Source: Halostella litorea
Lineage (GTDB): Archaea > Halobacteriota > Halobacteria > Halobacteriales > Natronoarchaeaceae
Assembly (NCBI RefSeq): GCF_004785955.1
Contig: NZ_ML214300.1
Location: forward strand, 671,223 to 735,222
DNA: 64,000 nucleotides
Direction: 5' to 3'
Positions 1-64,000 of this stretch are shown piece after piece. The notes under the pieces were generated by a model. The model saw only the letters and a list, made by a program, of their open reading frames with translations. It was not told the origin of the DNA and searched no databases. The first letter of the stretch is position 1. Every line of letters starts with the position of its first letter. The translations under genes were made by a program, and so were the position numbers.

Positions 1-981
1 GACGAGGACGAACGCCGCGCTGCCGTACACGAGCAGGCCGCGGACCGTCGCCGTCCCGACCGGCGTCGCCACGGGCGCGCTCAGTTCGGGCGAGAGCACG
101 CTCATCACCGTCAGGACGATGACGAGCAGCGCCGGGAGGACCAGCAGGACGATGAACAGCTCCGCGAGCAGTTCGAGAAAACCCTCGGCCTGCTCGCGGG
201 CGCGCTGCTGGCGGTGGGAGAGCATCCGGCTCTCAAGCCGCAGGTAGGAGGCCAGCTCGTCCGCGCCCTGGTCGGCGTGTTCGCGGAACTTCAGCAGGAA
301 CGGGGCCAGGGTGTCCCGCGAGGGCGTGTCGCGGGCGACGATCCGGAGGCCCTCGTCCAGGCTCCCCGTCAGCGCCGCCTTGTTCAGCGCCTTCCGGCAC
401 GCGACGGCGGTGTCGCCGTACGCGCTCCGGTTGTCGGCGACCTTGCGCAGCATCGTCCGCGGGCTGTCGCTCCCCGTCGAGAGCGCGTGGAGGTAGCGGA
501 CCGCGCCGGGGAGCGTCCGTCGGACGTTCGCACGCCGGGAGCGCGCCAGCCAGCCCAGATACCGGCTGCCGAGCGCGACCGTCGCCCGCTTCCCGAGCGC
601 GCCGGCGAGCGCCGCGCCGCCGGCCGCGAGGACGACCCGGGGGACGCCGCCGACCGCGACCCGGTTCACCACGGGCAGGCCGTCGTGGACGAACGCGGCG
701 ACCGCCGCCACGCGCTCCGCCGGCACCGTCATCCCGACGGCGAACGCGGCGGCGGCGAGCGCGGCGAAGGCGACCCACGAGAGCGCGTACACACGGGCGA
801 CGTACACGCCGAAGCTCACCTGCAGGTCCGTTCCCCGGTACTGCTTGCGGTCGGCGTCGTGGCGCGCCCCGTCCGCGTGTCTGGAGAACAGCGCGTACAG
901 CAGCCGGTCGAGCGCGGCCATCGGCCGGCCGAGCCGACGGGACGACGCGTTCGACCGGCCGGCGGCCTCCGCGCCGGTCAT
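1..981 (-). CDS. Type II/IV secretion system F (TadC/GspF-like) membrane protein, 3' end outside window
   Basis: The frame is open from an ATG at 981 down to base 1, so the C-terminus is missing (327 codons present). It begins MTGAEAAGRSNASSRRLG, followed by a hydrophobic segment at about residues 60-80. A cytoplasmic helical region in the middle resembles the T2SSF fold of pilus platform proteins, with a stretch like GAVRYLHALSTGSDSPRTML. A strong membrane segment lies near the window edge (LLAELFIVLLVLPALLVIVL). The start codon overlaps the stop of the upstream ATPase as ATGA, so the two are translationally coupled. The family forms the inner-membrane platform of archaeal type IV pili or the archaellum; which pilus this serves cannot be told without the pilin genes. 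Confidence 0.85.
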   Translation of the reverse strand, partial: MTGAEAAGRSNASSRRLGRPMAALDRLLYALFSRHADGARHDADRKQYRGTDLQVSFGVYVARVYALSWVAFAALAAAAFAVGMTVPAERVAAVAAFVHDGLPVVNRVAVGGVPRVVLAAGGAALAGALGKRATVALGSRYLGWLARSRRANVRRTLPGAVRYLHALSTGSDSPRTMLRKVADNRSAYGDTAVACRKALNKAALTGSLDEGLRIVARDTPSRDTLAPFLLKFREHADQGADELASYLRLESRMLSHRQQRAREQAEGFLELLAELFIVLLVLPALLVIVLTVMSVLSPELSAPVATPVGTATVRGLLVYGSAAFVLV

Positions 982-3251
982 CCCTCACCACCGACGGGGC
1001 CGCGGTCGCTCGCCGCCCGCTCGACCGTCGCCGCCTCGTTTGTCTCCAGGTCAGCGAGGAAGTCAAACAGCGCGTCGAAGTCGCGGACGCCCTCCCTGAC
1101 GAGGTACTGGACGTAGCCGTGCTTGCGGTGGAACTCCGCCTCGACGGCCTCGACCGACCGGTCCGTGCGGTCGGCGAGCCGGTGGAACACGCGGAGGCCG
1201 TTGTGCCGCTCCGCGGCGTCGGTCCCGGGCATGTCTGGGTGGGCGTAGTCGAACGTGAACCCGCCGTCGCTCCCGCGGCTGGCGACCGTGTTCCAGCAGA
1301 CCGTCGTGTCGCCCTTCTCGACGGTGCCGCGGTCGGAGCCGTCGCCGAGGTCGTCGAACGCCTCGCCGCCGAGGAACTCCACGACGCGGCCAGCGTAGCG
1401 CTCGCCGTCGACGTGTTTCGGGAACACGACGAGGTCGATCTCGGTGAGCAGGTACGGCGGGAGCCCCTGCTCGACGACGCGGTTGACGAGCTTCTCGACG
1501 TCCTCGGCGTGGGTCGTCCCGATGACCCCGTGGCCGGTGTTCAGCGTCTCCGCGAACGTCTCGAAGCTCGCCGGCGTGTTGATCTCGGCGATCACCTCGA
1601 CGTCGGGGTTGAGGTAGTTGCATTCGGTCATCAGGTCGGCCATCGACACCTGCTTGAACTCGTTCTCGTGGTCGCGGGTCGTCAGCGAGACGCCGGTCTC
1701 GTGGGGCAGGCGGACCTCCCGGGAGCCCTCGTCGATGCTGATCGGGCGGTCCTCGAAGGGGATGAAGGGCATGTGTGCATTCATCAGCGTCGTCTTGCCG
1801 ACGCCGGTCGGGCCGGAGAACAGCACGACGCAGTGGTGCTCGTACAGCATCCACAGCAGCGCCACCAGTTCGGTCGGGAGGCTGTTCCCCTCCACGAGGT
1901 CGACCGGGGTCATCGCATCGGGCGCTTGCTTGCGGATCGAGACGTGGGGGCCGTCCTCGCTGATGACGGGGAGCGCGACCGCACAGCGGATCGTCACGTC
2001 GTCGTCGACGCCCGGCGGCCGGAGGTTCACCTTCGCGCTGGGGTTGCTGGCGTTCAGTTCGGTGCCGTCGGCGGCCGCGATCTGCGTGACGACGTTGACG
2101 AACTCGCGCTCGTCCTCGAAGGCGAGGTTGGTCGGGACCCGGCTCCCGCCGTCGACGCCGTCCCGGGGGACGACCTTCACGCGCTCGCCGACGCGGTTGG
2201 CCTCGATGTCCTCCAGGTTCGGGTCCCGGATGGGGACGGTGAGCTTCCCGTGGCCGACGAAGTCCCGGAGGACGTAGTACACCAGGTCGGAGAGCCGGTC
2301 CTCGGCGTAGCGGCCGTCGACCGGCGGGACGCCGACGCCGTACTCGGCGAGCGCGGCCTTCGCGCGGTGGGTCGCCGCGTCGAGCCACGCCCGGGTGTTC
2401 CGGGCCGTGAGCTGGCGGGAGAGGTAGCGGGACGCGCGGTCCCGGATGAACGCCTCGCGGGCGTCGCCGCCGTCGGCGGAGGGGCCGTCGATCACCTCGT
2501 CGACGTTCGCCTCCCAGACGCGCTCCTTGCACTCCTCGACGAGGCGCTCGTCGCCCGGCAGGAGGTCCGGCTCTATCACCGCGTACTTCGTCGTGAACGC
2601 GTCGGTCCCGAGCAGGTGCTCGCGGTACAGCACGACCGGCACCTCGAAGCCTCGGAACGACACGGTGTACGTGTCGGCGCGCTCGCTGACGAACCGCTCG
2701 ATGTGTTCGGGGTCGGCCGGCAGTTCGGTCTCGGCGGGCGCGTAGTCGGCCGTGTGGACCGCCAGGCGGTCGCCGGCGGTGTCGGCCACCTCGATGGCGT
2801 CGTCCAGCGCCAGCGGCGTCAGGTCACCGAGACAGCGCACGTCCCGGAGCGCGACGTAGCCAACGCGGCGGCGGGCGGCCGCGGACCCGTCGGTCAACCG
2901 GTCGATGGCGCGGCGGTACTTCGGCGCGAACCCCTCCCGCATGCGCTCGGCGGTGCCCTCCCGCGTGAGCGGTCGGCGGAGCGTGGCCCGCTCGAAGTGC
3001 TCGACGACGCGCTCGACGGCGTCCCGGTCGGCCGCGGAGAGCCGGGGCTCGCGCACGTCGTAGGCGAAGGCGTCGTCGGTCTCCCGGACCGTCGCCACCA
3101 CGTCCGGGTGGATCTCGTACTGCGACCGCACGTCGGGGGCGTACCACGCTTCCGGGTCGTCCGGCGGCAGCGGCGGCGGGACGGCGCCGGCGGGGTCGTC
3201 GCGCGACCGTTCGGCCTCCGTCGCCAGTTCGAGCGTGGGTGAATCGGTCAT
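978..3251 (-). CDS. Type II/IV secretion (pilus) ATPase, VirB11/GspE/TadA family
   Basis: 757 aa. The C-terminal half is a secretion NTPase: Walker A GPTGVGKTT at about residue 480, then an Asp-box-like ISIDEGSREV, a His-box region with TTHAEDVEKLVNRV, and conserved arginines. The N-terminal ~300 residues are the acidic extension usual in haloarchaeal PilB-type ATPases. It powers assembly of type IV pilus-like filaments together with the membrane protein that follows with a 4-base overlap. On the minus strand a TATA-like TTTAAATA (3273-3283) is centred 27 nt upstream of the ATG, so the mRNA is probably leaderless. The family is certain; the filament it drives is unknown. Confidence 0.93.
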   Translation of the reverse strand: MTDSPTLELATEAERSRDDPAGAVPPPLPPDDPEAWYAPDVRSQYEIHPDVVATVRETDDAFAYDVREPRLSAADRDAVERVVEHFERATLRRPLTREGTAERMREGFAPKYRRAIDRLTDGSAAARRRVGYVALRDVRCLGDLTPLALDDAIEVADTAGDRLAVHTADYAPAETELPADPEHIERFVSERADTYTVSFRGFEVPVVLYREHLLGTDAFTTKYAVIEPDLLPGDERLVEECKERVWEANVDEVIDGPSADGGDAREAFIRDRASRYLSRQLTARNTRAWLDAATHRAKAALAEYGVGVPPVDGRYAEDRLSDLVYYVLRDFVGHGKLTVPIRDPNLEDIEANRVGERVKVVPRDGVDGGSRVPTNLAFEDEREFVNVVTQIAAADGTELNASNPSAKVNLRPPGVDDDVTIRCAVALPVISEDGPHVSIRKQAPDAMTPVDLVEGNSLPTELVALLWMLYEHHCVVLFSGPTGVGKTTLMNAHMPFIPFEDRPISIDEGSREVRLPHETGVSLTTRDHENEFKQVSMADLMTECNYLNPDVEVIAEINTPASFETFAETLNTGHGVIGTTHAEDVEKLVNRVVEQGLPPYLLTEIDLVVFPKHVDGERYAGRVVEFLGGEAFDDLGDGSDRGTVEKGDTTVCWNTVASRGSDGGFTFDYAHPDMPGTDAAERHNGLRVFHRLADRTDRSVEAVEAEFHRKHGYVQYLVREGVRDFDALFDFLADLETNEAATVERAASDRGPVGGEG

Positions 3252-3272
3252 GGACCGGTGTGGTTCTCCTTT

Positions 3273-3283
3273 GTATTTAAATC
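3273..3283 (-). promoter_or_regulatory. TATA box of the secretion ATPase operon
   Basis: Minus-strand GATTTAAATAC lies in an AT-rich island, centred about 27 nt before the ATG at 3251. This spacing is typical of haloarchaeal leaderless promoters. The rest of the divergent intergenic region (3252-3457) shows no other gene. Confidence 0.6.
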
Positions 3284-3457
3284 TTGATCCACAAATTAAA
3301 CTGAGGAATTATTTTTCCAGTTCCCCGGTACAAACCAGCCGACCCAGCCCGTGACGGCCCGATCGTCCAGGGGAAGAGCCGCCGGTACAGCGGTCGCGGG
3401 GCGGAGCTGTCACCGAAAAGACGGAAAGCATAAGTGAACAATGAGGCAAGACGGCGT

Positions 3458-4414
3458 GTGGATAGAGACGCCCTCCGCCCCGCCCTGATCGGCGTCGTCT
3501 GCGTGCTCGCCATCGCGCTGGCGGCGGCGACGCTCACCTCCCCCGTCGACACCGGCGGTGGGGGTGGCGGTATCACCCCCGCATCGGACACCCCCGACCA
3601 GCAACCGAGCGGCGTCGGCGACGACGACCCCGGTAGCTCGGGCGGCGGCAACTTCGGCATCGACCCGATCTGCCTACAGATACTCTCCGGGCCGGGCCCG
3701 TATCTGGTCCTCGCGGTCATCGTGCTCGGCGTCGGCGTGCCGTACTACTTGCGCTACGGCTGGTTGACCGGATTCGGGATGGCGATGGCCGTCGGTATTC
3801 CGCTGCTCGTGCTCGTGGTCGTGCTGACCGCGGGCTGTGCCGGCGACTTTCCCGCCGGACAGCCGGGGATGAACATGACCCCGACGGTCGGCGACGGGAA
3901 CGGGTCGAGCGCGCCGCTGGGCAGCGGCGATGGGGACGTGACCGACCCGACCGCCCCGCCGGTGCTCATCCTGCTCGTCCTCGGCGTCGCCGCGGTCACG
4001 GTCGTCGGGCTCTACCTGGCCAGCGACGACCGCGACGACGAGCCACAGGAGGAGGACGCGGAGACCGCAGCCGAACAGCGGGAGGCGATCGGCCGCGCCG
4101 CCGGGCGGGCGGCGGACCGCATCGAGGACGACGTGGACGTGGAAAACGAGGTGTACCGCGCCTGGCGGGAGATGACCGACCACCTCGACGTGGACCGGCC
4201 CGAGTCGAGCACGCCGTCGGAGTTCGCCGACGCCGCCGTCGAGGCCGGCATGTCCGGGTCGGACGTGGGCGAACTGACGCGGCTGTTCGAGGAGGTTCGG
4301 TACGGCGGCGCGTCGCCGACCGAGGACCGCGAGCAGCGGGCCGTCGCGGCGCTGCGGCGGATCGAGGGGGAGTACGCTGCGGACGACAGCGAGGCCGCAG
4401 GGGGTGACCGATGA
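3458..4414 (+). CDS. DUF4129 domain membrane protein
   Basis: 318 aa from GTG 3458. It has an N-terminal membrane segment (IGVVCVLAIALAAATL), a Gly/Ser/Asp-rich extracellular linker, two further membrane helices around residues 80-120, another near residue 180, and a cytoplasmic C-terminal DUF4129 region (YRAWREMTDHLDV, then LTRLFEEVRYGG). DUF4129 proteins usually accompany transglutaminase, MoxR and DUF58 genes. I chose GTG 3458 because a TATA-like CATAAG preceded by GGAAAG at 3423-3434 is centred 27 nt upstream; an in-frame GTG at 3434 would lie inside that box. It is first in an operon with overlapping stops and starts (ATGA at 4411). Confidence 0.8.
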   Translation: MDRDALRPALIGVVCVLAIALAAATLTSPVDTGGGGGGITPASDTPDQQPSGVGDDDPGSSGGGNFGIDPICLQILSGPGPYLVLAVIVLGVGVPYYLRYGWLTGFGMAMAVGIPLLVLVVVLTAGCAGDFPAGQPGMNMTPTVGDGNGSSAPLGSGDGDVTDPTAPPVLILLVLGVAAVTVVGLYLASDDRDDEPQEEDAETAAEQREAIGRAAGRAADRIEDDVDVENEVYRAWREMTDHLDVDRPESSTPSEFADAAVEAGMSGSDVGELTRLFEEVRYGGASPTEDREQRAVAALRRIEGEYAADDSEAAGGDR

Positions 4415-4995
4415 GCCGGCTCCGGACCCTCGTCGCGGGCTTCGGGCTCCTCGCCGCGGCGGCTGGCTTCGTCTTCGTGTTCGTGCCGTCGGCCGCAGCG
4501 GGGATCGGCCTGACCGAGAGCATCGTGGTGGCCGTCGGGTTCCTGGCCCTGCTGCAGGGGTATCGCGTCGTGAGCGCCCGGCGGCGGTCGTCGACCCGCG
4601 AGTTCGAGACGCCGGACCCGGAGACGCGACAGGAACTCCCGACGCCCGGCGACGGGTTCGACGAGGGGCTTGCCGCCCGGAAGGGCCGCGGCTGGGCCGC
4701 CCGCAGACACCGGGTCGGCGACCGCCTCGAAGAGGCCGCGGTCGACGCGATCACCTACGCCGAGGACTGCTCCGAGGCGACCGCACGCGAGATGCTTGAG
4801 GCCGGGACCTGGACCGACGACCCGCAGGCCGCGGCGATGTTCTCGACCGGCCGGCCCGAGGGGTCGACGCTGTGGCGGCGGCTCAGAGAGACGTTCTCCA
4901 TGGAACCGACGTTCGACCGCCGCGCCCGCCGGGCCGCACACGCCGTCGCGGACCTCCGCGGCGTCGACGACCGACCGGAGGGGGAGTCGGAATGA
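4411..4995 (+). CDS. Conserved haloarchaeal membrane protein of the DUF58/MoxR cluster
   Basis: 194 aa. Two N-terminal membrane helices (residues about 5-25 and 35-52) are followed by a charged cytoplasmic region. No catalytic motif is visible. It starts inside the stop of the DUF4129 gene and ends inside the start of the DUF58 gene, each as an ATGA overlap, so it is certainly part of that operon. It resembles the small proteins that regularly sit between DUF4129 and DUF58 in haloarchaea (the DUF7269-like group, recalled from memory). Function unknown; a structural partner of the DUF58/MoxR system is the natural guess. Confidence 0.75.
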   Translation: MSRLRTLVAGFGLLAAAAGFVFVFVPSAAAGIGLTESIVVAVGFLALLQGYRVVSARRRSSTREFETPDPETRQELPTPGDGFDEGLAARKGRGWAARRHRVGDRLEEAAVDAITYAEDCSEATAREMLEAGTWTDDPQAAAMFSTGRPEGSTLWRRLRETFSMEPTFDRRARRAAHAVADLRGVDDRPEGESE

Positions 4996-6368
4996 CGGCG
5001 AGCGCTACGCGGACCGGGAGCGACGAGACCCCGGCCGTCGACGGGAACGAGGACGCGGCGGGGACGGCGGCCGACGACGCGGCGGCGGACCCGGTCGAGA
5101 CACACACGACCGAGACCCGTCGCTGGCGCGGCGTCAGCGCCATCGCGTTCGTGGCGGGCGGGTTCGGCATGGCGCTTTCCCGGCCGTCGCTGCTGCTCGC
5201 GGGCGTCGTCGGCGTCGCGTACGCCGCCTACGCGCGGGCGGGAACCGCGCCGGAGGTGTCACTCGCCGTCGCCCGGACGCTCTCGGACCGCGACCCGGAG
5301 CCCGGTGACGAGGTGACCGTGACGGTCACCGTGACGAACGAGGGGTCGTCCCCGCTGTTCGACCTCCGGATCGTCGACGGCGTCCCGGAGGCGCTCGGTG
5401 TGGTCGACGGCGTCCCGCGGCTCGGCACGGCGCTCCGGCCGGGCGAGTCGGCGTCGTTCGAGTACACGGTGCTCGCGACCCGGGGCAGCCACGAGTTCGA
5501 CCGGCTGACCGCCATCGCACGGGGGGCAAGCGGCGCGGTCGAGCGCCGGGTCCGCATCCCGACGAACGACGGGCTGTCGTGCCAGCCGTCGTTCGACCCG
5601 GTGTCGTCGGTCGCGCTCCGCTCGCTGACGACGCGCCACGCCGGCCGGGTCGAGACCGACGACGGCGGCGAGGGGGTCGAGTTCCACTCCACGCGGGAGT
5701 ACCGCGCGGGCGACTCGCTCTCGCGCATCGACTGGAACCGCCACGCCCGCACCGGCGAACTGGCGACGCTCCGGTTCCGGAAGGAGCGCTCCGCGACGGT
5801 CGTGCTCCTGCTCGACGTCCGGGAGGAGGCGTACGTCCGGCCGGACGACGACAGCCCCCACGCCGTCGACCGCGGGATGACGGCCGCGACGTCTGTGTTC
5901 CCCGCGCTGCTGGAGGCCGGAAACCGCGTCGGGGTCGCCGCGTTCGGCCCGACGGAGGTGTGGCTCCCGCCCGGCCTCGGCGCGGACCACCGCGCGCGGG
6001 CACAGGAGCTGTTCACCGCGAACCCGGCCTTCTCGCCGGAGGTGCCCGACGACCCGTTCTACTTCTCGGTCAGGCTGCGGCGGCTCCGCAAGCGCTTCCC
6101 CGACGACGCGCAGGTGATCCTGTTCTCGCCGCTGTGTGACGACCAGGTCGTCCGGCTGGCCCGGCTGCTCGACGCCCACGGCCACCTCGTCACGGTGCTT
6201 AGCCCGGACCCGACGTCGTCGGCGACCGCGGGCCACCGGCTGGCCGCCGCGGAACGCGCCGAGCGGATCACCGGGCTCCGTGAGGGCGGCATCAGGGTCG
6301 CCGAGCTACCGGCGGAGATGAGCACCGAGGCGGCGCTTGCCCGCGCCGGCAAGAGGTGGTCGCGGTGA
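4992..6368 (+). CDS. DUF58 domain protein (vWA-like partner of MoxR)
   Basis: 458 aa from ATG 4992. An acidic N-terminus is followed by two membrane helices at about residues 45-90. A beta-rich extracellular region of the CARDB/DUF11 type comes next (EVTVTVTVTNEGSSPLFDLR). The DUF58 domain contains the hallmark YRAGDSLSRIDWNRHART and a vWA-like core with VVLLLDVREEA. The frame stays open 120 nt upstream, but ATG 4992 overlaps the previous stop and matches the operon spacing. DUF58 proteins work with MoxR AAA+ ATPases, as in the gene at 6873-7823. The biochemical role in archaea is not established. Confidence 0.9.
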   Translation: MTASATRTGSDETPAVDGNEDAAGTAADDAAADPVETHTTETRRWRGVSAIAFVAGGFGMALSRPSLLLAGVVGVAYAAYARAGTAPEVSLAVARTLSDRDPEPGDEVTVTVTVTNEGSSPLFDLRIVDGVPEALGVVDGVPRLGTALRPGESASFEYTVLATRGSHEFDRLTAIARGASGAVERRVRIPTNDGLSCQPSFDPVSSVALRSLTTRHAGRVETDDGGEGVEFHSTREYRAGDSLSRIDWNRHARTGELATLRFRKERSATVVLLLDVREEAYVRPDDDSPHAVDRGMTAATSVFPALLEAGNRVGVAAFGPTEVWLPPGLGADHRARAQELFTANPAFSPEVPDDPFYFSVRLRRLRKRFPDDAQVILFSPLCDDQVVRLARLLDAHGHLVTVLSPDPTSSATAGHRLAAAERAERITGLREGGIRVAELPAEMSTEAALARAGKRWSR

Positions 6369-6865
6369 CCGTCGAGATAGACCGGCTGCCGCCGGTCAAC
6401 AGCGGGATGGCGGCGGTCGTCGTGGCGAGCCTGTGTACGGCGCTGCTGGGGCTGTACTCGCTCTACGCCGCGCCGTTCGGCGCGCTCGCGATGGTCGCGG
6501 CCGCCGGGACGACGTTCCGCGGCTGGCGGCGGGCGGCGACGCTCACCGGCGTCTTCCTGTTCCTCGGGGCGATGGTCTCGGGGGTGCTTGGCGCGCCGAC
6601 CGTCGTCGTCGTGGCCGGCGTCGGCGGCTCGGTCGTCGCCTGGGACCTCCTCGACAACGCCGTCTCGCTGGGCGAACAGCTCGGCCGCGAGGCCGACACG
6701 AGCCGGGCCGAACTGGTCCACGCGGCCGGCAGCGTCTCGGTCGGCGCGGTCGTCTCGCTGTGCAGTTACGGCCTGTATCAGGTCGCCGGCGGGGGCCGCC
6801 CGCTCGCGGCGCTCGTGTTCCTCCTGCTCGGGGCCGTGGCGCTGACGTCCGTGCTGCGGTCCTGA
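6365..6865 (+). CDS. Small polytopic membrane protein at the end of the DUF58 operon
   Basis: 166 aa with about five hydrophobic segments (for example AAVVVASLCTALLGLYSLYA and TVVVVAGVGGSVVAWDLL). The GTG at 6365 overlaps the DUF58 stop as GTGA and has a GAGGTGG Shine-Dalgarno-like match 6 nt upstream; an in-frame GTG at 6356 is the alternative. It matches the small membrane proteins that close DUF58 operons in haloarchaea (the DUF7519-like group, from memory). Function unknown. Confidence 0.72.
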   Translation: MTVEIDRLPPVNSGMAAVVVASLCTALLGLYSLYAAPFGALAMVAAAGTTFRGWRRAATLTGVFLFLGAMVSGVLGAPTVVVVAGVGGSVVAWDLLDNAVSLGEQLGREADTSRAELVHAAGSVSVGAVVSLCSYGLYQVAGGGRPLAALVFLLLGAVALTSVLRS

Positions 6866-6872
6866 GGCCGGC

Positions 6873-7823
6873 TCACTCCAGCGTCGGCACCGGCACCTGG
6901 TCCAGCACGCTCTCGACGACCGCGCCCTTCTCGACGTCGTTGACCGTCGCGTCCGGCGTCAACACGAGGCGGTGGGCGAGCACCGGCTGCGCCACGCGCT
7001 TGATGTCGTCCGGCGTGACGAACTCCCGGCCGGCCAGCACGGCCTCGGCGCGGGCCGTCTCGAACAGCCGCTGGGTGCCACGCGGCGAGACGCCGACTTC
7101 GACGCGGCGGTCCTCGCGGGTGGCCCGGGCGACCCGGGCGACGTACTCCAGCAGTTCGTCCTCGATCCGGACGGACTCGGGCACCCGGCGGAGCTGATCG
7201 ACGGCCTCGTCGGTCAGCACACGCTCGGCGTCGGGGCTCTGCGTGTCGCGGGCACGCCGCCGGCGGAGCAGTTCGACCTCGCCGTCCAGGTCGGGGTAGC
7301 CGAGGCTCGTCTTGACCATGAACCGGTCGACCTGGGCCTCGGGCAGCGGGAACGTGCCCTCCTGCTCGACGGGGTTCTGCGTGGCGATCACGAAGAAGGG
7401 GTCGGGCAGGTCGTGCGTGTCACCGTCGACGGTGACCTGCCCCTCCTCCATGGCCTCCAGCAGCGCGGCCTGGGTCTTCGGCGGCGCGCGGTTTATCTCG
7501 TCGGCCAGCACGATGTTCGCGAAGATCGGCCCCTCGTTGAAGGAGAACTCGGCGGAGTCCTCGTCGAACACGTGCGTGCCGGTTACGTCGGAGGGGAGGA
7601 GGTCCGGCGTGAACTGCACCCGGCTGAAGGAGAGCCCGAACGCGGTCGCGAACGACCGCGCGGTGAGGGTCTTGCCCGTGCCGGGGACGTCCTCCAGCAG
7701 GACGTGGCCGCGGGCCATCACGCCCAGCAGCACCGTTCGGAGGAACTCGCGGTCGGCGATGACTGCGTCGCCGACCGTGTCGAGGACGGCCTGTGCTTCC
7801 TCGTTCGCGTCGGGGACTTCCAT
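6873..7823 (-). CDS. MoxR family AAA+ ATPase
   Basis: 316 aa from ATG 7823. Walker A GVMARGHVLLEDVPGTGKT, Walker B VLADEINRAPPKTQ, sensor 1 FFVIATQNPVEQEG and the C-terminal lid RVARATREDRRVEVGVSPRG are all visible. MoxR ATPases act as chaperones for vWA proteins, here presumably the DUF58 protein encoded convergently 500 nt away; the two stops are only 7 nt apart. The longer reading from a GTG at 7838 is less likely, because a TATA-like box at 7845-7857 is centred 27 nt before ATG 7823. Confidence 0.93.
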   Translation of the reverse strand: MEVPDANEEAQAVLDTVGDAVIADREFLRTVLLGVMARGHVLLEDVPGTGKTLTARSFATAFGLSFSRVQFTPDLLPSDVTGTHVFDEDSAEFSFNEGPIFANIVLADEINRAPPKTQAALLEAMEEGQVTVDGDTHDLPDPFFVIATQNPVEQEGTFPLPEAQVDRFMVKTSLGYPDLDGEVELLRRRRARDTQSPDAERVLTDEAVDQLRRVPESVRIEDELLEYVARVARATREDRRVEVGVSPRGTQRLFETARAEAVLAGREFVTPDDIKRVAQPVLAHRLVLTPDATVNDVEKGAVVESVLDQVPVPTLE

Positions 7824-7844
7824 GGTCCCCGTCCGCACGGCCCC

Positions 7845-7857
7845 GATTTATTTTTGG
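7845..7857 (-). promoter_or_regulatory. TATA box of moxR
   Basis: Minus-strand CCAAAAATAAATC, centred about 27 nt upstream of ATG 7823. It supports both the start choice and a leaderless transcript. Confidence 0.55.
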
Positions 7858-7920
7858 TGATCGTCGCCCCGCGGCCGAACCGAAATCCATAAAGTCGGCA
7901 ACGGTGAAGCGCCTGATGGA

Positions 7921-8005
7921 GCCGAGGTAGCCTAGCCCGGCCAAGGCGGTTGCTTCGAGAGCAACTGTCCGCAAGGACTCAGGAGTTCAAATCTCCTCCT
8001 CGGCG
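7921..8005 (+). tRNA. tRNA-Ser(CGA)
   Basis: The cloverleaf is complete. The acceptor stem pairs GCCGAGG (7921-7927) with CCTCGGC (7998-8004), with discriminator G. The anticodon stem GTTGC/GCAAC encloses the loop TTCGAGA with anticodon CGA. A long class II variable arm (TGTCCGCAAGGACTC) identifies serine, and the T arm is AGGAG-TTCAAAT-CTCCT. CCA is not encoded. A BRE/TATA-like CGAAATCCATAAAG (7881-7894) sits about 30 nt upstream. Confidence 0.97.
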
Positions 8006-8060
8006 CTTTCTACGACCCTCGCCGGTGAGAGCCGTCAGTGGCGGCGTGGGACCACTCGCG

Positions 8061-9236
8061 TCAGAACAGCGGGTCCAGGTCCTCGCCCTGGTCGCCGATC
8101 AGTTGCTCCTCGGCTTTCTCCTGGCCCTGGCGCTGGCCCTCGATGTTGTCCTGGGTCTCGTTGGCGATGATCTGGAGCTTCTTGATGCGCGGGACCTCCG
8201 TGACGCCGGAGAGTAGCACCGCCGCGGCGACGGAGTCCGACCTCGTCGGGTAGTCGCCTCCCCGGACCTCCATGGAGCCGGTCTCCTCCTCCAGCCAGCG
8301 GCGGCCCTCCTCGATGCCCTTCCGGCTGAGGTGGGCCGGCGGGCCGGCGACGACCGACAGCGAGCGCTCGGCGCTGTCGACGTCGCAGGGCAGCGTCAGT
8401 CGACCCAGCGTCGCCTTGCGGACGAGGCTGGTGATCCGGTTCGTCGCCTCGCTCGGGTCGGGTTCGGCGTTCGACCCGCCGCCGGTGAACCGCGAGAGCA
8501 GGCCGCCCTCGTCCTCGGGGACCAACTCCTCCGAGGCGTAGCCGACCGCCGAGACGCCGCTTGCCTCCAGCGTGTTGACGATCTCGCTGGCGTCGACGAC
8601 GCTCTCGGCGACAACGTCGCCGCCGCCGGTCTCGCCGGCCGAGAACAGCACGCCGAAGCGGCGTGCGATCTCCTGGTTTATCTCGTCGTAGCCGGCGGTC
8701 AGCGTCTCGCCCGACTTCCGCCAGGCGTCGTTGTCGAACACCAGCAGGTTGTCCACCTCGCGGACGAACGTCTGGAACGAGCGGGCGGCGTTCAGCGTGT
8801 AGATGCCCCCCTCGTCGGTCGCCGGGAGGACGCCGAGCCCGTAGACGGGGGTGGAGTAGACGCGCTGGAGTTCCTTGGCGATGACCGGCCCCGCGCCGCT
8901 GCCGGTGCCGCCGCCGAGCGCGGCGACGACGAGGAACGCGTCGACGTGGCTGACCGGGACGTCGTCGGTCGCGGCGACGACCTCCGTCGACTCCTCGGCG
9001 GCGATCTCCGCGCCGAGTTCGTTGTCCGCCCCGACGCCGTGGCCGCCGACGCGGGATTGGCCGATGAGGACGCGGTTGTCCTCCGGGACGTACTGCAGGC
9101 CCTGCAGGTCCGAGCGGGCCGTGTTGATCGCCGTCGCGGCCGTGATGAAGTCGGCCTCGGCCCGCTGCTCGTACGCGAGGAACTCGTCGACGATCTTGCC
9201 GCCGGCCTGGCCGACTGCGATGAGTGCTAACTGCAT
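8061..9236 (-). CDS. cetZ: CetZ tubulin/FtsZ superfamily protein
   Basis: 391 aa. The N-terminus MQLALIAVGQAGGKIVDEF contains the first GTP-binding loop, and the tubulin signature GGGTGSGAG follows at about residue 110. The block IGQSRVGGHGVGADNELGAE and GVLPATDEGGIYTLNAARS are characteristic of the haloarchaeal CetZ branch rather than canonical FtsZ. CetZ proteins polymerise on GTP and, in Haloferax, control cell shape and motility rather than division. The gene stands alone, co-directional with the chaperone genes but 230 nt from dnaK. Which CetZ paralogue it is cannot be told from one copy. Confidence 0.92.
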   Translation of the reverse strand: MQLALIAVGQAGGKIVDEFLAYEQRAEADFITAATAINTARSDLQGLQYVPEDNRVLIGQSRVGGHGVGADNELGAEIAAEESTEVVAATDDVPVSHVDAFLVVAALGGGTGSGAGPVIAKELQRVYSTPVYGLGVLPATDEGGIYTLNAARSFQTFVREVDNLLVFDNDAWRKSGETLTAGYDEINQEIARRFGVLFSAGETGGGDVVAESVVDASEIVNTLEASGVSAVGYASEELVPEDEGGLLSRFTGGGSNAEPDPSEATNRITSLVRKATLGRLTLPCDVDSAERSLSVVAGPPAHLSRKGIEEGRRWLEEETGSMEVRGGDYPTRSDSVAAAVLLSGVTEVPRIKKLQIIANETQDNIEGQRQGQEKAEEQLIGDQGEDLDPLF

Positions 9237-9468
9237 AGGTCTCCCGTGGGAGGTGCCAACACCGACTCGTATGATAGTACGTCACAAGATGTGGCCGGTC
9301 CGTTCCGGGATAGTTACCAGTCTGTCAGGCAGCGGCCGCCCCAGCGGACGAAAACGGGAACGCTGATCGTTGGGACGGAAGAAACAGGAGCTGGTTTCGT
9401 CGCTTCGTCGGGGGTCGAAACGCCGATAAAATCGCTACCGCGTCTATCGAGTCGGCGGGGTCGACCGC

Positions 9469-11349
9469 TTACGCGTCGTCCTCGTCGTCAACGTCTTCGA
9501 AATCGGCGTCGACGAACTCCTCGTCGCCGCCCGCACCGCCGGCCGGGCCGCCGCCCATGCCGCCGGCACCGCCCGCGCCCGCACCGCCCGCGCCGGCCTG
9601 GGCCTGCTGCTGGTACATCTGCTTGCCGATCTCCTGCAGTTCGGAGCTCAGGCTCTCGGTGGCGTCCTCGATCTCCTCCTTCGTCGCGTCGTCGTCCTCG
9701 AGGACGGCCTCGACGTCGTCGATCTTTGCCTCGATGGACTCGCGGAGGTCGGCGTCGACCTCCTCCTCGTTTTCCTCCAGCAGCGACTCGGCACGCTGGA
9801 CCGAGGCCTCGGCCTCGTTGCGGGCCTCGATGCGCTCGCGGCGGCGCTGGTCCTCCTCGGCGTGCTCCTCGGCTTCGGCCTGCATCTGGTCGATCTCGGC
9901 GTCGGAGAGGCCGGCACCGCCCTCGATGGTGATCTCCTCGCTCTCGCCGGAGCCCTTGTCCTCGGCGGAGACGTTGACGATGCCGTTCTCGTCGATGGAG
10001 AACGTCACCTCGATCTGGGGCGTCCCGGCGGGGGCCGGCGGGATGCCGGTCAGGTGGAACTCGCCGAGCAGTTCGTTCTCCTCGGCGATCTCGCGCTCGC
10101 CCTGGAACACGCGGACCTGCACGGAGGTCTGGTTGTCCGCGGCCGTGGTGAATATCTTCGACTCCTCGGTCGGGATGGTCGTGTTCTTCTCGATGAGCCG
10201 CTCGAAGATGCCGCCCTTGACCTCGATGCCCAGCGAGAGGGGCGTCACGTCGAGCAGGACGATGTCGTCGACGTCACCGGAGAGGACGCCGCCCTGGATC
10301 GCCGCGCCCAGCGCGACGGCCTCGTCGGGGTTGACGTTCTTCTTGGGCTCCTTGCCGGTGAGCTCCTCGACCTGCTCCTCGACCTGCGGCATCCGGGTGG
10401 AGCCGCCGACGAGCAGCACCTCGTCGATGTCGTCCTTGCCGTAGCCGGCGTCCTCGAGGGCCTGCTCGGTCGGCTCGACGGTGCGCTCGATGAGGTCGGC
10501 CGTGAGCGACTCGAACTTCGCGCGGGTGAGGCTCTGTTCGAGGTGGATCGGGCCGTCGTCGGTCGCCGTGATGAACGGCAGGTTGATCTCCGTCTCCTTC
10601 CGGCTGGACAGTTCGATCTTCGCCTCCTCGGCGGCGTCCTTGAGGCGCTGGAGCGCCTGCCGGTCCTCGCGGAGGTCGATGCCGTGCTCGTCCTGGAACT
10701 CGTCGGCCAGCCAGTCGATGATGGCGTGGTCCCAGTCGTCGCCGCCGAGGTCGTTGTCGCCGTTGGTCGCGACGACCTCGTAGACGCCGCCGCCGAGATC
10801 GAGAATAGAGACGTCGAACGTGCCGCCGCCGAGGTCGTACACGAGCACGGTCTGGTCGGACTCGTCGTCGAGGCCGTACGCCATCGAGGCGGCCGTCGGC
10901 TCGTTGACGATGCGGTCGACCTCGAAGCCGGCGATCTCGCCGGCGTCCTTGGTCGCCTGGCGCTGGCGGTCGTTGAAGTACGCCGGCACCGTGATGACGG
11001 CCTTCTCGACCTCGTCGCCCAGGTACTCCTCGGCGTCGCGCTTGATCTTCTGGAGGATCATCGCCGAGATCTGCTCGGGCGTGTACTCCTCGTCGTCGAT
11101 CTCGACGGTGTAGTCCTCGTCGCCCATGTGGCGCTTGATGGACTGGAGCGTCCGCTCGGGGTTCTGGACGGCCTGGTTTTTCGCCGGCTTCCCGACGAGT
11201 CGCTCGCCGTCGTCCGAGAACGAGACGACCGAGGGCGTCGTCCGCTCGCCCTCGCTGTTGACGATGATCTCCGGGTCACCGCCTTCCATCACTGCGAACG
11301 CGCTGTTTGTCGTCCCCAGGTCGATTCCGAGAATCTTGTTACTCGCCAT
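9469..11349 (-). CDS. dnaK: Molecular chaperone DnaK (Hsp70)
   Basis: 626 aa. The nucleotide-binding domain opens with [20 protein letters not shown] and includes [19 protein letters not shown] and [14 protein letters not shown]. The substrate-binding domain contains [16 protein letters not shown]. The C-terminal lid ends in a Gly/Met-rich linker and an acidic tail ([12 protein letters not shown]), as in bacterial-type DnaK acquired by haloarchaea. It folds and refolds proteins with GrpE (next upstream, same strand) and DnaJ (at 31 kb). A TATA-like GTTATAC about 30 nt upstream gives dnaK its own promoter, separate from grpE. Confidence 0.98.
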
Positions 11350-11478
11350 CTTGAGCGTTGTTTGCTGGTTCGGCGGTATAACTCTTGCTACACTCGGTGA
11401 GCGGGCCGAATAAAACTACGCGAACGGGGCTGGATTAAACAAACCGGCGGCGGTTCGAGCGGGGCGGTTTTATAAGCG

Positions 11479-12357
11479 TCAGGCGGCCCCGTCGTCAGCG
11501 TCGCCGTCCCCGTCGTCGCCGGCATCGTCGTCCGATTCGTCGACCGCACCGTCAAGTTCGATCGCCTCGTCGTCGTCTGCCTCCGCGTCGGCGTCGTCTC
11601 CGTCGGCCCCGTCGTCAGCGTCGCTCTCGTCGGCGTCGCCCGTGCCGTCGCTGACGGTCACCTGCGCCGTGCGCAACACCTTGTCGCTCATCTCGTATCC
11701 GGGCGTGTACACCTCGGCGATGGCGTCGGCCGGCTGGTCGCTCTCGACGCGCATCATCACCTCGTGGCGCTGCGGGTCGACCTCCGAGCCGGGGTCGGGG
11801 TCGATCTCGGCGACCTCCTCGTCCTCGAGGACGCGGTCGAACTCCTTCAGGGTCATCTCGACGCCCTCGCGGATGCTCTCGACGTCGTCGTGGTCGTCCT
11901 CGACCGCGCGGTTCAGGTTGTCCCGGACGTCGAGCAGGCGCTCGACGAGGTCCTCGGTCGCGCGGTCGCGGATCTGGTCCTGGCGCTTTTTCGCCCGCTT
12001 CTTGTAGTTCTGGAAGTCCGCCTGCTTGCGCTTCAGGCGGTCCTCCAGGTCCTCGACGTCCTCGTCGCGCTCGGCGAGTTCGTCCTCCAGTTCCGCGGCC
12101 CGCTCCTCGTACTCGTCGCGCTCGGCCGCCAGTTCGTCGACGCGGCGGTCGAGTTCGACGGCCTTCTCCAGCAGCCGGCGCACGTCCGCGCCCAGTTCCT
12201 CGTCGTACTCCGCGACCGCCTCCGGGAGCTGCTCGCTGATGGTCGTTCGCTCCTTGTCGGAATCCGACTCCGCAGCGGCCGCCTCGGCTTCGACGTCGGC
12301 TGTCCGGTCGCCGTCGTCCGCCGGAGCCGCCGCGTCCGTGCCCTCGTCCTCGCTCAT
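11479..12357 (-). CDS. grpE: Nucleotide exchange factor GrpE
   Basis: 292 aa from ATG 12357. An acidic N-terminus is followed by a long coiled coil (residues about 75-150, Glu/Arg/Leu heptads) and the GrpE core QADFQNYKKRAKKRQ with TLKEFDRVLEDEEV and RHEVMMRVESD. An extra acidic tail of about 55 residues follows the domain. GrpE releases ADP from DnaK, encoded 129 nt downstream on the same strand. A TTG-initiated extension to 12396 is unlikely: a TATA-like AACTAAACC on the minus strand is centred about 27 nt before ATG 12357. Confidence 0.95.
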   Translation of the reverse strand: MSEDEGTDAAAPADDGDRTADVEAEAAAAESDSDKERTTISEQLPEAVAEYDEELGADVRRLLEKAVELDRRVDELAAERDEYEERAAELEDELAERDEDVEDLEDRLKRKQADFQNYKKRAKKRQDQIRDRATEDLVERLLDVRDNLNRAVEDDHDDVESIREGVEMTLKEFDRVLEDEEVAEIDPDPGSEVDPQRHEVMMRVESDQPADAIAEVYTPGYEMSDKVLRTAQVTVSDGTGDADESDADDGADGDDADAEADDDEAIELDGAVDESDDDAGDDGDGDADDGAA

Positions 12358-12497
12358 GAGCGAACGAAGCCGTCGGGCGGGTTTAGTTTTTTTCAAGCGC
12401 CCGTCGCGGACGGGGCCGGCGCGGGGTGGCCGCGCCCGGCGCTGGCGTCCGGCACCGAAGGGGGAGCGATAAATGCCGGCGGTCCCAACGGCCGCGC

Positions 12498-13895
12498 GTG
12501 AGCGGCCTCACGCTGCGCTTCGAGGACGGGACGGTGCGCGTCGACGGCGACGGCGACTGCCCGCCGTTCGTCGAGCGCGACCCCCGCTCGGGAACCCGCC
12601 GGGCGTCGGCCCACCGCTACGCCGACCTGCGGGACTGGCTCGACGAGCGCGGCGTCGCCTACGACGACCGCGTCCTCGACACGGAGCCGCTGTCGGGGCT
12701 GGACTCCGCGTACGAGCTCCGCGAGTACCAGGCCGACGCGCTCGCCGCGTGGCGCGACGGCGGGAACGCCGTCGACGGCGCGGACGCGGCGGCCCGCGGC
12801 GGCCCGCGCCGCGGCGTCCTCGAACTCCCGACCGGCAGCGGGAAGACGGTGATCGCCATCGCGGCCATCGAGGAACTGGCGACGCCGACGCTCGTCGTCG
12901 TGCCGACGATCGACCTCCTCCAGCAGTGGCGGCGCGAACTCGAACGGGAGTTCGACCGCCCGGTCGGCCAGCTCGGCGGCGGCGAGCAGCGCGTCGAGGC
13001 GCTGACCGTCTCGACGTACGATTCGGCGTACCTCCGGGGCGACGACGTCGGCGACCGGTTCGGGCTCGTCGTGTTCGACGAGGTCCACCACCTCGGCGGC
13101 GAGGGGTACCGCGAGATCGCCCGCCTGCTCGCCGCGCCGGCGCGGCTGGGGCTCACCGCCACCTTCGAGCGACCGGACGACGCCCACGAGGTCGTCGAGC
13201 GCCTCGTCGGCCCGGTCGTCTACCGGATCTCGGCGGAGGAACTCGCGGGCGAGCACCTCGCGCCGTACGACGTCAAGCGGATCGCGGTCGAACTGACCGA
13301 CGACGAACGCGAGGAGTACGAGCACAATCAGGAGACGTTCACCGACTACCTCGCCCGCTCGAACGTCGAACTGCGGAGCGGGAGCGACTACCAGGAACTC
13401 GTCAAGCGGTCGGGGTCGGACCCGGAGGCGCGCGAGGCGCTGCTGGCCAAGCAGCGCGCCCGTGAGATCATGATGGGCAGCGAGAACAAGGTCACCCGGC
13501 TCGCCGGGATCCTCGACGACCACCGCGACGACCGCGTCATCGTCTTCACCGCGCACAACGAGCTGGCGTACCGCATCTCCGAGCGGTTCCTGATCCCGGC
13601 GGTCACCCACCGCACGAGCGCGGCCGAGCGCCGGGAGGTCATCGAGGGGTTCCGCGACGGCACGTACTCGCGGGTCGTCACGTCGAACGTGCTGGACGAG
13701 GGCGTCGACGTGCCGGACGCCAACGTCGCAGTCGTCCTCTCGGGCAGCGGCAGCGAGCGGGAGTTCACCCAGCGGCTCGGCCGGATCCTCCGCCCGAAGG
13801 CGGACGACGGCTCGGGGCTGGGGGAGCGCGCGCTGCTGTACGAGGTGGTGAGCGAGGGGACCGCGGAAAAACGAGTCTCCGCCCGGCGGCGCTAG
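12498..13895 (+). CDS. xpb: Archaeal XPB/Rad25-type DNA helicase
   Basis: 465 aa from GTG 12498. The N-terminal damage-recognition-like region (residues 1-70) is followed by RecA-like domain 1 with Walker A ELPTGSGKT (about 109-117) and DEVHH (about 194-198), then domain 2 ending in motif VI EFTQRLGRILRP. Archaeal XPB is a 3'-5' SF2 helicase that partners the Bax1 nuclease, encoded 580 nt downstream on the same strand. The start was chosen by a TATA-like GATAAATG centred 27 nt upstream. Its stop overlaps the stop of the converging lipoprotein gene by 4 bases. Confidence 0.93.
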   Translation: MSGLTLRFEDGTVRVDGDGDCPPFVERDPRSGTRRASAHRYADLRDWLDERGVAYDDRVLDTEPLSGLDSAYELREYQADALAAWRDGGNAVDGADAAARGGPRRGVLELPTGSGKTVIAIAAIEELATPTLVVVPTIDLLQQWRRELEREFDRPVGQLGGGEQRVEALTVSTYDSAYLRGDDVGDRFGLVVFDEVHHLGGEGYREIARLLAAPARLGLTATFERPDDAHEVVERLVGPVVYRISAEELAGEHLAPYDVKRIAVELTDDEREEYEHNQETFTDYLARSNVELRSGSDYQELVKRSGSDPEAREALLAKQRAREIMMGSENKVTRLAGILDDHRDDRVIVFTAHNELAYRISERFLIPAVTHRTSAAERREVIEGFRDGTYSRVVTSNVLDEGVDVPDANVAVVLSGSGSEREFTQRLGRILRPKADDGSGLGERALLYEVVSEGTAEKRVSARRR

Positions 13896-14362
13896 GGGCC
13901 GTCGACCGACTCCCAGCGCGGGCTGATGCTCCGGCTGTCGGCCGCCAGGTACTCGTCGCGGGTCACGTCGAAGACGAACTCGTAGGTCACCCGCTCGCCG
14001 GGGTCGAGCCGGACGGTGCGGCGCCGGGCGTACGTCGTCCCGTCGGCGGTGATCTCGTAGACGAGCACCGCGGCCCGGCGCTCGGCGTCGGTGTTCTCCA
14101 GCGTCGTCGTGACCGTCATGTACCCGTCCTCGGTCTCGCCGTACGACGTCTCGCGGAAGGCGAACCACCGGCCGGGGCTCGGCGTCGTGCCGACGGTGAT
14201 GCCGCCGGGGTCGACCGGGGTGGACTCGGCCGTCGGCGTCGGGTAGTCGCCGGGCTCGGGCGGGCCCTGCCGGCGGCTCCAGCCCTCCTCGTTGCGCCCG
14301 CAGCCGGCGAGGCCGGCGGCGCCGAGCGCGGCGAGCGACCGCAGGAGTTCCCGCCGTTGCAT
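13892..14362 (-). CDS. Predicted lipoprotein with Tat-like signal
   Basis: 156 aa from ATG 14362. The signal sequence MQRRELLRSLAALGAAGLAG ends in a lipobox with Cys21; the twin arginines suggest Tat export, usual for haloarchaeal lipoproteins. After a Pro/Thr linker comes an immunoglobulin-like beta domain (YMTVTTTLENTDAERRA, VRLDPGERVTYEFVFDV) of the FxLYD/DUF4352 style. No enzymatic motif. It lies between xpb and bax1 on the opposite strand, which is unexpected for a surface protein. Function unknown. Confidence 0.82.
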   Translation of the reverse strand: MQRRELLRSLAALGAAGLAGCGRNEEGWSRRQGPPEPGDYPTPTAESTPVDPGGITVGTTPSPGRWFAFRETSYGETEDGYMTVTTTLENTDAERRAAVLVYEITADGTTYARRRTVRLDPGERVTYEFVFDVTRDEYLAADSRSISPRWESVDGP

Positions 14363-14474
14363 ACGCGAGGGGTCGGGGCAGGGGGACGTATGTCTTGTGA
14401 CCTCGGCCGGCCGCCACGGGGACCGCACCCGGCACCCGACCGCTTTTTTCCCTGGCCCGCCGACACCCGGGCGG

Positions 14475-15983
14475 ATGCTGACGAAGGACCTCCTGCGCGT
14501 CTCGCGGGCTGGCGGCGGCTACTCCCCGCAGTTCGCCGACCGGGCACACCGGCCGCTCGCCGCGAAGGCCCTCGGGACGTTCCAGGGCCACGTCGGCGAG
14601 GAGCGGGCGGACCTGGACGACGCGCTGACGGCGCTCGAACGCGAGGCCGACGACTTCAAGCTCGTCCGGGGGTTCGCGCACCTGCTGGGGCGGGAGGCGC
14701 GGTTCGAGACCCGCGCGGGGGTCGACCCCGAACGGGCGCGCCGCGAGGCGTTCGCCGCCGGCGAGGCGGTCGGCGTGGTCACCGAGGCCGAGCGCGGGAC
14801 GGCGCTGTCGCGGGCGGCCGACGCGCTCGGGACCGACCCCGACACCGTCGAGACGGCGCTGTACGCCGACCGCGAGGACCGGCAGGTGCTCGCCGCGTTC
14901 GACGCGCGCTGGTCGCCCGACGAACTGGTCGCGCAGTACAACCTCTCGCTGGCCCAGACCGCGCTGTTCGACGCGACGGAGGTCCGGGCGCGCTCGTCGG
15001 ACCCGAAGGCGCTCGTCTCGGCGGTCAAGCGCCTCCGCCTGATGTACGAGGTGGTCCGGCTCGACGGCGGCGAACGCGAGGTGGTCGTGACGGGGCCGAC
15101 GCGGCTGTTCCGGTCGACGCGGCGCTACGGGACGCGCTTCGCCCGCCTCCTGCGGACGCTGGCGAAAGCCGAGGAGTGGCGGCTGACCGCGACGATAGAC
15201 GACCGCGGCACCGAGCGCGAACTCCGGCTCTCCTCCGACGACCCGGTGCGGGTGCCCGACGCCGAGCCCGTGACGGAGGTGAGCTACGACAGCGGCGTCG
15301 AGGCCGACTTCGCCGCGCGGTTCGAGTCGCTGGGCCTGGACTGGGACCTGGTCCGCGAGCCGGAGCCGCTTGCGGCGGGGTCGCGGGTGATGATCCCCGA
15401 TTTCGCGTTCGAGTACGCCCACGCCGACTTCCGCGTCTTCTTCGAGATCATGGGCTTCTGGACGCCGGAGTACGTCGAGAAGAAGCTCGCGCAACTGGAC
15501 GCCGTCGACGACGTCGAACTCCTCGTCGCGGTCGACGAGAGCCTCGGCGTCGGCGAGGAGATAGTCGCCCGGGACCACCGCGCGATCCCCTACGCCGGGA
15601 GCGTGCGGATCAAGGACGTGCGCGACGCGCTCCGGCGCTACGAGGACGAACTGGTCGCCGAGAGCGCCGCGGCGCTCCCCGCCGAACTCGCGCCCGAGGA
15701 CGACGTCGTGACGCTCGCCGAACTCGCCGAGCGCCACCGCGTGGGCGAGGCCGCCGTCGAGGGGAAGGCGTTCCCCGAGCACGAGATGGTCGGCCGGACG
15801 CTGGTGCGGCCCGCGGTACTGGAGGGACTCGCCGGCGAGATAGCCGCGGGGATGTCGCTGTCCGAGGCCGAGGCCCTGCTGGACGAGCGCGGGATCGACG
15901 ACGCGAGCGCGACGCTGTCGAGGCTGGGCTACCGCGTCGAGTGGGAGGGGCTGGGCGGCGGGACGGTGCGGGAGCGGGAGTAG
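14475..15983 (+). CDS. bax1: Bax1 nuclease (DUF790), partner of XPB
   Basis: 502 aa from ATG 14475. It begins MLTKDLLRVSRAGGGYSPQF, the typical DUF790 N-terminus. A PD-(D/E)xK-like nuclease core is seen around residues 303-335 (IPDFAFEYAHADFRVFFEIM, then EYVEKKLAQL), offering the acidic and lysine catalytic residues. In Archaeoglobus, Sulfolobus and Thermoplasma, Bax1 forms a stable complex with XPB and cuts bubble or overhang DNA, which suggests a nucleotide-excision-like role. The xpb gene is just upstream on the same strand, interrupted only by the opposite-strand lipoprotein gene. Confidence 0.92.
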   Translation: MLTKDLLRVSRAGGGYSPQFADRAHRPLAAKALGTFQGHVGEERADLDDALTALEREADDFKLVRGFAHLLGREARFETRAGVDPERARREAFAAGEAVGVVTEAERGTALSRAADALGTDPDTVETALYADREDRQVLAAFDARWSPDELVAQYNLSLAQTALFDATEVRARSSDPKALVSAVKRLRLMYEVVRLDGGEREVVVTGPTRLFRSTRRYGTRFARLLRTLAKAEEWRLTATIDDRGTERELRLSSDDPVRVPDAEPVTEVSYDSGVEADFAARFESLGLDWDLVREPEPLAAGSRVMIPDFAFEYAHADFRVFFEIMGFWTPEYVEKKLAQLDAVDDVELLVAVDESLGVGEEIVARDHRAIPYAGSVRIKDVRDALRRYEDELVAESAAALPAELAPEDDVVTLAELAERHRVGEAAVEGKAFPEHEMVGRTLVRPAVLEGLAGEIAAGMSLSEAEALLDERGIDDASATLSRLGYRVEWEGLGGGTVRERE

Positions 15984-16005
15984 CGGTCGCGGGACTAACC
16001 GGCCG

Positions 16006-16509
16006 TCAGAACTCCCGCCGACGGCCCTTCGGCACGCGCGACCGGAGTTCGCCGTGGACGTACAGGCCGACGCCGAGCGGCGCGTCGCCGCCCGCGAGTT
16101 CGTGGGCCGCGATGAGGTAGCCCCAGTCGCCGTCCCAGTCGAGTTCCTGGTCCTCGCCGGCGACGAACCGCGTCGCCTCCTCGCGGGAGAGGCGGATCAC
16201 GTTCCGCTCGGCGCGCTCGCCGAAGCGCTGGACGGCCTCGGTCGTGGGCTTCCAGTGTTCCTGCCGGGTGCGCATGAACGTCATACCGAGGCCCTCCACC
16301 TCGACCGGGGAGTCGACGTCGCCGGCGAATATCCAGACCTTCCCCGCGCCCTTCTCCCAGAACGTGTGGTCGGCGAAGGTTTCCGGTGGGACGCCGAAGC
16401 GCTCGTCCCACCAGTCGACGATCTCCCGCCGCGAAGCGCGACCCTCGACCTCGCGGTCCTCGGGGGTCGCCGGAAGGCGGTCGAACCGGTTCCCGTCGTT
16501 TTCGCTCAT
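16006..16509 (-). CDS. PUA-like RNA-binding protein coupled to an RNA m5C methyltransferase
   Basis: 167 aa from ATG 16509. The N-terminal half has REIVDWWDERFGVPPETF and the C-terminal half ends GVGLYVHGELRSRVPKGRRR, resembling the PUA-like tail of NOP2/RsmF-type rRNA methyltransferases. The start overlaps the methyltransferase stop by 4 bases, so the two are made together. I infer that it supplies the RNA-binding domain missing from the short methyltransferase. It is not an enzyme by itself as far as can be seen. Confidence 0.75.
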   Translation of the reverse strand: MSENDGNRFDRLPATPEDREVEGRASRREIVDWWDERFGVPPETFADHTFWEKGAGKVWIFAGDVDSPVEVEGLGMTFMRTRQEHWKPTTEAVQRFGERAERNVIRLSREEATRFVAGEDQELDWDGDWGYLIAAHELAGGDAPLGVGLYVHGELRSRVPKGRRREF

Positions 16510-17414
16510 GCGCCCACCTCCAGTTTCGCCACGAAGAAGCCGCCGGTGTCCTGGAAGTGCGGGTAGATGCGGGCGGCCTTGCGGACGCTGTCGTCGTACG
16601 TCTCGCCGTCCCACTCGGTGACGCCGGGGATGCAGTCGACGTCGAGGCCGTGGTCGACCAGCCGGCAGTCCTCCTCGCGGAGGACGTGGTCGAGCACCCC
16701 CTCGTTCTCCTCGGGGGCGAACGTGCAGGTGGAGTAGACGACGGTGCCGCCCGCGCGGGTGGCCTGGACGGCCCGGCGGAGGATCCCCTTCTGGACGCCG
16801 GCGACGCCGCGGACGTGGTCCATCGTCCACCCGTCGAGCGCGTCGGGGTTCTTGCGGATCGTCCCCTCGCAGGAGCAGGGCGCGTCGACCAGCGCGCGGT
16901 CGAACTCCCGGCCGCCGAAGGGCTTCAGCGAGAAGTTCCGGGCGTCCTGGTTGGTCACCGCGACGTTCGTCACGCCGAGGCGCTCGGCGTTCGAGCGCAG
17001 CGCCGAGAGGCGGCCGAGGTTGCTGTCGTTGGCGACCAGCAGGCCGCGGTCGTCCATCAGCGCGGCGAGGTGGGTGGTCTTGCTCCCCGGCGCGGCGCAG
17101 GCGTCCCAGACGCGCTCGCCCGGTTCCGGGGAGAGCGCCGTCGCGGGCAGCGCGGACACCTCCTCCTGGCCGTGGAGCCAGCCGTGGTAGTACGGCCAGG
17201 TGTTGCCCGGGCGGTCCGTGTCCACCGTCATGACGCGGTCGTTCCAGGCCGCCTGCTCCCAGCCGACGCCCTCGGCGTCCAGCGCCGCGGTCGCCCGCTC
17301 GACCGACGCCTTGATCGTGTTGACCCGGACGGCCGAGGGGAGCGGCCGCCGGCACGCGTCGAGGAACGCCTCGAAGTCGTCGACGAGGGGCCGATACCGG
17401 TCCAGTGGGTCCAT
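16506..17414 (-). CDS. RsmB/NOP2-family RNA (cytosine-5) methyltransferase
   Basis: 302 aa from ATG 17414. SAM-binding motif I VWDACAAPGSKTTHLA, motif IV VDAPCSCEGTIRKN and motif VI VVYSTCTFAPEENE carry both catalytic cysteines of the family. The protein has only the short N-terminal part and the catalytic domain; the C-terminal PUA-like domain is a separate overlapping gene. The target (rRNA or tRNA cytosine) cannot be read from the sequence. Confidence 0.93.
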   Translation of the reverse strand: MDPLDRYRPLVDDFEAFLDACRRPLPSAVRVNTIKASVERATAALDAEGVGWEQAAWNDRVMTVDTDRPGNTWPYYHGWLHGQEEVSALPATALSPEPGERVWDACAAPGSKTTHLAALMDDRGLLVANDSNLGRLSALRSNAERLGVTNVAVTNQDARNFSLKPFGGREFDRALVDAPCSCEGTIRKNPDALDGWTMDHVRGVAGVQKGILRRAVQATRAGGTVVYSTCTFAPEENEGVLDHVLREEDCRLVDHGLDVDCIPGVTEWDGETYDDSVRKAARIYPHFQDTGGFFVAKLEVGA

Positions 17415-17532
17415 TACGCCGCCGTTCGCCCGGCGGTCGCTTGTGGGTTTCGGAGCGGCGGTCGGACGGCGGCGGAGCCGTCCGGTCGCTCCACCCCGCA
17501 TCGTTAAGCCGCCGCCGCGGGACATTCGGAAC

Positions 17533-18273
17533 ATGGCTCGCGTCAAGATCCGGACTGACGGCGTCGACCTGGACGAACCGTGGCTGGTCGAGGGCATGCC
17601 CGGCGTCGGGCTGGTCGGGAAGATAGCGACCGACCACCTGGTCGAGGAGTTCGACATGGAGTACTACGCGAGCGTTCACTGCGACGGCATCCCGCGGATC
17701 GCCGTCTACGGCGACGGCGACCGGACGGTCCGCCCGCCCGTTCGGCTGTACGCCGACGAGGAGCGCGACCTGCTGGCCCTCCAGAGCGACGTGCCGGTGT
17801 CGGCAAACGCCGCCCACGAGTTCGCCGCCTGCGTCACGTCGTGGATCGCGGACAACGACGTCACCCCGCTGTACCTGAGCGGCCGCCCGGCCGAGAAAGA
17901 GGGCGTCCCCTCCCTGTTCGGCATCGGGACGGGGGCCGGCGGCACGCTGCTCGACGAGCAGGGCATCGACCGGCCCGAGGAGAACGGCGCGATCGCCGGG
18001 CCGACGGGCGCGCTCGTCGGCCGGGCCGCCGAGACCGAGACCGACAGCGTCGCGCTGGTGGTCGAGAGCGACCCGCAGTTCCCCGACCCGGAGGCCGCCC
18101 GGGTCCTCATCGACCGCGGCATCGGCCCGCTGGCCGGCGTCGACCCGTCCGTCGACCACCTCGTCGACCGCGCCGAGGAGATCCGCAAGCAGAAGGAGGA
18201 ACTGGCCCGCCGGATGCAGGAGGCCGGGGAGGCCGAGAGCTCGCAGGCCCAGCCGCTGCGGATGTTCCAGTAA
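17533..18273 (+). CDS. PAC2-family (proteasome assembly chaperone-like, DUF75) protein
   Basis: 246 aa. It opens with WLVEGMPGVGLVGKIATDHL, the signature of archaeal PAC2/DUF75 proteins, includes the loop GAIAGPTGALVG, and ends in a charged coiled coil (RAEEIRKQKEELARRMQEAG). Eukaryotic relatives assist proteasome assembly; the archaeal role is not firmly shown. A TATA-like GTTAAG about 27 nt upstream of ATG 17533 supports a leaderless start. Confidence 0.87.
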   Translation: MARVKIRTDGVDLDEPWLVEGMPGVGLVGKIATDHLVEEFDMEYYASVHCDGIPRIAVYGDGDRTVRPPVRLYADEERDLLALQSDVPVSANAAHEFAACVTSWIADNDVTPLYLSGRPAEKEGVPSLFGIGTGAGGTLLDEQGIDRPEENGAIAGPTGALVGRAAETETDSVALVVESDPQFPDPEAARVLIDRGIGPLAGVDPSVDHLVDRAEEIRKQKEELARRMQEAGEAESSQAQPLRMFQ

Positions 18274-18394
18274 CCGCGCCGGGCGACGTGTCGCGGCCGC
18301 TACTGCCGGCGGCAGCCGGACCGGTGCAGCCGAACCCCGACCGCCGCCGGCGCAGACCGACCGACACTTCACGCTGGCGGTCGGACGGGGACGC

Positions 18395-18541
18395 ATGAGC
18401 GACCTCGAAACCGCGGTCGACGAGTTCATCGACGAGGCCGACACGGTGTACGGCGAGTACGAACGGGGGTACATGGACGCCGACGCGGCGCTGTCGCGGC
18501 TGGAGACCCACCTCGACGAACTGCGCGAGGCGAGCGAGTAG
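18395..18541 (+). CDS. Very small acidic protein (48 aa)
   Basis: The frame reads MSDLETAVDEFIDEADTVYG and continues through a predicted helix to TAG 18541. It is rich in Asp/Glu with regularly spaced Leu/Tyr, so it probably forms a helical hairpin. The codon positions show the same GC3 preference as neighbouring genes, and the reading fits haloarchaeal protein composition. It lies between the PAC2 gene (121 nt before) and the histidine kinase (51 nt after). Function unknown; it may belong with either neighbour. Confidence 0.65.
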   Translation: MSDLETAVDEFIDEADTVYGEYERGYMDADAALSRLETHLDELREASE

Positions 18542-18559
18542 CGCGCGGCAGGCGAATCC

Positions 18560-18566
18560 TTTATAT
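18560..18566 (+). promoter_or_regulatory. TATA box of the histidine kinase gene
   Basis: TTTATAT, centred about 30 nt before ATG 18593. It is one of the best TATA matches in the window and implies a leaderless or nearly leaderless mRNA. Confidence 0.6.
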
Positions 18567-18592
18567 CGTATCCCACACGTTACTACCCCAAC

Positions 18593-19981
18593 ATGACTGG
18601 GGAGGGGACGTCGCTGCTGTACGTCGGCGGCGGCGCGGTGGCCGACGCCGCGGCGTCCGTCGACGGGGTGAGCGTGCGCACGGTCGAGGAGGCCGACGCG
18701 GCCAGGGCGGCCCTCGACCGTACCGCCCGGTCGCTCGTCGTGGTCGAGCAGGGGGTCGCGGGCTGGCCGGCCCTGCTCCGGGACGTGACCGGCGACGGGT
18801 CGCCGCCAGCGCTGTTCGTGACGCTCGACGGCGAGGGGGTCGACCGCGCCGTCGAGGCCGGCGCGACGGACTACGTGCGCGCCGACGCCCCGCCCACGGT
18901 CGTCCGGCGGCGGGTGCGGAGCGCGGTCGAGGACCGCGAACTCGACCGGTATCGGACCCTGGTCGAGACCGTGGGCGACGCCATGTACATGCTCGACGCC
19001 GACGGGCGGATCACGATGGCCAACGAGGCGATGGCGGAGGCGCTCGGGTGCGACCGGGCGACGCTCGTCGGGAGCCACGCGACCGAGTTCATGCCCGAGG
19101 AGGACTACGAACGCGGGACCGAACTGCTCCGGTCGCTGGCCGCGGACGACGGGCGCGACCGCGACACCTACGAGATGTGGTCCGTCGGGGCCGGCGACGC
19201 GACCACCCCGACCGAGAACAACGTCGCCCTCCTCACCGACGAGAGCGGGGCCGTCGAGGGGTCGGTCGGGGTCATCCGCGACATCACCGAGCGCAAGCGC
19301 CGGACGGAGACGCTCGAACGGCAGAACGAGCGGCTGGACGAGTTCGCCAGCACCGTCACCCACGACCTCCGGAACCCGCTGAACGTGATCGACGGCCACC
19401 TGGAACTGGCACGGGAGGACGACGACCCGCACCACCTGGACGTGATCGAACGCGAGGTCGAACGGATCGACGAACTGCTGGCCGACCTGCGCCGCCTCGC
19501 CCGGCAGGGGAAGGTCGTCAGCGAACCGGACCCGGTGTCGCTGACGGACGTCGCCGCCGACGCCTGGAACGGGGTCCCGACGGCCGACGCCGCGATCGAC
19601 CTGCCCAACCGCGACCCGACGGTGCGGGCCGACCGGACCAGGCTCCGGCAGCTGCTGGAGAACCTGTTCCGCAACGCCGTCGAGCACGGCGCGGCGGCGT
19701 CGGACGCCGACGTGCGGGGCGACGGCGGCACGGACGGCGTGACCGTCCGCGTCGGCGCGACCGACGGGGGCTTTTTCGTGGCCGACGACGGCCGGGGGAT
19801 CCCGGCGACGGAGCGCGAGCGGATCTTCGACCGGGGGTACACCACCGCCGACGACGGCACCGGACTCGGGCTGAAGATCGTCCGGCGGATCGCGGCGGGC
19901 CACGGCTGGACGGTCGAGGCGGGCGAGAGCGACGACGGCGGTGCCCGGTTCGAGTTCCGGACGGCCGTCACGCCGGACTGA
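18593..19981 (+). CDS. PAS-domain sensor histidine kinase with receiver-like N-terminus
   Basis: 462 aa, with no membrane segment, so a cytoplasmic sensor. Residues 1-110 look like a degenerate receiver domain (ALFVTLDGEGVDRAVEAGAT). A PAS domain follows at about 120-240 (VGDAMYMLDADGRITMANEA). The HisKA helix carries the phosphorylatable His257 in STVTHDLRNPLNVIDGH. The HATPase has the N box ENLFRNAVEHG (about 356), G1 VADDGRGIP and G2 DDGTGLGLKIV. No response regulator is adjacent, as is common for haloarchaeal kinases, so the signal and partner are unknown. Confidence 0.95.
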   Translation: MTGEGTSLLYVGGGAVADAAASVDGVSVRTVEEADAARAALDRTARSLVVVEQGVAGWPALLRDVTGDGSPPALFVTLDGEGVDRAVEAGATDYVRADAPPTVVRRRVRSAVEDRELDRYRTLVETVGDAMYMLDADGRITMANEAMAEALGCDRATLVGSHATEFMPEEDYERGTELLRSLAADDGRDRDTYEMWSVGAGDATTPTENNVALLTDESGAVEGSVGVIRDITERKRRTETLERQNERLDEFASTVTHDLRNPLNVIDGHLELAREDDDPHHLDVIEREVERIDELLADLRRLARQGKVVSEPDPVSLTDVAADAWNGVPTADAAIDLPNRDPTVRADRTRLRQLLENLFRNAVEHGAAASDADVRGDGGTDGVTVRVGATDGGFFVADDGRGIPATERERIFDRGYTTADDGTGLGLKIVRRIAAGHGWTVEAGESDDGGARFEFRTAVTPD

Positions 19982-20030
19982 CGGCGTCGGAGCATCAAGA
20001 GTTATGCCGTCCGCGGTGCCGGTAGTGCAC

Positions 20031-21152
20031 ATGACGGACTTCTCCCGGCGTGTGGAGCAAGTGTCGATCAGCGGCATCCGCGAGGTGTTCGAGGCGGCGG
20101 GCGACGACGCGATCAACCTCGGACTGGGCCAGCCGGACTTCCCGACGCCCGAGCACGCCCGGCAGGCGGCCGTCGACGCGATAGAGCGCGGCGACGGCGA
20201 CGCCTACACGTCGAACAAGGGGATCCCCGAACTGCGCGAGGCGATCGCCGCGAAGTACGACCGGGACGGCACGTTCGCCGTCGACCCGGACCACGTCATC
20301 GCCACCGCCGGCGGGAGCGAGGCGCTCCACCTGGCCATGGAGGCCCACGTCGACCCCGACGAGGAGGTCATCTTCCCCGACCCCGGCTTCGTCGCCTACG
20401 ACGCGCTGACCCGCATCGCCGGCGGGACGCCCAAGCCCGTCGGCCTGCGCGAGGACCTGACGATGGACCCGGCGGCGGTCGAGGACGCGATCACCGAGGA
20501 CACCGCCGCGTTCGTCGTCAACAGCCCGGCGAACCCGACCGGCACGGTCCAGAGCGAGGCGGACATCCGGGAGTTCGCCCGCATCGCCGACGAGCACGAC
20601 GTGCTCTGTATCTCCGACGAGGTGTACGAGTACATCGTGTTCGACGGCGAGCACCACTCGCCGATGACCTACGCCGAGAGCGACAACGTGGTCGTCATCG
20701 GCGCGTGCTCGAAGAGCTACTCGATGACGGGCTGGCGGCTCGGCTGGGTGACCGGGTCGAACCGCCGGGTCGAGCGCATGCTCCGCGTCCACCAGTACGT
20801 GCAGGCCTGCGCCAGCGCGCCGGCCCAGTACGCCGCGGAGGCGGCGCTTACCGGGCCACAGCAGCCGGTCGAGGAGATGGTCGCCGCCTTCGAGGAGCGC
20901 CGCGACGTGTTGCTCGACGGCCTCGCCGACATCGGGCTGGAGACGCCGACCCCGGAGGGCGCGTTCTACGCGATGCCGAAGGTGCCCGAGGGGTTCGTCG
21001 ACGAGTGCATCGACCGCGGCGTCGTCGTCGTCCCCGGCGGCGCGTTCGGCGAGGGCGGCGAGGGGTACGCCCGCATCTCCTACGCGACCGACGTGGAGAC
21101 GCTGAAGGAGGCCTTGGCGGTCATGGGCGAGGCGGCCGACGCGGTGCGGTAA
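20031..21152 (+). CDS. PLP-dependent aminotransferase, class I/II
   Basis: 373 aa from ATG 20031, preceded by a TATA-like GTTATG about 29 nt upstream. The fold-type I features are NLGLGQPDFPTPEHARQA, the substrate/PLP region VNSPANPTGTV, and the Schiff-base lysine in GACSKSYSMTGWRLGW, with the Arg in EGYARISYAT binding the carboxylate. The pattern fits archaeal aspartate- or aromatic/branched-chain-type aminotransferases of the AspC/AlaA group. The exact amino donor is not decidable. It stands as a single gene. Confidence 0.92.
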   Translation: MTDFSRRVEQVSISGIREVFEAAGDDAINLGLGQPDFPTPEHARQAAVDAIERGDGDAYTSNKGIPELREAIAAKYDRDGTFAVDPDHVIATAGGSEALHLAMEAHVDPDEEVIFPDPGFVAYDALTRIAGGTPKPVGLREDLTMDPAAVEDAITEDTAAFVVNSPANPTGTVQSEADIREFARIADEHDVLCISDEVYEYIVFDGEHHSPMTYAESDNVVVIGACSKSYSMTGWRLGWVTGSNRRVERMLRVHQYVQACASAPAQYAAEAALTGPQQPVEEMVAAFEERRDVLLDGLADIGLETPTPEGAFYAMPKVPEGFVDECIDRGVVVVPGGAFGEGGEGYARISYATDVETLKEALAVMGEAADAVR

Positions 21153-21183
21153 GCGGAGCGGGGGGCGAGTCCCGCCCCGAACG

Positions 21184-21190
21184 TTATACT
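21184..21190 (+). promoter_or_regulatory. TATA box of the UbiA-family gene
   Basis: TTATACT, centred about 27 nt upstream of ATG 21213. It favours that ATG over the in-frame GTG at 21201. Confidence 0.55.
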
Positions 21191-21212
21191 CGTCCCGTCC
21201 GTGTGGGAACAT

Positions 21213-22064
21213 ATGCCACTTTCGCGCCGCGGACGCGGACCGGAACCGGCGCTCCGTGCCCTCCTGTCGCAGGTGCACCCGGTGTTCATGCTCCCGCCGG
21301 TCGCCGCCTCGCTGTTCGGCGGCGTGCTGGCGGGCAGGTTCGACCCGCCCCTCGCCGCGGTTCACGCGACGGCCATCTTCGCCGCGGTGTACACGGCCCA
21401 CGTGAAGGACGGCTACGTCGACTTCCACGTCCGCGGCGAGGACGACGACCACCCGCTCACCGAACGGGGCTGTCGGCTCGCGCTCACCGGGTCCACGGCG
21501 CTGTTCGCGGCCTGCCTCGCGGCGCTGTGGGCGCTTTCGGGCGTCGGCGCGGCGCTGATCACGCTCCCGACGTGGCTCATCGGCTACGGCCACGCGCCGC
21601 AGCTCGACACGAACCCCGTGACGGCGACGACGGGCTACCCGCTCGGCATCGCGCTGAGCGTCGCCGGCGGGCACTACGTGCAGGCCGGGGGCGTCGGCGC
21701 GACGGCGCTGGCCTTCGCCGCCGTCTTCCTCGTCCTGCTCTCCGGCGTGAAGGTGATCGACGACGCGCAGGACTACGACTACGACCGCTCGATCCGCAAG
21801 CGCACCGTCGCAGTCGTCCTCGGCCGGCAGCGCGCCCGGACGCTGGCGTACCTGCTCATGGCCGCCGCGCTCGTCGCCGTCGTCGCGTTCGCGGCGGCGC
21901 GGCTGTTCCCGCCCTCGGCCGCCCTGTCGGTGGTCGCGTTCGGCGCGGTGGCGCTTTTCGCCCGCCGCGCAGACCCGGAACTGGCGACGATGCTGCTCGT
22001 TCGCGGGTCGTACGTGTTCCTCGCGGTGCTCGTCGCGGCGGTGTGGTTCGAACCGCTCGCCTAG
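21213..22064 (+). CDS. UbiA-family prenyltransferase
   Basis: 283 aa, about eight membrane helices. The second aspartate-rich motif is clear (VKVIDDAQDYDYDRSIRKRT). The first, usually NDxxDxxxD, appears as a diverged AHVKDGYVDFHVRGEDD. TNPVTATTGYPLGIALS is also family-like. UbiA enzymes attach polyprenyl chains to aromatic or glycerol acceptors (menaquinone, archaeal ether lipids); the altered first motif makes the acceptor uncertain. Its stop overlaps the stop of the convergent aldo/keto reductase by 4 bases. Confidence 0.85.
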   Translation: MPLSRRGRGPEPALRALLSQVHPVFMLPPVAASLFGGVLAGRFDPPLAAVHATAIFAAVYTAHVKDGYVDFHVRGEDDDHPLTERGCRLALTGSTALFAACLAALWALSGVGAALITLPTWLIGYGHAPQLDTNPVTATTGYPLGIALSVAGGHYVQAGGVGATALAFAAVFLVLLSGVKVIDDAQDYDYDRSIRKRTVAVVLGRQRARTLAYLLMAAALVAVVAFAAARLFPPSAALSVVAFGAVALFARRADPELATMLLVRGSYVFLAVLVAAVWFEPLA

Positions 22065-22858
22065 TTCCAGGGGGCGGCGTCGAAGTCGACCTGTCGCTCC
22101 CGGTGGTCGATGGCGTCGATCCGCGCCAGTTCCTCGGCGTCGAGCGTCAGGTCCCGCGCCGCGAGGTTCTCCCGGATGTGGTCCGACGACGAGGACTTCG
22201 GGATGACGGCCGCACCCTTCGCGAGCAGCCACGCGAGGCTCACCTCCGCGGGCGTCGCGTCGTTTTCCTCGGCTAGCTCGACCAGTTCCGGCATCTCCAA
22301 CACCCGCCCCTTCGCCAGCGGCGAGTACGCGACGAGGCGGTAGCCGTGTTCGTCGGCGTGGGCCCGCAGTTCGTCCTGCGGGAGCAGGGGGTGACACTCG
22401 ACCTGATGCGCGGCGAGCGGCGCGTCGAGGCGGTCGATGGCCTCGTCGAGCAGGTCGGGCGTGAAGTTCGACAGGCCGACGTTTCGGACGAGACCGCGGT
22501 CGTACAGTTCGTCGAACGCGGCGAGGGTTTCCTCGGGGTCGTACGTCCGGATCGGCCAGTGGACGTACAGCAGGTCGACCGATTCGACGCCGAGGCGGTC
22601 GAGACAGGCCTCAGCGCTCGCCAGCGCGTCGTCGTACGCGAGGTTGCTGGAGTCGATCTTCGTCGCCACGAACACGTCCTCGCGGTCGACGTCGGCGCGG
22701 GCGATCCCCTCGCCGACGGCCGCCTCGTTGCCGTACATCTCGGCGGTGTCGACGTGGCGGTACCCCGCGTCCAGCGCCGTCGCGACGCTCTCGGCGCAGA
22801 CTTCCGGGTCCGAGTTCTCGTACGTCCCGATGCCGACATCCGGGATCCGGTCGGTCAT
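22061..22858 (-). CDS. Aldo/keto reductase
   Basis: 265 aa from ATG 22858. AKR motifs: DAGYRHVDTAEMYGNE (catalytic Asp and Tyr), the lysine in VFVATKI, HW in LLYVHWPIRT, NVGLSNFTPDLLDEA, and the cofactor signature AAVIPKSSSSDHIRENL, which indicates NADPH. It is a soluble oxidoreductase of aldehydes or sugars. A paralogue lies at 47866-48696 with the same overall layout. An N-terminal extension to 22885 is possible but not needed for the fold. Confidence 0.93.
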   Translation of the reverse strand: MTDRIPDVGIGTYENSDPEVCAESVATALDAGYRHVDTAEMYGNEAAVGEGIARADVDREDVFVATKIDSSNLAYDDALASAEACLDRLGVESVDLLYVHWPIRTYDPEETLAAFDELYDRGLVRNVGLSNFTPDLLDEAIDRLDAPLAAHQVECHPLLPQDELRAHADEHGYRLVAYSPLAKGRVLEMPELVELAEENDATPAEVSLAWLLAKGAAVIPKSSSSDHIRENLAARDLTLDAEELARIDAIDHRERQVDFDAAPWN

Positions 22859-23007
22859 GTACGACCGTTCTTCTGTGGGGCACAAGACGGTTTCCGGGCG
22901 CGCGTTTTCGTAACCGAACCGACACGGGTTCGGTCGAGTGTCAGTATTTCTACGGAAATCCCGTTCAGCGTGCCCTTTAGTGGGTGTGTCCGTAAGTGAG
23001 GAACACG

Positions 23008-23598
23008 ATGGAACGCGACACCCACGTCGTGGCGATCTGCGGTAGTCGCCGCGACGAGAGCCGGACGCGGGTCGCCCTCCGCGCGGCGCTCGACGCCGCG
23101 GCCGGGACCGGCGCGACGACGGAACTCGTCGACCTCCGGGAGTACGACCTGCCGCCGCTGGACCCCGACGCGCCCACCCCCGCCGACGCCGAGGCCCTCG
23201 CGCGGATCGTTGCGGACGCCGACGCCGTGTTGCTCGGCACGCCCAACTACCACGGCTCGTACGCCGGCCACCTGAAGAACGCGCTGGACCACCTCGGCCG
23301 CGACGAGTTCGGGGGCAAACTCGTCGGCCTGCTGGAAGTCGCGGGCGGGAGCTACCCCAAGCCCGCGCTGGCGCACCTCCGGGCGGTCTGCCGGACGCTG
23401 AACGCCTGGACCCACCCGCTGGAGGTCGGCATCCCGAACGCCTCCTCGACGGTCGGAACCGACGGAATCGACGACGACGGCGTCGCGGACCGCGTCCGCG
23501 AACTCGGGCGGGAACTGGCCGAGTACGCCGGCGTCGAGGAGTATCCCGAACTGGCCGCCCGACAGGGCAGTCCGATCGCGGGCGCGCCCGGGGAGTAA
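23008..23598 (+). CDS. NADPH-dependent FMN reductase family protein
   Basis: 196 aa. Flavodoxin-like fold: THVVAICGSRRDESRTR forms the phosphate-binding loop, and LLGTPNYHGSYAGHLKNALD is the flavin/NADPH-binding strand typical of this family. It probably reduces FMN or quinones with NADPH. A TATA-like CTTTAGTG about 30 nt upstream of ATG 23008 favours this start over GTG 22996. It diverges from the aldo/keto reductase. Confidence 0.9.
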   Translation: MERDTHVVAICGSRRDESRTRVALRAALDAAAGTGATTELVDLREYDLPPLDPDAPTPADAEALARIVADADAVLLGTPNYHGSYAGHLKNALDHLGRDEFGGKLVGLLEVAGGSYPKPALAHLRAVCRTLNAWTHPLEVGIPNASSTVGTDGIDDDGVADRVRELGRELAEYAGVEEYPELAARQGSPIAGAPGE

Positions 23599-23617
23599 AA
23601 AGGGACGTCGACCGTTC

Positions 23618-24799
23618 CTACGACGCCGTGCTGACGATCTTGATCACGTCGCCCTCCTCCAGTTCGTACCCCTCGCCGACCTCGCGGTCCGTCCGGCCGT
23701 TGACCGCGTGAAGGTAGCCGTCGCCGATGTCGCTGTGGACGGCGTAGGCCAGGTCGACCGGCGTCGACCCGGGGGGGAGCAGGAACGCGTCGGGGAGCAC
23801 GTCGCCCGAGGCATCGGTCCACTTCGAGGCGTCCTGCACGGGGAAGGCGGTGACGCGGTCGAGCAGGCCGTAGACGGCCTCGTCGAGCGCGGCCTGGACG
23901 CCGGTGCCGCCGTGCTCGGCCATCGTCCCGCGCAGGCCCGTCAGCGCGTCGCGCTGCTGGTCGCTGACGTCGCCGACTATCTCGAAGTCGGGGTCGCCGG
24001 GGTCGTAGTCGACGACGCCCGCGTCGGCCGCGTTCCGGAGCGCGAGTTCGCCCTCGGCGGTCGTCGGGATGACGGGCTTGTCCAGGTCGAGCAGGCGCTC
24101 GACGTTCTCCTCGGGGGCGACGTCTATCTTGTTCGCGGCGACGACGATGGGCTTGGTGCGTCGGCGCACGTCGCGGGCCAGTTCCTCGCGGTGCTCGTCG
24201 GTCCACTGCTGGGGGTCCTCGGGGTACTCAAGCGAGCGGAGGCTGGCGGCCACGTCGGCCTCGGTCGCACCGAAGCCGGTGAGCATCTCCGCGAGCGCCT
24301 CGTCGATGTCGAAGTCGGGCGAGCGGGACTTGCGCGTCACCGACTCCCAGTTGCGGTCGACGATGCCCGCCAGCCAGAGGTCCATCTCCTCCTCGACGAA
24401 GTCGATGTCGTCCAGCGGGTCGTGCTCGCCGACCTCGACGGGTTCGCCCTCGGCGTTCGTCGCGCCGCTGGCGTCGACGACGTTGATGATCGCGTCGGCG
24501 TTGGTCAGTTCGTCGAGGAACTGGTTGCCTAGGCCCTTCCCCTCGTGCGCGCCGGGGACGAGGCCGGCGACGTCGAGCAGTTCGATCGGGACGTAGCGCT
24601 TGCCGTCGCGGCAGCGGTCGTCGCCGCAGCGCTCCTCGCGGTCGAGGCAGGGGCAGTCGGTCCGGGCGTGGCTCACCCCGCGGTTCGCGTCGATGGTGGT
24701 GAAGGGGTAGTTCGCCACGTCGACGTCGGCGCGGGTCGCCGCGGTGTAGAACGTGGACTTGCCGGCGTTTGGCTTGCCGGCAAGCGCGACTGAGAGCAT
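23618..24799 (-). CDS. ychF: YchF/OLA1-like P-loop ATPase (Obg family)
   Basis: 393 aa from ATG 24799. G1 LAGKPNAGKSTFYTAATRAD, G2/G3 region with LLDVAGLVPGAHEGKGLGNQ, and ANKIDVAPEE as the G4-like NKxD motif. The C-terminus is a TGS domain (FLLPPGSTPVDLAYAVHSD). A Cys-rich insertion after G1 (CPCLDREERCGDDRC) is typical of archaeal members. YchF proteins hydrolyse ATP/GTP and associate with ribosomes. It stands alone, converging on the flavin reductase. Confidence 0.95.
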   Translation of the reverse strand: MLSVALAGKPNAGKSTFYTAATRADVDVANYPFTTIDANRGVSHARTDCPCLDREERCGDDRCRDGKRYVPIELLDVAGLVPGAHEGKGLGNQFLDELTNADAIINVVDASGATNAEGEPVEVGEHDPLDDIDFVEEEMDLWLAGIVDRNWESVTRKSRSPDFDIDEALAEMLTGFGATEADVAASLRSLEYPEDPQQWTDEHREELARDVRRRTKPIVVAANKIDVAPEENVERLLDLDKPVIPTTAEGELALRNAADAGVVDYDPGDPDFEIVGDVSDQQRDALTGLRGTMAEHGGTGVQAALDEAVYGLLDRVTAFPVQDASKWTDASGDVLPDAFLLPPGSTPVDLAYAVHSDIGDGYLHAVNGRTDREVGEGYELEEGDVIKIVSTAS

Positions 24800-25118
24800 A
24801 CGGACAGTTCCCGGGTCGGCGAAAACTGCCTTTCGGTCCGCCCGCGGGTGTGAACGGTTGTCATTCACTAATGTACACGTTTTGCAATACCGTCAGGCAA
24901 GAAACCGGAGGGATTTCGGGCGGATCGGCGGGGACGTTCCCCCGCAATTAGCCGGGAAACACCGGGTGACTGCGGCAGACAGGTTTGCAATTCGAGCGCA
25001 ATATCGACGAAAGATTTAAGTAGCTATCGGTCCTGAGTACGTACACAGGAAGACGTGGCTTCCGGGCTTCTTCGGGTTTTTCCCCACCGGTAGTCCCCGC
25101 CCTCTCACGGTGATACCA
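24800..25118 (+). other. Intergenic region with promoter and leader of tfb
   Basis: This 319-base stretch has no convincing gene. The left part holds the presumed promoter of ychF (weak). The right part holds the tfb promoter and a leader of about 75 nt with the palindrome GTACGTAC (25037-25044) at the expected transcription start, a small hairpin GGAAG/CTTCC (25048-25063) and a run of five T at 25077-25081. Confidence 0.6.
25008..25022 (+). promoter_or_regulatory. BRE/TATA of tfb
   Basis: CGAAAGATTTAAGTA: a purine-rich B-recognition element followed by TTTAAGTA. Start of transcription is expected near 25045, leaving about 75 nt of leader, unlike most genes here. Confidence 0.65.
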
Positions 25119-26108
25119 ATGACAGATACGAGCATCCGAACGACCGAGCAGGGGAGCGTAACTGCTCCCGAACGAACAGAGGAGAAAACCAGCGAGCAGG
25201 AGACCGACGAGCAGGAGCGCGTCTGCCCCGAGTGCGGCGGCGACCTCGTCGCCGAGGGCGGCGAGACCATCTGTGCGGAGTGTGGCCTCGTCGTCGAGGA
25301 GGACGAGATCGACCGCGGCCCCGAGTGGCGCGCGTTCGACGCCAAGGAGAAAGACGAGAAGTCCCGCGTCGGCGCGCCGACGACGAAGATGATGCACGAC
25401 GAGGGCCTCTCGACCAACATCGGCTGGCAGGACAAGGACGCCTACGGCAACTCCCTGTCCTCGCGCCAGCGCCAGAAGATGCAGCGCCTGCGCACCTGGA
25501 ACGAGCGGTTCCGTACGCGTGACTCCCAGGAGCGCAACCTCAAGCAGGCGCTCGGCGAGATCGACCGGATGGCGTCGGCGCTCGGCCTGCCCGAGAACGT
25601 CCGGGAGACCGCCAGCGTCATCTACCGCCGCGCGCTCGAGGAGGACCTGCTGCCGGGTCGCTCCATCGAGGGCGTCGCAACCAGTTCGCTGTACGCCGCC
25701 GCCCGACAGGCCGGCACGCCGCGCAGCATCGACGAGGTGGCGAACGTCAGCCGGATCGGCGACCAGGAGTTCAAGCGGACGTACCGCTACATCGTCCGCG
25801 AACTGGGCCTCGAGGTCCAGCCCGCCGACCCCGAGAGCTACGTCGGGCGCTTCGCCAGCGACCTCGACATCTCGGACGAGGCCGAGCACCGCGCCCGCGA
25901 ACTGCTGAAGAACGCGAAGGAGGAGGGCGTCCACAGCGGGAAGTCGCCGGTCGGCCTCGCGGCCGCCGCCGTCTACGCCGCCCCGCTGCTCACCAACGAG
26001 CAGATCACCCAGCGCGAGGTCAGCGAGGTGGCCGACATCAGCGAGGTCACCATCCGCAACCGCTACAAGGAGCTGCTGGAGGCCGAGGGCGCTATCGCCC
26101 CGGCCTGA
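25119..26108 (+). CDS. tfb: Transcription initiation factor B (TFB)
   Basis: 329 aa from ATG 25119. The N-terminal zinc ribbon has Cys36, Cys39, Cys52 and Cys55 (CPECGG and CAECG). The B-finger region follows (GPEWRAFDAKEKDEKSRVGA), then two cyclin folds with the repeats SIEGVATSSLYAAARQAG and SPVGLAAAAVYAAPLLTN, and a C-terminal HTH (SEVADISEVTIRNRYKEL) that contacts the BRE. It recruits RNA polymerase to TBP-bound promoters. Haloarchaea usually carry several TFBs; which paralogue this is cannot be told. An in-frame GTG at 25110 is a less likely start. Confidence 0.97.
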   Translation: MTDTSIRTTEQGSVTAPERTEEKTSEQETDEQERVCPECGGDLVAEGGETICAECGLVVEEDEIDRGPEWRAFDAKEKDEKSRVGAPTTKMMHDEGLSTNIGWQDKDAYGNSLSSRQRQKMQRLRTWNERFRTRDSQERNLKQALGEIDRMASALGLPENVRETASVIYRRALEEDLLPGRSIEGVATSSLYAAARQAGTPRSIDEVANVSRIGDQEFKRTYRYIVRELGLEVQPADPESYVGRFASDLDISDEAEHRARELLKNAKEEGVHSGKSPVGLAAAAVYAAPLLTNEQITQREVSEVADISEVTIRNRYKELLEAEGAIAPA

Positions 26109-26222
26109 TGACGGTCGCGCCGCTCGCGTCGCTCCTTCTCTGAGGCCGTCCCGCCGTCGAACGCGTCCGCTGCCAGCGGTGGCTATCGGTATCGGTCGGA
26201 AGCCGCGTCGCCGTCCGCGCGG

Positions 26223-27077
26223 TTACTCGACCTCGCGGCCGTCGGGGTGGAACATCCGGATCTCGCCGCTGGCGCGCATCGTCCCGTCGACGGCCGCGCC
26301 GTCGGCGAGTTCCAGCGAGCCACAGGAGACGTCGCCGAGCACCTCGGCGTCGGGCGCGAGTTCGACCTGCCCGTCACGGGTGGTCACGTCGCCGTGGATC
26401 CGCGTGCCCTGGCCGACGTGGATGTCGCCGCGGGCGCGCAGGCTGCCGAACACGTTGTTGTCCTCGCCGACCGTGATCGCCTCGGCGCGGATGTTGCCGT
26501 GGATCCGGCAGTCGTCGCCGATCGTCGCGGGCGTCGAGACGCGCCAGGCGTCGTCGCCGACGGTCGCGGAGCCGGGGATCACCAGCGGATCGTGCTCGGG
26601 GTCGTCGTCGTCGAACACCTCGCCGACGAGTTCCTGTGCGGCCTCGTCCTCGCCGATCCGCAGTAGCTGCGAGAGGTAGACGAAGAGGAAGACGATCGTC
26701 GGCATCGGGTTCCGGATGACGATCCAGCCGTTGGCCTCGAACCCCTCCTCTATCTCCACGTCGTCGCCGATGTCCAGGTCGCCGCTGACCATCAGCCGGC
26801 CGCCGACGTGGACGCGCTCGCCGAGGTAGGCGTCCTCGCCGACGAGGACGTTGCCGGCGACGTCACACCACATGTCAAGCCGGCAATCGCCCTCCGCCTC
26901 GATGTCGCCGCCGAACTCGACGCCCTCGCCCGCGAGGACGTTCCGGCCCCGGACGCCGAACTCGACGGTGCTGCGGCTCCCGACGACCACGTCGCCGTCG
27001 GTCACGAGGTCGTGTTCCTCGACGGTGGTCCCGTCCGGGATGGCGAGTTCGTCGAGGGGGGAGCTGTTGAACGGCAC
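26223..27077 (-). CDS. Bactofilin-like polymer-forming protein with left-handed beta-helix repeats
   Basis: 284 aa. Repeated short turns such as VTDGDVVVGSRSTVEFGVRG and IHGNIRAEAITVGEDNNVFG indicate a parallel beta-helix. A mid-protein hydrophobic patch (PMPTIVFLFVYLSQLL) may bind the membrane. In bacteria such proteins form cytoskeletal scaffolds; the archaeal role is unknown. Two GTG starts exist (27086 and 27077); the TATA box TTTATTA at 27101-27107 is centred 27 nt before 27077, so I chose that. Confidence 0.75.
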   Translation of the reverse strand: MPFNSSPLDELAIPDGTTVEEHDLVTDGDVVVGSRSTVEFGVRGRNVLAGEGVEFGGDIEAEGDCRLDMWCDVAGNVLVGEDAYLGERVHVGGRLMVSGDLDIGDDVEIEEGFEANGWIVIRNPMPTIVFLFVYLSQLLRIGEDEAAQELVGEVFDDDDPEHDPLVIPGSATVGDDAWRVSTPATIGDDCRIHGNIRAEAITVGEDNNVFGSLRARGDIHVGQGTRIHGDVTTRDGQVELAPDAEVLGDVSCGSLELADGAAVDGTMRASGEIRMFHPDGREVE

Positions 27078-27100
27078 GGGGTACACTCGCCGTCGGGCGA

Positions 27101-27107
27101 TAATAAA
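27101..27107 (-). promoter_or_regulatory. TATA box of the bactofilin-like gene
   Basis: Minus-strand TTTATTA centred about 27 nt before GTG 27077, the basis for the start choice. Confidence 0.5.
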
Positions 27108-27207
27108 GCCCCCGTCGGCGTCAGACGGGCGTCAGACGCGGCGGCCGCGAACCGCTCGGCGACCCCGTCTCGCGGGGTTTTTATTCGCGAGCGGTGTATC
27201 CGACGCC

Positions 27208-27405
27208 ATGACTACGCTCTCCTTCGACGAGTCCGGCGTCGACGTGGTGTACCAGGGCACCGAGTTCCGCCTGGAGAAGGCGCTGATAGAGGAGGCGGTC
27301 GGGAAGGAGTACCGCGACACGACCGACCACGAGGTGTTGCAGATGGTCGAGAAGAACCCGGACCTCAACGGCGAACCCCGGCGCGTCGACGACATCCTCC
27401 GGTAG
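27208..27405 (+). CDS. Small conserved haloarchaeal protein (DUF5800-like)
   Basis: 65 aa: MTTLSFDESGVDVVYQGTEF followed by an acidic helical part ending PRRVDDILR. No catalytic motif. I recognise it as the DUF5800-type small soluble protein found across haloarchaea, from memory only. TTTTTATT at 27178-27185 is centred about 27 nt upstream of the ATG, so the gene has its own leaderless promoter. Confidence 0.75.
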   Translation: MTTLSFDESGVDVVYQGTEFRLEKALIEEAVGKEYRDTTDHEVLQMVEKNPDLNGEPRRVDDILR

Positions 27406-27433
27406 GCGTCGGCGGTCGGCACCGCCCGCCTGC

Positions 27434-27871
27434 CTACAGCGACGTCGGGTCGAACCGGCGGTTGTGCCCGTCCCACTCGTCGCCACCCTCGCCCCGCGTG
27501 TCGAGGTACACCTCCAGCCCGTTGCCGTCGGGGTCGTCGAAGTAGATCGCCTTGCTGATCCCGTGGTCGACCGGCGAGACGTCGACGCCCCGCTCGCGGA
27601 GGCGCTCGTACGTCGCCCGGAGCGCCGCGGGCGTCGGCACCTCGAACGCCGCGTGGTACAGTCCGACGCCCGGGCCGGGTGCCGGTGCGTCCTCGCCGAC
27701 CGCCTGGAGCGCGACGTCGTGGTGGCGCTCGCCCCACGAGAGAAAGGCGAAGCGGTCGTACCGTTCCTCGACGTCGAGGCCGAGCGCGTCGGTGTAAAAG
27801 GACAGCGCCCGCTCGACGTCCCGGACCTTCAGGTGGACGTGCCCGACGCGGTCGGGCCGCGGTTCGCTCAT
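27434..27871 (-). CDS. VOC (glyoxalase/dioxygenase-fold) family protein
   Basis: 145 aa from ATG 27871. Paired beta-alpha-beta-beta-beta modules: VGHVHLKVRDVERALSFYTD (metal-binding His) and AIYFDDPDGNGLEVYLDTRG (metal-binding Glu). It resembles the ring-cleaving dioxygenase/CatE-like subgroup but is a single short unit, so it would dimerise. Substrate unknown. Confidence 0.87.
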   Translation of the reverse strand: MSEPRPDRVGHVHLKVRDVERALSFYTDALGLDVEERYDRFAFLSWGERHHDVALQAVGEDAPAPGPGVGLYHAAFEVPTPAALRATYERLRERGVDVSPVDHGISKAIYFDDPDGNGLEVYLDTRGEGGDEWDGHNRRFDPTSL

Positions 27872-27951
27872 GCTGGCGATCCGGCGTTCTTGGTGAAAAG
27901 TCGACTGGCCGCGGTCGGACCGGCCGCGGCCGGTGGCCGGTGACGCGACCC

Positions 27952-28506
27952 CTACGGGTCGTACCGGTCGGCCGCCGACTCGAAGCCAAGTTCGTCCTGC
28001 TCGCGGCTCCGCCGCTGTTCCGCGGCCGCGACCGCCTCGGGGTCCGGTGCGGCGTCGTCGGTGATCCGCGCCCACGAGTCGTGGACCTTCGCGTGACACC
28101 AGCGACAGAGGTACACCGTGATCTCGTGGGAGAGGTTCTCGCCGGTGCCCGCGTAGGAGAGGTGGTGTTCCTCCAGCAGCGGGCGCTCGTCGGAGTGGGC
28201 CATCCGCCGCTCGGCGAGGCCACAGCGGACGCACTCGCGGTCGCGGTTGCGCGAACGGAAGTGCGGGCAGTCGGCCCACTCCGGGTCGCCGTCCGCGTCG
28301 TCGGCAAACCCCGCCGAGTCGGTTCCGACGGCGACGACCGGACACGCGAAGTCGTCGGCGCGGCGCTCCCGGGCGAACTCCCGGTCCTGCTCCGGGTGCT
28401 CGAACGCGAACCGGCAGCGCCCGTCGTCGGTGAGGTGGTCGCAGACCCCCGCGTGCTCGTACGGGTCGTCGACGCCGACGGTCGTGCCCTGTGGCGTCTT
28501 CTCCAT
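27952..28506 (-). CDS. HNH-like zinc-binding protein
   Basis: 184 aa. The centre has CVRCGLAERRMAH, then LEEHHLSYAG, then VYLCRWCHAKVHDSW. This arrangement of CxxC, a His pair and CxxCHxxxH matches the beta-beta-alpha-metal core of HNH nucleases. The N-terminal half has two more Cys/His clusters (HAGVCDHLTDDGRCRFAFEH and ADCPHF). Catalytic activity is plausible but not shown. It diverges from the DUF192 gene; no restriction or mobile genes are nearby, so a stand-alone cellular role is more likely. Confidence 0.72.
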   Translation of the reverse strand: MEKTPQGTTVGVDDPYEHAGVCDHLTDDGRCRFAFEHPEQDREFARERRADDFACPVVAVGTDSAGFADDADGDPEWADCPHFRSRNRDRECVRCGLAERRMAHSDERPLLEEHHLSYAGTGENLSHEITVYLCRWCHAKVHDSWARITDDAAPDPEAVAAAEQRRSREQDELGFESAADRYDP

Positions 28507-28640
28507 GGGCGGGGATCGGCGTCGACGGGTTTCAATCGCTCGCCTCCGGCACCGCCCGGGTCCGTCCCCGAGTCGGCCCGCGCGGCCGGCGGCCGCACCG
28601 GAGGGCAAGCCATTTGCCGCCGCCGCGCCACCGCTCGGTC

Positions 28641-29015
28641 GTGCGACTGGTCCACGAACCCGCCGACGCCGAGGAAGCCCGGGACGCCGGCGACGGGGCG
28701 CGAACGCTCGCCAGCGACGTGGAGCGGGCCGACTCGTGGCTGGCCCGGGCGCGCGGCCTGATGTTCCGACGGGAGGTGCCCGAGGACTACGCGCTGTACT
28801 TCCCGTTCGGGGCGACGAAGCGCCGCGGCATCCACACCGCGTTCGTCCGGGTCCCCATCGACGTGGTGTGGCTGGCAAACGGGACGGTGACCCGCGTCGA
28901 GACGCTCGCCCCCTGGCGGAGCGTCGCGACCGCCGAGGCCGACGCCGTGGTCGAACTGGCGGCCGGGGGCGCGGCGGGCGTAAGCGCCGGTGACGCGGTC
29001 CGACTCGCGGACTGA
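28641..29015 (+). CDS. DUF192 family protein
   Basis: 124 aa from GTG 28641. The family block is SWLARARGLMFRREVPEDYA, then GIHTAFVRVPIDVVWLANG and ETLAPWRS. DUF192 proteins are small beta-barrel proteins often secreted or near the envelope; this one has no signal peptide. The open frame extends upstream but overlaps the divergent HNH-like gene, so the GTG is preferred. Confidence 0.83.
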   Translation: MRLVHEPADAEEARDAGDGARTLASDVERADSWLARARGLMFRREVPEDYALYFPFGATKRRGIHTAFVRVPIDVVWLANGTVTRVETLAPWRSVATAEADAVVELAAGGAAGVSAGDAVRLAD

Positions 29016-29049
29016 GCGGGCCGACAGCAATATCTGTCACAAAGGACGG

Positions 29050-29057
29050 TTTATACC
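29050..29057 (+). promoter_or_regulatory. TATA box of the citramalate/isopropylmalate synthase gene
   Basis: TTTATACC. Transcription should start near 29080, giving a very short leader before the ATG at 29089 and the GTG at 29096. Confidence 0.6.
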
Positions 29058-29095
29058 GGCGTGGCTCGTAACGACCAACTGGTTACTCATGACCG

Positions 29096-30643
29096 GTGGC
29101 CGATTTATTCGGGGTTCCTCCCGAATCAACTAATCTCACTGACGGTGCCGACGTACAGCTTCTCGACACGACGCTCCGGGACGGCGAACAGGCCCCGGGT
29201 ATCTCGCTGACTCCCGAGGAGAAAGCGGAGATAGCCGCGGCGCTGGACCGGGCGGACGTCTCGACCATCGAGGCCGGGAGCGCCTGCACGGGCGAGGGCG
29301 AGCGCCGGACGATCCGGCGCGTCACGGACCTCGACCTGGACGCCCGGATCACCAGCTTCGCGCGGGGCGTCCGCAACGACATCGACCTGGCGATAGACTG
29401 CGGCGTCGACGGCGTGAACCTCGTCGTCCCCGCCAGCGACCGCCACGTCGAGACGAAGATAGACACCACCCGCGACGAGGTGGTCCGGGACGCCGTGGAA
29501 CTCGTCGAGTACGCCACGGACCACGGCCTCTGGGTCGAGGTGATCGGGGAGGACGGCTCCCGGGCCGACCTGGACTTCCTCGAACGCCTCATGGCGGCGG
29601 TGCTCGACGCCGGCGCGGACCGCGTCTGCTTCGCGGACACGGTCGGCCACGCGGGGCCGGAGCGCTGCGTCGAGGCCGTCTCCCGGCTCGCCGAACTCGG
29701 GCCGGTCAGCGCCCACACTCACGACGACCTCGGCATGGGCGTGACGAACGCGCTCGCCAGCGTCGCCGCCGGAGCCGACCTCGTCCACGCGACGGTCAAC
29801 GGGCTCGGCGAGCGCGCCGGCAACGTCGCGCTGGAGGAGGTCGCCATCGCGCTCGACCACGCATACGGCGTGGAGACGGTCGACACCACCCAGCTGTACG
29901 AGCTGGGTCAGACGGTCGCCCGGACGACGGGCGTCCAGACCGCGCCGAACAAGGCCGTCACCGGCGACAACGCCTTCACCCACGAGAGCGGCATCCACAC
30001 GGACGGGACGCTCAAGGACGAGGCGATGTACGAGCCGTACCCGCCCGAGAAGGTGGGCCGCGAGCGCCGGATCGTGCTCGGCAAGCACACCGGCCGGGCC
30101 GGCGCGCGGGCCGCCCTGGCGGAGCACGGCCTCGACGTGAGCGACGAGGACCTCACGGAGGTCGTCGAGCGCGTCAAGACCATCGCCGACCGCGGCAAGC
30201 GCGTCACCGACGCGGACCTGCTCGCCATCGCCGAGGAGGTGACCGGCCGCGACCGCGAGCGCCGGGTCGAACTGAAGGACCTCACCGCGGCCAGCGGCGG
30301 CGGCACGCCGACCGCGAGCGTCCGCCTCGAAGTCGACGGCGAGGAGCGCGTCGCCAGCGGCACCGGTTCCGGGCCGGTCGACGCCGCCGTCACCGCGATG
30401 CGCGAGGCGCTTGGCGCGGCGGCCGACGCCACGCTGGAGTCGTACCACGTCGACGCGATCACCGGCGGCACGGACGCCGTCGTCACCGTCGAGGTGGAGA
30501 TGACCCGCGGCGACCACAGCGTCGCGGTCGCCGCCAGCGACGCCGACATCACGAGCGCCAGCGTCCAGGCGATGGTCGACGCGGTCGACCGCCTGCTGAC
30601 GCTGCCCGGCGCGGACGAGCGGCCGGCGCTGGCCGACGACTGA
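29096..30643 (+). CDS. (R)-citramalate synthase / 2-isopropylmalate synthase family protein
   Basis: 515 aa. The DRE-TIM catalytic domain begins VQLLDTTLRDGEQAPGISL and includes VSAHTHDDLGMGVTNALASV and NGLGERAGN. After ESGIHTDGTLKD comes a linker and a LeuA-type C-terminal allosteric domain (about residues 390-500). The reaction condenses acetyl-CoA with pyruvate or 2-oxoisovalerate in isoleucine or leucine synthesis; the AGSACTGEGER region makes me lean to the citramalate-type branch, but this is not decisive. The GTG start sits inside a short overlapping ORF described in the findings. Confidence 0.88.
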   Translation: MADLFGVPPESTNLTDGADVQLLDTTLRDGEQAPGISLTPEEKAEIAAALDRADVSTIEAGSACTGEGERRTIRRVTDLDLDARITSFARGVRNDIDLAIDCGVDGVNLVVPASDRHVETKIDTTRDEVVRDAVELVEYATDHGLWVEVIGEDGSRADLDFLERLMAAVLDAGADRVCFADTVGHAGPERCVEAVSRLAELGPVSAHTHDDLGMGVTNALASVAAGADLVHATVNGLGERAGNVALEEVAIALDHAYGVETVDTTQLYELGQTVARTTGVQTAPNKAVTGDNAFTHESGIHTDGTLKDEAMYEPYPPEKVGRERRIVLGKHTGRAGARAALAEHGLDVSDEDLTEVVERVKTIADRGKRVTDADLLAIAEEVTGRDRERRVELKDLTAASGGGTPTASVRLEVDGEERVASGTGSGPVDAAVTAMREALGAAADATLESYHVDAITGGTDAVVTVEVEMTRGDHSVAVAASDADITSASVQAMVDAVDRLLTLPGADERPALADD

Positions 30644-30667
30644 CGCCGACCGCGGCGGGCCGCGCCG

Positions 30668-30877
30668 TTAGCTGACCCGTTTTCTCACGGCGCGGACGCC
30701 CCTGCGACCGATCTGTGCCGCGCCGACCACGGCGAAGACGGCCGTCCCGACGACGACGCCCGCGAAGACGCCGGGCAGCGCCGGGAGCGGCGTGAACTGG
30801 GCGGCGACGTGGAGGACGACGGCGACGAGCCACAGGGCGTACATGGCGACGGCGAACCGGCGGAGGCGGACGCGCAT
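30668..30877 (-). CDS. Small membrane protein (69 aa)
   Basis: Start MRVRLRRFAVAMYALWLVAV, then a second hydrophobic helix (VFAGVVVGTAVFAVVGAA) and a basic C-terminus. The two helices and positively charged ends predict a hairpin in the membrane. No family recognised. It converges on the citramalate synthase gene and diverges from dnaJ. Confidence 0.65.
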   Translation of the reverse strand: MRVRLRRFAVAMYALWLVAVVLHVAAQFTPLPALPGVFAGVVVGTAVFAVVGAAQIGRRGVRAVRKRVS

Positions 30878-31012
30878 GCCGGGACGGTCGGCGCGGGGGC
30901 GAATAGGCGTGGCGGCTCGCAGCGGGTCACGGAGCGGTCGCCACCCCGGCACAGCCCCGCGCCCCCGAGCCAAGCTTTTCAAGTAGTTCAACCCAGTACT
31001 GTGGCACAACTG

Positions 31013-32176
31013 ATGAGCGAGGATTTCTACGACGTTCTCGGCGTGAGTTCGGACGCGTCCGAGGAGGAGATACAGCGGGCCTACCGGGAGATGGCGAGCG
31101 AGTACCATCCGGACGTCAGCGACGACCCGGACGCCGAGGAGAAGTTCAAGAAAGCGAAGAAAGCCAAGGAGGTGCTGACCGACGAGGAGAAGCGCCGGGC
31201 CTACGACCGCATGGGCCACGAGCGGTTCGAACAGGCCGAGAAGCGCGGCGGGTTCGACGGCGGCCGCGGCGGCGCCGGCGGGGCCGGCGGCGACCCGTTC
31301 GGCGGCGGCGGGCCGTTCGGCGGCGGGGGCGGCGGGATGGGCGACATCTTCGAGCAGTTCTTCGGCGGCGGGGCCAGCGGCGGTCGCAACCGCGCCCGCC
31401 AGGGGTCGGACCTGCGGACGCGAGTCCGGATCGACTTAGAGGAGGCGTACGAGGGCTCGGAGAAGAGCGTCACCGTGCGCCGGCCCGAGCGCTGCGAGGC
31501 GTGCGACGGCGCGGGCCACCCGCCGGACACCGACGCCCGGACCTGCCCCGAGTGCAACGGCCGCGGGCAGACGCGACAGGTCCAGCAGACGCCGCTGGGC
31601 CGGGTCCAGCAGACGGGCACCTGTCGCCGCTGCGAGGGCGAGGGCGAACTGTACGAGGAGACCTGTAGCGACTGCGGCGGCCAGGGACAGGTGCGCCGGG
31701 AGGCGACGCTCTCGGTGGATATCCCGGCCGGGATCCAGGACGGCCAGACCCTCCGGATGGAGGGCGAGGGCGCGCCGGGCGAGAACGGCGGCCCCAACGG
31801 CGACCTGCTCATCGAGGTGTCGGTCGCGGACCACCCCGAGTTCGAGCGCGACGGCGACGACCTTCACCACCGCCACGCCATCAGCTTCCCGCAGGCGACG
31901 TTCGGCGACACCATCGAGGTGCCGACGATGGACGGCCCGGTCGAACTCGACGTGCCCGCCGGCACCCAGAGCGGCGAGACGTTCCGCCTGCAGGGCAAGG
32001 GGATGCCCCGCCTCCGCCGGCGCGGGCACGGCGACCTCCACGTCACGGTGCAGGTCGTCACCCCCGAGAGCCTGAACGAGGAACAGCGCGAGGCCCTGGA
32101 GGCGTTCGCCGAGGCCGGCGGCGAGGAGATAGAGGTCGACAAGGGCTTCTTCGAGAAGATAAAGAGTTCGCTGTGA
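31013..32176 (+). CDS. dnaJ: Chaperone DnaJ (Hsp40)
   Basis: 387 aa from ATG 31013. The J domain has the HPD motif in EMASEYHPDVSDD, then a long Gly/Phe-rich region (residues about 80-130) and four zinc-finger repeats: CEACDGAG, CPECNGRG, CRRCEGEG and CSDCGGQG. The C-terminal substrate domain follows. DnaJ delivers clients to DnaK and stimulates its ATPase. The gene is 20 kb from dnaK and has its own TATA-like TTTTCAAGTA at 30976-30985. An in-frame GTG at 31001 is an alternative start. Confidence 0.97.
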   Translation: MSEDFYDVLGVSSDASEEEIQRAYREMASEYHPDVSDDPDAEEKFKKAKKAKEVLTDEEKRRAYDRMGHERFEQAEKRGGFDGGRGGAGGAGGDPFGGGGPFGGGGGGMGDIFEQFFGGGASGGRNRARQGSDLRTRVRIDLEEAYEGSEKSVTVRRPERCEACDGAGHPPDTDARTCPECNGRGQTRQVQQTPLGRVQQTGTCRRCEGEGELYEETCSDCGGQGQVRREATLSVDIPAGIQDGQTLRMEGEGAPGENGGPNGDLLIEVSVADHPEFERDGDDLHHRHAISFPQATFGDTIEVPTMDGPVELDVPAGTQSGETFRLQGKGMPRLRRRGHGDLHVTVQVVTPESLNEEQREALEAFAEAGGEEIEVDKGFFEKIKSSL

Positions 32177-32228
32177 CCGGCGACGGCGTCCCGGCGGGCT
32201 TTTTCCGGCGGGGGCCGAAGCGTCGGGC

Positions 32229-32942
32229 ATGGAGACGGTAGACGACCTCCTCGCTCGCGACCGGCGGAGCGAGGCGACGGCGCTCTCGGTCGCCGACGGG
32301 GCGACGTACGACTACCACCGCTTCCTGACGACGGCCTGGAAGACGGGGAACTTCCTGCGGCACCAGGGCGTCCGCGAGGGCGTGACCGTCGCCGCCGCCG
32401 ACGACCGCGCCTCCCAGCCGCTGTTTACCTTTCTCGGGACGGCGATGCTCGGCGGCGCGACGCGCTTCGTCGACCCGGCCGAGTCGCCCGGCGACGTGCA
32501 GGCGGTCGTCTACCCGGCGGCCGCCGCCGACGCCGCGACGGTCCCGGCCCGGACGAACCGCGTCGGCTACGGCGACGAGCCGACCGACCCCGCGGTCGCC
32601 CACTTCGGGCGGGACGTCTGGAGCGAGAACCCCTCGTTCCCGCCGGTCGAGCGCGACCCCGAGTCGGCCGTGCTGGCGGCCGACGGGGCGACCTACTCCC
32701 ACCGCGACCTGCTGACGGCGGCCGAGCGCGTCGTCGAGTCGGCGGGGCTGACCGACGAGGACGCCGTCGCGGTCCGCGCGCCGCTCGCTCGTCCGGGCAC
32801 CGTCGTCGCGGGCGTCGTCGCGCCGCTGCTCGCGGGCGCTGCGGTGTCGCTGCCCGGCGAGGCGGCCGCCGGGACCGTCGCCGTGGCGGCCGGGGACGCG
32901 CCGGAGGGGCGGACGGTCGACCCCGCGGACGCCGCGCCGTAA
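32229..32942 (+). CDS. Acyl-CoA synthetase N-terminal-like protein with two tandem repeats, no catalytic motifs
   Basis: 237 aa. Residues about 16-82 and 145-210 repeat the same pattern: VADGATYDYHRFLTTAWKTG and LAADGATYSHRDLLTAAERV, each followed by a V-A-V strand, an Arg, and an LxGA...P ending. This is the N-terminal unit of AMP-forming acyl-CoA synthetases. The adenylate motif (SSGTTGRPKG) and the C-terminal lysine motif are both absent, so it cannot catalyse the synthetase reaction. It lies downstream of dnaJ and upstream of the GNAT array. A CoA- or nucleotide-sensing or binding role is only a guess. Confidence 0.7.
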   Translation: METVDDLLARDRRSEATALSVADGATYDYHRFLTTAWKTGNFLRHQGVREGVTVAAADDRASQPLFTFLGTAMLGGATRFVDPAESPGDVQAVVYPAAAADAATVPARTNRVGYGDEPTDPAVAHFGRDVWSENPSFPPVERDPESAVLAADGATYSHRDLLTAAERVVESAGLTDEDAVAVRAPLARPGTVVAGVVAPLLAGAAVSLPGEAAAGTVAVAAGDAPEGRTVDPADAAP

Positions 32943-33002
32943 CGTGGGAATGGGTAACAGTCCCGCGGAAGGAATTTAGGCCCCCTTTTCGATCCCCGTG
33001 AT

Positions 33003-33542
33003 ATGCCCGGAGCAGCCTTCCGCCGCGGCGACCGTGTCACCCTCCGCACGGTCGAGCGAGAGGACGCCGAGTTCGTCCAGCGCGGCCACAACCACCCGGA
33101 AGTCGGCGTATCGCTGGGGCTCGACCGCCCCGAGAACGAGAGCGAGGCCGAGGCCAACATCGAGAGCGGCGAGGACGACCCGCTGAACGTGAGCCTGCTC
33201 GCCTGCCTCGACGACGGCGACGGGCCGACCCCCATCGGCAAGGTGACGCTGATGAACCTCCACCACACCCGGCCCGAGATATCGTACTGGCTCCTCCCCG
33301 AGTACCACGGCGAGGGGTACGGCACGGAGGCCGTCGGCGTCCTCGTCGACTACGCGTTCGAGTCCCAAGAGATCCGCGGCCTGCAGGCGCAGGCGTTCGC
33401 GCCGAACGAGGGGTCGGTCGGCGTGCTGGAGAACCTCGGGTTCACCCACGAGGGGACGCTGCGCGACGCCCGGTTCCGCGACGGCGAGTACGTCGACGTC
33501 GTGTGGTACGGACTGCTCCGCGAGGAGTGGGAGGACCGCTGA
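33003..33542 (+). CDS. GNAT N-acetyltransferase, copy 1 of tandem array
   Basis: 179 aa, RimJ/RimL-like. Start MPGAAFRRGDRVTLRTVERE; acetyl-CoA loop around YWLLPEYHGEGYGTEAVGVL; C-terminal FTHEGTLRDARFRDGEYVD. Transfers acetyl from acetyl-CoA to an amine, target unknown (proteins or small molecules). A TATA-like AATTTAGG about 27 nt upstream makes this the promoter-proximal gene of the array. Its TGA overlaps the ATG of copy 2 (TGATG). Confidence 0.9.
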   Translation: MPGAAFRRGDRVTLRTVEREDAEFVQRGHNHPEVGVSLGLDRPENESEAEANIESGEDDPLNVSLLACLDDGDGPTPIGKVTLMNLHHTRPEISYWLLPEYHGEGYGTEAVGVLVDYAFESQEIRGLQAQAFAPNEGSVGVLENLGFTHEGTLRDARFRDGEYVDVVWYGLLREEWEDR

Positions 33543-34108
33543 TGCCGGGACCCATCGTCGAGACCGGCGACGACGTCGTCCTCCGCACGGTCGAGCGCGA
33601 GGACGACGCGTTCGTCCAGCGCCTCTACGCGGACCGGTGGGCGCGGGTCGGCTTCCACGAGCACGGCCACAAGAACGGCGCCGAGGTCGAGGAGATACTC
33701 GAGGAGGAGTTCGAGGAGCGCGACGCGGCGGCGTACCTCGCCTGCGTCGACGAACCGGACGCGCCCTGGGACCACCCCGACGAGGACGAGACGACGCCCG
33801 TCGGACTGGTCGTCGCGACCCACGTCGACCGGGACCGCCCGGGCTTCGTCCACTGGGTCGCCCCGGAGTTCCGCGGCGAGGGGTACGGCGTCGAGGCGCT
33901 CGAACTCGCGGTCGACACGGTGTTCCGGACGTACGACGCCAACACCGTCGGGACGGAGGTCGTCGCCGGCAACGAGCGGGCGCGCGACCGCGTCGAGGAG
34001 ATCGGCTTCGTCGAGGAGGGCCGCAACCGCGAGGTGCTGTTCGTCGACGGCGAGTACCGCGACGTGTCCCAGTACGGACTGCTTCACGAGGAGTGGGAGG
34101 ACCGCTGA
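33542..34108 (+). CDS. GNAT N-acetyltransferase, copy 2 of tandem array
   Basis: 188 aa. Begins MPGPIVETGDDVVLRTVERE, the same head as copy 3; the acetyl-CoA loop is VAPEFRGEGYGVEALELAVD. More divergent than copies 3 and 4 in the C-terminal third (NERARDRVEEIGFVEEGRNR). Starts and stops overlap both neighbours by one base, so the array is one translationally coupled unit. Confidence 0.9.
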   Translation: MPGPIVETGDDVVLRTVEREDDAFVQRLYADRWARVGFHEHGHKNGAEVEEILEEEFEERDAAAYLACVDEPDAPWDHPDEDETTPVGLVVATHVDRDRPGFVHWVAPEFRGEGYGVEALELAVDTVFRTYDANTVGTEVVAGNERARDRVEEIGFVEEGRNREVLFVDGEYRDVSQYGLLHEEWEDR

Positions 34109-34683
34109 TGCCGGGACCCATCGTCAGGGAGGGCGACCGCCTCGTCCTGCGGACCGTCGAGCGCGACGACGCCGCGTTCGTCCAGCGCGGGAGCACGGAC
34201 CCGCGGATCCGGTTCCCGTTCGGGGCGATGTACCCCGGCAGCCGCGCCGAGCAGGAGGCGGGGATGGAGGGGTGGCTGGAGACCGACGGCGTCGCCGCGT
34301 ACCTCGCCTGCGTCGACGACCCGGACGCGCCGGCCGGGCGGCCGGACGACGAGGCGGCCGACGCGACGACGCCGGTCGGGATGGTCAGCGCGCGCGGCCT
34401 CGACGGCGACCGCCCGTGGCTGGCGTACTGGCTGCTCCCCGAACACCAGGGCGAGGGGTACGGCACCGAGATGGTGCGCCTCGCGGTCGACGACGTCTTC
34501 GCCTCGCACCCGGTCCATGGGATCAGCGCGGGCGTGTACGACTACAACGAGGCCTCCCGCGGGCTGCTCGAATCGCTCGGGTTCCGACAGGAGTCACGGC
34601 GGCGGCAGTCCCGCTACGTCGACGGCGCGTACCGCGACGAACTCCAGTACGGCCTGCTGCGCCGGGAGTGGGAGGGCGACTGA
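34108..34683 (+). CDS. GNAT N-acetyltransferase, copy 3 of tandem array
   Basis: 191 aa. Head MPGPIVREGDRLVLRTVERD; acetyl-CoA loop WLLPEHQGEGYGTEMVRLAV; C-terminal block YDYNEASRGLLESLGFRQES. That C-terminal block is almost base-for-base the same as in the broken copy 4, which marks a recent duplication or gene conversion. Intact and probably functional; substrate unknown. Confidence 0.9.
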   Translation: MPGPIVREGDRLVLRTVERDDAAFVQRGSTDPRIRFPFGAMYPGSRAEQEAGMEGWLETDGVAAYLACVDDPDAPAGRPDDEAADATTPVGMVSARGLDGDRPWLAYWLLPEHQGEGYGTEMVRLAVDDVFASHPVHGISAGVYDYNEASRGLLESLGFRQESRRRQSRYVDGAYRDELQYGLLRREWEGD

Positions 34684-35246
34684 TGCCCGGCCCGGTCGTC
34701 GCGTCCGGGGAGCGCGTCGCCCTCCGGACCGTCGAGCGCGACGACGCCGCGTTCCTCCAGACGGCCGCGACCCACCCCCGCGTCCGGTTCTCGCTCGGCA
34801 TGGCCGCCCACTAGTCGGAGGCCGAGAGCCGAGAGCGGGTCGAGGAAGACACGGAGACCGACGGGACGCTCGGCTTCCTCGTCTGTCTGGACGACCCGGA
34901 CGCCCCGGCCGGTTGCCCCGACGAGGGCGAGACGACGCCCGTCGGCGCGGTCCACGTCCGCGGCCTCGACGGCGAACGGGCGTGGCTCGGCTACTGGCTC
35001 GCCCCCGACTACCACGGCGAGGGCTACGCCGGCGAGGCGGTCGAACTGGTCGTCGACGAGGTGTTCGACTCGCACCCGGTCCACGGGGTCAGCGCCGGCG
35101 CGTACGACTACAACGAGGCCTCCCGCGGGCTGCTCGAATCGCTCGGGTTCCGGCAGGAGGCCCGCCTGCGGAACGCGTGGTACGTCGACGGCGAGTACCG
35201 CGACGGGATCCAGTACGGGCTGTTGCGCCGCGAGTGGGAGTCGTAG
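34683..35246 (+). pseudogene. GNAT N-acetyltransferase copy 4, interrupted by in-frame TAG
   Basis: Reading from ATG 34683 gives MPGPVVASGERVALRTVERD and normal GNAT sequence for 43 codons, then TAG at 34812-34814. The same frame continues for 143 more codons (GFLVCLDDPDAPAGCPDE, YWLAPDYHGEGYAGEAVELV, SRGLLESLGFRQEARLR) to TAG 35246. Everything after the stop aligns with copy 3, so a single base change is the only visible damage. It may be a recent pseudogene, a sequencing error or, less likely, a readthrough site; a shortened protein from an internal start would lack the first strand. Confidence 0.85.
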
Positions 35247-35273
35247 GGCGGCCCCGACGCGCCGGCGACCGCG

Positions 35274-37283
35274 CTACCGCGCCGCCTCGATCCCCTCCAG
35301 CGCCTCGGGGTTCTCGATGCTGCTCATGTCGCCCAGGTCCTCGCCGGAGTACGTCGCCTCGATGGCCCGGCGGATGATCTTCCCGGACTGGGTCTTGGGG
35401 AACTCGTCGACGAACAGCACCTCGCGGGGGCGGAATGGCTTGCCCAGTTCCGCGCCGACCTGCGCGCGCAGTTCCTCGCGGAGGTCGTCCGTCTCCTCGA
35501 CGCCGTCCGCGACGATGACGTAGGCGACGACGGCGGTGCCGGTGGTGTCGTCGGGCGCGCCGACGGCGGCCGCCTGGTTCACCGCGTCGTGGTCGATGAG
35601 CGCGCCCTCGACCTCGGCGGGGCCGACCTTCCGGCCGGCGACGTTCAGGGCGTCGTCTGCCCGGCCGTGGAGGAACCAGAAGCCGTCCGCGTCCTGCTGG
35701 GCCCAGTCGCCGTGGTCCCAGAGGTCGTCCCACGTCGACCAGTACTCCTCTATGTAGCGCTCGTCGCCCTCCCACAGCGACTTCGTCATGCTGGGACAGG
35801 AGTCGCGCGCGACGAGGAAGCCCCGCTCGTCGTCGTCGGCGACGGACTCGCCCGCGCGGTTCACGATGTCGATGTCCATGCCGAGGCCGGGGCCGCCGAG
35901 CGTGCAGGGCTTGAGCGGCTGGGTCGGCATCGGCATGAGGAAACAGCCACAGATCTCCGTGCCGCCGGAGATGTTGATTATCGGCGCGTCGCCGCCGCCG
36001 ACCGTCTCGTGGAACCACTTCCAGGACTCGGGGTCCCACGGCTCGCCGGTCGACCCGAGTATCCGGAGGCTGGAGAGGTCGTGGCCCTCGACCCACTCGT
36101 CGCCGCGCTTGCGGAGCGCGCGGATCGCCGTCGGGGAGATGCCGAACACGGAGAGGTCGTGGCGGTCGATCATCCCCCAGAAGCGGTCCGGTTCGGGGTG
36201 GTCCGGCGCGCCCTCGTACATGAACACGGTGCCGCCGAAGTGGTGGTTGCCGATCAGCGTCCACGGCCCCATCATCCAGCCGATGTCGCTGACCCAGAAG
36301 AAGCGGTCGTGGTCCTTCTGGTCGAAGCCGAAGTGTATCTCCTTGGCACACTGCGTGAGCACGCCCGCGTGGGTGTGGACGATCCCCTTCGGCCGGCCGG
36401 TCGTCCCCGAGGAGTACAGCAGCATCGACTCCTGGTCGGAGGGGAGTTCCTTCGTGTCGTACTCGTCGGACTCGGTCGCCACGGCGTCGCTCCACCACTC
36501 GTCGCGGCCGTCGTCCCACGGGATCGACGCGTCGGCGTCGGGGTCGCTGGCGCCGAGGCGGTCGTACACGACGGTGTGCTCGACGTGGCCCGCCTCCGCG
36601 ATGGCCTCGTCGGCGGTCCCCTTCAGGTACACCTCATCGCCGCGGCGGTAGAAGCCGTCCCCGGTGAAAAGCACCGACGGCTCGCTGTCGGCGATCCGGG
36701 TCGCGGTCGCGTCGACGCCGAAGCCCGAGAAGATCGGGACGGCGACCGCGCCGACCTTGAAACAGCCATAGAGGATGCTCACGACCTCGGGGACCATCGG
36801 CATGTACAGCGCGACGGTGTCGCCGACGCCGACGCCGCGGGCTTCGAGGGCGTTCGCCACCTGGTTCGACTGACGGTGGAGTTCGTGGTAGGTGACCTCC
36901 CGCACGTCGCCGGGTTCGCCCTCCCAGATGCAGGCGACCTTGTTGCGCGTCCCGCTGTCGGTGGCGGCGTGGCGGTCCAGCGTGTTGTGGGCGACGTTGA
37001 TGGTGCCGCCGGGGTACCAGTCGGTGAACTGCGGCCCCTCGGAGTCGTCCCGCACCTGGTCGTACGCCTCGAAGAACTCCACGTCGAGGTAGTCGACGAC
37101 CTCGTCCCAGAACCAGTCGACGCCCGACGCCTCGACGCCCGCTATCTCGGTGGTCGTCCGCCGGATCAACTCGTCGTAGTCGTCGATGTCGTGTTCGCGC
37201 ATGAACGCCGTCACGTTCGCTGCCTCGACGAACTCCTCGCTCGGCGTGTGGACGACCTCGTCCACGTCGGCAAGTGATTCCAT
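35274..37283 (-). CDS. acs: AMP-forming acyl-CoA synthetase (acetate/propionate-CoA ligase type)
   Basis: 669 aa from ATG 37283. Adenylate-forming motifs: MLLYSSGTTGRPKGIVHTHA, the region INISGGTEICGCF, and HGDWAQQDADGFWFLHGRAD with ALNVAGRKVGPAEVEGAL. The C-terminal catalytic lysine lies in DEFPKTQSGKIIRRAIEA. Length and layout fit acetyl/propionyl-CoA synthetases: acyl + ATP + CoA gives acyl-CoA + AMP + PPi. The lysine motif is where bacterial Acs is silenced by GNAT acetylation, and GNAT genes flank it here. Substrate chain length is inferred, not proven. Confidence 0.88.
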   Translation of the reverse strand: MESLADVDEVVHTPSEEFVEAANVTAFMREHDIDDYDELIRRTTTEIAGVEASGVDWFWDEVVDYLDVEFFEAYDQVRDDSEGPQFTDWYPGGTINVAHNTLDRHAATDSGTRNKVACIWEGEPGDVREVTYHELHRQSNQVANALEARGVGVGDTVALYMPMVPEVVSILYGCFKVGAVAVPIFSGFGVDATATRIADSEPSVLFTGDGFYRRGDEVYLKGTADEAIAEAGHVEHTVVYDRLGASDPDADASIPWDDGRDEWWSDAVATESDEYDTKELPSDQESMLLYSSGTTGRPKGIVHTHAGVLTQCAKEIHFGFDQKDHDRFFWVSDIGWMMGPWTLIGNHHFGGTVFMYEGAPDHPEPDRFWGMIDRHDLSVFGISPTAIRALRKRGDEWVEGHDLSSLRILGSTGEPWDPESWKWFHETVGGGDAPIINISGGTEICGCFLMPMPTQPLKPCTLGGPGLGMDIDIVNRAGESVADDDERGFLVARDSCPSMTKSLWEGDERYIEEYWSTWDDLWDHGDWAQQDADGFWFLHGRADDALNVAGRKVGPAEVEGALIDHDAVNQAAAVGAPDDTTGTAVVAYVIVADGVEETDDLREELRAQVGAELGKPFRPREVLFVDEFPKTQSGKIIRRAIEATYSGEDLGDMSSIENPEALEGIEAAR

Positions 37284-37377
37284 GGTCCCGTTGGCAAGTC
37301 TTGCAGGATCGACCAAGAACTTTCCGAGGTTCCGAGCACTGCACACGCTTTTCACCGCGGGGTGCCAACGAGTGCCC

Positions 37378-37956
37378 ATGTACGTCCGGGACGCGAAAAA
37401 CAGGGAGGAAGTCTGGCTGCTCGACCACCTCGAAGCGATGGGGCTGGACGAGACGGCGTTTCGGTCCCGCGACTACGTGATCGCCCTGGACGAGGGGAGC
37501 GGTACGAAGGCCGGCTTCGGCCGGATCCGGATCCACAAGACCGAGGGCGACGACGTCTGCGAACTCACCAGCATCGGCGTCCTCGACGGCTGGCGGGGCC
37601 AGGGGGTCGGCGCCCACGTCGTCGAGCGCCTCGTCGAACACGCCCGCGACGAGGGCTTTTCGTTCGTGTACGCGCTGGTCGACGAGCCGTCCTACCTCGC
37701 GCAGTTCGGCTTCGAGCGCATCGGCGAGGACGAACTCCCGAACGGGCTCCGCGACCGCCTGGAGAAAAAGCGCGAGGCGACCGCGCCCGATGCGGTCCCC
37801 ATGGTGCTTTCCGTCTCCGAGTTCGTGATGCCCGACCGCCTCCGGCAGCGGTTCAAGGACGCGGCCCTCGACGGGAGCGAGGAACCCGAGGAGTCGCCGG
37901 AGGACTTCGGCATCGATCCCGAGAGCGCCTCATACAAGTACGACACCGGCGGCTGA
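37378..37956 (+). CDS. GNAT family N-acetyltransferase (separate from the array)
   Basis: 192 aa from ATG 37378. Acetyl-CoA binding loop in TSIGVLDGWRGQGVGAHVVE, then FVYALVDEPSYLAQFGFERI, the usual GNAT beta5-alpha4 region. The C-terminal ~60 residues are an extra charged tail. It diverges from the acyl-CoA synthetase gene, sharing a 94-nt promoter region. Not closely similar to the array copies. Target unknown. Confidence 0.87.
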   Translation: MYVRDAKNREEVWLLDHLEAMGLDETAFRSRDYVIALDEGSGTKAGFGRIRIHKTEGDDVCELTSIGVLDGWRGQGVGAHVVERLVEHARDEGFSFVYALVDEPSYLAQFGFERIGEDELPNGLRDRLEKKREATAPDAVPMVLSVSEFVMPDRLRQRFKDAALDGSEEPEESPEDFGIDPESASYKYDTGG

Positions 37957-37970
37957 GCGGGACCGGCCGG

Positions 37971-38276
37971 TCAGTCCCAGGCGCTCTCGTGTTCGTGTTC
38001 GCGAGCGTCGGCCTCGGCGTCCCGCTCGTGGACGAACCCGCCCTTGAACGCGACCCAGCCGATGACGCTGATAAAGAGGATCGGCGGGAGGATGGCAAAG
38101 CCCCACAGCGGGTTGACCCCCCAGGTGAGGATGAGCAGCAGGTTCCCCACCCCCAGCGCGACGAACGGCGCGATGTACAGCGCCGCGCGCTTGCGGTTCG
38201 TCGCGCCGTCGTCGTCGGGTATCGGCGCTCCGTCGGCCGGAGCGGCGGCCTCGTCGTCGGGAGCGGGCGTCGACAT
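37971..38276 (-). CDS. Small two-helix membrane protein
   Basis: 101 aa. An acidic Ala/Asp/Pro-rich N-terminus (residues 1-28), then helices ALYIAPFVALGVGNLLLILT and ILPPILFISVIGWVAF, and a charged tail rich in His/Glu. No family recognised beyond a general haloarchaeal small membrane protein. It converges on the GNAT gene. Confidence 0.7.
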   Translation of the reverse strand: MSTPAPDDEAAAPADGAPIPDDDGATNRKRAALYIAPFVALGVGNLLLILTWGVNPLWGFAILPPILFISVIGWVAFKGGFVHERDAEADAREHEHESAWD

Positions 38277-38348
38277 ACGTGACGGTGGGACCGCCACGGG
38301 CAAAAACTGACCGGTGAAGGTTTCACGCCGTCCCGCGTAGCCCGACAC

Positions 38349-38624
38349 ATGGCCGACACGGAGCGGGTCTGGCTGGTCGAGCGCACGTACTCCGACGACG
38401 AGCAGAACATCATCATCCTCGTGTACGCCACGTCGGACGGCGAGCGTTATCTCCGGAAGGAGCGGGCGCTGACCAGTTTCGAGTCCGCGGGGCCGGAGAC
38501 GACGGCGGCGCTCGACGTCGACCCGGAGCGCCTCGGCAACGTCGGCGACGCGGAGACGACGGAGCGCTACGCCGCCGAAGCCGGGCGGATGGCCGCCGTC
38601 CACGACCCCGGCGACGCCGTGTGA
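38349..38624 (+). CDS. Conserved haloarchaeal protein of unknown function
   Basis: 91 aa. Start MADTERVWLVERTYSDDEQN, predicted beta-rich with a helix in the second half (GDAETTERYAAEAGRMAA). Soluble, acidic, no catalytic motif. I recall similar proteins across haloarchaea (possibly DUF7967) but cannot confirm. It precedes the luciferase-family protein by 40 nt and may be co-transcribed. Confidence 0.7.
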   Translation: MADTERVWLVERTYSDDEQNIIILVYATSDGERYLRKERALTSFESAGPETTAALDVDPERLGNVGDAETTERYAAEAGRMAAVHDPGDAV

Positions 38625-38664
38625 GGCCTGCCGGGTTTAACTCGCCGCGTCGCGTCCGCTCACC

Positions 38665-39105
38665 ATGGTATCCGATCGCGAGGCCGTGGCGAACGCCGTC
38701 GACGACCTGGTCGACGAAGCGGGGGGCTGGCGGCACGTCCAGGTCGGCGAGCACCGCTTCGGCGGCACGGAGTTCCGGGTCGGGCCACGCGAGATAGGCC
38801 ACGTCCACGCCTGGGGGATGGTCGACATCGCGTACCTCCGGAAGCTCCGCGACGTCCTGGTCGACGCGGGCCACACCGGCCCCCACCACCTGCTGCCGGA
38901 GTCGGGCTGGACGACGTACTACGTCGAGTCCCCGGACGACTACGACCACGCGCGGTGGCTCCTCCGGCTGTCGTACCTCTACCACGTCAACGCGTTGAAG
39001 CGGACGCCCGCGGGTGCCGAGGAGTTCGCCGACGTGGACGTCGCAGCCGACCTCGACGAACTGGACCCGGACGGGGCGGTCCGGGACGCGTTCGAACGCC
39101 GCTGA
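38665..39105 (+). CDS. Luciferase-domain (DUF5519-like) protein
   Basis: 146 aa. The features are GTEFRVGPREIGHVHAWGMV, HHLLPESGWTTYYVESPDDY and HARWLLRLSYLYHVNALKR, which match the small luciferase-associated domain family of uncharacterised bacterial and archaeal proteins. Conserved His and Trp residues could form an active site, but no reaction is known for the family. Confidence 0.7.
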   Translation: MVSDREAVANAVDDLVDEAGGWRHVQVGEHRFGGTEFRVGPREIGHVHAWGMVDIAYLRKLRDVLVDAGHTGPHHLLPESGWTTYYVESPDDYDHARWLLRLSYLYHVNALKRTPAGAEEFADVDVAADLDELDPDGAVRDAFERR

Positions 39106-39200
39106 TTCGGGCGGCTACGGGCCGCGTGGCGCGAACGCGGGAGCGCCGCCCGCCGCCGTTCCGTCAACGATTAAGTCCCCGGCAACCCTCGTTTTAAATA

Positions 39201-40886
<1,686 letters not shown>

Positions 40887-41034
40887 GGTTTTTGTACGGA
40901 GCCGCGGCCAGCGCCCGGCGTGCCCTGACCGCGGGCGCGCGGCGGCCGAGGCGGGTGTGCGACGCACCGCCGCGCGGGAGCCCGAGCGTCGCCCGTTCGC
41001 ACCTTCTTAGTGGGTTCCCGACGTTGCCCCGCCC

Positions 41035-41418
41035 ATGCAGTTCGACCACGCCGGGATCGCCACCGACGACGCCGACGCGCTCGCCGACCTGTACGCCGAC
41101 CTGTTCGACGCGCCGGTCGCACACGAGGAGCACCTCGACGACCTGCGGGTCGTCTTCTTGGACCTCGGTGACGGCTACTTCGAACTCCTCGAACCGACCG
41201 ACGAGGGGACCGTCGCGCGCTACCTCGACCGAAACGGGCCGGGCATCCACCACCTCGCGCTGGCGACCGACGACGTCGCGGCCGCGCTGGACGCCGCGCG
41301 CGACCACGGCGTCGAACTGATCGACGAGGAGCCCCGTCCGGGCGCGTGGGGCCACGATGTCGCGTTCCTGCACCCGAAGTCGACGGGCGGGGTGCTGGTC
41401 GAGTACGTGGAGCACTGA
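41035..41418 (+). CDS. mce: Methylmalonyl-CoA epimerase
   Basis: 127 aa VOC-fold protein. QFDHAGIATDDADALADLY, YFELLEPTDEGTVARYLDRN, GPGIHHLALATDDVAAALD and a C-terminal Glu (GVLVEYVEH) carry the metal-binding His/Glu set of the family. It interconverts the methylmalonyl-CoA epimers between propionyl-CoA carboxylase and the mutase encoded upstream. TTCTTAGTGG about 27 nt upstream suggests its own promoter. Confidence 0.95.
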   Translation: MQFDHAGIATDDADALADLYADLFDAPVAHEEHLDDLRVVFLDLGDGYFELLEPTDEGTVARYLDRNGPGIHHLALATDDVAAALDAARDHGVELIDEEPRPGAWGHDVAFLHPKSTGGVLVEYVEH

Positions 41419-41461
41419 GCAATCGGCACCGTCACCGTACCCCCGCGAGGAGGCGTCCACC

Positions 41462-42016
41462 TTACCGCGTCGCCGGACCCGCGGCGTTCGCCCACGAGTC
41501 GACCCGGAACTGGACGCTCGCGTGGACCGCGTCGGGCGGCGATTCCCACCACGCCACGTCGGTGACCGCGTCCCCGCAGGCCCGCGGTGACCCTGACTCG
41601 TGGCGGGCGTCGAACAGCGTCCAGAGGCTGTGTATCGCGCGGTCGTCGCCGTCAACGGGCACGACCCGCCGTCGACGCACCCGGTGGAGGCCGCTGACCG
41701 CACAGCGGACGTCGACCGCCTCCCTGACGGCCCGAACGGCCGCCGCCTCCAGGGATTCGTCCCCGTCGGTCGTGGTGCCGGGGACGCCCCACAGCTCGCC
41801 GCTTTCGCGGGTCCGGACGAGCAGCAACCGGTCGCCGTCGAGGACGCAGGCGCTCGCGCTCCCGGCCTGGCTCCGGCGGGCCTGCTCCCGGGCGGCGTCG
41901 AACTCCTCGCGGGGGAGTTCGACGGTGTCGCCGGACACGCTGAACTCCCCGTACTCCTCCCGAAGCCTGGAGACGCGCTCGTTGACTGCCCGCCGCGTCT
42001 CCTCGGTCAAGGACAT
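41462..42016 (-). CDS. Nudix-fold protein with altered Nudix box
   Basis: 184 aa. An N-terminal helical part (residues 1-50) is followed by a Nudix fold: ASACVLDGDRLLLVRTRESG and GVPGTTTDGDESLEAAAVRA. In the box the canonical REUxEE reads RAVREA, so two of the three metal-binding glutamates are replaced by Ala. Hydrolase activity may be reduced or absent. Substrate unknown. Confidence 0.8.
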   Translation of the reverse strand: MSLTEETRRAVNERVSRLREEYGEFSVSGDTVELPREEFDAAREQARRSQAGSASACVLDGDRLLLVRTRESGELWGVPGTTTDGDESLEAAAVRAVREAVDVRCAVSGLHRVRRRRVVPVDGDDRAIHSLWTLFDARHESGSPRACGDAVTDVAWWESPPDAVHASVQFRVDSWANAAGPATR

Positions 42017-42100
42017 GTAGGATTTCCAATGGCCGACCGGTACTTAGTACCCGGCGACGTTTCACGGCGATGCAGTCGGGCGGTTTCGCGTCGGTGTCGG

Positions 42101-42724
42101 TCAGCCGAAGTTCTCGACCTTGACGTCGTCCGGGTCGCCGCCGGCGGCCTCGACGGCCGCGAGCGCGTCGTCGACGAACTCGCTGAACCCGAACACGTAC
42201 ACCTGCCCGCGGCCGAGCGCTTCGGCGACGCCCGCGTCGAGGCTGTCGGACGTCAGGACGACGGTCGCGCCGCCCGCGGACAGCGCCGCGAGGCGCTCCT
42301 CGTGTGCGGGCGCATCGTCACGGTACACTACGGCGGCGTCGTACCCGTCGGCCAGCGCGCGCTCGGCCATCCCGACCGCGGGGCCGACGCCGGGCCCGCC
42401 GGCGAGCAGCACCACGTCGGTGTCGTCATACACCACGGTGCCGAACGGCCCCTCGACGGTCACCTCGTCGCCGGGCGACAGGTCCGCCAGCCAGGGGCTG
42501 AGGTCGCCGTCGGGGTCGACGCCGACGGTTATCTCGAAGGTGTCGTTCACGTCGGGCGAGGAGAGCGTGTAGTGGCGGGAGACCTCCTCGCCGTCGACCG
42601 TGGCGCGCAGGAGCACGAACTGTCCGGGCGCGGCGTCGAACCCGGCCGGCGTCTCGAACTGCAAGGCGATCGTGTCGGCACCGACGGAGCGAACGTCGCG
42701 GACCGACACCTGAGTTGCGTCCAT
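42101..42724 (-). CDS. Ferredoxin/flavodoxin-NADP reductase-like FAD oxidoreductase
   Basis: 207 aa from ATG 42724. FAD-binding barrel with SRHYTLSSPDVNDTF and the pyridine-nucleotide motif DVVLLAGGPGVGPAVGMAER. It ends shortly after the NAD-binding domain and has no iron-sulphur domain. Probably passes electrons between NAD(P)H and ferredoxin or another carrier; the divergent korAB genes use ferredoxin, which may be a functional link. Confidence 0.85.
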   Translation of the reverse strand: MDATQVSVRDVRSVGADTIALQFETPAGFDAAPGQFVLLRATVDGEEVSRHYTLSSPDVNDTFEITVGVDPDGDLSPWLADLSPGDEVTVEGPFGTVVYDDTDVVLLAGGPGVGPAVGMAERALADGYDAAVVYRDDAPAHEERLAALSAGGATVVLTSDSLDAGVAEALGRGQVYVFGFSEFVDDALAAVEAAGGDPDDVKVENFG

Positions 42725-42880
42725 ACGCCCCGGTAGCGGGGGGCCGGACAAAGGCCTTCCTTTCGGAGGCGACGGCGTACGCACCGTTCTCTCGGCTTCG
42801 CCGAGAGTCCTTCACGGTCGACCTGTACGGTAGGGGTTTCAGAAGGCTTTTGATTTGGTGGGGGCTACTCCCACGTCAAT

Positions 42881-44635
42881 ATGGCCGAGGACCTGAACTG
42901 GGCGATCGGTGGGGAGGCCGGAGACGGGATCGACTCCACCGGCAAGATCTTCGCGCAGGCGCTCTCACGAGCGGGACGCCACGTGTTCACATCGAAGGAC
43001 TTCGCGTCCCGGATCCGCGGGGGGTACACCGCGTACAAGATCCGCACGTCGACCGACCGCGTCCGGAGCGTCGTCGACCGACTGGACATCCTGGTGGCGC
43101 TGACCCAGCGCACCATCGACGAGAACGTCGACGAACTCCACGACGGCAGCGTCGTCATCTACGACGGCGAGCGCTCCTGGGACGCCGAGATCCCGGAGGG
43201 CGTCGTCGGCGTGGACGTGCCGCTGAAGTCCCTGGCCGAGGACGCCGGGGGCGCCATCATGCGCAACGTCGTCGCGCTGGGCGCGGCCTGCGAGATCGCC
43301 TCCTTCTCGATCGAGAACCTGGACGAGGCGCTGGCGAAGCGCTTCTCCAGCAAGGGCGAGAAGCTGGTCGAGAACAACAAGCAGGCTGCGCGGCTGGGCC
43401 AGGAGTACGTCCAGGAGCACTACGCCGAGGACCTCCCGGAGTACAGCCTGGCGGAGACCGACGAGGACTACGTCCTGCTGAACGGCGACGAGGCGATCGG
43501 CATGGGCGCTATCGCGGCCGGCTGTCGCTTCTACTCCGGGTACCCGATCACCCCGGCGACGGACGTGATGGAGTACCTCACCGGCCGGATCGACCGGTAC
43601 GGCGGCCACGTCGTCCAGGCCGAGGACGAGCTCTCGGCGATCAACATGGCGCTCGGCGCTGCGCGCTCCGGCGCACGCGCGATGACGGCCACTTCGGGGC
43701 CGGGCATCGACCTGATGACCGAGACGTTCGGGCTGGTCGCGACCAGCGAGACGCCGCTGGTCATCTGTGACGTGATGCGCTCGGGCCCCTCGACGGGGAT
43801 GCCGACCAAGCAGGAGCAGGGCGACCTCAACATGGCCCTGTACGGCGGCCACGGCGAGGTGCCGCGGTTCGTCCTCGCGCCGACGACCATCTCGGAGTGT
43901 TTCCACAAGACGATCGAGGCGTTCAACCTCGCCGAGAAGTACCAGGTGCCGGTGTACCTGGTCTCGGACCTCGCGATGGCCGTGACCGAGCGGACGTTCC
44001 GGCCCGAGGAGTTCGACATGGACGAGGTCGAGGTCGAGCGGGGCAACGTCGTCGACGAGGACGACATCGACCAGTACCTCGACGAGCAGGACCGCTTCCA
44101 GCCCCACTACGACGCGGCCGACGGCATCAGCCCCCGTGCGTTCCCGGGCACCGAGGGCGGCGCGCACATGTCCACCGGCCTCGAACACAACGAACTGGGC
44201 CGCCGGACGGAGGACACCGACGAGCGCATCAAGCAGGTCGACAAGCGCAACCGCAAGGTCGAGACCGCACAGCGCGAGGAGGAGTGGGACTACCGCGAGT
44301 ACGGCGACGCCGACGCGGACGCGCTCGTCATCTCGTGGGGGTCGAACGAGGGCGCGATGGTCGAGGCGCTCGACTACCTCGACGACGAGGGCATCGACGT
44401 GCGCTTCATCTCGGTGCCGTACATCTTCCCGCGGCCGGACCTCACCGAGGCGGTCGAGGCGGCCGAGCAGGTCATCGTCGTGGAGTGTAACGAGCAGGGG
44501 CAGTTCGCCGACCTGCTGGAGCACGACACCCTTACCCGGCTGAAGCGCGTGAACAAGTACAACGGCGTGCGGTTCAAGGCCGACGAACTGGCCGACGACA
44601 TCAAGGCGAAACTCGAAGCGGAGGTCACAGCATGA
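42881..44635 (+). CDS. korA: 2-oxoacid:ferredoxin oxidoreductase, alpha subunit (gamma-alpha fusion)
   Basis: 584 aa. The N-terminal ~190 residues are the gamma domain (WAIGGEAGDGIDSTGKIFAQ), fused to the alpha pyrimidine-binding domain (GYPITPATDVMEYL and MTATSGPGIDLMTETFGL). This two-subunit layout is the known haloarchaeal type. With KorB it oxidises 2-oxoglutarate or pyruvate to the acyl-CoA and reduces ferredoxin. Its TGA overlaps the KorB ATG. Pyruvate versus 2-oxoglutarate specificity is not certain from sequence alone. Confidence 0.94.
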   Translation: MAEDLNWAIGGEAGDGIDSTGKIFAQALSRAGRHVFTSKDFASRIRGGYTAYKIRTSTDRVRSVVDRLDILVALTQRTIDENVDELHDGSVVIYDGERSWDAEIPEGVVGVDVPLKSLAEDAGGAIMRNVVALGAACEIASFSIENLDEALAKRFSSKGEKLVENNKQAARLGQEYVQEHYAEDLPEYSLAETDEDYVLLNGDEAIGMGAIAAGCRFYSGYPITPATDVMEYLTGRIDRYGGHVVQAEDELSAINMALGAARSGARAMTATSGPGIDLMTETFGLVATSETPLVICDVMRSGPSTGMPTKQEQGDLNMALYGGHGEVPRFVLAPTTISECFHKTIEAFNLAEKYQVPVYLVSDLAMAVTERTFRPEEFDMDEVEVERGNVVDEDDIDQYLDEQDRFQPHYDAADGISPRAFPGTEGGAHMSTGLEHNELGRRTEDTDERIKQVDKRNRKVETAQREEEWDYREYGDADADALVISWGSNEGAMVEALDYLDDEGIDVRFISVPYIFPRPDLTEAVEAAEQVIVVECNEQGQFADLLEHDTLTRLKRVNKYNGVRFKADELADDIKAKLEAEVTA

Positions 44636-45495
44636 GCTCGGACGTTAGATTCACCGACTTCAAATCGGACAAGCAGCCGACGTGGTGCCCCGGGTGTGGG
44701 GACTTCGGCACGATGAACGGGATGATGAAAGCGCTCGCCGAGACCGGCAACGACCCGGACAACACGTTCGTCTGTGCCGGGATCGGCTGTTCCGGCAAGA
44801 TCGGGACGTACATGCACTCGTACGCCCTCCACGGCGTCCACGGGCGCGCGCTCCCGGTCGGCACCGGCGTCAAACTCGCCAACCCCGACCTCGAAGTGAT
44901 GGTCGCGGGCGGCGACGGCGACGGCTACTCCATCGGCGCGGGTCACTTCATCCACGCCGTCCGGCGGAACGTCGACATGACGTACGTCGTCATGGACAAC
45001 CGGATCTACGGCCTGACGAAGGGTCAGGCGTCGCCGACCAGCCGCGAGGACTTCGAGACGAGCACCACGCCCGAGGGGCCGAAACAGCCCCCGGTCAACC
45101 CGCTCGCGCTCGCGCTGGCGGCCGGCGGCACGTTCATCGCCCAGTCGTTCTCGTCGGACGCCCAGCGCCACACCGAGATCGTCAAGCGGGCCGTCGAACA
45201 CGACGGGTTCGGCTTCGTCAATGTGTACAGCCCGTGCGTGACGTTCAACGACGTCGACACGTACGACTACTTCCGCGACTCCATCGTCGACCTGGACGAC
45301 GAGGACCACGACCCGTCGGACCGCGACGCGGCCAAGAAGAAGATCCTCGACGCGGACAAGGAGTACCAGGGCGTCATCTACGAGGACGAGAACTCCGTCC
45401 CCTACAGCGACCTCCACGGCCTCGACTCGAACATGTCGGAGATCCCCGACGGCGCGCCCGAGGACGCGATGGACCTGGTTCGCGAGTTCTACTGA
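44632..45495 (+). CDS. korB: 2-oxoacid:ferredoxin oxidoreductase, beta subunit
   Basis: 287 aa. TPP-binding subunit: PTWCPGCGDFGTMNGMMKAL and GIGCSGKIGTYMHSY give three Cys, with a further Cys in NVYSPCVTFNDV, together suited to bind one 4Fe-4S cluster. The TPP/Mg motif is GGDGDGYSIGAGHFIHAV followed by VMDNRIYGLTKGQ. Translationally coupled to KorA. Confidence 0.95.
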   Translation: MSSDVRFTDFKSDKQPTWCPGCGDFGTMNGMMKALAETGNDPDNTFVCAGIGCSGKIGTYMHSYALHGVHGRALPVGTGVKLANPDLEVMVAGGDGDGYSIGAGHFIHAVRRNVDMTYVVMDNRIYGLTKGQASPTSREDFETSTTPEGPKQPPVNPLALALAAGGTFIAQSFSSDAQRHTEIVKRAVEHDGFGFVNVYSPCVTFNDVDTYDYFRDSIVDLDDEDHDPSDRDAAKKKILDADKEYQGVIYEDENSVPYSDLHGLDSNMSEIPDGAPEDAMDLVREFY

Positions 45496-45624
45496 CCGCC
45501 CCGGTTCGGTCCGTACGGCCTTTCTTCCCGCCCGACGGCGACCGTCGGGATCGGTTCGTCGCCTGCCCGTGTCGTCAGCGACCGCAAAACTCCGGCGTCT
45601 CGCCGCCGCGGCCGGCGGCGCTGG

Positions 45625-46299
45625 CTACTCGCTTTCGTGTTCCACGGACTGCATCAGCGCCTCGACGTTGAACTCCTCCTCGGGGCGCTGGGTGGGGTGT
45701 GCGCCCATCAGCACGACCCAGTCCCCGTCGTGTTTGACTTTCGTGACGTAGATGGCGACCTCGACCTCCCGGCCCTGGAACTCGGACGTGCCGGTAAAGC
45801 GGGTCACGTTGGCCCGTTTCCCGAGGACGCCGTCGACGGACTTCGATCCGGTCGCGGTGAGGTCGACGTCGCGGTACTCCGCGGATATCTCCGACTGGAA
45901 CCGGTCGACCAGTTCCGCGTTGGACTGGTCGCTGATCGGGTTGAACGAGCGGCCGGCGACCTCGACCTGGGGGACGGACACGGCGGCGAACATCCCCACC
46001 TGCTGTTGTCTGTCGAGGAACTCGTCGCTTTTCGTGTAGAGGTTCGCGTGCCCCTCGACACGGACGGTGCGGTTGCCCAGTTCGTCGAGGGTCCGGTTCT
46101 CGACGACGGTCCGCGATTCGTTCAGCCCGTAGCCGGTTTCGGCCAGCGCGTCCTCGCCCGCCGTCGCGTTCGCGGCGGTGAACTCGGCCGGCGCGTTTCC
46201 GAGGATGAACCCGATACAACCGCTCGTCGCCAGCAACAGCGCGACGGCGACCGTCGCTATCAGTCTCCGGGTCGACAGGTCCCTCGCGATACCATTCAT
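45625..46299 (-). CDS. Predicted lipoprotein (DUF6517-like)
   Basis: 224 aa. Signal sequence with ATVAVALLLATSGC, lipid-attachment Cys28, then a soluble extracellular domain with many Asn-x-Ser/Thr sites (TAANATAG, ESRTVVENRT). The end VTKVKHDGDWVVLMGAHPTQ is reminiscent of a haloarchaeal lipoprotein family I know as DUF6517. Function unknown. A TATA-like CCTATACG about 29 nt upstream supports a leaderless start. It converges on korB. Confidence 0.8.
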   Translation of the reverse strand: MNGIARDLSTRRLIATVAVALLLATSGCIGFILGNAPAEFTAANATAGEDALAETGYGLNESRTVVENRTLDELGNRTVRVEGHANLYTKSDEFLDRQQQVGMFAAVSVPQVEVAGRSFNPISDQSNAELVDRFQSEISAEYRDVDLTATGSKSVDGVLGKRANVTRFTGTSEFQGREVEVAIYVTKVKHDGDWVVLMGAHPTQRPEEEFNVEALMQSVEHESE

Positions 46300-46378
46300 T
46301 GTTGGTTGACAGTGGCCCGAGAGCGTATAGGCCTTCCGCCCGGAGCACGGCGTCTGACGCCGGGTCCGTTCCCGTCTG

Positions 46379-46387
46379 TTTTTTATG
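46379..46387 (+). promoter_or_regulatory. TATA box serving the flavoprotein remnant and the following reductase
   Basis: TTTTTTATG is centred about 29 nt before the ATG of the remnant at 46413. No comparable box is seen just before the intact gene at 46561, so its mRNA probably starts here. Confidence 0.55.
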
Positions 46388-46412
46388 AGATGGCCATTAA
46401 CTCAGCACAACT

Positions 46413-46568
46413 ATGGCAGCGACCTACGACATCGTCGTCGACGGCGGCGGGACCGCCGACCGTTTCGCCCCGACGACGGCGGCCGACGAGGGGGTAGACG
46501 TCGCCCCGCTGGAGCGACCACCAGGGGCGGCCGGAACGCCGCAGTTCCACGGTCCCCGACATGTCTGA
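46413..46568 (+). pseudogene. Truncated, decayed N-terminus of a FAD-dependent oxidoreductase
   Basis: 51 codons: MAATYDIVVDGGGTADRFAP continues TTAADEGVDVAPLERPP. This is clearly the Rossmann start of a geranylgeranyl reductase-type flavoprotein (usually VVGGGTAG...AA..AADEG..V.LLER), but the last glycine of GxGxxG is Asp and the frame ends at TGA 46568. It overlaps the first codons of the intact flavoprotein gene in another frame. It is most likely a leftover from a duplication. A new role as leader ORF is possible. Confidence 0.75.
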
Positions 46569-47799
46569 GCGCTACGACGTCGTCGTCGCCGGCGCCGGCC
46601 CGGCAGGGGCACAGTGTGCCAGGGACCTCGCCCAGCGGGACTACGACGTGCTGGTACTGGAGGCCGAACCCGAGGACGGGTTCCCGCGCCAGTCCAACAA
46701 GTCCACGGCGGGGACGTTCGCGTCGATGACCGGCGCGTTCGGGATTCCGGACGACGTGGTGATGAACTACACCGACAACGTCGTCCTCGAGTCCCCGAAC
46801 GACCACTTCGTGCAGACCCAGCCCGGTGCAGTCCTGGAGTTCGCGGACTTCAAGCAGTGGCTGGTCGCGGCGGGCCGCGAGCACGGCGCGGAGTACCGGT
46901 TCGACGCGCGGGTGAACAACCCCATCACGGAGGACGGGAACGTCGTGGGCGTCAAGTACGCCGGCGACGAGGAGGTGTACGCCGACATCGTGATCGACGC
47001 CACCGGCCCCGCGGCACCGCTCGCGAAGAAACTGGGCGTCACCGGCCTCGAACGCCAGCACCAGGCGGTCGGCATCGAGTGGGAGATGGAGGGCGTCGAC
47101 GTCGACCACCGGCACTACGCGGACCTCTCGGACGCGATGATGCTGCGCCTGGACCACGAACTCGCGCCCGGCGGCTACTCGTGGATCTTCCACACGGGCG
47201 GGGACACCGCGAAGGTCGGCCTCTGTTACATCCAGAACGAGCGGTACCAGCGGTACGGGGACACCTCCCGGAGCATCGACGACCACCTCGAACACTGGCT
47301 CGACTCCGACCCGCGGTTCGCGGACGCCCAGCGCATCGCGGACAAACAGCAGCACCGCGGCTCCGCGCACATCCAGATGCCCGCGAGCCTCAGCACGGAC
47401 AACTTCATGGCCATCGGCGACACGGTACCGACCCTCGACCCGCTGTGGGGGGAGGGCATCCACAAGTGCATGGAGTCGGCCCGCGCGGCCGCCATCACCG
47501 CCGACCGGTGCCTGATGGGCGGCGAGACGGACACCTCCGCGGACGCGATGTCGGTGTACGACGACCTCTGGCACGGCCGCGTCGCGCCGGACATGCGCCG
47601 CCGGCTGACGATGACCCAGCTGCTCTACCTCGCGCCGAACGAGCGCTACGACCGCCTGATGGCCGACCTGAACGCGATGGACGTCGAGACGCTCAGCGAG
47701 GCCAACGAGGGCGGCGTCCGCGCCATCTCGAAGCTCATCCACCTCTCGGACCTGCCGCTGCTCGCGCGGTTCGGGAAACAGCGCCTCGCCGAGCGGTAG
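46561..47799 (+). CDS. Geranylgeranyl reductase family FAD-dependent oxidoreductase
   Basis: 412 aa. FAD-binding GxGxxG in DVVVAGAGPAGAQCARDL, the Glu of VLVLEAEPEDGF, and the family block MAIGDTVPTLDPLWGEGIHK (FAD C-terminal site). Members saturate isoprenoid chains of archaeal lipids or quinones; this one differs enough that the substrate is open. It overlaps the end of the decayed remnant by 8 bases and seems to depend on the promoter at 46379. Confidence 0.87.
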   Translation: MSERYDVVVAGAGPAGAQCARDLAQRDYDVLVLEAEPEDGFPRQSNKSTAGTFASMTGAFGIPDDVVMNYTDNVVLESPNDHFVQTQPGAVLEFADFKQWLVAAGREHGAEYRFDARVNNPITEDGNVVGVKYAGDEEVYADIVIDATGPAAPLAKKLGVTGLERQHQAVGIEWEMEGVDVDHRHYADLSDAMMLRLDHELAPGGYSWIFHTGGDTAKVGLCYIQNERYQRYGDTSRSIDDHLEHWLDSDPRFADAQRIADKQQHRGSAHIQMPASLSTDNFMAIGDTVPTLDPLWGEGIHKCMESARAAAITADRCLMGGETDTSADAMSVYDDLWHGRVAPDMRRRLTMTQLLYLAPNERYDRLMADLNAMDVETLSEANEGGVRAISKLIHLSDLPLLARFGKQRLAER

Positions 47800-47865
47800 C
47801 GGGCCGGCCGCCCGCTCGCCGGTTTCACAACCCCTTTTGGCGTCACGGCCCAAGCGATAGACGAG

Positions 47866-48696
47866 ATGACTCAGCAGCAGCTATCACCCGAGAGCGTACC
47901 CCGAGCCGACGGCATGCCGATGCTCGGCCTCGGAACGTGGCAGAACACGGACGCCGACCAGTGTGCCGACAGCGTCCGGACGGCGCTGGAGGCGGGGTAC
48001 CGACACGTCGACACCGCACAGGCCTACGACAACGAGGTGTCTGTCGGCAAGGGCCTGGCCGCGGCCGACGTCGACCGCGACGACGTGTTCCTCGCGACGA
48101 AGATCTGGACGAGCAACCTCGCGTACGACGACGTGCTCCACACCGCACGCGAGAGCCTGAACCGGCTCGGCGTCGAGTCGGTGGACCTGCTGTACGTCCA
48201 CTGGCCGGCCGAGGAGTACGACGCCGAGGACACGCTGGCCGCGTTCGCGGAGCTGTACGACGACGGCCTGATCGACAACGTCGGCGTGAGCAACTTCACG
48301 CCCGACCAACTCCGGGAGGCCGTCGACGTCTGCGACGCGCCGGTGTTTGCCAACCAGGTCGAGATGCACCCGCTGCTCCCGCAGGACGAACTGCGCGAGG
48401 CCGCGGACGACCTGGGCGTGAACCTGGTCGCGTACTCGCCGCTCGCCCGCGGCGAGGTGTTCGACGTCCCGGAGATCGAGGAGGTCGCGGAGAAACACGA
48501 CGCCAGCCCCGCGCAGGTGAGCCTCGCGTGGCTCCGCGAGAAAGGCGTCACGGCGATCCCGAAGGCGACGAGCGAGGCACACATCCGCGACAACTGGGGG
48601 AGCCTCGCGCTGGACCTGGACGCCGAGGACGTCGAGACCATCGACGGGATCGACGAGCGGCAGCGGCAGGTCGACCCGGGCTTCGCGCCCTGGTAG
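47866..48696 (+). CDS. Aldo/keto reductase (second paralogue)
   Basis: 276 aa. AGYRHVDTAQAYDNEVSVGK (catalytic Asp/Tyr), VFLATKIWTSNLAYDDVL (Lys), LLYVHWPAEEYDAED (His), NVGVSNFTPDQLREA, and the cofactor motif TAIPKATSEAHIRDNW. Similar in layout to the paralogue at 22061-22858 but with a ~16-residue N-terminal extension. Here the cofactor loop has Lys-Ala where the other has Lys-Ser. Substrate unknown. Confidence 0.93.
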   Translation: MTQQQLSPESVPRADGMPMLGLGTWQNTDADQCADSVRTALEAGYRHVDTAQAYDNEVSVGKGLAAADVDRDDVFLATKIWTSNLAYDDVLHTARESLNRLGVESVDLLYVHWPAEEYDAEDTLAAFAELYDDGLIDNVGVSNFTPDQLREAVDVCDAPVFANQVEMHPLLPQDELREAADDLGVNLVAYSPLARGEVFDVPEIEEVAEKHDASPAQVSLAWLREKGVTAIPKATSEAHIRDNWGSLALDLDAEDVETIDGIDERQRQVDPGFAPW

Positions 48697-48772
48697 CGGA
48701 CGCCGACCGCGGGACGCCGCGTCGGTCCCGCAGGCCGGAAAATTGAAATCCGGCGATCCTGTCTACGTGGAT

Positions 48773-49510
48773 ATGGCTACCGGGTCAGGAAGCGGGGGGG
48801 TCTTTCGCGCGGTAACGGTGGACCTGCGGCGGCTACACGAGGCCTGGATGGAGATCGTGTTCCCGCGGCAACGCGAGTCCGCCCACTCGGTGCTCGGCAA
48901 GTGGACGCCGAACACGACGACCGGCTGGATCGGCTACCGGATCTGGGGGGTTCTGGGGATGCTCGCCGTCGCCTTGCTGTACCCGCTCGCGCTCGTCGGC
49001 TTCATGGCGCGGTTCTACGCCCGGAAGGCCGACGGCACCGCGACGCGGATCGGTATCCTCGGCGTCGTGGCGATATCGGTCGTGGTGTGGGGCGCGCTGA
49101 CCGTGTTCGCGCGACTGCGCTTCTCGTTTACCGGGTTCGTCGCCGTCGCTGCCGCGGGCGGCGTCGCGACCGTCTCCGCCGTGCTCGCCGTCGTGTTCTC
49201 CCGGATCGGCGGCCGGAAGACGACGGTGTTTCTGGGCTACCCGTTCGGGATGACGGCCATCTTCCTGCCGCCGGTCGTCGCGGCGCTGTACTCGCCGGTG
49301 CTGGCCGAGAGGATCTTCCCGCAGAGCGAGTCGCTGGCGATCTGGCTCCTCGACAACGTGCTGTACGTCGGCGACATCAACGAGTACCTGCGCTCGCGGT
49401 ACTCGCTGTCCGGACTGGGCTACGTCGGGATGTGGTTCGGCATCGCCGTCCCGCTGGGCTGGCTGGTCGGCGGCGTCGTGACGCTCGCGGACCTGATCCG
49501 CCCGAAGTGA
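48773..49510 (+). CDS. Polytopic membrane protein
   Basis: 245 aa from ATG 48773. Six or so membrane helices (for example VLGMLAVALLYPLALVGFMA and GILGVVAISVVVWGALTVFA). Residues 1-55 are cytoplasmic with a Trp/Arg-rich segment before the first helix. No transporter signature seen. It stands alone between the aldo/keto reductase and the ABC transporter. Confidence 0.75.
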   Translation: MATGSGSGGVFRAVTVDLRRLHEAWMEIVFPRQRESAHSVLGKWTPNTTTGWIGYRIWGVLGMLAVALLYPLALVGFMARFYARKADGTATRIGILGVVAISVVVWGALTVFARLRFSFTGFVAVAAAGGVATVSAVLAVVFSRIGGRKTTVFLGYPFGMTAIFLPPVVAALYSPVLAERIFPQSESLAIWLLDNVLYVGDINEYLRSRYSLSGLGYVGMWFGIAVPLGWLVGGVVTLADLIRPK

Positions 49511-49568
49511 CCGACAGCGCCCGATGAGTGTTTTCGAACCGCCTAGCTGCGGCCGTAGCCCTATCAGT

Positions 49569-49578
49569 ACTATTTAAA
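49569..49578 (+). promoter_or_regulatory. TATA box of the ABC transporter operon
   Basis: CTATTTAAAC, giving transcription from about 49600 and a leader of about 40 nt. The leader contains an imperfect inverted repeat with outer arms CCACA (49598-49602) and TGTGG (49627-49631), then a GAGG just before the ATG. Confidence 0.55.
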
Positions 49579-49638
49579 CCTTGTGTCTACTTTACTCCAC
49601 AAAGTATTAGTCGGGAGAGAGTAATCTGTGGAACGAGG

Positions 49639-50529
49639 ATGCCGAGCGAACCCACGACCTCCACGATACCGCAGTCGTCGCCCGCGCCGTCCCCGACCGC
49701 CGACGCCGGCGGATGGCTCCGGCAGGCGCGTGCGTTCACCGAGCGCTACCTCCGGGTGCTCGTCCGGAACCGGATCGTCCTGTTCTGGGCGGTCGGCTTC
49801 CCGGTCGCGTTCTACCTGCTGACCGTCGAACTGTTCCTCGACATGGGCGGGGCCCCGGCGGACGTGGTCGCCGCGACGAAGGCCGTCACGGCGGTCAGCT
49901 ACGGCGTCTTCGGTGCGGTGGTCGTCTGCCTCTCGGCGTTCGCGACCCACCTCGTCGAGGACATGGACGCGGGGCGGTACGGGCAGTTCCGGTCGCTCCC
50001 GCTGTCGCCGAGCGCGGACCTCTGTGGCCGCCTGCTCGCCGGATACCTGCTGGCGCTGCTCTCGCTGGGGTCGGTGCTGGCCGTCGGCGTCGTCACCGGG
50101 GCGGCGTTCACGCTCCGGTCGGCGCTGTCGGTCCCGCTCGTCCTCGCCGTGTTCGCGGGCTTCGCCGTCACGTGGATGACGCTCGCCGTGGCGGTGGCCG
50201 TCGTCGTCACCGACGAGAACTACGCGAACATCGTCGCCGTCAGCGTCGCGGTGGTGTCGTACTTCGTCACCGGCTACAACGGGACGCAGGTCGCGATGTT
50301 CGCGGGCGACCCGGCCCTGCTGAACGCCCTGCCGAACACGCTCGCGGCGCGGGTGATCTGCTATCACCTGGTCGACGTCGCCGACTGGAGCCAGGCGGGC
50401 CTCGCGCCGCCGGCGATGCCGAGCGGCCCCGGCGCGCTCGCCGTCCTCGCCGGCTACGGGGCCGTCGCCCTCCTCGCCGGCGTCGCCATCGTCCGCGCCG
50501 TCGTCTACGACCGGGGGGTGGTCGCGTGA
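49639..50529 (+). CDS. ABC-2 type transporter permease
   Basis: 296 aa from ATG 49639. A cytoplasmic N-terminus, a first helix (VLFWAVGFPVAFYLLTVELF) after the conserved FTERYLRVLVRNR, then four or five more helices, ending with LAGYGAVALLAGVAIVRAVV. This is the ABC-2/DrrB-type layout of a drug, lipid or polysaccharide exporter. The ATPase gene begins inside its stop as GTGA. Promoter box CTATTTAAAC at 49569-49578; a frame reading further upstream crosses that box and is unlikely. Confidence 0.88.
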   Translation: MPSEPTTSTIPQSSPAPSPTADAGGWLRQARAFTERYLRVLVRNRIVLFWAVGFPVAFYLLTVELFLDMGGAPADVVAATKAVTAVSYGVFGAVVVCLSAFATHLVEDMDAGRYGQFRSLPLSPSADLCGRLLAGYLLALLSLGSVLAVGVVTGAAFTLRSALSVPLVLAVFAGFAVTWMTLAVAVAVVVTDENYANIVAVSVAVVSYFVTGYNGTQVAMFAGDPALLNALPNTLAARVICYHLVDVADWSQAGLAPPAMPSGPGALAVLAGYGAVALLAGVAIVRAVVYDRGVVA

Positions 50530-51431
50530 GCGCCCCCGACGCGGACGCCGCCCCGGCGCTTTGCGCCCGCGGCGTCAGGAAGTCCTTCGGCGACGACGGC
50601 GTCCTCGACGGCGTCGACCTGACGGTCCGCGACGACGAGACGCTCGCCCTCCTCGGCCCGAACGGCGTCGGGAAGACGGTGTTGCTGTCCTGCCTCGCGG
50701 GCGCGACCACCCCGACCGCGGGCGAAGTCGAGGTGTTCGGCCGGCCGCGGGGCGACTGCCCCGGCGAACACACGAGCTACCTCCGGCAGGAGGCCCTGAC
50801 CGTCCCGTCGCTGACCGGCCGCGAGAACGTCCGGTTCTACGGCCGCGTCCACCCCGCGTTCACCGACCGCTGGGAGCGCTACGTCGACGACCTCGGCGTC
50901 GCCGACGCCCTCGATGACCGCGTCTCGACGTACTCCGGCGGGATGCGCCGCAAGCTCGAACTCGCCATCGCGCTTTCCGTCGACGCGCCGGTGTACCTGC
51001 TCGACGAGCCGACCGCGGGGGTCGACGTGTCGATGGTCGAGTGCGTCCACGACTTCGTCCGGGAGCGCCGCGAGGCCGGCGCGACGGTCGTCCTCAGCAG
51101 CCACCGCCCGGCCGACGTCGACCTCGCCGACCGCGTGGCGTTCGTCCGCGAGGGCCACGTCGGCGCGGTCGACGACCCCGACGCGCTGCTGGACGCGGTC
51201 CCGCCGGTGGTCCGGGTCCGGGGGACCGCCGCCGCGGGCGCGCTCGCCGAGTTCGCAGTCGACGACGAGGTGTTCGAGGAGGGCGGCGACGTCCGCGGGT
51301 TCCTCCGGCCGGACGCGTCGGTCGAGGCCGTCGAGCGGGCGTTCGACGCCGACGCCGTGACCGTCGCCGACCCGACGTTCACCGACCTGTTCAACTACCA
51401 CGTCCACCTGCCGACGACCGCTCCCCGCTGA
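50526..51431 (+). CDS. ABC transporter ATP-binding protein
   Basis: 301 aa from GTG 50526. Walker A LLGPNGVGKTVLLSCLAGAT, signature YSGGMRRKLELAIAL, Walker B VYLLDEPTAGVDVSM, and the switch His in VVLSSHRPAD. The C-terminal ~90 residues form the extra domain found in DrrA/CcmA-type exporters. It pairs with the overlapping permease gene. Cargo unknown. Confidence 0.94.
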   Translation: MSAPDADAAPALCARGVRKSFGDDGVLDGVDLTVRDDETLALLGPNGVGKTVLLSCLAGATTPTAGEVEVFGRPRGDCPGEHTSYLRQEALTVPSLTGRENVRFYGRVHPAFTDRWERYVDDLGVADALDDRVSTYSGGMRRKLELAIALSVDAPVYLLDEPTAGVDVSMVECVHDFVRERREAGATVVLSSHRPADVDLADRVAFVREGHVGAVDDPDALLDAVPPVVRVRGTAAAGALAEFAVDDEVFEEGGDVRGFLRPDASVEAVERAFDADAVTVADPTFTDLFNYHVHLPTTAPR

Positions 51432-51616
51432 CCTTCCCCCTCCCGCGGCCGGTCCCGCCGGCCGCGCTCCGCCGAACGCAACCGACTTACCACGCCCCTG
51501 CGAAACGCCGGCAATCGCGGCCCGGCCGCGATCCGTCGCGGATCGCCCGCGCCCCACGGCGCACTGCCTATCCGCACCCGGCACCGACCACGACGGACCC
51601 GTCACCCACACCACGA

Positions 51617-52243
51617 ATGTCACGCGAAAACGTCGACCCGGCGGAACTGCGCGAGGACATCGAGACCATCAAGGACGCGATGGGCCTCGAGGAGCGCTAC
51701 GAGGGCGCGGCCGTGCTCTGGCTCGCCTTCGGCGGCCTCGTGGCCGTCGCCGCCGGCCTCAGCCAGTACGTGTTCCTCGCTGAACTGTCGGACTGGTACC
51801 ACCCCGTCATCTGGATCGGCCTCCTCGGCGGCGGCGGGGCCGTCGCCAACCGGCTCGTCGCCGGCGACGATGCGGGCGGCTGGGGCAGCGACGACGCGCC
51901 CGACCCGTACCTCCAGATCGCGGTCGTGTACGCCGTCTCCTTCCCGATAGTGAACATCCAGCAGTCGCTCGTCGACGCCCCGCGGGCCGTCGCGAGCGCG
52001 TCCACGCTCGCGACCATCGTCGTCCTGATCGGCGCGGCGTACCTCGTGGTCGGGAACACGCTGAAGGCGTACCGCATCCGCACGCGCGACCGCTACGCGT
52101 TCTACGGCGGCGGGGCGCTCATGGTCGCGCTCGGCACCGTCATGCCGTTCGTGGACGCCCTGCTGACGTGGCACTACGCCGCGTTTGGGCTGGCGTACCT
52201 CGCCTACGCGCTCGCAAGCTACGCCGTCCTCGCCCGCACCTGA
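51617..52243 (+). CDS. Membrane protein paired with a winged-helix regulator
   Basis: 208 aa. Cytoplasmic start SRENVDPAELREDIETIKDA, then about six hydrophobic helices. No family function recognised. Only 2 nt separate it from the following regulator, so both come from one mRNA. Such membrane protein/HTH_34-type pairs are frequent in haloarchaea, and the regulator may control this operon or the ABC transporter upstream (185 nt gap). Confidence 0.8.
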   Translation: MSRENVDPAELREDIETIKDAMGLEERYEGAAVLWLAFGGLVAVAAGLSQYVFLAELSDWYHPVIWIGLLGGGGAVANRLVAGDDAGGWGSDDAPDPYLQIAVVYAVSFPIVNIQQSLVDAPRAVASASTLATIVVLIGAAYLVVGNTLKAYRIRTRDRYAFYGGGALMVALGTVMPFVDALLTWHYAAFGLAYLAYALASYAVLART

Positions 52244-52245
52244 CG

Positions 52246-52527
52246 ATGGACTTCGACAAGCTCGTCCACCAGCAAACGCGACTGCAGATCTTCGCCTACC
52301 TCTACCGGCACGGGGAGGCGACGTTCCCCGAACTGCGGGAGGAACTGGGGCTCACCGAGGGGAACCTCTCCAGCCACCTCGGGACGATGGAGGAGGCCGA
52401 CGCCGTCTCCGTCGAGAAGCAGTTCGTCGACCGCCGCCCGCAGACGACGTACGCGCTCACCGACCTGGGTGCGGAGAAGTTCGAGGAACACGTCGCCGCC
52501 CTCGAATCCCTCATCGACGAGCTATAG
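52246..52527 (+). CDS. Winged-helix transcriptional regulator (HTH_34/MarR-like)
   Basis: 93 aa. Helix-turn-helix around FPELREELGLTEGNLSSHLG, then the wing with VEKQFVDRRPQTTYALTDLG and a C-terminal dimerisation helix. It resembles PF13601-type DNA-binding proteins. No ligand domain. Follows the membrane protein gene by 2 nt. Confidence 0.9.
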   Translation: MDFDKLVHQQTRLQIFAYLYRHGEATFPELREELGLTEGNLSSHLGTMEEADAVSVEKQFVDRRPQTTYALTDLGAEKFEEHVAALESLIDEL

Positions 52528-52616
52528 TGAACCGGCCGCGTGCGGGCCCGAATCGAGCGTCCGCCCAGCGACCGTCTCGGAAACGTTACGGATCGGGCGT
52601 CCTAACCCCCGGGCGT

Positions 52617-52808
52617 ATGGAACTCGACCTCACGAAGACAGCGGTCGCGTTCGTCGCACTGATCGCCGTCAGCGTCGGCGGCCTGATCGTCGCGCCGATG
52701 ATGCAGGACAGCACGGTTCTCATGATGGTGATGCCCTCGATGGTCGTCTTCGGACTGATCTGCCTCGCGATCGGCGTCGGCCACGGCCAGTACCGCGCGA
52801 CGCACTGA
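52617..52808 (+). CDS. Small two-helix membrane protein (63 aa)
   Basis: MELDLTKTAVAFVALIAVSV, with a second helix MVMPSMVVFGLICLAIGVGH and a short basic end. A conserved style of small membrane protein in haloarchaea (I recall it as DUF7333-like). Function unknown. Confidence 0.72.
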   Translation: MELDLTKTAVAFVALIAVSVGGLIVAPMMQDSTVLMMVMPSMVVFGLICLAIGVGHGQYRATH

Positions 52809-52901
52809 CCGCGGGAAACGCTTCTCGCGGCACGAACGCGAGGAACCGCGCACGGCCCACACAGCGAGGGCGTTCAAGGAGCCGGGCGACGGATCGGTAG
52901 T

Positions 52902-53285
52902 ATGGAACCGCGCACCGTGCTCCGCGTCGAGGGGCTGGCCGTCCTGGCCCTCGCGCTGGCCGGGTACGCCGCCTCGGACGGCCCGCTCTGGCTGCTGCTC
53001 GCGCTCGCGCTGGCACCGGACCTCTCGATGCTCGGCTACCTCGCCGGTCCCCGCTTCGGGAGCGCGAGTTACGATCTGGTCCACACCTACACGCTCTCGC
53101 TCGCACTCGGTGTAGCGGGCCTCTGGGTCGATGGCCACGCGGCCGTCCTCGTCGCGCTGGTCTGGACCGGCCACATCGGTGCCGACCGGTTCTTCGGCTA
53201 CGGCCGCAAGTTCGAGTCCGGGTTCGAAGACACTCACCTGTCGGCCCAGCCCGTTCCGGTTTCGGCGCTGACGGAGTCGGAGTAA
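52902..53285 (+). CDS. DUF4260 family membrane protein
   Basis: 127 aa. Four hydrophobic segments and the family features LAPDLSMLGYLAGPRFGSAS, then YDLVHTYTLSLALG and WTGHIGADRFFGYGRKF. This matches the DUF4260 layout of small membrane proteins seen in bacteria and archaea. No function known. Confidence 0.85.
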   Translation: MEPRTVLRVEGLAVLALALAGYAASDGPLWLLLALALAPDLSMLGYLAGPRFGSASYDLVHTYTLSLALGVAGLWVDGHAAVLVALVWTGHIGADRFFGYGRKFESGFEDTHLSAQPVPVSALTESE

Positions 53286-53313
53286 CGCGGCCGACGCGTC
53301 CGGCTTCCCGCGG

Positions 53314-54249
53314 TCAGTCCGCACCGAGGGCGTCCGCGAGGTCGCCGGCGACGTCCGCGATGGCGTCGTGGGTGCGGTCGACCCCGCGGAGCGTCATGAA
53401 GCCGTGCACCATGGCCTCGTAGTTCTCGTAGCGCGTGTCGACGCCGTCCCGGACGAGCTGTTCGGCGTACGCCTTCCCGCCGTCGCGGAGCGGGTCGAAG
53501 CCCGCGGTGACGACCGTCGCGGGGGCGACGCCGGAGACGTCGCCGGCGTTCGTCGGGTCGGCGTAGGGGTTGCGCTCGTGGATCTCGCTGCGGTAGTAAC
53601 ACTCCCGGAACCACTCCAGGTCGGCCTCGTCGAGGACGATGCCCGCGTGGTCCCTGACCGACGCCTGGTCCTCATCGACCCCGATCCCCGGATACAAAAG
53701 CGCCTGGTGGGCGATCTCCGGGCCGTCGCGCTCGGCGGCCATGAGCGCGGCGACGGCGGCGAGCGTCCCGCCGGCGGAGTCGCCCGCGACCGCGACCTGC
53801 CCGTCGCCGGCGACCGCGTCGGTGTTCGCCGCCGCCCACTCGACGGCGGCGTACGCGTCCTCGACCGCCGCGGGGAACGGGTGTTCCGGCGCGAGCCGGT
53901 AGTCGACCGAGAGGAGGGCACAGCCGCTCTCCCGGGTGAGGTGGCGACAGAGCCAGTCGTGCGTGGCGATGCTCCCGAGCACGTACCCGCCGCCGTGGAA
54001 GAAGACGACCGTGGGGAACGGGCCGTCCCCCTCCGGCACGTAGAGGCGGGCGTCCCTGTCGCCCGCGGGGCCGGGGACCGTTCCGTCGACGGTCGCCCCG
54101 ACGCTCGGCGGGTTTCGGTTCTGTACCCACATCGCCGCCCGCGAGAGGAGACGGAGCGCCTTCAGCCCCCGCCGGCTGTGCGGCAGCGGGAACCGGTCCT
54201 GACGTTCGACCGCCGCCTTCGCCTGCGGGTCGATCTCGTCGGCTTGCAT
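53314..54249 (-). CDS. Alpha/beta hydrolase (hormone-sensitive lipase-like esterase)
   Basis: 311 aa. Oxyanion motif VVFFHGGGYVLGSIATHDWL, nucleophile in VAVAGDSAGGTLAAVAALM (GDSAG), then the catalytic Asp region TAGFDPLRDGGKAYAEQL and the His in YEAMVHGFMTL. No signal peptide, so cytoplasmic. It hydrolyses esters of medium chain length as a family norm; the natural substrate is unknown. Confidence 0.94.
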   Translation of the reverse strand: MQADEIDPQAKAAVERQDRFPLPHSRRGLKALRLLSRAAMWVQNRNPPSVGATVDGTVPGPAGDRDARLYVPEGDGPFPTVVFFHGGGYVLGSIATHDWLCRHLTRESGCALLSVDYRLAPEHPFPAAVEDAYAAVEWAAANTDAVAGDGQVAVAGDSAGGTLAAVAALMAAERDGPEIAHQALLYPGIGVDEDQASVRDHAGIVLDEADLEWFRECYYRSEIHERNPYADPTNAGDVSGVAPATVVTAGFDPLRDGGKAYAEQLVRDGVDTRYENYEAMVHGFMTLRGVDRTHDAIADVAGDLADALGAD

Positions 54250-54694
54250 GGGGAAACCGTTCGCCGAGCCGACAGTAAAGCTTCAGGGTGACGGCCGATT
54301 CGTCGCCGACCGGTGCCCTCCCCGGCCGAACGAGGCGACCACAACCGATCCGGTTTCGACCGTTTCGGTCACCGATACGGTCACCACACCGATTACTGCG
54401 GTGCGTCACTGCTCACGCGGCCGGCGCGAGCGCGCGGCGCACCGACGCGCCGCGGGCGAGCGTTCGGGGGAGGGCAGGCTAACGAAACCGCGTCCCGTAA
54501 GAAAGCATCCGCGCGAGCGAAGCGAGCGCGGTTCGCCGCGACCGCCATCGGCGGTCGCGGTCCGAGGAAACCGTCGAGGGACGGCGACGCCGTCCCGAGG
54601 CGGTGACGAAGGATTTTGGTCGAGCTTTTCCCGAGCACTGCGAGCGTGTCCGCCCTCGGCGGACCGCTCGTCAAGGCGCAGCGGAAAAGGTCGT
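54250..54694. other. Gene-free region containing three stable inverted repeats
   Basis: 445 bases without a plausible gene; open frames here are GC-rich shadows. It lies between the promoter side of the hydrolase and the 3' end of the PAPS reductase-like gene, both on the minus strand. The right half carries three perfect hairpins: 54537-54559, 54578-54596 and 54641-54670. A GCGAGCGAAGCGAGCG direct repeat precedes them. Confidence 0.6.
54537..54670. repeat. Cluster of three palindromic hairpins
   Basis: CGCGACCGCC/GGCGGTCGCG with ATC loop (54537-54559); GGGACGGC/GCCGTCCC with GAC loop (54578-54596); CGAGCG-T-GTCCGCC/GGCGGAC-CGCTCG with CTC loop (54641-54670). All have three-base loops. They may end the PAPS reductase-like transcript or be members of a haloarchaeal intergenic repeat family. 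Confidence 0.6.
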
Positions 54695-55666
54695 CTACAT
54701 GTAACCGAGGTCGCGCAGGCGCTCCATCAGGTCCTCCTTGTCCTGGGCGCGGCCCGCGCGCTCGGTCGTGTTGTCCAGGTCCTGCTGCCAGGCAGGCTCC
54801 TCGGCGGCCTTGTCGGTCGAAACCTCGCTGCCGAGCGAGCGGAAGCCGGCGAAGTACTTCGGGGAGACCGGGATGTCCTCCTGCTCGACGCCCTCGGGGA
54901 GGTCGTCGTCGGTGTCGGGGACGTAGCCCTCGTCCGGGAACTCCTCGACCGTGTCCGGCACGACGAAGTTCCAGAAGGCGTCCCAGACGGCGGCCTCGTC
55001 GAACTGGAGGATCGTCTGGATGCGGTCGTGGGGCGGGTAGATGTCCGGGTCGTGGCGCGGCGAGAAGAACGTCTCGTCGGCGCGGGACTCCTGTTCGTCC
55101 CAGCGGATGCCGGAGATGATGCCGTCGACGTCGTGCTCCTCGATGGCGTCGTTGAGCGCGACCGTCTTGAGGAGGTGGTTGCCGACGTACGTGTCCAGCA
55201 GGAACGGGAAGTCCTCCTCCTCGTACTCGAGGATTTCACGGACGTGGTGCTGGTTGTGCTCCGAGAGCTCGTCGATCGGGATGTCGTCGCCGGGTTCGAG
55301 GCCGTGCTCGTCGACGTACTCGCCGACGTCCTCGTTGCGCGCCCAGATGACGTCGAGGTCCCACTCGTCGGCCCAGTGCTCGACGAAGTCGATGAGTTCG
55401 TCGAAGTGCTGGTAGTGGTCGATGAACACGACCGGCGGGACTTCGAGGTCGAAGCGGTCCGCGACCTCCTTGACGAAGTACAGCGTCAGCGTCGAGTCCT
55501 TGCCGCCCGTCCACATCACGACGGGGTTCTCGTACTGTTCGAGGCCCTCCTTCGTGACCTCGATGGCCTTCTCGATCTTGTGGTTGATCGACGGGTAGTC
55601 GGCGGGGGTCTCGCCCTCGCCCTCGTCGTAGTCGACGTCCAGGTAGTCGGGGAAGTCTGCTGACAT
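54695..55666 (-). CDS. Phosphoadenosine phosphosulfate reductase family protein
   Basis: 323 aa from ATG 55666. PP-loop VVMWTGGKDSTLTLYFVKEV and the ISGIRWDEQESRADETFFSP stretch (with conserved Arg) are family hallmarks, followed by RHDPDIYPPHDRIQTILQF. The C-terminal ~80 residues are acidic. It activates or reduces sulphur-bearing nucleotides in relatives; here the role could be sulphate assimilation or RNA thiolation. The AT-rich region upstream (TTTTAC and TTATATC boxes) is its promoter. No other sulphur genes nearby. Confidence 0.88.
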   Translation of the reverse strand: MSADFPDYLDVDYDEGEGETPADYPSINHKIEKAIEVTKEGLEQYENPVVMWTGGKDSTLTLYFVKEVADRFDLEVPPVVFIDHYQHFDELIDFVEHWADEWDLDVIWARNEDVGEYVDEHGLEPGDDIPIDELSEHNQHHVREILEYEEEDFPFLLDTYVGNHLLKTVALNDAIEEHDVDGIISGIRWDEQESRADETFFSPRHDPDIYPPHDRIQTILQFDEAAVWDAFWNFVVPDTVEEFPDEGYVPDTDDDLPEGVEQEDIPVSPKYFAGFRSLGSEVSTDKAAEEPAWQQDLDNTTERAGRAQDKEDLMERLRDLGYM

Positions 55667-55773
55667 CGTGTAATTAGATATAATTAGGAGCCGTAAAAGT
55701 CTAGTGGAGCCGAGCCGCGGTACGCCCGGTATCGTGTCACACACCGCCGTACGCCGCCGTACGCGGGCCGCCG

Positions 55774-56343
55774 TCAGTCGCTGATGAACTTGTTGTCGCG
55801 CCAGTTGACGCCGCTCTCGCCGTTGTTGCCGTCGCCCGGTCCCTCGACGACCTCGATGGAGGCGGGGCGGTCGTCGCCGTCGACGATCCGGGTGGCCTGC
55901 AGTTCGTCGTCGCGCTCGGTGATGGCCGTCAGCGTGCCCTTCTCGGCCTGGCGCGCGATGTCACAGAGGACGAGGAACATCTCGTACTGGAGCGTGGAGT
56001 TCTGGAGCACCGTCTCGCGGTCGCCCTTGAACGCCGCGTACTCGACGAGTTCGGACTCGATCTCCTCTTCCTCCTCGCCCCACTGTGGGCCGGCGGCGCG
56101 TCGCTCCTCGGGGTCCTCCTCGTACACCCGGTTCTCGGTGACGCTGGCTTTCAGCTGGGCCGTCGGGGTGTACTTGCTGATGCTCTTGTCCTCGGCGACC
56201 GCTTTCAGTATCAGGGTGTTGTTGCGTCGCGTGATGTCGATGTCCTCGATGGCGTCGGGGAGGTCCGCGTCCTCGAAGAAGTCGTGGACTGTTTCGAGTG
56301 GCAGTTCGAGCGTCGAATGAAGGCGATAAACTTGGTTTGACAT
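55774..56343 (-). CDS. Conserved haloarchaeal protein of unknown function
   Basis: 189 aa. Start MSNQVYRLHSTLELPLETVH, an acidic central region (GEEEEEIESELVEYAAFKGD) and a polar tail. The first 60 residues look like an alpha/beta sandwich. I recall it as a haloarchaea-only family (perhaps DUF7110). No membrane segment, no catalytic motif. Separated from its neighbours, with an AT-rich promoter region to the right. Confidence 0.72.
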   Translation of the reverse strand: MSNQVYRLHSTLELPLETVHDFFEDADLPDAIEDIDITRRNNTLILKAVAEDKSISKYTPTAQLKASVTENRVYEEDPEERRAAGPQWGEEEEEIESELVEYAAFKGDRETVLQNSTLQYEMFLVLCDIARQAEKGTLTAITERDDELQATRIVDGDDRPASIEVVEGPGDGNNGESGVNWRDNKFISD

Positions 56344-56515
56344 ATCTGATGATGTGCTGTCGAGGTACCGCGACGGCCAATCGCTTACCCCTAACTACGA
56401 CACGGCCGCTTATATGGACTGCTATTTTATTCTCGACCGAACCGGACGGAACGTGGCGTTCACCGCCGTACGGCGTGGGAATCAGTAACACGGGCCGCGG
56501 GGCGATACACCCCGG

Positions 56516-57166
56516 CTACTGCTCCTCCGAGCCGACGCGGATGACCTGCAGCAGCGAGTAGACGGGGACGCCGTCTATCTCCTCGACGCCCTGCTTGTCG
56601 GCGAGGACGACGCAGGCGACGGGCTCGCCGCCCTGCTCGCGGATCGCCTCGACCGTCTCGGTCATGGTGGTGCCGCTGGTGATGGTGTCGTCAACGACGT
56701 AGCACTCCCGGTCCCGGATCTGGGCGAAGTTGCGGGAGAACGTGCCGCCCAGGTCCTCGATGTCGCCCTCCTCCCACTGGTGCTTCCGGGGGGCGTAGGT
56801 GCCGAGGTCGGTGTCGAGTTCGCGCGCGACGGTCGTCGCTAGCGGCGCACCGGCCTTCTCGATGCCGATGGTGAGGTCGACCTCCTCGCCCTCCTTGACG
56901 AGCAGGTCGGCCATCGCGGAGCCGACCGCGCCGAGGCGGGCGCTGTCCCGGCCGACCGCGCTCCAGTCGACGTGGATGTCGTGGGGACCCCCGCCGCCGT
57001 TCGCGTCCGACGGGGCCGATTTCGCCGGCGTGGTCGTGCCGCTGCGCTCGACGAGCCAGCTCGCCGTCTCTCTGGAGACGTTCAGTTCGTCGGCGATCTC
57101 GCCCTTGGAGAGCCCCCGATCCGCCAGTTCGGCGGCGGACTCCATGAGGTCGTCAACGTTTTTCAT
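56516..57166 (-). CDS. gfcR: GfcR, PyrE-like regulator of glucose/fructose catabolism
   Basis: 216 aa. An N-terminal helix-turn-helix (LSKGEIADELNVSRETASWL) is fused to an orotate phosphoribosyltransferase-like domain with the PRPP loop CYVVDDTITSGTTMTETVE. In Haloferax volcanii GfcR activates the semi-phosphorylative Entner-Doudoroff genes for glucose and fructose. The start of gfcR lies inside the end of gdh (14-base overlap), so the regulator is co-expressed with one of its expected targets. Confidence 0.93.
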   Translation of the reverse strand: MKNVDDLMESAAELADRGLSKGEIADELNVSRETASWLVERSGTTTPAKSAPSDANGGGGPHDIHVDWSAVGRDSARLGAVGSAMADLLVKEGEEVDLTIGIEKAGAPLATTVARELDTDLGTYAPRKHQWEEGDIEDLGGTFSRNFAQIRDRECYVVDDTITSGTTMTETVEAIREQGGEPVACVVLADKQGVEEIDGVPVYSLLQVIRVGSEEQ

Positions 57167-58229
57167 ATGCGGCCAGTTCGACCGCGGTTTTTATAGTCGT
57201 GTCGTCGTCGTCAAACGCGCGGTCGAGGTCGTCGATCCCGTACACGCCGGTGACGAGGTCGTCGAGGAACGGGTCCGGGAGCGCCTGCAGCGTGTCGACG
57301 GCCGACTCGAAGTGCCCGACGTGGGAGTTGACGCTGCCGACCAGCGCCTTGTTGTGGAGGACGAACTCGTTGTGGAGCCGCCCGCCGTCGACCTCGAACT
57401 CCCAGGACTCCGGCACGCCCAGCAGCGCGCCGACGCCGTTGGGCGCGAGCGCCTCGATCGTCTGGAAGGCGTGTTTCGCGTAGCCGGTCGCCTCGTACAC
57501 CAGGTCCATCCCCTCGTGGGCCTCGGCCACCTCGTCGACGGGCGTCTCCCGCGAGTCGACGTACGTCGCGCCCAGGTCCTCGATGATCTCGATCGTCGGG
57601 TCCGGGCGGTCGCGCCGGCCCAGACAGTAGGTGCGGTCGAACCCCTCCGTGTGCTCGAACATCGCCAGCGTGAGCAGGCCGAGGCTGCCGTTGCCAAGTA
57701 CCATCGCGGATTCGGGGTGCCAGTCGAACGCCGAGCGGGCGGCGTAGGCGTGTTCCAGCGCCTTCTCCGTGATGCTGACCGGCTCGACGAGAAAGCCCAG
57801 TTCGGCCAGCTCCGGCGGGACGGAGACGAGATACTCGGCCGGGCTGGTGAAGTACTCCGCCATGAACCCGTGGTCCCCGACGATGCCGCGCTCGTGGTAC
57901 TGGCCCTCGGGAGCCATGTCGGGCTCGCCGCGCTCGAAGAACTCGTTGCCGCCGTCGGGCGCGCGCCGGACGGTCGGGACGACGACCTCCCCCTCCCGCA
58001 GGTCGGTCCCGTTGGGGTCGGCGACGAAGCCGACGGCCTCGTGGCCGAGCACGAGGTGGTCGTCGCCCGCCGGGAAGCCGCCGTGCGCGCCGCTGATGAC
58101 CTCGTGGTCGGTCCCGTCGACGCCCACGCGGAGCGTCCGCACCAGCGCCTCGCCCGGCCCGGGCTCCGGCTTCGGTTTCTCGACGACGGTCGGTTTCGTC
58201 TCGCCCTGGCGAACTGCGACGGCCTTCAT
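57153..58229 (-). CDS. gdh: Glucose 1-dehydrogenase (haloarchaeal type)
   Basis: 358 aa medium-chain dehydrogenase. The zinc site resembles the Haloferax mediterranei enzyme: Asp38 in RVGVDGTDHEVISG, and His-Glu in VLGHEAVGFV. The nucleotide-binding motif is AMVLGNGSLGLLTLAMF, and ending DDDDTTIKTAVEL is also family-specific. It oxidises glucose to gluconolactone with NADP, the first step of the pathway that gluconate dehydratase (59709) continues. The promoter is in an AT-rich patch at 58258-58292. Confidence 0.96.
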   Translation of the reverse strand: MKAVAVRQGETKPTVVEKPKPEPGPGEALVRTLRVGVDGTDHEVISGAHGGFPAGDDHLVLGHEAVGFVADPNGTDLREGEVVVPTVRRAPDGGNEFFERGEPDMAPEGQYHERGIVGDHGFMAEYFTSPAEYLVSVPPELAELGFLVEPVSITEKALEHAYAARSAFDWHPESAMVLGNGSLGLLTLAMFEHTEGFDRTYCLGRRDRPDPTIEIIEDLGATYVDSRETPVDEVAEAHEGMDLVYEATGYAKHAFQTIEALAPNGVGALLGVPESWEFEVDGGRLHNEFVLHNKALVGSVNSHVGHFESAVDTLQALPDPFLDDLVTGVYGIDDLDRAFDDDDTTIKTAVELAAYEKR

Positions 58230-58259
58230 GCGCGTGGCAAGACGCCGGGGGACGAAAAA

Positions 58260-58267
58260 GATTTATT
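58260..58267 (-). promoter_or_regulatory. TATA box of the gdh-gfcR operon
   Basis: Minus-strand AATAAATC within the AT-rich 58258-58292 segment, about 34 nt from the ATG. The AT-rich bases upstream, including AATATTTACTC, are the best candidate region for regulator binding. Confidence 0.5.
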
Positions 58268-58366
58268 CTGTTTTGAGTAAATATTCGATAGCGAGACGGA
58301 CGGGAGCCGGCGTGTGGCCGGCGGCCCTTCGGGCACGCTTATGCCGCTGCCGCGCCGCCTTCCGGT

Positions 58367-59623
58367 ATGGAACGGTACGACCTCCTGTATCGGCTGTACG
58401 ACGAGTTCGACGCGGCGACGCTCCGGGAGTACCAGGAGTTCGTCGACGTGTTCCCGCCCGTGGACTCGCGGGTCGCCCTCGAACACTGGCAGAACGCCAG
58501 CGACGAACTGGCCGACCGGAAGGACGCGATCCGCGAGGGCTTCGCCGCCGGGGAGACGTTCGCCGAGGTCGCCGCCCACGCGACGCGGGACCAGGCGTTC
58601 ACCGCGCTCGACCTCTACACGAAGTACGAACGCGCCGTGAACGCCCTCGTGCTGGACGTCGACGAGACGCTCCGCTCGGCCGGCAACACCGACAACGAGA
58701 TCCCCCGCGAGACGCTCCACCTGCTGACGGAACTCCACGAGGCGGGGGTGCCGATCGTCATCTGCACGGGCCAGACCCTGGAGAACGTGAAGGGGTTCAT
58801 GATCCAGGGGCTCGGGTCGGAGATCGTCCACTCCGGCGACCTGAGTATCGTCTACGAGGCCGGCACCGGCGTGTTCACGCCCGGCCACGGGGCCGACACC
58901 AAGCAGTTGCTGTACGAGGGATTGGACGACGGGATAGTCGCCGTGTTCGACGCGGTCCGGTCCCGGATCCTGCCGGACGCCCCCGAGCACCTCCGGTACG
59001 GCTGTCACCTCCAGGGCAACGAGTTCAACGTCACGCTCAAGCCGAACTTCGAGATCGGGAGTGCGAAGGCCCGCGACGTGATAGACGACGGGCTCGTGTA
59101 CGAACTCGACCTGCTCGGGGACGCCGTCGTCGCGGAAGTCGACGGCGTCGACGGCGACGCGCCGGCCGGCGAGTGGGCGCGCGCCTACTACGCCGGCCAG
59201 GACCCGGAGATCCGCGGCGTCCTCGAACGGCAGGGCGAGTTCCCGACGCTCGACGCCGCCGCCGTGCCGGACGCCGTGACCGACGTGTTCGAGCGCATCG
59301 ACGTCGCCTACTACGAGGCCGACGCCGCCGAGATCGGGAGCCTCGAACTGAACAAGGTGGCCGGCGTCGAGGCGGCCTACGACGTGCTCGGGATCGACGA
59401 CCCGTTCGCGCTGGTGATGGGCGACAGCAAGAGCGACCTGCGCGTGATGGAGTGGGCCGGGGAGCGCGACGCCGGGATCGCGGCCGCACCGGAACACGCC
59501 TCGCGGGACACGCTGGACCACGTCCTCTCGACCGACGAACTCGTCTTCGACCGCGGGAAAAGCGCCGAGATGCTCCGCGTCGCGTACGCGCTGAACCGGC
59601 TCGCCGTGCTCGACGACGCGTAG
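58367..59623 (+). CDS. HAD superfamily hydrolase with helical N-terminal domain
   Basis: 418 aa. Residues 1-90 are helical. Then HAD motif I LVLDVDETLRSAG (DxDxT), motif II VICTGQT, motif III Lys in ELNKVAGV and motif IV FALVMGDSKSDLRVMEW. A large beta-rich cap insertion in the middle puts it with Cof/sucrose-phosphate phosphatase-like enzymes. It sits between gdh (divergent) and gluconate dehydratase (same strand, 85 nt apart), so a sugar phosphate or sugar-acid phosphate is the likely substrate, by context only. Confidence 0.85.
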   Translation: MERYDLLYRLYDEFDAATLREYQEFVDVFPPVDSRVALEHWQNASDELADRKDAIREGFAAGETFAEVAAHATRDQAFTALDLYTKYERAVNALVLDVDETLRSAGNTDNEIPRETLHLLTELHEAGVPIVICTGQTLENVKGFMIQGLGSEIVHSGDLSIVYEAGTGVFTPGHGADTKQLLYEGLDDGIVAVFDAVRSRILPDAPEHLRYGCHLQGNEFNVTLKPNFEIGSAKARDVIDDGLVYELDLLGDAVVAEVDGVDGDAPAGEWARAYYAGQDPEIRGVLERQGEFPTLDAAAVPDAVTDVFERIDVAYYEADAAEIGSLELNKVAGVEAAYDVLGIDDPFALVMGDSKSDLRVMEWAGERDAGIAAAPEHASRDTLDHVLSTDELVFDRGKSAEMLRVAYALNRLAVLDDA

Positions 59624-59679
59624 CCAGCGGGCGGTTTCGGCGAGCGGTCGTCCCAGCGGTCCGACCGGTATCTCAAAGC

Positions 59680-59686
59680 TTTACTG
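59680..59686 (+). promoter_or_regulatory. TATA box of gad
   Basis: CTTTACT about 26 nt before ATG 59709, which fixes that start over the in-frame GTG at 59691. Confidence 0.5.
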
Positions 59687-59708
59687 TGACGTGAGTGAAC
59701 GGGGTCGT

Positions 59709-60947
59709 ATGGGGATCGATTACTCGGAGCTGCACGACCCGAACGCGGAGTACACGATGCGGGAGCTGTCGTCGGAGACGATGGGCGTGACGCGCGAGCG
59801 CGGCGGCGGCCGCGACGTGGAGATCACGGACGTCCAGACGACGATGGTGGACGGGAACTTCCCGTGGACGCTCGTCCGGATCTACACCGACGCCGGCGTC
59901 GTCGGCGACGGCGAGGCGTACTGGGGCGCGGGCGTCCCCGAACTCATCGAGCGGATGAAGCCGTTCGTGATCGGCGAGAACCCGCTCGACATCGACCGGC
60001 TGTACGAGCACCTCGTCCAGAAGATGTCCGGCGAGGGCTCCGTCGAGGGCGTCACCGTCTCCGCCATCGCGGGGATCGAGGTGGCGCTGCACGACCTCGC
60101 GGGCAAGATCCTGGAGGTGCCGGCCTACCAGCTGCTCGGCGGCAAGTACCGCGACGAGGTGCGCGTCTACTGTGACTGCCACACCGAGGAGGAGGCCGAC
60201 CCCGACGCCTGCGCCGACGAGGCCGAGCGCGTCGTCGAGGACCTGGGCTTCGACGCGCTGAAGTTCGACCTCGACGTGCCGAGCGGCTTCGAGAAGGACC
60301 GCGCGAACCGCCACCTCCGCCCCGGCGAGATCCGCCACAAGGCCGAGATCGTCGAGAAGGTGACCGAGCGCGTGAAGGACCGCGCCGACGTCGCCTTCGA
60401 CTGCCACTGGACGTTCTCGGGCGGGAGCGCCAAGCGCCTCGCCGAGGCGATCGAGGACTACGACGTGTGGTGGCTGGAGGACCCCGTCCCGCCGGAGAAC
60501 CTCGAGGTGCAGGAGGAGGTCACGAAGTCCACGACGACGCCGATCACCGTCGGCGAGAACCGCTACCGCGTCACCGAGGAGCGCCGCCTGATCGAGAACC
60601 AGGCGGTCGACATCATCGCGCCCGACCTGCCGAAGGTCGGCGGCATGCGCGAGACCCGGAAGGTCGCCGACGTCGCCAACCAGTACTACGTGCCGGTCGC
60701 GATGCACAACGTCTCCTCGCCGGTCGCCACGATGGCCTCCGCCCACGTCGGCACGGCCGTCCCCAACTCGCTGGCCGTCGAGTACCACTCCTACGAACTG
60801 GGCTGGTGGTCGGACCTCGTCGAGGAGACGGTCATCGAGGACGGCTACATCGAGGTCCCCGAGGAGCCCGGCCTCGGCCTGACGCTCGACCTCGACGCCG
60901 TCTCCGAGCACATGGTCGAGGGCGAGACGCTGTTCGACGAAGCGTAG
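59709..60947 (+). CDS. gad: D-gluconate dehydratase (enolase superfamily)
   Basis: 412 aa mandelate racemase/enolase-fold enzyme. N-terminal cap VTRERGGGRDVEITDVQTTM; barrel with DALKFDLDVPSG (KxDxD-like), metal ligands in VAFDCHWTFSGGSA, WWLEDPVPPENL and ITVGENRYR, and catalytic His in VAMHNVSSPVA. It closely resembles the Haloferax gluconate dehydratase that makes 2-keto-3-deoxygluconate. Context with gdh, gfcR and a GntP permease agrees. The C-terminal LFDEA codons are repeated just after the stop. Confidence 0.94.
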   Translation: MGIDYSELHDPNAEYTMRELSSETMGVTRERGGGRDVEITDVQTTMVDGNFPWTLVRIYTDAGVVGDGEAYWGAGVPELIERMKPFVIGENPLDIDRLYEHLVQKMSGEGSVEGVTVSAIAGIEVALHDLAGKILEVPAYQLLGGKYRDEVRVYCDCHTEEEADPDACADEAERVVEDLGFDALKFDLDVPSGFEKDRANRHLRPGEIRHKAEIVEKVTERVKDRADVAFDCHWTFSGGSAKRLAEAIEDYDVWWLEDPVPPENLEVQEEVTKSTTTPITVGENRYRVTEERRLIENQAVDIIAPDLPKVGGMRETRKVADVANQYYVPVAMHNVSSPVATMASAHVGTAVPNSLAVEYHSYELGWWSDLVEETVIEDGYIEVPEEPGLGLTLDLDAVSEHMVEGETLFDEA

Positions 60948-60955
60948 CTTCGTCG
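60935..60955. repeat. Perfect palindrome over the stop codon of gad
   Basis: CGACGAAGC-GTA-GCTTCGTCG, 9-base arms around the TAG. A related imperfect copy lies at 61043-61062. Another hairpin CGCAAA/TTTGCG is at 60960-60978. Confidence 0.6.
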
Positions 60956-60979
60956 GGCTCGCAAATCCCCGGTTTGCGT

Positions 60980-60996
60980 TGTTCGACGAGGCGTAA
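60980..60996 (+). repeat. Second copy of the gad 3' end
   Basis: TGTTCGACGAGGCGTAA repeats TGTTCGACGAAGCGTAG (60931-60947) with two changes, again ending in a stop codon, 49 bases downstream and out of frame with gad. Confidence 0.6.
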
Positions 60997-61042
60997 GGCT
61001 CATCGAGCACGACGGACGAACTAATTCTTCCATTTTACGGGG

Positions 61043-61062
61043 CGACGGAGCGTAGCTCGTCG
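61043..61062. repeat. Imperfect second copy of the gad-stop palindrome
   Basis: CGACGGAGC-GTA-GCTCGTCG closely matches the palindrome at 60935. Followed by GGGAAAAGGGG; no gene lies between 60948 and 61121. Confidence 0.5.
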
Positions 61063-61121
61063 GGAAAAGGGGCGACTGAGGGGAGGACCGAACCGATAGC
61101 GGGGTGGAGCGAAGCCTCCGG

Positions 61122-61721
61122 TTACGCGTCCGTGGCGTTGACCACGTAGGCGTCCGACGAACCGGGGAGGTCGACGGAGATTCCCAAGACGGAGATGCCA
61201 GTCGAGTCGGTGGTCCGGAGCGTTACCGCCTCGCCATCGACGACCGTCCCGTTCGTGACCGTGAACGTCGCGACGCGATCGCCCGTGTCGTTCACTGCGG
61301 TCAGCTCCGTCGTCTCGGAGTCCGACGCCGTCAGGACGTTGTCCAGCGGCCGGGCGTCGGTCACCGTCCCGGCGTCAAGGTCGACGTCGGCGACGACCCG
61401 GGGCGCGGCGTCCTCGTCGGGCGCGACGTACACCTCCAGGTCGTCGCCGACGTCCTCGACCTGAAAGTGGACGGGACCGCTTTCGAACCAGTCTCTGACG
61501 GCGTCGTGCTGCCAGGCGGTTCGCCAGGCGCGCTCGACGTCGCGCTCGCTCAGGTCGCCGTCGGGGTCGACGACCTCGACGGTGTGGTTGGAGGGCTGTA
61601 CGACGTCCGCGGGCGACCCGTCAGGGGTCGCCGTCGGCGGACTCGTCGTGGCGGCGGCGACGCCGCTCGCGCCGAACGCGAGCAGCGCCGCGACCGCGAC
61701 CGTGAGTAGCTGTCGTTGCAT
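61122..61721 (-). CDS. Secreted protein of unknown function
   Basis: 199 aa. Signal peptide MQRQLLTVAVAALLAFGASG with no lipobox, followed by a Thr/Pro linker and a mature domain rich in Asn-x-Thr sites (VQPSNHTVEVVDPDG, VTNGTVVDGEAVTL). No enzyme motif. Its upstream region carries the 18-nt element also found before the secreted protein gene at 62604; the two proteins share a similar composition and a D-x-x-x-x-T-V-T-D segment. Confidence 0.75.
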   Translation of the reverse strand: MQRQLLTVAVAALLAFGASGVAAATTSPPTATPDGSPADVVQPSNHTVEVVDPDGDLSERDVERAWRTAWQHDAVRDWFESGPVHFQVEDVGDDLEVYVAPDEDAAPRVVADVDLDAGTVTDARPLDNVLTASDSETTELTAVNDTGDRVATFTVTNGTVVDGEAVTLRTTDSTGISVLGISVDLPGSSDAYVVNATDA

Positions 61722-61824
61722 GGTTGCCGTACGGCGGCGCGGGTCGACGGCGGCGGGCGTCCCGTCGGCGGGGACCGGTGCCGTCGCCCGGCGCGCCGCG
61801 GTCTACGGTTGTGCGAAAGAGTTG

Positions 61825-61872
61825 ATAGCCGTTTCTTGGAAACGCCCGGGAAACGGCTTCGAAAGCCGTTTC
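61825..61872 (-). promoter_or_regulatory. Candidate operator/promoter A with shared 18-nt element and palindrome
   Basis: On the minus strand it contains TTTCCAAGAAACGGCTAT (61825-61842), identical to site B, preceded by the inverted repeat GAAACGGC/GCCGTTTC (61850-61872). It overlaps the last codon of the regulator gene and lies about 100 nt before the secreted protein gene at 61721. Confidence 0.6.
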
Positions 61873-62458
61873 AGGGGCGTATTTCGCGCTCCTGCAGGTG
61901 GACCGTGTTGCCGATCCCGCTGCGCTTGCGCTCGACCAGCCCCCGGTGTTCGAGGTTGTCCAGCGTCCGGCTGACCGTCGCCTTCGAGAGGTCCGTTCCC
62001 TCGACGAGCGCACGCTGTGGGATCTCGCCGTCGGCGTCGAGCAGCATCGAGTAGATGGTCGCCTCGTTGTCGCCGAGGCGGTCGAGCGTCGCCTCCCGGC
62101 GCTCGCGGCGGTCCTCGGAGTCGTCCGCGGCGCGGTCGGCGTCGCCGCCCCCGTTCGCCGCCGGCGACGGGGCCGGCTCCGCCGGTCCGTTCGCCGTCGG
62201 AGGGTCCGCGGGGGCGCGGGCACGGCCGCCGAGGACCAGATACGTCCCGCTCGCGCCGCTGACGAGCGCGGCGACGGCGACGACCGCAACCTCGTCGTAG
62301 GTGAAGTACTGGCCGACCTGCGTCGTCTCCGCCCCGCTCTCGCCGACCGACACCACGACCGGCGAGGGGGTGATGAGCTGGACGGCGAGCACGAGCACGG
62401 CGGCGATGAAGACGACGGCCGCCGCGAGGTGGGAGGTCCGGAGGGCTCGGGCGTTCAT
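61871..62458 (-). CDS. Membrane-anchored winged-helix transcriptional regulator
   Basis: 195 aa. Two membrane helices near the N-terminus (AAAVVFIAAVLVLAVQL and AVVAVAALVSGASGTYLVLG) flank a short outside loop; then a Pro/Ala/Asp linker and a C-terminal winged helix (DNEATIYSMLLDADGEIPQR, TDLSKATVSRTLDNLEHRGL). It could sense an envelope signal and act on DNA while in the membrane. Both flanking secreted-protein genes carry the same promoter element, so they are the obvious targets. Confidence 0.85.
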   Translation of the reverse strand: MNARALRTSHLAAAVVFIAAVLVLAVQLITPSPVVVSVGESGAETTQVGQYFTYDEVAVVAVAALVSGASGTYLVLGGRARAPADPPTANGPAEPAPSPAANGGGDADRAADDSEDRRERREATLDRLGDNEATIYSMLLDADGEIPQRALVEGTDLSKATVSRTLDNLEHRGLVERKRSGIGNTVHLQEREIRP

Positions 62459-62518
62459 GGGCGAACGTATCCGCTGACCGGAACTTCAGTGTACTGGTCT
62501 ATACGGCACGTAGCGGCC

Positions 62519-62578
62519 GTGAAACGGCGCGAAACGTGTTTCCAACCGCTTCCAAACGCCTTTCCAAGAAACGGCTAT
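62519..62578 (+). promoter_or_regulatory. Candidate operator/promoter B with shared 18-nt element
   Basis: TTTCCAAGAAACGGCTAT at 62561-62578 is identical to site A. Upstream are further GAAACG/GTTTCC half-sites (62521-62556). The element ends 26 nt before ATG 62604, so it coincides with the expected TATA position of that gene. Confidence 0.6.
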
Positions 62579-62603
62579 GAGGGTTTGCAGCCAACCAGTG
62601 AAC

Positions 62604-63356
62604 ATGGCCAACGACGTCCGCGTCCGCCTCGCCGTCCTCGTCGGCCTCGCCGCCCTCGCCGTCGGGCTAGCAGGGGTCGGAACAGCGGTCGGCGTGACGG
62701 ACCCGATCGCCGACGCCGACGCGGGCGGGGAGTTCGTCGTGGCGGACGGGTCGGTCACGTTCGCCGGCAACGGGGAGAACGTGACCGTCGTCGAGAGCAC
62801 GGCGAACGTCAGCGAGATCCGGTTCGAGGAGACCGATTCCGGGCGCTTCGTGGTGAGCACGGAGACCGACCGGCCGCTGACGCCCGCCGAGCGCGATCGG
62901 GCCGTCGAGATAGCGCGGAGCAACGGGACGGTCCGGGGGAAACTCGCCGAACTGGACGGGTACGAACTCGCCGTCGAGCCGGTACAGCGGCTGGAGGCCG
63001 ACCAGGTGAGCAGTTACGACGTCACCCTCGAAGCCGACGGGAACGCCACCGCCGGTGAGACGGACGTGTTCGTCGCGAACGCCACGGCCGAGGACCGGGA
63101 CGGGACGGTCGTCGTCGAACGCGACCCGTCGTACGCCGAGGACCGCGCGGTCGTCAGGGTCCAGCAACCGGACGCCGCGGAGGGGGAGCGACTGCGGTAC
63201 AGCGTCGATGTCGACCTGGCGAACGACACCGTCACGGACGTCACCGACTGGACGGCGGTCGGCGAGGAGTCGACGGTCAGCTTTTCGGGAGGGAACACGA
63301 CGGTGGACGGGTCGGACCGGGTGCGATCGACGCGCGACTCCGCCCCCGTGCAGTAA
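62604..63356 (+). CDS. Secreted protein of unknown function, partner of the 61122-61721 gene
   Basis: 250 aa from ATG 62604. Signal peptide MANDVRVRLAVLVGLAALAV, then a mature domain rich in Asp/Glu/Val/Thr with Asn-x-Thr/Ser sites (GNGENVTVVESTANVSEI) and a DLANDTVTDVTDW segment. The frame extends to ATG 62577, but that codon lies within the promoter element, so 62604 is preferred. No known domain recognised; the pattern of short beta strands suggests a cell-surface or periplasm-like sensor protein. Confidence 0.75.
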   Translation: MANDVRVRLAVLVGLAALAVGLAGVGTAVGVTDPIADADAGGEFVVADGSVTFAGNGENVTVVESTANVSEIRFEETDSGRFVVSTETDRPLTPAERDRAVEIARSNGTVRGKLAELDGYELAVEPVQRLEADQVSSYDVTLEADGNATAGETDVFVANATAEDRDGTVVVERDPSYAEDRAVVRVQQPDAAEGERLRYSVDVDLANDTVTDVTDWTAVGEESTVSFSGGNTTVDGSDRVRSTRDSAPVQ

Positions 63357-63447
63357 CCGATCCGCGACTGCCGCGGTGAGCACGTCTCGACCGCAAAAAA
63401 GCGCCGTCGGTCCGCCGGCCGTCGGAGCGGTGAACTCGTCACCCCCG

Positions 63448-64000
63448 TCAGGCCATCGGGAAGAGCGTCGAGAGGACGAGCGTCACGACGATCCCCGTGA
63501 CGGAGATGATCGTCGTGAGGACGGTCCAGGTCTTGAGCGTCTCGCCCTGCGTGAGGCCGCCGATCTCCTTGACCAGCCAGAAGCCGCTGTCGTTGTACCA
63601 CGAGCAGATGTTCCCGCCCGCGCCGATCGCCATCACCAGGAACGCCGGGTGGACGGACAGGTCGGGCACCTGCGGGGCCATGATGCCCGCTGCGGTGAGC
63701 ATCGCGGCGGTCGCGGAGCCCTGTGCGATCCGTACGATGGCGGCGATGAGCCACGCGCTGATGAGCAGCGGGATGCCGACGCCGGCGAGCGCCTCGGTGA
63801 TGTAGTCGCCGATCCCCGAGGCCGCAAGCAGCGCGCCGAACGCGCCGCCGGCCGCGGTGATCGCCGCGATGTTGCCGCCGCTTTTCAGCGCCTCGGTCAT
63901 CTCCTCGGTCCAGGCCTCGCGGTCGACGTCGCTGTATCGGTAGTACGTCCACGCGGCGACCATCGCCGCGACCGTCAGGGCGACGTTCTTGTCGCCGATG
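63448..64000 (-). CDS. GntP-family gluconate permease, N-terminus outside window
   Basis: The C-terminal 184 residues are present; the frame stays open to base 64000. RIAQGSATAAMLTAAGIMAP, FLVMAIGAGGNICSWYNDSG and FWLVKEIGGLTQGETLKTWT are signature stretches of gluconate/H+ symporters. Several membrane helices are visible. Near gluconate dehydratase and glucose dehydrogenase it probably imports gluconate or a related sugar acid. Confidence 0.9.
   Translation of the reverse strand, partial: IGDKNVALTVAAMVAAWTYYRYSDVDREAWTEEMTEALKSGGNIAAITAAGGAFGALLAASGIGDYITEALAGVGIPLLISAWLIAAIVRIAQGSATAAMLTAAGIMAPQVPDLSVHPAFLVMAIGAGGNICSWYNDSGFWLVKEIGGLTQGETLKTWTVLTTIISVTGIVVTLVLSTLFPMA

Follow-up and report, generated by a model that had tools for sequence, protein, structure and literature searches.

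The region described here lies in a 64,000-nucleotide (nt) stretch of the Halostella litorea genome, the whole of which we refer to as the window. A gene for a transmembrane regulator, P0001, is flanked by genes for two predicted secreted proteins, P0002 and P0003, each with a promoter that contains GAAAC/GTTTC half-sites. The features are as follows.

61122..61721, minus strand: P0002, secreted protein of 199 amino acids (aa), N-terminal signal peptide and one predicted beta-alpha-beta4 domain (~44-127)
61722..61803, minus strand: P0002 5' leader, ~80 nt, start placed from promoter geometry, one long hairpin
61809..61880, minus strand: P0002 operator and promoter, with half-site array, TATA, and TTTC element (model match, E=4.6e-7)
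61825..61842, minus strand: site A, exact 18-mer TTTCCAAGAAACGGCTAT (sequence search of window and genome)
61871..62458, minus strand: P0001, transmembrane regulator of 195 aa, with two helices, a short conserved loop predicted to be external, and a DUF7343 winged helix predicted to be cytoplasmic
62518..62594, plus strand: P0003 operator and promoter, with phased GAAAC/GTTTC array, TATA, and TTTC-like element (model match, E=2.9e-11)
62561..62578, plus strand: site B, exact 18-mer TTTCCAAGAAACGGCTAT, comprising the last array half-site and the BRE/TATA region
62604..63356, plus strand: P0003, N-anchored or secreted protein of 250 aa, N-terminal beta part and beta-alpha-beta4 domain

The P0002 operator and promoter overlap the final codons of the regulator gene. 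For P0003, the mechanical open reading frame begins at 62577, inside site B, and the ATG at 62604 agrees with both the promoter and the homologues.

The initial annotation of this DNA had drawn attention to an exact 18-nt sequence before both flanking genes. Our searches recovered TTTCCAAGAAACGGCTAT at both positions and nowhere else: at up to three mismatches there were two matches in the window, and the same two in the whole genome (3,745,232 bases, ~3.75 Mb). The reversed TTTCCAAGAAACGGCTAT, used as a control, had no match in that genome. Because no match was expected by chance and two exact copies were found, the pair is not a chance occurrence. The extra GAAACG/GTTTCC half-sites that had been claimed could also be placed on both sides (62521 to 62568 and 61831 to 61868). 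On the P0003 side, GAAAC lies at 62521, 62531, and 62568 and GTTTC at 62538, with degenerate half-sites at 62549 (CTTCC) and 62560 (CTTTCC); on the P0002 side, the half-sites are at 61868, 61850, 61839, and 61831. The 3' end of site B is 26 nt from the P0003 ATG, so that the site overlies the place where BRE/TATA is expected in a leaderless promoter, in agreement with the overlap that had been proposed.

In P0001, residues 11-29 and 57-75 form two hydrophobic helices and residues 130-188 a winged helix, the architecture that had been read from the sequence initially. The winged helix matches Pfam DUF7343 (PF24034; E=8.5e-13), and its score of 48.4 bits exceeds the Pfam gathering score of 27.6 bits, which places it in the family. 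Two transmembrane helices are present in 56 of 59 regulator homologues, and the predicted topology would put the winged helix in the cytoplasm and the short conserved loop outside. By profile, the nearest solved relatives are an Lrs14-like protein (PDB 6cmv) and the MarR protein HosA (8aga), both soluble and without membrane helices, so that the profile match is confined to the winged helix. P0001 has the structure that defines transmembrane transcription regulators (TTRs), namely a DNA-binding domain joined in a single protein to one or more transmembrane regions; TTRs are one-component regulators of bacteria and archaea that act from the membrane (PMC10269533).

Relatives of P0001 at E<=1e-8 occur in 79 of 293 Halobacteriales genomes, and strong relatives (E below 1e-20) in 65. 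In a collection of genome contigs, relatives were recovered with an alignment as the query, while P0001 as a single sequence gave nothing. Haloferax volcanii had no match. Outside Halobacteria, a Nitrososphaerales metagenome-assembled contig (L158) encodes a regulator relative that is 33% identical.

Both P0002 and P0003 begin with a signal-peptide-like or anchor segment, as expected of the secreted products that had been proposed, and neither has a Pfam or NCBIfam family match. Overall confidence in the predicted structures is middling, but each has a well-predicted core consisting of a strand, a helix, and four strands (46-125 in P0002; 82-215 in P0003, with a disordered insert). A local profile match between the two families extends over the helix (probability 93%), and the two proteins probably have one domain in common. 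Fold and sequence searches of both proteins against the PDB returned no significant match, and weak fold matches (e.g., amine oxidases) were set aside for that reason. Membership in the PepSY or cystatin-like groups found no support in the database searches either: only the order of strand, helix, and four strands is alike, and neither family had a consistent Pfam match.

In most divergent loci, a P0002 homologue occupies the equivalent position, and P0003 relatives are present in 59 of the 293 Halobacteriales genomes, mostly adjoining P0001 relatives. At two loci, L122 (G144:C2) and L102 (G169:C6), a P0003-like gene has no relative of the regulator close by, and the DNA upstream of the L122 gene has no recognizable array. 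What looked at these same two loci like P0003 fused to other domains proved to be long open frames. At loci L138, L139, and L140 (476-1996 and equivalents), the P0002-like proteins are ~506 aa long, compared with 199 aa in the window, and perhaps contain several copies of the same domain.

The three genes form a module that recurs in Halobacteriales. When the 8.5-kb surroundings of the regulator were scanned at ~58 loci, exactly three protein families recurred (the two-helix DUF7343 regulator, the P0002-like family, and the P0003-like family), in 45 to 49 loci, and every remaining neighbor family recurred in at most five. The wider neighborhoods vary between genomes, and one copy is on a plasmid. 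In the window, the module is flanked by a mandelate racemase/enolase-type enzyme (59691-60947) and a GntP gluconate permease (63448-63999), neither of which recurs beside it in other genomes.

Gene order within the module also varies. In the Natrinema-type order, a long P0002-like gene is followed by one operator and then by the P0003-like gene and the regulator in one operon; in L139, for example, the operator is at ~2090-2200, between genes starting at 1995 (minus strand) and 2234 (plus strand). In L074, an insertion puts P0002 1.3 kb from the regulator, and the operator stays with P0002. In four loci of the Natrinema type (L100, L103, L104, and L105), the gene after the regulator appears by eye to be PspA-like (MGILSRASYVIRSKLNSVLNRAEDPTETLDYSYEQMRDQL...), and in L108 the corresponding gene resembles, again by eye, the signal peptide peptidase SppA. 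PspA is an envelope stress protein. These downstream genes are not conserved in other loci.

Comparison of the promoters in these loci revealed what the 18-mer is part of. Both promoter types consist of the half-site array, then TATA, then a TTTCA..CAA element. On the P0003 side, relatives have TGAAAC-n5-TGAAACGCGTTTCnAACnnGTTTCnAACGCGTTTCACC, followed by TTGATG, which is TATA-like, and by CTTTCACCCAA just ahead of the ATG; across families, this 80-nt promoter is constant in length, with very few gaps. The P0002 side has a looser array that ends in GTTTCCAAtcAAnnACTATnAGGTCTTTCA..CAACG. In 50 P0003-side promoters, we counted 220 occurrences of GAAAC/GTTTC, compared with ~14 in shuffled sequence. 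For half-sites in the same direction, the spacing was 11 bp in 81 cases and 22 bp in 28, while GAAAC is separated from GTTTC by 7, 18, 29, or 40 bp, that is, 7+11k. As 11 bp is one helical turn, the half-sites all lie on one face of the DNA. There are usually four or five of them, 11 bp apart, and in most relatives the array ends just upstream of BRE/TATA. At a related locus (L063), TTTCCAATGAACGGTTAT and TTTCCAATAAACGGCTTT, which are close but not identical, stand in place of TTTCCAAGAAACGGCTAT. Judged from these alignments, exact identity of TTTCCAAGAAACGGCTAT in the two promoters is lineage-specific, and what is old and conserved is the array of phased half-sites. The expectation that the motif would precede orthologous gene pairs was thus borne out for the array and not for the literal 18-mer.

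We then asked where this operator occurs, by modeling the P0003 promoter from sequence alone in 26 relatives, with the window left out. In the window's own genome, where 150 of 879 candidates were scored, two places were significant, the P0003 (E=2.9e-11) and P0002 (E=4.6e-7) promoters, and the next best had an E value of 0.12; because the number of candidates scored was limited, weak extra targets may escape. Across the 293 genomes, every one of the 85 operator places (E<=1e-3) had a strong regulator match no more than 1.8 kb away. Operator and regulator were found together in 58 genomes, operator alone in 0, regulator alone in 7, and neither in 228 (Fisher p about 6e-54, a value not to be taken literally, because the genomes are not independent and some of these loci also served to train the model). 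Among the seven genomes with the regulator alone at this threshold, two have an operator at E values of 0.0016 and 0.009, one has a regulator cut by a contig end, and the others are divergent. Two regulator copies, each with its own nearby operator match, were seen in G136 (two places), G072, and G234. By sequence, the array accompanies the regulator and both secreted-protein families in both gene orders. The proposal of a local regulon whose regulator recognizes GAAACG is strongly supported by this comparison: co-occurrence is 58 to 0, the operator is present at the locus only, and it keeps its position between the two targets when the gene order changes.

A further conserved feature is the P0002 leader. 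Haloarchaeal transcripts are mostly leaderless, and a structured leader of ~80 nt is unusual for haloarchaea. Leaders from 38 loci (the window and 37 others) had a mean folding z of -2.9, with 28 below -2, and nearly all form one long hairpin; the shape is conserved while the sequence diverges. Control segments inside the regulator gene (z of -0.29), inside the P0003 gene (-0.03), and deeper in P0002 (-0.63) gave weaker values. Within the P0002 gene, the initial 90 nt had a z of -1.76, so part of the leader signal may be regional. Seven alignable leaders gave 24 predicted consensus pairs, 6 of them with both sides changed, and an alignment of 13 leaders, whose sequences are too divergent, yielded no common structure.

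Taken together, these observations suggest that the module is a self-contained transmembrane one-component unit, with a regulator that would bind cooperatively to the array and control both secreted-protein genes. From the sequence comparisons, we give this reading a probability of roughly 0.72. The membrane-embedded regulator would expose its winged helix to the cytoplasm and its short conserved loop to the outside, and regulator dimers would occupy the array that ends against BRE/TATA of both promoters. With several adjacent dimers on the array, a cooperative, switch-like response would be expected. The array-bound regulator may then recruit TFB/TBP and so activate P0002 and P0003, which would be the whole detectable output of the circuit. 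P0002 and P0003 in turn probably exert feedback on the external loop or present the signal to it, and the module may sense the envelope.

The direction of control is less certain than the control itself. A repressor that covers the array together with BRE/TATA, and is released by a membrane signal, would account for the way in which the window 18-mer runs into the TATA position and for the conserved TTTCA..CAA element between TATA and the start site; MarR-like winged helices, moreover, are often repressors. In most relatives, however, the array ends upstream of BRE/TATA, where the elements of the activator GvpE sit (PMC4390858), and for this reason we consider activation somewhat the likelier and repression a credible but less probable reading. 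More doubtful, and offered tentatively, is the idea of a surface-sensing circuit of new design, in which a tethered winged helix along an 11-bp-phased operator would set the levels of two related secreted proteins that bind its external loop, with the leader as a second layer of control.

The array could instead be bound by another factor, such as a global regulator or a specific TFB, with P0001 merely a linked gene. That GvpE, an unrelated activator, has a TGAAACGG-type element lends this some plausibility, but a factor with a general role would be expected to have operators at other places as well, and there was none of that kind among the 85 places and none in a genome without the regulator; we find this explanation improbable. 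Even less probable is that the shared 18-mer is only the product of a recent duplication or gene conversion at the locus, with no role in regulation. Its exact identity is lineage-specific, and the proximal sequences of the two promoters differ in other species, which makes recent homogenization of the 18-mer quite plausible. The underlying array, however, is conserved and fixed in phase at both promoters in many families, and because it is conserved across species, duplication fails as a full explanation.

Archaeal TTRs are counted by the thousand, and few have a known target sequence. Here the operator is predicted to the base, the two target genes are defined, the spacing follows a clear rule, and hosts such as Haloferax mucosum can be cultured, which makes the action of a membrane-held transcription factor directly testable. 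Two unnamed families of secreted proteins also gain a context, and a conserved structured leader is added in a group with mostly leaderless transcripts.

The module is likely previously undescribed. A literature search on membrane-bound haloarchaeal regulators, with most subscription papers outside its reach, found no description of it, and DUF7343 was not mentioned in the literature searched. Two haloarchaeal candidates were set aside: CsmR of Haloferax volcanii is another regulator with another motif (TATCA-N4-TGATA), and sptA, a halolysin gene, has cis elements of another form (GAAAT-N7-ATTTC). The closest likeness to the operator is found in gas vesicle promoters, where the GvpE element, TGAAACGG, resembles the module half-site. 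Like the array, the GvpE-responsive elements (UAS) abut the BRE of divergent haloarchaeal promoters and have repeated half-elements, arranged as two 8-nt boxes 4 nt apart (PMC4390858). The array does not have this two-box arrangement beside the BRE, and no GvpE was found encoded nearby, where only the three module families recur. GvpE is a soluble, leucine-zipper-like activator, and its boxes repeat at a 12-bp step. In the module, the step is 11 bp, at least four half-sites are present, and the protein is a winged-helix regulator of the membrane.

In its proposed design, P0001 resembles ToxR/ToxS and CadC of enterobacteria and vibrios, which also join a membrane-bound winged helix to an extracytoplasmic partner or signal; this is a likeness of design, with no sequence relation expected. 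ToxR and CadC have an N-terminal winged helix, a single helix, and a periplasmic domain, whereas P0001 has a C-terminal winged helix, two helices, and a short external loop in place of an external C-terminal domain. Among archaeal TTRs, ArnR and ArnR1 of Sulfolobus likewise have the DNA-binding part at the N terminus (PMC13286277), while in P0001 the winged helix follows the two helices. What further distinguishes P0001 from these TTR examples is its company: it travels with two dedicated secreted proteins and with a predicted phased, multi-site operator at both targets.
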